Source of the DNA: Nitrospirota bacterium
Lineage (GTDB): Bacteria; JACPQY01
Reading direction: 5' to 3'
Assembly (NCBI GenBank): GCA_016190245.1
Contig: JACPQY010000064.1
Location: 1-16,617, forward strand
Length of the DNA stretch: 16,617 bases
Of the stretch, positions 1-16,617 are shown piece after piece; position 1 is the first letter of the stretch, and the number at the start of each line of letters is the position of its first letter. Below the pieces are notes generated by a model, which did not search any database, was not told the origin of the DNA, and saw only the letters and a program-made list of their open reading frames with translations. Made by a program: the position numbers and the translations under genes.

Positions 1-616
1 ACGTGTAGACCCCACCCATGAAAGCACCCGCGTTGCCGATTTCCAAGTCCGTCGTCGGAGTGAATTGCCCGTCGCCCGTGTCTGCAAAAAGGTGCACGAC
101 GGCGATGTCGGAATCGGCGCCGTTCACGCGCGTGACTTTCACGCTGCTCAAGACCTGGTCGTTCACCGTGTTGTTGTTGATGCCCCACAAGACCAGCACC
201 GGGACATGAGCCTTGCCCCTCGGTTGCGACTGCGCGGAGAGCAGTTGGCGTATCCACACCACCGCCTGCATCACCTCGCCGGATACAGTGAACGCGATCG
301 TCGCCTGATCTGTCGCGGGTCCGGAATTGCCCAGAGCCCTCGCCACGAGGGCCTGAATGTAGAAATCATAGTCGCTGCCCGAGGCTGCCCCGGTCGGGAC
401 GACCCAAGACGTCCGATACTGTCCAGCCGCCGCATTGAGGGTCGACCACCCTGCTGAGGCCTGGACGACGCCTCCCTTCCGGACAGAGACGGTGGGAAGG
501 GTGGAGAATCCGGTCACGGGAGAACCGTCGGAGAAAGTGACCTGGAAATCGGCGAATACAGATTCCCCGGGACTGCCGTCGAAGGGGGGCACGGTGTTGA
601 CAAAGGTGAGGGTGGT
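1..616 (-). repeat. Second copy of the 1161-bp-period in-gene tandem repeat
   Basis: Aligns without any indel to 1162-1777 at a constant offset of 1161 bases (387 codons). It encodes a B module followed by the start of an A module. Similarity stops sharply at about 616/617 and is cut by the window edge on the other side. Confidence 0.85.
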
Positions 617-2335
617 ATCCACCGTGAAACTGTTGGAGGTGACACCGGTGGGCGGACCGGCATTGCCGCCAGCCGATCCGGAGGATGCCGTAACCAGGAG
701 ATCGTAGTTGCCGGACGTCGTCTGGAAGTCGGGCACCACCCACGTGGCGCGATAGGTGCCGAGCTCAGGGTTGACGGGAGACCAGGCGGCCGATGCGATT
801 TCGGCGCCGCCCTCTTTCACTCTTACCGCAGGCGACACGCCAAAACTCGTGACGACGGTCCCATCGGAGTATACAGCCCTGTAGTCCGCGGATACCGTTT
901 CACGGGCTTTCGCAGGGCCAGGTTGGGCCGTCATGGTCAGGGTGATGGTGGGATCGATCAGATGCCCGTTGTCAACAGCAGTTCCAAGGGAGCTCAGAGG
1001 AAAGGCGCCGGAACCCGTGTACGGGCTTTGGGTAAGATCGTCTGCGACGTCGATCTTGGCACTTAGTCGGGCACCGGCTGTGGCCGTCCCCGAGATGTCG
1101 CAGGCAAGATATAGCTGTCGTGCGCCGCCGTTCTTCGCAACAGCGAGGTTCAGGCCGCTGAACGTGTAAACCCCGGCCAGGAAAGGCCCCGCGTTGCCTA
1201 TTTCCAAGTCTGTCGTCGGCGTGAACTGCCCGTCACCCGTGTCGAGAAAAAGGTGCACCGCGGCCACGTCGGAATCGGCTCCGTTCACGCGCGTGACTTT
1301 CACGCTGCTCAAAATCTGGTCGTTCAGCGTATTGTTGTTTGTGGCCGACAGGACCAGCTCGGGAGCCAGAAGTTTGCCCCTCGGTTGCGACTGTGCGGAG
1401 AGGAGTTGGCGAATCCAAACCACCGCCTGTACTGCCTCGGCGGATACGGTGAACGTGTTGGTGGCCTGGTTTGTCGCGGGTCCGGAATTACCCAGAGCAA
1501 TGCCGGCAAGAGCCTGTATGAAGAAATCATAGTCGCTCCCCGAGGGTGCCCCAGGCGGTACGACCCAGGTCGCCCGATACTGTCCAGTCGCCGCATTGAG
1601 GGTCGACCATCCTGCGGAGGCCTGGACGACGCCTCCCTTCCGGACGGAGACGGTGGGAAGGGTGGAGAATCCGGTCACGGGAGAGCCGTCGGAGAATGTG
1701 ACCTGGAAGTCGGCGTTTATGGAAGCCCCGGCACTGCCGTCTGCGGGCGGCACGGTGTTGACAAAGGTGAGGGTGGTGTTCACCAGGTGGCCGCTGGAAC
1801 CGGTTGTCCCGAGGGAACTGACAGGGAAGGTACCCTGAACGATTCCCGTCTCGCCCACATCCGTCTTGGCATTCAGGGAAGCGCTCATCCGGGCGCCGTT
1901 GGTGGCGGTGGTTGAAACGTCCACTGTAACCCAGAAATACTTGGACGTATTCTGCGTGAGCGGCACGTTCAGGCTCGAGAATGTTTTCTTGCCGCTTACG
2001 AACGGGCCGGGCGTGCCGATTTGTGTGTCGGCACCCGGTTCAAAGATTCCGTCCGCATTAGCATCCACCCAGAGATGGACACTGGAGATGTTTGCATTGG
2101 AGCCATTGACACGCGTGATGATCAGGCTGTTCAAGGTGTGAGAGTTTCCGGCCTGGGTGGCGATGAGCCCCAGTATCTTGACCCCGGCCTTTCCACGCGG
2201 GACGGTCTGGGATGTCACCGCGCTGGCGGACCACGTCGTGTTGTCCGCCGCGGCGGCCATGGAATCCCCCGGCTGCGCCGCCAGCCAGGTCAGTCCCAGC
2301 GCGAGGCAGATGAGGCGCGTGAGCACGGCCCGCAT
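1..2335 (-). CDS. Secreted repeat protein with Ig-like modules, 3' end beyond the window
   Basis: The frame is open without a stop from the ATG at 2335 to the left edge (778 codons). The start lies 4 bases after the stop of the GGDEF-EAL gene and has a GAGGG about 8 bases upstream. Residues 1-27 form a Sec signal peptide (Arg, then a Leu/Ala-rich core). Two module types follow. Type A (about 33-186, 301-461, 689 onward) has an acidic DxxxDG-like loop (DANADGIFEPGAD in the first, DTGDGQF in the others) that could bind calcium. Type B (about 187-300, 462-573, 574-688) is an Ig-like beta-sandwich with FSDG, VSVRKGG and YRATWVVP-like strands. The order is A-B-A-B-B-A. Residues 187-391 and 574-778 are about 83% identical by hand alignment. 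There is no catalytic signature. It is probably an extracellular adhesin or structural protein; this is inferred from architecture, and I do not recognise a named family. The anchor or secretion signal must lie beyond the edge. Confidence 0.85.
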   Translation of the reverse strand, partial: MRAVLTRLICLALGLTWLAAQPGDSMAAAADNTTWSASAVTSQTVPRGKAGVKILGLIATQAGNSHTLNSLIITRVNGSNANISSVHLWVDANADGIFEPGADTQIGTPGPFVSGKKTFSSLNVPLTQNTSKYFWVTVDVSTTATNGARMSASLNAKTDVGETGIVQGTFPVSSLGTTGSSGHLVNTTLTFVNTVPPADGSAGASINADFQVTFSDGSPVTGFSTLPTVSVRKGGVVQASAGWSTLNAATGQYRATWVVPPGAPSGSDYDFFIQALAGIALGNSGPATNQATNTFTVSAEAVQAVVWIRQLLSAQSQPRGKLLAPELVLSATNNNTLNDQILSSVKVTRVNGADSDVAAVHLFLDTGDGQFTPTTDLEIGNAGPFLAGVYTFSGLNLAVAKNGGARQLYLACDISGTATAGARLSAKIDVADDLTQSPYTGSGAFPLSSLGTAVDNGHLIDPTITLTMTAQPGPAKARETVSADYRAVYSDGTVVTSFGVSPAVRVKEGGAEIASAAWSPVNPELGTYRATWVVPDFQTTSGNYDLLVTASSGSAGGNAGPPTGVTSNSFTVDTTLTFVNTVPPFDGSPGESVFADFQVTFSDGSPVTGFSTLPTVSVRKGGVVQASAGWSTLNAAAGQYRTSWVVPTGAASGSDYDFYIQALVARALGNSGPATDQATIAFTVSGEVMQAVVWIRQLLSAQSQPRGKAHVPVLVLWGINNNTVNDQVLSSVKVTRVNGADSDIAVVHLFADTGDGQFTPTTDLEIGNAGAFMGGVYT
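1162..1777 (-). repeat. First copy of the 1161-bp-period in-gene tandem repeat
   Basis: Partner of 1-616. The encoded residues 187-391 match 574-778 at about 170 of 205 positions by hand count, and the DNA keeps long identical runs. The repeat unit is one B, one A and one divergent B module. Confidence 0.85.
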
Positions 2336-2339
2336 CGAG

Positions 2340-4496
2340 CTAGCCCTCGGGCACCTCTTGTTTGGATTCGAAGTACCGGGTGATGCCGTTCGCATCCATC
2401 GGCTTGCTGAAAAGGTAGCCCTGTCCGAAGCGGCAACCGAGGCATTTCAGGCGATGAAGCTGGTCCGCTGTTTCGATGCCCTCGGCGACCACATCCATGC
2501 AAAGGCTGGTCGCGAGGACGCAGATCGTCTTAATGACCTCGGAGCTCTCCTCGTCGATACCGAGCCGTTTCACGAAGGTGCGGTCCACTTTCAGGGCATT
2601 GAAGTTGAATCGATGGAGATAGCTCAGGGAGGAGTAGCCGGTCCCGAAGTCGTCAATCACCAACTGGATGCCGCGATCCTTCAATTGCAGAAGGAGGGCG
2701 GTCACGGCCAGCGTGTCTCCCGTGGTGATACTCTCGCTTATTTCGAGGCGGAGACTCCGGGGGTCCATCTGAGTCTCCCCGAGGATTTCGTCGATCCGGC
2801 GGACGAGATCAATCTTGGCGATCCGCTTCCCAGAGAGTTTGACATTGAGGGCAAACGACGGGGGGAGTCTGAATTGCAGTTGCCACTGCCGCATCTGACG
2901 GCAGGCGTGGCTCAGCATCCAGAAGCTGATGGGGGTGATCAGCCCTGTTTCTTCCGCGATGGGAAGGAATTCTCCAGGCCCAACTGCCTTGCCGCTGGGG
3001 TGGTTCCACCGCAAGAGGCACTCGAGGCCGACGTCCTTCCCCGAAACCAGGTCCACAATGGTCTGGTAATCCACCGTCAGCTGGTTCAGTTCGAGGGCCC
3101 TGCGAAGCTCGACCTCGAGGCTGAGTCTCGTGTGGGCCCAAGCCCTCATTTCGAGGTCGAAGAGCTCATGCCGGGCACCGCCGTCCGCCTTCGCGAGGTA
3201 CATGGCCGTATCCGCATCCCGAAGCATCTCGTGAGCGCCGCCATAACCGGTCGTGCTGATCGCGACGCCGATGGAGGCCGACGTCTGCACTTCACGAGCG
3301 TCCAGATGGAAAGGGAGGGCGATCTCCTGCTGAATGCGCTGCACGATGCGAAGAGCACCCACCGCATCCTTAACGTCGTCCAACAGAACGGCGAATTCGT
3401 CACCGCCAAGTCGCGTGACGGCATCCCCCGGCCGGAGGCAGGCCTCCAATCGGCGGGCCACCTCCACCAGAAGCAGATCCCCAACCGGGTGCCCCAGGCT
3501 GTCATTGATGAACTTGAAACGGTCGAGGTCCATGAACAGCACGGCCAAGGCGTATTGTGGATCGCGCTTGGTTCGAAGCAAGAGTCGCTCGGCGCGGTCC
3601 AGGAACAACGCGCGATGGGGAAGACCCGTGAGGGTGTCGTGCGTGCGGCGCCTGCTGACGTCGCTCACCGATCCGGCGATGAGTCGAGGGGAACCATCAC
3701 TGCCCAGCACGCCCAGACCCCGGTTCAGAACCCAGCGGTAGGTCCCATCCCGATGCTTCATGCGGTATTCCTCTTCGAAGTTGAGCTGTGTTCCCCTACT
3801 GAGGGCGTCCACCGAGGCCCTCACCGAGAAGAGGTCATTCGGATGGACCCGGCTGAACCATTCCTCCGGGCTGTTGCCGATCTGGGACTCGTCGTAGCCG
3901 ACCATAGCTTTCCATCGAGGAGAAAACTGGATCGTGTTTGTCGGGAGATCCCATTCCCATAGACCGTCGTCGGTTGCCTGAGCGGCAACGGCGAAGGCCG
4001 CACGTTCACCAACGTCGGGCCTCTGGACGATGGCCGTGAACACGCGCCGGCTTCCAAGCAGGCTCTCCGTCAATCGGACCACAACAGGGAAAGTCTCCCC
4101 ATTGAATTTCATCGCATTCAGAGCGATTCTTCGTCCCAGCAGGTTCCCCGTTGTCCGCCCAAACTCCACCGGATCGACCGGGATTCTGAAACCGTTTTCT
4201 CCAACAAGGAATGTCCCCAGAGGCCGGCCAAGGAAGGTGTGAGCGGGCAGGGCCCACATCCTTTGGATTTCCAGATTGAGCATCAGAACGACTCCGGTGG
4301 CGTCCACGGTGAGGATGCCCTCTCCGAGCCCGTCCAGGAGTGCCCGCATGCCCAGGGCTGAATCGAAGACATCCGGGGTCCGTGCGTGAAAGGTGGGGCC
4401 GGGCATGGCGGTGTTCAGTCCGGGTGAATGGACAGGGTCTGCCAGGGCCGGCGCTTCCTCAGTGGCTTGGCCTGCCTGGGGGGCGCTACCCATCAT
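2340..4496 (-). CDS. PAS-PAS-GGDEF-EAL cyclic-di-GMP turnover protein
   Basis: A 718-residue cytoplasmic protein with no membrane segment. Two PAS-like sensor domains lie at about 45-160 and 170-285; the second has WEWDLPTN and RDGTYRWV features of the PAS_3 type. A GGDEF domain follows at about 288-445, with GGDEF intact at 364-368 and an RxxD inhibitory site (R355-D358) exactly five residues before it. The EAL domain (about 455-710) has ECLLRW at 492-497 instead of EALLRW. Its metal and catalytic positions look kept: N551, E585, DDFGTG 615-620, K636/D638, AEGIET 671-676. The family makes (GGDEF) and hydrolyses (EAL) c-di-GMP. Both domains look competent, so the net direction cannot be read from sequence. 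The start ATG overlaps the stop of the upstream response regulator (ATGA), and the stop is 4 bases before the secreted repeat protein, implying one operon with coupled translation. Confidence 0.95.
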   Translation of the reverse strand: MMGSAPQAGQATEEAPALADPVHSPGLNTAMPGPTFHARTPDVFDSALGMRALLDGLGEGILTVDATGVVLMLNLEIQRMWALPAHTFLGRPLGTFLVGENGFRIPVDPVEFGRTTGNLLGRRIALNAMKFNGETFPVVVRLTESLLGSRRVFTAIVQRPDVGERAAFAVAAQATDDGLWEWDLPTNTIQFSPRWKAMVGYDESQIGNSPEEWFSRVHPNDLFSVRASVDALSRGTQLNFEEEYRMKHRDGTYRWVLNRGLGVLGSDGSPRLIAGSVSDVSRRRTHDTLTGLPHRALFLDRAERLLLRTKRDPQYALAVLFMDLDRFKFINDSLGHPVGDLLLVEVARRLEACLRPGDAVTRLGGDEFAVLLDDVKDAVGALRIVQRIQQEIALPFHLDAREVQTSASIGVAISTTGYGGAHEMLRDADTAMYLAKADGGARHELFDLEMRAWAHTRLSLEVELRRALELNQLTVDYQTIVDLVSGKDVGLECLLRWNHPSGKAVGPGEFLPIAEETGLITPISFWMLSHACRQMRQWQLQFRLPPSFALNVKLSGKRIAKIDLVRRIDEILGETQMDPRSLRLEISESITTGDTLAVTALLLQLKDRGIQLVIDDFGTGYSSLSYLHRFNFNALKVDRTFVKRLGIDEESSEVIKTICVLATSLCMDVVAEGIETADQLHRLKCLGCRFGQGYLFSKPMDANGITRYFESKQEVPEG

Positions 4497-5554
4497 GGCG
4501 CCGCGTGCCCCGCAAGCAGGGTGGGTCCTTGGGTTGTGCTGTGGGGTGATTCGTCATTCAGATCCGCAGCGTCCAATACGCCCTTGAATTCATCCAGGAG
4601 GCGTGCGTCTCTCCATCCCTTGTTGGCTTCGGAAGTCAGGATCTCCAGGGCATCCTCATGCGAAAGCGCCTTCCGGTAGACACGACCGCTTGTCAATGCA
4701 TCGTAGATGTCTGCGATGGTGACGATACGGGCCTCTATGGAAATGGCGCCGTCGGACAAGCCTTGCGGGTAGCCCGAGCCGTCCAGTCTCTCGTGGTGTG
4801 CGAGAACGACCGGAATCGTTCCCTGGAATGATTTCATCGGACGGATGAGATCCCGGCCCATCAAGGGATGTTGCCGGATCTCCTCAAGTTCGTCGGGGGT
4901 CAGGGGTCCGGGCTTCAGGAGGACGCTGTCGCGAATGGAAATCTTTCCAAGGTCGTGCAGAAGGGCGCCTCTGCGGATGCTTCTCTGCGCCGCCTCCGCA
5001 AGCCCGACCCGTATCGCAAGGCGGTTGGCCAGTTCAGATACCCGTTCGCTGTGCCTCGCCGTGTACGCATCGCGCGCATCGATGCTTCGGGCCAGTGAAA
5101 TGATGACTTGCTCGGCTTGGTCGAGGTCGTCGGTGAAGAATTTCAGCTGGATGAGGGATCGGACACGGGCGATCAGCTCCACGGAGGAAAAAGGCTTGGA
5201 GAGGAAATCCGTGGCCCCGGATTCGATCGCTCGAATCTTGTCCTTGCGCGTCCCGGCTCCGGTGAGCATGATAATGGGGAGGAGGCGTGTGCGTGGGTCC
5301 GCCCGAAGTTCAAGGAGGACATCGTTTCCCGAGCGATCCGGCAGATGAAGGTCCAGCAAGATGAGATCGGGAGGTGAGGTGCGCACTCGGCGCAACGCGC
5401 CCTCAACGCTCCCCTCCTCCTCGATCGCGAATCCGAGGGGTCTGAGTAGTTCGCAGACGGCGGTTCGGATCTCGGTGTCATCGTCTACCACCAGCAACCT
5501 TCCGGCTGGGTTTCTCGGAGAGGCAGGTCCATCCGCTGATGGAACCGGATTCAT
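4493..5554 (-). CDS. Response regulator with HD-GYP c-di-GMP phosphodiesterase domain
   Basis: 353 residues of RpfG-like layout. The receiver domain (about 19-135) has acidic residues DDD 24-26, phospho-acceptor D68 in LLDLHLPD, T98 and K120 (SKPFSS). A short helical linker is followed by an HD-GYP domain (about 145-330) with HD at 200-201, HHE at 253-255 and DGSGYP ending at 263. The family hydrolyses c-di-GMP on phosphorylation by a partner histidine kinase, and no kinase is in the window. The last ~25 residues look disordered. The start ATG has GGGGGAG 5 bases upstream. It is the first gene of the unit with the GGDEF-EAL protein and the secreted repeat protein, so it probably senses the signal and tunes the same nucleotide pool. 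The family is certain; the input signal is unknown. Confidence 0.95.
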   Translation of the reverse strand: MNPVPSADGPASPRNPAGRLLVVDDDTEIRTAVCELLRPLGFAIEEEGSVEGALRRVRTSPPDLILLDLHLPDRSGNDVLLELRADPRTRLLPIIMLTGAGTRKDKIRAIESGATDFLSKPFSSVELIARVRSLIQLKFFTDDLDQAEQVIISLARSIDARDAYTARHSERVSELANRLAIRVGLAEAAQRSIRRGALLHDLGKISIRDSVLLKPGPLTPDELEEIRQHPLMGRDLIRPMKSFQGTIPVVLAHHERLDGSGYPQGLSDGAISIEARIVTIADIYDALTSGRVYRKALSHEDALEILTSEANKGWRDARLLDEFKGVLDAADLNDESPHSTTQGPTLLAGHAAP

Positions 5555-5640
5555 GATACTCCCCCGACCTGAGGGCTCTCAGTGCGAAGCCTTGGCGGTT
5601 CCCGCATGGCTCCCTCCTAGCAGCTCTTGGTGATACCCCT

Positions 5641-5665
5641 ATTGGTGACTACCGCGGTCACCAAT
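5641..5665. promoter_or_regulatory. 9-7-9 inverted repeat, candidate operator upstream of the c-di-GMP operon
   Basis: ATTGGTGAC (5641-5649) and GTCACCAAT (5657-5665) form perfect 9-base arms around a 7-base spacer. A third copy of the core TTGGTGA lies at 5627-5633, 15 bases from the one in the left arm. The site is about 87 bases before the response-regulator start. No T-run follows it, so a protein-binding dyad is likelier than a terminator. The regulator is unknown. Confidence 0.5.
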
Positions 5666-5953
5666 GGTGCGGCTGATATTGGCACCTGGCGGATTGCTTG
5701 TCAAGTGGGGGTCTGCGCATCGAAGTCATGACACGGTCTCCGCCGGCGAACCGGCTTCTTTCGATGCGTCGCGAGTATTCGCCTCCGACCCTCCGGAGCG
5801 GTCGAAATCCGTCTTGCCCGGTCCGACATCCCCGCTTTCGATCCCCCTTCTCCTTGAAGACACTGGCCGGGCGGCGGAGCTAACCGTGCTCGGCGCGCAC
5901 CACGCGCTCCGTCCCCTTATCAGCGCCCGTCTGGTCACACCCCTCGGGAAGCA
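5666..5953. other. Intergenic stretch with no supported gene
   Basis: Part of the spacer between the response regulator (minus) and the terminator of the phosphoesterase gene. An open frame on the plus strand (5664-6086) has no ribosome-binding site, is low in complexity and overlaps the terminator and the 3' end of the phosphoesterase. I see only a short hairpin at 5742-5755 (GCCGG, four-base loop, CCGGC). Confidence 0.6.
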
Positions 5954-5954
5954 C

Positions 5955-5978
5955 AAAAAGACGCGCTACGCGCGCGTC
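5955..5978 (-). terminator. Rho-independent terminator of the phosphoesterase gene
   Basis: Read on the minus strand, GACGCGC (5978-5972), a 5-base loop and GCGCGTC (5966-5960) make a perfect 7-bp GC-rich stem, directly followed by five Ts (5959-5955). It lies 60 bases after the phosphoesterase stop codon. Confidence 0.85.
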
Positions 5979-6038
5979 GCCCCAGAGAAAGGGGGAGGTA
6001 TTGGAGGGTGTCAGCCACGGGACTCGCCTCCGGGAGAG

Positions 6039-7358
6039 TCAGGGGCAGGTGGAGGGACAGGCGCGAGGGGTTCGGGTTGGGATTGAGAAGTCTGGGGCGT
6101 CGTAGGAAACCTCGGACAGGATCGAATTGACGGTCGAATCGCGTGCGCGGAAATCCCGGTCGTGGAGGCGAGAGGAAATCCCGAACAGTTCCTCCACGGC
6201 CCTAAGCACAGACGCGTGCTCGTACTCGCGGTGGGTCACCGAACTCCGGCGAACGAACGGGGACACCACGAGGGCGGGCACGCGGAAGCCGGGTTCGTAG
6301 AACCCCTCCCCTCCGGCGCACATCTGCGGCTGGGGCGGCGGGACGTGATCGTAGTAGCCGCCCCAATCGTTCCATGTCAGGACGATCAGCGTGCGGCGCC
6401 AAGCCGGGCTTTCCATCAAAGCCCACACGTCCTCCGAGGTGACCTGCTCTCCGCAGCACACCGTCCCTTCCGGTGCGTGTTCGCTCTGCTCCATCGGATA
6501 GATCACCCATGACACGTTTGGGAGTGAATCCGCCGCCGCATCCAGGGCCAGTTGGCTCACCGGGGGGAAATGCTCGTCCGCGTACGCGGGATCGGACTGG
6601 ACTCGATCCCACACTTTCCGGACGGCAAAGAGCGGGTTGAAAAAACCTCCGCCGTCGCGCGGCGTGACGTACATCCTCCACGTGAGGCCGTTTCCTTCAA
6701 GAAGATCGGGTAGGACCGGAATGTCGAAACAAACCGGCGCGCGGCCGACGGTGCAGTCCGGGCCGTACACCTCGGCTTCCATCCCCTTCGCCCCACAATG
6801 CCACTGGAACCACACGGGCGGCTCGATCACGCCCGCGGTTTGCGCGGCCACGGTGCCGATCCGATTGGGAAGCGTGGAGGCCATCGCGGAGGTGAAGTAG
6901 TGGTCGGCGAGCACGAAACGATCCGCCAGCGCCCAGTAGTTGGGGATGTCGTCCCGTCCATATTGCACATACGAATCGTAGGGGGCGTATCCCGACTCGG
7001 GGCCGTACTGGACCGGAAGCCGATCGAAACCGTTCATGGCCCCGCCGTTCCAGGCAACCAACGCGTTCTCGTGTTCGTGCTTCACGTAGGGGCCGTGGTC
7101 GTTGCCGCGGAAGAGGGGCACCTCCCCACCACTCGTCTGCCCTACAAGGGTGCCCTCGACGGATTCTCCGGAGGGCGAAACGTATCCACCAAAGTACGTG
7201 TCGAAGGTCCGGTTCTCCTTGACGATGAATACCACGTGCCGGATCCGTGAATCATCTTTCGAATCGCCGCAGGCGCCCAGCAGCAGCGCCGTCGAGCAGA
7301 GGAAGACCCTAAGGCAAGCGTTCACCCCCACCGATCTCTTTTCCGTCTCGAGTCCCAC
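6039..7358 (-). CDS. Lipoprotein phosphoesterase (phospholipase C / acid phosphatase AcpA family)
   Basis: The frame is open to a GTG at 7463, but I prefer the GTG at 7358 (439 residues). It has GGGAGG 8 bases upstream and gives a compact lipoprotein signal (charged n-region, VFLCSTALLLGA core, lipobox Cys 30). The longer form would begin against a dispersed repeat. A later GTG at 7325 is also possible. Family marks: ENRTFD near 48-53; STLPNR near 161-166, whose Thr is the likely nucleophile position; SEHAP with a His near 294; and NDWGGYYDH near 330-338 for metal and phosphate binding. The family cleaves phosphate monoesters or phospholipid head groups outside the cytoplasm. Substrate choice cannot be read here; phospholipid, phosphomonoester or other phosphoesters remain possible. 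There are many Cys residues, including a CC pair, that may form disulfides. Single-gene transcription unit, closed by the terminator at 5955-5978. Confidence 0.9.
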   Translation of the reverse strand: MGLETEKRSVGVNACLRVFLCSTALLLGACGDSKDDSRIRHVVFIVKENRTFDTYFGGYVSPSGESVEGTLVGQTSGGEVPLFRGNDHGPYVKHEHENALVAWNGGAMNGFDRLPVQYGPESGYAPYDSYVQYGRDDIPNYWALADRFVLADHYFTSAMASTLPNRIGTVAAQTAGVIEPPVWFQWHCGAKGMEAEVYGPDCTVGRAPVCFDIPVLPDLLEGNGLTWRMYVTPRDGGGFFNPLFAVRKVWDRVQSDPAYADEHFPPVSQLALDAAADSLPNVSWVIYPMEQSEHAPEGTVCCGEQVTSEDVWALMESPAWRRTLIVLTWNDWGGYYDHVPPPQPQMCAGGEGFYEPGFRVPALVVSPFVRRSSVTHREYEHASVLRAVEELFGISSRLHDRDFRARDSTVNSILSEVSYDAPDFSIPTRTPRACPSTCP

Positions 7359-7366
7359 CCGGCAAT

Positions 7367-7372
7367 CCTCCC
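7367..7372 (-). promoter_or_regulatory. Ribosome-binding site that decides the phosphoesterase start
   Basis: GGGAGG on the minus strand, 8 bases before the GTG at 7358. It is the strongest such site among the candidate starts at 7463, 7358, 7331 and 7325. Confidence 0.6.
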
Positions 7373-7463
7373 AGAGAGGTCGCTCGGACTCAATCTGAAT
7401 CGTGACGCTGACTGAAGGAATAGCCGGGGAACCGGCAACGGGATCGTCACGTGGGCGCGACAC

Positions 7464-7518
7464 GTCATGCCGGCGGAGGCCGGTATCCAGTCTGGATTCC
7501 GGCTTTCGCCGGAATGAC
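7464..7518. repeat. 55-bp dispersed palindromic repeat (GTCATnCCGGC type)
   Basis: Begins GTCATGCCGGCGGAGGCCGG and ends CTTTCGCCGGAATGAC, with TCCAG-TC-TGGA at the centre. It folds as a long imperfect hairpin with a small inner hairpin in each half. Elements of this form, built on GTCAT(T/G)CC...GGAATGAC, are scattered in many proteobacterial genomes. Only one copy is in the window, so dispersal is inferred from recognition. It lies between the phosphoesterase and the succinate dehydrogenase operon. Confidence 0.75.
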
Positions 7519-7649
7519 TTGCCACACGAATCGCCATAGTATTGTCACATCTCCCACGCGTTCGGTCATCGCCCCCGTCGACACCGGAATCTTGATCGCG
7601 GTCATATCTCCACTGCGCGCGCGAGGACTACGGTTCGGGTGCAGATCCT

Positions 7650-7678
7650 TTGAATTGCCCCGAGCACGGTGATATGGT
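7650..7678 (+). promoter_or_regulatory. Weak candidate promoter of the succinate dehydrogenase operon
   Basis: TTGAAT (7650-7655), a 17-base spacer and TATGGT (7673-7678) match the sigma70 boxes at 4 of 6 bases each. A start near 7685 would leave almost no leader before the ATG at 7691. This fits the absence of a ribosome-binding site there, but the match is modest. Confidence 0.3.
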
Positions 7679-7690
7679 CCGCGTAACCCA

Positions 7691-8440
7691 ATGGCATCCG
7701 TAACGGTATCCGTCCAGGCTCCGGGCTACGGAATCACTCAGCGGAAAGACCGCTGGTGGGTGGAACCCCTCGTCCAAGGCACCCTGTTCCTGATTCTGGC
7801 CGGCTACTCCACGTGGGCCGCTTTCCAGGGGGAGCACTACGAATTCGGCCCCTACCTCTCCCCCATGTACTCGCCGCTCCTCCAGCCCTCGTGGTGGCCC
7901 CTCTCGCCCGCCATTCTCATCCTCTGGGTGCCGATCGGCTTCCGCGCGACCTGCTACTACTATCGAAAGATGTACTACCGATCCTTCTTCCTCGATCCGC
8001 CTGCCTGCACGGTGGAAGAGCCGCGTAACGCCTACCGGGGCGAGTCGGCGTTCCCCTTCATTCTCCAGAACATGCACCGCTACCTGCTCTACCTGGGCTT
8101 CATCCCGCTCGCGACCATGTGGTACGACGTCTACCTCGGCACGAAATTCGAGGACGGTTTCGGGATCGGCGTCGGCACGCTCGTGCTTTTCGTGAACGTC
8201 GCGGCGATCAGCTTGTATGTCTTCTCGTGCCACGCCTTCCGCCACGTGATCGGTGGGAACGTGGACTGCTTCGCGAAGGCAACGTGCGGCAAACAGCGCC
8301 ATGCCGTCTGGAAGGCGTCGAGCCGGTCCAACGAACACCACATGATGTTCGCTTGGATCAGTTTCTTCGCGGTCGTGGCCGCCGACCTCTACGTACGCCT
8401 CGGCTCGATGGGCTACCTCACGGACATCAGGATCATCTAG
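7691..8440 (+). CDS. sdhC: Succinate dehydrogenase/fumarate reductase membrane anchor, fused five-helix type
   Basis: 249 residues with about five membrane spans (near 25-44, 69-91, 122-145, 155-182, 216-236). It is the single-chain anchor class known from actinobacterial Sdh1-type enzymes rather than separate short SdhC and SdhD. It holds the SdhA/SdhB head on the membrane and passes electrons to or from quinone. Candidate cofactor ligands are H129 and a cluster at the end of helix 4: C180, H181, H185, C193, C199, H204, then HH 216-217. Family members have conserved segments resembling TCGKQRHAVWKASSRSNEHH. No ribosome-binding site precedes the ATG, so translation may be leaderless. First gene of sdhCAB; an unusual 163-base structured spacer separates it from sdhA. 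The enzyme direction (succinate oxidation or fumarate reduction) is not decided by sequence. Confidence 0.9.
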   Translation: MASVTVSVQAPGYGITQRKDRWWVEPLVQGTLFLILAGYSTWAAFQGEHYEFGPYLSPMYSPLLQPSWWPLSPAILILWVPIGFRATCYYYRKMYYRSFFLDPPACTVEEPRNAYRGESAFPFILQNMHRYLLYLGFIPLATMWYDVYLGTKFEDGFGIGVGTLVLFVNVAAISLYVFSCHAFRHVIGGNVDCFAKATCGKQRHAVWKASSRSNEHHMMFAWISFFAVVAADLYVRLGSMGYLTDIRII

Positions 8441-8490
8441 TACCATGTTGACTAATTCTTGGAACGGATCGGTGCCTCCAACATGGTACT
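8439..8490 (+). repeat. Inverted repeat at the sdhC stop codon
   Basis: AGTACCATGTTG (8439-8450) pairs perfectly with CAACATGGTACT (8479-8490) around a 28-base loop. The left arm overlaps the last two bases of the sdhC stop codon. There is no T-run. Confidence 0.75.
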
Positions 8491-8562
8491 TTCGGAACGA
8501 TGTTTGCTTCCGCAAACATCGTTCCGATGGTCCCGCGTCGGTGACCATCTGCTCCAAGAATT
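8454..8562. repeat. Two inverted copies of a ~52-base element between sdhC and sdhA
   Basis: Positions 8454-8507 and the reverse complement of 8512-8562 share their ends: AATTCTTGGA (10 bases, outer) and CGGAACGATGTTTGC (15 bases, inner), with a diverged middle. The inner arms form a perfect 15-bp hairpin with a TTCC loop (8493-8526). The right copy contains a further ATGGTC/GACCAT pair (8527-8532, 8543-8548). This looks like a small inserted palindromic element. As RNA it would be a strong stem able to pause ribosomes or polymerase, or to protect one side of the mRNA. Confidence 0.75.
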
Positions 8563-8603
8563 CCTCAATGCGGGACTAGGACGCAGCGAACGACGCCGGC
8601 AGC

Positions 8604-10409
8604 ATGGAAAACTACGAAACCCATCGCCACGACGTGCTCGTGATCGGCGCCGGCGGCGCCGGCCTGCGGGCCGCCATCGAGGCGAAATCCCAGGGCGCGA
8701 GCGTCGGACTCGTCTGCAAGTCGCTCCTCGGCAAGGCCCACACCGTCATGGCGGAGGGCGGGATCGCCGCGGCCATGGCGAATATCGATCCCCAGGACGA
8801 CTGGCGAACCCACTGCGCCGACACGCTGCGTGGCGGCGTCTACGTGAACAACTGGCGTATGGCCCAACTCCACGCGCAGGAAGCGCCCGACCGCGTGCGG
8901 GAACTGGAACAATGGGGCGCGCTGTTCGACCGAACGGACGACGGCCGGATCCTCCAGCGGGCCTTCGGCGGCCATAAGTACCGGCGGCTCGTGCACGTCG
9001 GTGACCGCACCGGCCTGGAGCTGATCCGCACTGTGCAGGACAGGGCCGTCCAACTCGGCGTGGACGTCTACATGGAATGCACCGTCACCCACCTCTTCAA
9101 GGAGGACGGTCGCATCGCAGGCGCCCTCGCCTACTGGCGCGAAAGCGGCCGGTTCGTTCTCTTCCCGGCCAAAGCCATCGTGATCGCCACCGGCGGCGCC
9201 GGCAAGTCCTACAAGATCACCTCTAACTCCTGGGAGTACTCGGGCAACGGGCAGGCCATAGCCTTCGAGATCGGCGCGGAGCTCATGGATATGGAGTTTG
9301 TCCAGTTCCATCCCACGGGCATGGTCTGGCCGCCCGGCGTTCGGGGCCTGCTCGTCACCGAGAGCGTGCGCGGAGACGGCGGCCTCTTGAAGAACTCGAA
9401 GGGCGAGCGATTCATGTTCAAGCACACCCCCGAACGCTACAAGGGACAGATCGCGGACACGGAGGCCGAGGCCGAGAAATGGCTCACCGAGATTCGCGAA
9501 GGCCGCCCCATCACGGCCCGCAAACCTCCGGAGCTCTTGCCGAGGGACATCGTCGCCCGCGCGATCTACAACGAAGTGAAGGAAGGCCGAGGCAGCGAGC
9601 ACGACGGCGTCTATCTGGACATTTCCCACATGCCGGCCGAATACGTGAAGCGGAAACTCCCCAGCATGTACATGCAATTCAAGGAACTCGCCGACGTGGA
9701 CATCACGGCGCAGCCCATGGAGATCGGCCCCACGATGCACTACATGATGGGGGGTATCCGCGTGGATGGCGACACACAGAGCACGAATGTTCCCGGTCTC
9801 TACGCGGCGGGCGAGGCCGCGGCCGGCCTGCACGGGGCAAACCGCCTGGGCGGAAACTCGCTTTCAGACTTGATCGTCTTCGGACGCCGTGCCGGGCTCT
9901 ACGCCGCCGAGTACGCGCGGGGCGCCAAAGAAGGGAAGATCGCCGATGCCTCCGTGGATGAGGCCCAAAAGAAACTCCTCGCGCCTTTCGATCGGAAGAA
10001 AGGTCCCACCCCCTACGAGGTCCACCGCGAACTTCAGGACATCATGACGGGCCACGTCGGCATTTTCCGGAACGAGATCGACCTCCAGACCGGAATCCGG
10101 AAACTTCAGGATCTCCGCGAGAAGGCGAAGACCGGTTCGGTGGACGGCGGCCGGCAATACAACCCGGGGTGGCACCTCGCCCGGGACCTTGTCACCATGA
10201 TCACCGTCTCCGAAGCCATCGCCCGAAGCGCCCTGCTCCGCAAGGAGAGCCGGGGCGGGCACGCGCGGACGGACTATCCCAAGTTGGAGGATGCGTTTGC
10301 GAAGACAAATTTCGTGGCCGTCCGCGATGGCGAGACGGTCAAGGTCGAAGGGCGGCCGCTCCCCGAGTGGCCCGAGGAGATCAAGAAGCTGATGGAGGAG
10401 AAGAAGTAG
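8604..10409 (+). CDS. sdhA: Succinate dehydrogenase/fumarate reductase flavoprotein subunit
   Basis: 601 residues, normal for the family. The Rossmann FAD motif GAGGAGLRAA lies at 15-24. H46 in KAHTVMAEGG is the expected site of covalent FAD attachment. Catalytic-region motifs are present: QFHPTGM with H236, TESVRGDGG 252-260, RD at 314-315, HYMMGG from H379, and HGANRLGGNSLSD near 410-422. The C-terminal domain has the usual HARTDYP segment. It interconverts succinate and fumarate on the cytoplasmic side and passes electrons to the iron-sulfur subunit. The ATG has only a weak, distant purine run upstream (AGGAC about 22 bases away), so expression may depend on coupling or on the structured spacer before it. 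It overlaps the next gene by one base (TAGTG). Confidence 0.97.
   Translation: MENYETHRHDVLVIGAGGAGLRAAIEAKSQGASVGLVCKSLLGKAHTVMAEGGIAAAMANIDPQDDWRTHCADTLRGGVYVNNWRMAQLHAQEAPDRVRELEQWGALFDRTDDGRILQRAFGGHKYRRLVHVGDRTGLELIRTVQDRAVQLGVDVYMECTVTHLFKEDGRIAGALAYWRESGRFVLFPAKAIVIATGGAGKSYKITSNSWEYSGNGQAIAFEIGAELMDMEFVQFHPTGMVWPPGVRGLLVTESVRGDGGLLKNSKGERFMFKHTPERYKGQIADTEAEAEKWLTEIREGRPITARKPPELLPRDIVARAIYNEVKEGRGSEHDGVYLDISHMPAEYVKRKLPSMYMQFKELADVDITAQPMEIGPTMHYMMGGIRVDGDTQSTNVPGLYAAGEAAAGLHGANRLGGNSLSDLIVFGRRAGLYAAEYARGAKEGKIADASVDEAQKKLLAPFDRKKGPTPYEVHRELQDIMTGHVGIFRNEIDLQTGIRKLQDLREKAKTGSVDGGRQYNPGWHLARDLVTMITVSEAIARSALLRKESRGGHARTDYPKLEDAFAKTNFVAVRDGETVKVEGRPLPEWPEEIKKLMEEKK
10394..10400 (+). 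promoter_or_regulatory. Ribosome-binding site of sdhB inside the end of sdhA
   Basis: GGAGGAG, 8 bases before the GTG at 10409. It fixes the sdhB start, which an open frame reaching back to 10169 leaves ambiguous. Confidence 0.8.
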
Positions 10410-11203
10410 TGGCGGCGCAAGGACCCCATGAGGATAGCACTCGCCATCCCCGGAGCGCAGCAGGGGGGGAATCGAGGGAAGCCATTCTGCGCGTCTTCCG
10501 CGGCGACCCGCGCGGCGGCGAGGCGAAGGAGTACAAGGTCCCCGTCGGCCCCGGCATGGTGGTGCTGGATGCGATCCACCACATCCAGGGCTATTTCGCT
10601 CCGGATCTCGCCTGCCGCTGGAACTGCAAGGCGGCCAAGTGCGGCTCGTGTAGCGCCGAGGTGAATGGCCGACCACGGCTCATGTGCAAGACCCGGCTCG
10701 ATGAGTTCGCAGAGGGCGAGATCATCACCGTCTATCCCCTCCGGTCTTTCCCGCTGATCAAGGATCTTGTCACGGACGTTTCGCGCAACTTCGAGGTGAA
10801 CAAGCGGATCCCCCCATTCGCGCCGAAACCTTCAACGGAGTGGCGGATGCAGCAGCCGGACGTGGACCGCGTTCAAGAGTTCCGCAAGTGCATCGAGTGC
10901 TTCCTCTGCCAGGACGTCTGCCACGTGATCCGCAACCACAACAAGCTCGGCGAGTTCGCGGGCCCTCGCTTCTTCGTGCGCTCGGCCTGCCTCGAGATGC
11001 ACCCGCTGGACGGCCTCAACCGGACGCGCTTCCTCAAGGAAGAGGCCGGCCTCGGCTACTGCAACATCACCAAGTGCTGCACCGAGGTCTGCCCAGAGGA
11101 CATTCACATCACCGACAACGCGATCATTCCTCTCAAGGAGCGCGTTGTGAGCGAGTTCTACAGTCCCCTCGGCTGGCTCCGGCGCAAACTCGCCGGGAAG
11201 TAG
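10409..11203 (+). CDS. sdhB: Succinate dehydrogenase/fumarate reductase iron-sulfur subunit
   Basis: 264 residues from the GTG at 10409, which overlaps the sdhA stop by one base. Residues 1-23 are polar and poorly conserved in appearance. The plant-type ferredoxin part binds [2Fe-2S] through C73, C78, C81 and C93 (C-x4-C-x2-C-x11-C). C69 is an extra nearby Cys. The C-terminal part has C161-x2-C164-x2-C167-x3-C171 for one cubane cluster, with His rather than the usual Pro after C171. C194, C218, C224 (or C223) and C228 remain for the second, ending in CPEDIHI. It wires FAD in SdhA to the membrane anchor. The pattern is consistent with a [2Fe-2S], [4Fe-4S], [3Fe-4S] or [4Fe-4S] relay; the third cluster type is not decided. 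Last gene of sdhCAB; no clear terminator follows. Confidence 0.95.
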   Translation: MAAQGPHEDSTRHPRSAAGGESREAILRVFRGDPRGGEAKEYKVPVGPGMVVLDAIHHIQGYFAPDLACRWNCKAAKCGSCSAEVNGRPRLMCKTRLDEFAEGEIITVYPLRSFPLIKDLVTDVSRNFEVNKRIPPFAPKPSTEWRMQQPDVDRVQEFRKCIECFLCQDVCHVIRNHNKLGEFAGPRFFVRSACLEMHPLDGLNRTRFLKEEAGLGYCNITKCCTEVCPEDIHITDNAIIPLKERVVSEFYSPLGWLRRKLAGK

Positions 11204-11656
11204 CCTTTTCCCGCCCACTTCCCTCACGACTCGCAATCCGGCGCGATGTCCTGCCTCACGCGGAGCGCGCACATGCCTTCGCAGCCAGCAATATTCGTCT
11301 TGCCCCCTTGTCGCATACACAAACGAGGCCCACGCCCCGTGTGGCCCCGGTGTTTCATTCGACCTCCTTCGGGTTGGCCCCTCAACCAGAAAGAGTTTCT
11401 CAATGTTCAGAAGCGACCCCAAGGCCACAAGGCCACGCGGGCTTGGAAAAAGGAGGGGGCGGCGGGGGGAAGGGGAACACGTGGAATCTCTGGCTGATGG
11501 AAAGGTCCATCCACTGCCTACGTGCCTACGGGACGTTGTTTCCTACGTTGCATTTCCTTCACTGCCCAAGCTGAATGTCCCCCCGGCTCCGGATCTTGCG
11601 TCCACGTATTCCGGACGGCGCGATTCAGGTGGTTCCATCGTAACTTTCCTACTTTT
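11204..11656. other. Intergenic stretch, no supported gene; G-rich tract
   Basis: Lies between sdhB (plus) and the ATPase gene (minus), which converge. Short open frames here have no ribosome-binding sites and strange composition. A 7-base inverted repeat GGGAAGT/ACTTCCC (11195-11201, 11217-11223) spans the sdhB stop and is at best a weak terminator. Positions 11439-11475 hold four runs of three to six G on the plus strand, a possible G-quadruplex. Otherwise I see nothing. Confidence 0.6.
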
Positions 11657-12844
11657 CTATTTTGCCCAATGTTCGGCCGGCATCGAAAGAAAAGTCTCGA
11701 CCGCTATTCCGTCGCCACCCACCAGGAGTGGCCGGGACTTTGGGAAGACCGTGCGAAATGCGTCGAGGCCCGGCTGCGATTCACGGGCTCGCCCGCTCTT
11801 GACCTCGATGGCGGTCACATGGCCGCGGTACCGGATCACGAAATCCACCTCGCGGTTCCGGTCCCGCCAGTAGAAAAGCTCACAGTCTCCGGCAAAGGCG
11901 GCGGAGGCGAGGTGCGCCCCGACGGCCGACTCGACCAGCCGCCCGCGGAAGGGTCGATCCGCCCGCGCCTCCTCGGGCGTCTTCCCCGATTGGGCCGTGA
12001 TGAGGGCCGTATTGAGCACTTGAAGCTTCGGACTCGATCCGCGCCGGCGCACGGCCGAGCCGCAATACTTCTGCAACCCCGTGACCATGCCCGCCGCCGC
12101 GAGCAGGTCGAGGTAGTGGGCCAGGGTCGTGGTGTTCCCCGCGTCATGGAGCTGGCCGAGGAGCTTCTGGTAGGAGACGATCTGTCCTGAGTAGCGACAT
12201 GCGAGATCGAACAAGCGGCGCAGGAGCGCGGGTTTGTCCACGCGGCTGAGGAGGAGAACATCCCGAGAAATAGTGGTCTCGATGAGCGAATCCTTGATGT
12301 AACGGGCCCACCGATCCGGCTCGTTGGAGAGCGGGGCGGCGCCGGGGTACCCGCCGAAGTAGAGGTAGCGTTCCATGTCGAATCCGAACGCCTTCTTCAT
12401 CTCACGGAGGGACCAGTGTGGCAGGTGGATCATCTCGAACCGACCCGCCAAGCTCTCCGTGAGACCCTGCTGAAACACCAGCGGCGCCGAACCGAGCAGC
12501 ACCACCTTGAGTGTGCGCCGGGCACGGGTGTCCTCGTCCCACAGCCGTTTCACGGCCTCGGACCAGCCGGAGATGTTGTGGATTTCATCCAGCACCAGCA
12601 GCGCCGGGCGGTTCTCGGCTTCGAGGCGCGCTGCTTCCCACTGCTCGGCAATCCAATGGCTGCCGCGTAAGGTCGGCTCGTCCGCGCTTGCGAAGCGGGC
12701 CGGAAGCCTGCTCCTCTCAACGGCTTGGCGGACAAGAGTGGTCTTGCCGACCTGACGCGGTCCGGCGATCACTGGGATGAACCGCCGGGGCTCTTTCAAG
12801 CGGGTGCGCAGCAATGCTTCGAAAGGTCTCGTGTACGGCTCCAT
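11657..12844 (-). CDS. AAA ATPase with DUF4143 C-terminal domain
   Basis: 395 residues, typical for the AAA_14 + DUF4143 family. The N-terminal ATPase has Walker A GPRQVGKTT at 28-36, Walker B LLVLDE at 82-87 and a sensor-like LLGSA near 116-120. A winged-helix-like middle (about 200-260) follows. The C-terminal part carries a PD-(D/E)xK-style signature: E305, EVDFVI with D334, and IEVKSG with E347 and K349. These ATPases are widespread, often horizontally moved, and lack an agreed function; roles in nucleic-acid handling or defence are guesses. The start ATG has no clear ribosome-binding site. It is transcribed divergently from the PIN-domain gene across a 130-base AT-rich spacer with repeated TTACTCA motifs, and it converges on sdhB. 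No terminator is seen after the stop. Confidence 0.9.
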   Translation of the reverse strand: MEPYTRPFEALLRTRLKEPRRFIPVIAGPRQVGKTTLVRQAVERSRLPARFASADEPTLRGSHWIAEQWEAARLEAENRPALLVLDEIHNISGWSEAVKRLWDEDTRARRTLKVVLLGSAPLVFQQGLTESLAGRFEMIHLPHWSLREMKKAFGFDMERYLYFGGYPGAAPLSNEPDRWARYIKDSLIETTISRDVLLLSRVDKPALLRRLFDLACRYSGQIVSYQKLLGQLHDAGNTTTLAHYLDLLAAAGMVTGLQKYCGSAVRRRGSSPKLQVLNTALITAQSGKTPEEARADRPFRGRLVESAVGAHLASAAFAGDCELFYWRDRNREVDFVIRYRGHVTAIEVKSGRARESQPGLDAFRTVFPKSRPLLVGGDGIAVETFLSMPAEHWAK

Positions 12845-12851
12845 TTACGAA

Positions 12852-12880
12852 TTACTCAATATCATGAGTCATTTTACTCA
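12852..12880. promoter_or_regulatory. TTACTCA/TGAGT repeats in the divergent spacer, candidate operator
   Basis: TTACTCA occurs at 12852-12858 and 12874-12880, 22 bases (about two helical turns) apart. TGAGT at 12865-12869 between them gives inverted pairs in both directions. The stretch is much more AT-rich than the surrounding DNA and sits just before the ATPase start. It could bind a repressor shared by both divergent genes. Confidence 0.4.
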
Positions 12881-12974
12881 GATCCGTGTGCAAATCAACT
12901 TGAACCCCCGCTTGCGAGCGGACATCCCTCAGGAGTTCCACTGGCATCGGAAAAATCAACAAGGATATCTTGAA

Positions 12975-13379
12975 GTGAGCCGAGTCCTCCTGGACACATC
13001 GGCCTACTCCGCTTTCATGCTCGGAATGCCCGCCGCCAAGTCTTGCCTCCAAGCAGCGGAAGCGATATTCCTCAACCCCGTCGTACTGGGTGAACTGCTG
13101 GCCGGTTTTCGGAAGGGAATGCACTGCGCGACGAATGAGAAGGAACTCAGCACCTTACTCTCTTCCCCGCGGGTCGGAGTTCTGGACATGACGGAGGACA
13201 CAGCCCATCGCTACGCCTTCATCCACGACTCCTTGAGAAAAGCTGGACCCCCAATTCCAACACACGATCTCTGGATCACCGCCACGGCCATGCAGCATGG
13301 CCTAGTCGTCGTCACCTCCGACGATCACTTCCTGAAAATCCAGCAGATCGCAACGGAACTCGTCGATCTCCGAGCCTGA
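12975..13379 (+). CDS. VapC-like PIN-domain ribonuclease toxin
   Basis: 134 residues from the GTG at 12975, which has AAGGA 9 bases upstream. An in-frame ATG at 12864 would add 37 residues that do not look like part of a PIN fold. PIN acidic residues are all present: D7 in LLDTSAYSAF, E40 in VVLGELLAGF, D98 in PTHDLWITATA, and D116/D117 in VTSDDHFL. The family cleaves RNA with Mg2+ and is normally blocked by a small antitoxin encoded just upstream. No such gene is visible: the other frames in the spacer give no antitoxin-like sequence. It is either an orphan toxin, a case where the antitoxin has decayed or is elsewhere, or a housekeeping-type PIN protein. The stop is 4 bases from the convergent fumC stop, so the 3' ends are tightly packed. 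Confidence 0.85.
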   Translation: MSRVLLDTSAYSAFMLGMPAAKSCLQAAEAIFLNPVVLGELLAGFRKGMHCATNEKELSTLLSSPRVGVLDMTEDTAHRYAFIHDSLRKAGPPIPTHDLWITATAMQHGLVVVTSDDHFLKIQQIATELVDLRA

Positions 13380-13383
13380 GAGG

Positions 13384-14841
<1,458 letters not shown>

Positions 14842-14915
14842 GGTCCCCGCCTATCACCCGGCCCCCGGCTCGTCAAGGAGTCCCGTCAACCCTCCTGTGC
14901 AAGGCTTGTTTCTGC

Positions 14916-14944
14916 TTGACAATTCCGAGCGAAAAGCCTTAAAT
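14916..14944 (+). promoter_or_regulatory. Sigma70-type promoter of the small outer-membrane protein gene
   Basis: TTGACA (14916-14921, perfect -35), a 17-base spacer and TTAAAT (14939-14944, 4 of 6 to the -10 consensus). Transcription would start near 14951, just before the ribosome-binding site GGAG (14955-14958). This argues against the earlier ATG at 14943 as start. Confidence 0.7.
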
Positions 14945-14954
14945 GACTCCCAAT

Positions 14955-14958
14955 GGAG
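14955..14958 (+). promoter_or_regulatory. Ribosome-binding site that decides the start of the small outer-membrane protein
   Basis: GGAG, 5 bases before the ATG at 14964. No comparable site precedes the in-frame ATG at 14943. Confidence 0.65.
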
Positions 14959-14963
14959 CAAGA

Positions 14964-15539
14964 ATGACTATTATCCGCAAGGGACTCGTCCCCTCGCTCC
15001 TTCTCTTGTCGCTCCTCGCCTGGATGGTTTCCGCGCCTCCTTCGACGTGGGCCCAGGCCGGTCGTCCTGCTCCGGCACCGAGCGCGGCTCCGGAAGACGA
15101 CGAAACACCCGCGGACGGACTCACGCACCATACCTTCGGCGTCGGCGTCTACGGCCAGACCTTCGGTTTCCCGCCCGGCGCCACGTTCAAGTACTGGTTC
15201 CGCGACGCTTTCGCGGGCCAGTTCGACATGGGCTACAAGACGGGTGACGCCCAACTCATCGTGATCCGGATGAGCTACCTCTCGCATGACATCGCACCCC
15301 TCCTGCGCAACATCATCCCGCTCTATGCCGGCCTAGGCTTCAGCGTGGTCGTCGCGGGCGAGGACGAGAGCGTGAAAGATCTCAATGGCGGCGTGCTTCG
15401 AGTCCCCCTTGGCGTTGACTTCCTCTTCCGCCGATATCCTCTCGAGTTGTTCGTGGAAGCCGCGCCGGGCGTGCGCCTTGCCAAGGAAACGAAGATCCTG
15501 ATCGACTCCTCGATCGGGCTACGTTTCTACTTCTGGTAG
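14964..15539 (+). CDS. Small predicted outer-membrane beta-barrel protein
   Basis: 191 residues from the ATG at 14964 (an in-frame ATG at 14943 adds 7). A Sec signal peptide (RKG, then a Leu-rich core) should be cut after the AQA near residue 33. A Pro/Ala-rich, acidic linker follows (to about 50). The remaining ~140 residues alternate polar and hydrophobic positions in short strands (for example FGVGVYGQTFGF, LYAGLGFSVVVAG, ELFVEAAPGVRLA) and end in GLRFYFW. A terminal aromatic residue is the usual insertion signal of outer-membrane barrels. The length fits an 8-strand barrel. I do not recognise a named family and no function can be given. It stands alone with its own promoter and is divergent from fumC. 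Confidence 0.8.
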   Translation: MTIIRKGLVPSLLLLSLLAWMVSAPPSTWAQAGRPAPAPSAAPEDDETPADGLTHHTFGVGVYGQTFGFPPGATFKYWFRDAFAGQFDMGYKTGDAQLIVIRMSYLSHDIAPLLRNIIPLYAGLGFSVVVAGEDESVKDLNGGVLRVPLGVDFLFRRYPLELFVEAAPGVRLAKETKILIDSSIGLRFYFW

Positions 15540-15540
15540 G

Positions 15541-15661
15541 CTGAGCTATCAGCGGTCAGTCCGCCTCAGGCGGATCAGCGATCAGAAGGAAGCGAGAGAG
15601 GGCCTCGCGGAGGACTGCCACCCGGCAGGCGAACTGAATTCTGAAAGCCGATCGCTGAAAG
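15541..15661. repeat. Repeat-rich convergent spacer (ATCAGCGRTCAG type)
   Basis: ATCAGCGGTCAG and ATCAGCGATCAG flank the perfect hairpin TCCGCC-TCA-GGCGGA (15560-15574). CTGCC-ACCC-GGCAG (15615-15628) is a second hairpin. CTGAAAGC is repeated at 15641-15648 and 15655-15662, and ATCGCTGA (15651-15658) is the inverse of TCAGCGAT (15575-15582). The spacer lies between two convergent stop codons and resembles dispersed spacer repeats of environmental genomes. It may end transcription both ways, but there is no T-run. Confidence 0.55.
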
Positions 15662-16617
15662 CTACTTGAGCTTCAGCGCCCAGAAATCGCCAAGCGCACC
15701 GGCGTTGCCCCGCCCGCCGAATAGGAAGTAAAGGTTGGGCTCGTCTGTGGGGACGATGGTCGCAAAGGCCCGCGAGGGGGGGTGCGTGGGATCGTCCCGC
15801 CGGGCGTACTTGGCGCCGCCGAACAGCCACGTCTCGTCAAAGAATGAGCGCCGGTCGTTGCCGCCGAACATGATCAATCCCTTTTCGCCGGCCTGGTAGG
15901 CCGCGCAGCAGCGGCCGCCGCCGGGAAACTCGCCGCTCTCCTTCCACTGCCGCTCCTGCCGGTTGAACACCCACGTGTCACGATGGTAGCCGCGTGCGCT
16001 GAACCCCCCGGTCACAACCAGGGCCTGGTCGGAGCGCCGAATGAAAATCGCGGCGCTCTCCCGCTCGGGGGGGGGGACGTTCAGCGGCGCGATCGCCGTC
16101 CACTTTTCGGCGCCCAACGTCAGATCCATCTCCCACACATCGTTCGTGTATCGGCAGGACCGCAGCGTCCGAGCACAGCCGCCGAAAACCATCATGCGGT
16201 TCTTTTCGGCGTCGTACGCCGCGCTGTGGGCCGCGCGGGGGCCGGGAGCGACGGGTGACTCGATCTTGACCCACGCCTCGCGGCCGCGCTCCAGGCTCAA
16301 CGACCACTGCGCGTCCGTCACGGTGCGGCGATCCGGCGAACCTCCGAAGAGGACCATGCGCTTGGCCACAGGGTCATACACCGCCGAGTGATAGGCCAGA
16401 GAGCCAGGATCCCCTCCGCCCGCCGCCAGCGCCATCCAGCGGTTCTGCTCAAGGTCGAACTCCCAGAGATCGCCGAATACCGCCTTCCCGTCCGTCCCGC
16501 CGTACACCACGATCCGACGGCCCGCCCGATCGAAGACCATGGAATGGCCCCATCGGGGCTTGGGGGCGGGGTGGGCGATATCCGGCTGCGCCCACGCCTT
16601 TTCGCGCTCGGGTTTGG
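15662..16617 (-). CDS. Kelch-repeat beta-propeller protein, 5' end beyond the window
   Basis: An internal ATG exists at 16540, but the frame stays open to the right edge. The residues before it (KPRWGHS) complete a kelch motif, so the real start is outside. 317 residues are visible. At least six kelch blades can be seen, each with a conserved GG doublet and a Trp about 10-20 residues later: YGGTDG, FGGSPD, FGGCAR, TGGFSA, FGGNDR and FGGRGN. The sixth ends four residues before the stop, so the propeller closes at the C-terminus. Propellers of this type bind proteins or sugars; no enzyme residues can be named. It is probably secreted or periplasmic, but the N-terminus that would show this is missing. 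It converges on the small outer-membrane protein gene across a repeat-rich spacer. Confidence 0.88.
   Translation of the reverse strand, partial: KPEREKAWAQPDIAHPAPKPRWGHSMVFDRAGRRIVVYGGTDGKAVFGDLWEFDLEQNRWMALAAGGGDPGSLAYHSAVYDPVAKRMVLFGGSPDRRTVTDAQWSLSLERGREAWVKIESPVAPGPRAAHSAAYDAEKNRMMVFGGCARTLRSCRYTNDVWEMDLTLGAEKWTAIAPLNVPPPERESAAIFIRRSDQALVVTGGFSARGYHRDTWVFNRQERQWKESGEFPGGGRCCAAYQAGEKGLIMFGGNDRRSFFDETWLFGGAKYARRDDPTHPPSRAFATIVPTDEPNLYFLFGGRGNAGALGDFWALKLK

Follow-up and report, generated by a model that had tools for sequence, protein, structure and literature searches.

It is poorly understood how sensors in the inner membrane of Gram-negative cells come to register events at the outer surface. 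The closest described case is that of Porphyromonas gingivalis. There PorA, a CTD protein, arrives at the surface without help from the translocation machinery and binds PorV; it also acts on a two-component system, PorXY, and PorA-PorXY regulates the genes of the type IX secretion system (T9SS) (PMC7712824). The authors of that work concluded that some factor has to connect PorA at the surface with PorY in the inner membrane, and stated that this link is missing (PMC7712824). PorV itself shuttles cargo for T9SS, and its barrel and CTD cargo frequently occur as a pair (PMC12618676).

The window considered here, a stretch of 16,617 nucleotides from a Nitrospirota bacterium (genome G000), is the entire contig C51 and holds the front of a five-gene operon. 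We consider it probable that this operon encodes a trans-envelope sensory module, in which a surface protein acts through a PorV/PorQ-like barrel with a TPR domain (PorV-TPR) on a Cache-HAMP transducer, here feeding cyclic di-GMP (c-di-GMP). This reading is based on the gene content, the conserved translational coupling, the intact motifs, and a cross-phylum pairing of PorV-TPR and Cache-HAMP genes that occurs with three output types. Base 1 of the window is a contig end and cuts the gene for a large repeat protein; the first 92 nt (1..92, no strand) match exactly the last 92 bases of contig C60, which bears the remaining part of the repeat gene, followed by genes for a 598-aa PorV/PorQ-like barrel with TPR and a 778-aa HAMP-PAS-HisKA-HATPase kinase. 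The assembly probably broke at this point because of 300-bp internal copies in the repeat gene, which are 83% identical (1-300 versus 1162-1461; the gene consists of window 2-2335 and, on C60, L106 5808-9422). The joined order, complete in a genome of another genus of the same phylum (G001), is an HD-GYP response regulator, a GGDEF-EAL protein, a repeat protein of about 1,950 aa, the PorV/PorQ-like barrel with its C-terminal TPR, and the HAMP-PAS histidine kinase. The earlier note had suggested a self-contained c-di-GMP module serving one effector; this is not correct, since the unit comprises five genes and includes the barrel and a membrane histidine kinase. These observations come from two genomes of the phylum, G000 (85% complete) and G001 (97%), with genes called by a simple ORF caller.

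The first operon gene (4493..5554, minus strand) encodes the 353-aa HD-GYP response regulator, with Response_reg (1.7e-24) and HD_5 (3.9e-36) domains; its ortholog in G001 is 85% identical. It carries both motifs that mark HD-GYP phosphodiesterases (HDxGK and HHExxDGxGYP), as HDLGK and HHERLDGSGYP, as well as the receiver Asp, which is the phospho-acceptor, and Lys. A search of the genome contigs with the HD-GYP protein returned distant relatives only. The second gene (2340..4496, minus strand) encodes a 718-aa PAS-PAS-GGDEF-EAL protein (GGDEF 4.5e-43, EAL 4.1e-69) in which no membrane domain was matched. Its GGDEF domain retains the I-site and RLGGDEF, and the EAL domain retains ECLLRW, DDFGTG, AEGIE and GQGY, including the metal-binding motifs, so that it is predicted to be bifunctional. 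The earlier assignment of all three c-di-GMP domain types to two adjacent genes thus holds, with the catalytic motifs intact. The HisKA-HATPase kinase and the receiver-domain regulator lie within one operon, which makes them a putative phosphotransfer pair, and the membrane histidine kinase is a plausible partner of the HD-GYP regulator.

The junctions between these genes are tight and conserved. The HD-GYP and GGDEF-EAL genes share an ATGA stop/start overlap (4493..4496, minus strand), identical in G001, and the repeat gene starts after a 4-nt gap (2336..2339, minus strand; the TAG-to-ATG stretch spans 2342-2333) that is kept in G001. All four junctions match between the two genomes: ATGA, TAG-N4-ATG, a stop codon directly followed by ATG, and a 17-nt overlap. 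Operon DNA is 78-81% identical, and blastn of the G000 flanks against a 19-kb G001 stretch gave no match on either side, the similarity ending with the operon. Because order and junctions are kept in another genus while the flanks show no DNA similarity, joint production of the c-di-GMP enzymes and the repeat protein, as the earlier note had proposed, is supported; conservation of the gene order, its suggested check, was found in the single further genome compared from the phylum. Neither the 4493-4496 nor the 2336-2339 junction shows a promoter- or terminator-like site that would separate the repeat gene from the enzymes.

This tight coupling to an exported protein is also what would be expected if control ran from the inside outward, with the repeat protein an adhesin whose production or display is governed by the c-di-GMP enzymes, a kinase that senses a periplasmic ligand of no relation to it, and an operon that serves merely for co-expression. 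PilZ proteins, possible receptors for such control, are encoded elsewhere in the genomes (10 in G000, 8 in G001), so the earlier statement that the window lacks a PilZ or LapD-like receptor stands for the window and not for the genome as regards PilZ. A further HD-GYP response regulator in G001 (contig C41, L105 9702-10778, minus strand) is joined by the same TAG-N4-ATG gap to a large RCC1-repeat, lipoprotein-like exported protein. We nevertheless regard inside-out control as unlikely. A LapD-type receptor and LapG are absent; the LapD reading of the GGDEF-EAL protein was rejected, as it scores 115.7 bits against a LapD cut-off of 1020 and has intact catalytic motifs. A paralogous operon in G001 (contig C4) encodes an Ig/FlgD/CFI protein, a PorV-TPR barrel (37% identical) and an sCache_3-HAMP protein with a class III nucleotide cyclase output, and has no c-di-GMP genes upstream. 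Across phyla, the constant partner of PorV-TPR is a sensor rather than a c-di-GMP enzyme. Signal flow from the surface to c-di-GMP is, we infer, more likely than flow from c-di-GMP to an adhesin. A third HD-GYP regulator in G001 (C19, L111 7657-8811, plus strand) is flanked by genes for an exported protein of 1,146 aa and for a LytR_C/outer-membrane-barrel protein.

Upstream of the operon, a terminator-like hairpin with a T-run (5960..5978, minus strand) separates it from a phosphoesterase gene, and the sole minus-strand promoter-like match (5582-5553) precedes the first gene. A perfect 9-bp inverted repeat (ATTGGTGAC-N7-GTCACCAAT; 5641..5665, no strand), located downstream of a TTGACA at 5704-5699, is a possible operator of the operon. 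A conserved operator was rejected, the repeat being absent from G001 and from all other fetched loci apart from L003, itself this very stretch of the window contig. A strong ribosome-binding site precedes an ORF of 18 codons (5607-5554), which shares an ATGA with the HD-GYP start; in G001 this ORF is an in-frame extension, and a conserved mini-ORF was rejected. Farther along the window, nested inverted repeats (8437-8579) lie between the gene for a 249-aa membrane protein (7691-8440), which adjoins succinate dehydrogenase/fumarate reductase-like genes, and a flavoprotein gene at 8604. Divergent AAA_14/DUF4143 ATPase and PIN/VapC-like genes (11657-13379) are situated between the succinate dehydrogenase-like genes and fumarase.

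The window holds the 5' part (778 aa; 1..2335, minus strand) of the exported Ig-like repeat protein. Its start was placed at ATG 2335, where a signal-peptide-like stretch begins; an alternative in-frame ATG at 2395 would make the protein 20 residues longer and overlap the EAL gene. In this part, beta domains of about 155 and 112 aa alternate, a fold assigned with moderate confidence. A fold search with one domain pair gave weak matches to sialidase and integrin beta-sandwich domains (model pLDDT 66, TM about 0.4) and was not used as evidence. The G001 ortholog has 1,948 aa. The C-terminal end, encoded on C60, contains Big_1, FlgD_ig and CFI-box-CTERM (NF041770; 73.2 and 69.3 bits, cut-off 40). 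Toward the end of the protein, where a type A sorting domain would be expected, FlgD_ig matches at 3.6e-08 and Por_Secre_tail only at 0.08, and the chain runs on into the CFI-box. Only three CFI-box proteins occur in G000 and G001, each encoded directly upstream of one of the three PorV-TPR genes, which provides a genomic handle on these proteins; a full-text search of the open-access literature found no paper on them. The CFI-box as a general PorV partner was rejected, many CFI-box genes in other phyla having no PorV nearby.

The translocon of the type IX system appears to be missing from both genomes of this phylum. SprA, with PorU a hallmark of that system, was found in neither G000 nor G001, and the same search matched 22 of 22 other PorV-bearing genomes tested. 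For PorU, no match exceeded the cut-off in either genome; G001 gave matches to the C25 peptidase only, and G000 one such match at E 9e-4. The module as found here therefore cannot be filed under T9SS. For the same reason the repeat protein could be periplasmic, and its placement at the surface in our model is conditional.

The barrel of the G001 ortholog scores 86.4 bits against the PorV/PorQ family profile NF033709 (cut-off 90), the match lying in its N-terminal part, and the barrels of this phylum are joined by sequence to PorV-TPR proteins of other phyla. Beyond the barrel lies an extension of about 260 residues with TPR, which should face the periplasm. The N-terminus of the kinase matches only HAMP in Pfam; a local Cache-HAMP profile also matches it, although this profile was partly trained on the kinase. 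Cache sensors commonly bind small molecules. PorV belongs among FadL-like barrels, and it is conceivable that PorV-TPR admits a small molecule to the Cache domain while the Ig protein captures the substrate. Related PorV-TPR proteins show weak Toluene_X/FadL matches, which would agree with such uptake, but the barrel of the window genome shows none, and the conserved TPR and FlgD-Ig partner would be left unexplained. We consider ligand uptake very unlikely.

The pairing of PorV-TPR with a transducer extends well beyond this phylum. The barrel was searched against 386 genomes. At three loci (L154, L160 and L162), a Cache-HAMP kinase comes after the genes for an Ig/FlgD protein and PorV-TPR, and at three others (L231, L224 and L230) PorV-TPR is followed by a kinase, a cyclase or a SpoIIE phosphatase. 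In a forward survey, long PorV genes (at least 530 aa) were compared with short ones (below 450 aa), a transducer being counted within two same-strand genes downstream. A Cache-HAMP transducer followed 17 of 28 long PorV genes, 11 of the 28 having none, and 1 of 41 short ones (Fisher p=5e-8), the single short case being a chemoreceptor; the genomes are not independent, and one family (f117) supplies several positives. Among loci fetched only after the hypothesis had been formed, the counts were 8/13 for long and 1/20 for short PorV (p=7e-4). The linked cases span ten GTDB families. PorV-like genes in general were rejected as kinase partners because of the 1/41 count for short PorV.

A reverse search gave a consistent result. 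Eight sensor regions from the discovery loci were made into a profile, which was run against 15 genomes. The top match in held-out genomes such as G138, G238, G366 and G239 was the PorV-linked transducer, with G216 as an exception. Among matches not examined before, 8 of 9 readable strong ones (E<1e-40) lay beside PorV, versus 1 of 10 weaker ones (p=1e-3). PorV and sensor distances are correlated over 21 pairs (rho 0.68; 0.62 between families), a correlation to which shared ancestry contributes.

The outputs attached to this pair vary. In L243, an independent lineage from another phylum, PorV-TPR and a kinase are followed by an RR-GAF-HD-GYP protein, and the L154 and L160 modules include an RR-GGDEF; in others the output is a cyclase, or SpoIIE together with STAS and anti-sigma-type kinases. 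C-di-GMP is therefore one output among several, and comparison of gene neighborhoods suggests that the core conserved across phyla is a surface protein, PorV-TPR and a Cache-HAMP transducer, one input module wired to three signalling currencies. In L230 (9632-11934, genome G336), L287 and L288, PorV-TPR is followed by sCache_3-HAMP-SpoIIE, STAS and an anti-sigma-type HATPase, a partner-switch output on the same input. In L253 (3304-6081) and L248 (2922-5681), HATPase_c_2, HAMP, SpoIIE and a helix-turn-helix are fused in one chain directly after PorV-TPR, with sCache_3 matched in L253.

The shuttle role of PorV allows a further explanation, in which PorV-TPR serves as a shuttle or an assembly factor, with a transducer that tracks cargo load or envelope stress so that secretion can be adjusted, in the way put forward for PorXY, and that does not respond to external cues. 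The frequent pairing of CTD cargo with its barrel (PMC12618676) and the control of T9SS genes by PorA-PorXY (PMC7712824) are in line with it, as is the FlgD-Ig protein encoded directly upstream in 14 of the 17 linked cases. The lack of SprA, and of PorU above cut-off, in G000 and G001 argues against secretion feedback, and the outputs are not secretion genes but include c-di-GMP, cyclic nucleotide and SpoIIE/STAS switches. We regard this explanation as rather unlikely.

For the trans-envelope sensory reading, we propose that the giant Ig-like protein, with its FlgD-Ig/CFI-box C-terminus, would be held at the outer membrane by the PorV/PorQ-like beta-barrel. The periplasmic TPR domain of the barrel may contact the periplasmic sensor of the kinase and report the state of the outer-membrane assembly. 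The HAMP-PAS kinase would then phosphorylate the HD-GYP response regulator, which together with the bifunctional GGDEF-EAL protein would set c-di-GMP. More broadly, it is a serious possibility, although somewhat short of an even chance, that PorV-TPR and sCache_3-HAMP form a separate class of outer-membrane receptor over many phyla, in which the barrel anchors an Ig-like antenna and the periplasmic TPR arm signals to transducers in the inner membrane whose outputs can be swapped (c-di-GMP through a kinase, a cyclase, or a SpoIIE phosphatase), with the CFI-box as anchoring tail in this phylum, where the system would work without the type IX translocon. The barrel-plus-sensor core, which recurs with interchangeable outputs in about ten bacterial families, seems to represent a route of cell-surface sensing not described before; a full-text search of open-access papers under related terms turned up no account of such a module. 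The missing type of link now has a concrete and testable candidate in a barrel that carries a periplasmic TPR arm and is encoded beside a sensor.

Compared with known systems, the operon resembles the LapD/LapG/LapA switch in that c-di-GMP genes are tied to a giant exported repeat protein. Here, however, there is no LapD or LapG, the catalytic sites of the GGDEF-EAL protein are intact and it has no matched membrane sensor, the membrane sensor being the histidine kinase. Beside known HD-GYP response regulators and bifunctional GGDEF-EAL proteins, the two enzymes of the window are ordinary, catalytically intact members, and only their operon context is unusual. The N-terminal barrel resembles the PorV/PorQ shuttles of T9SS, and the cargo likewise has a FlgD-Ig domain, whereas the barrel here adds the TPR extension, the cargo ends in a CFI-box past FlgD-Ig, and the genome has neither SprA nor PorU above cut-off. 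With PorA-PorV-PorXY of P. gingivalis (PMC7712824), the likeness would lie in a CTD-type exported protein that binds PorV and acts upstream of a two-component system. In contrast to that system, SprA was not found here, the regulator combines a receiver with HD-GYP where PorX bears a PglZ domain, the barrel has a TPR domain, and barrel, cargo, kinase and regulator are encoded together in one operon.
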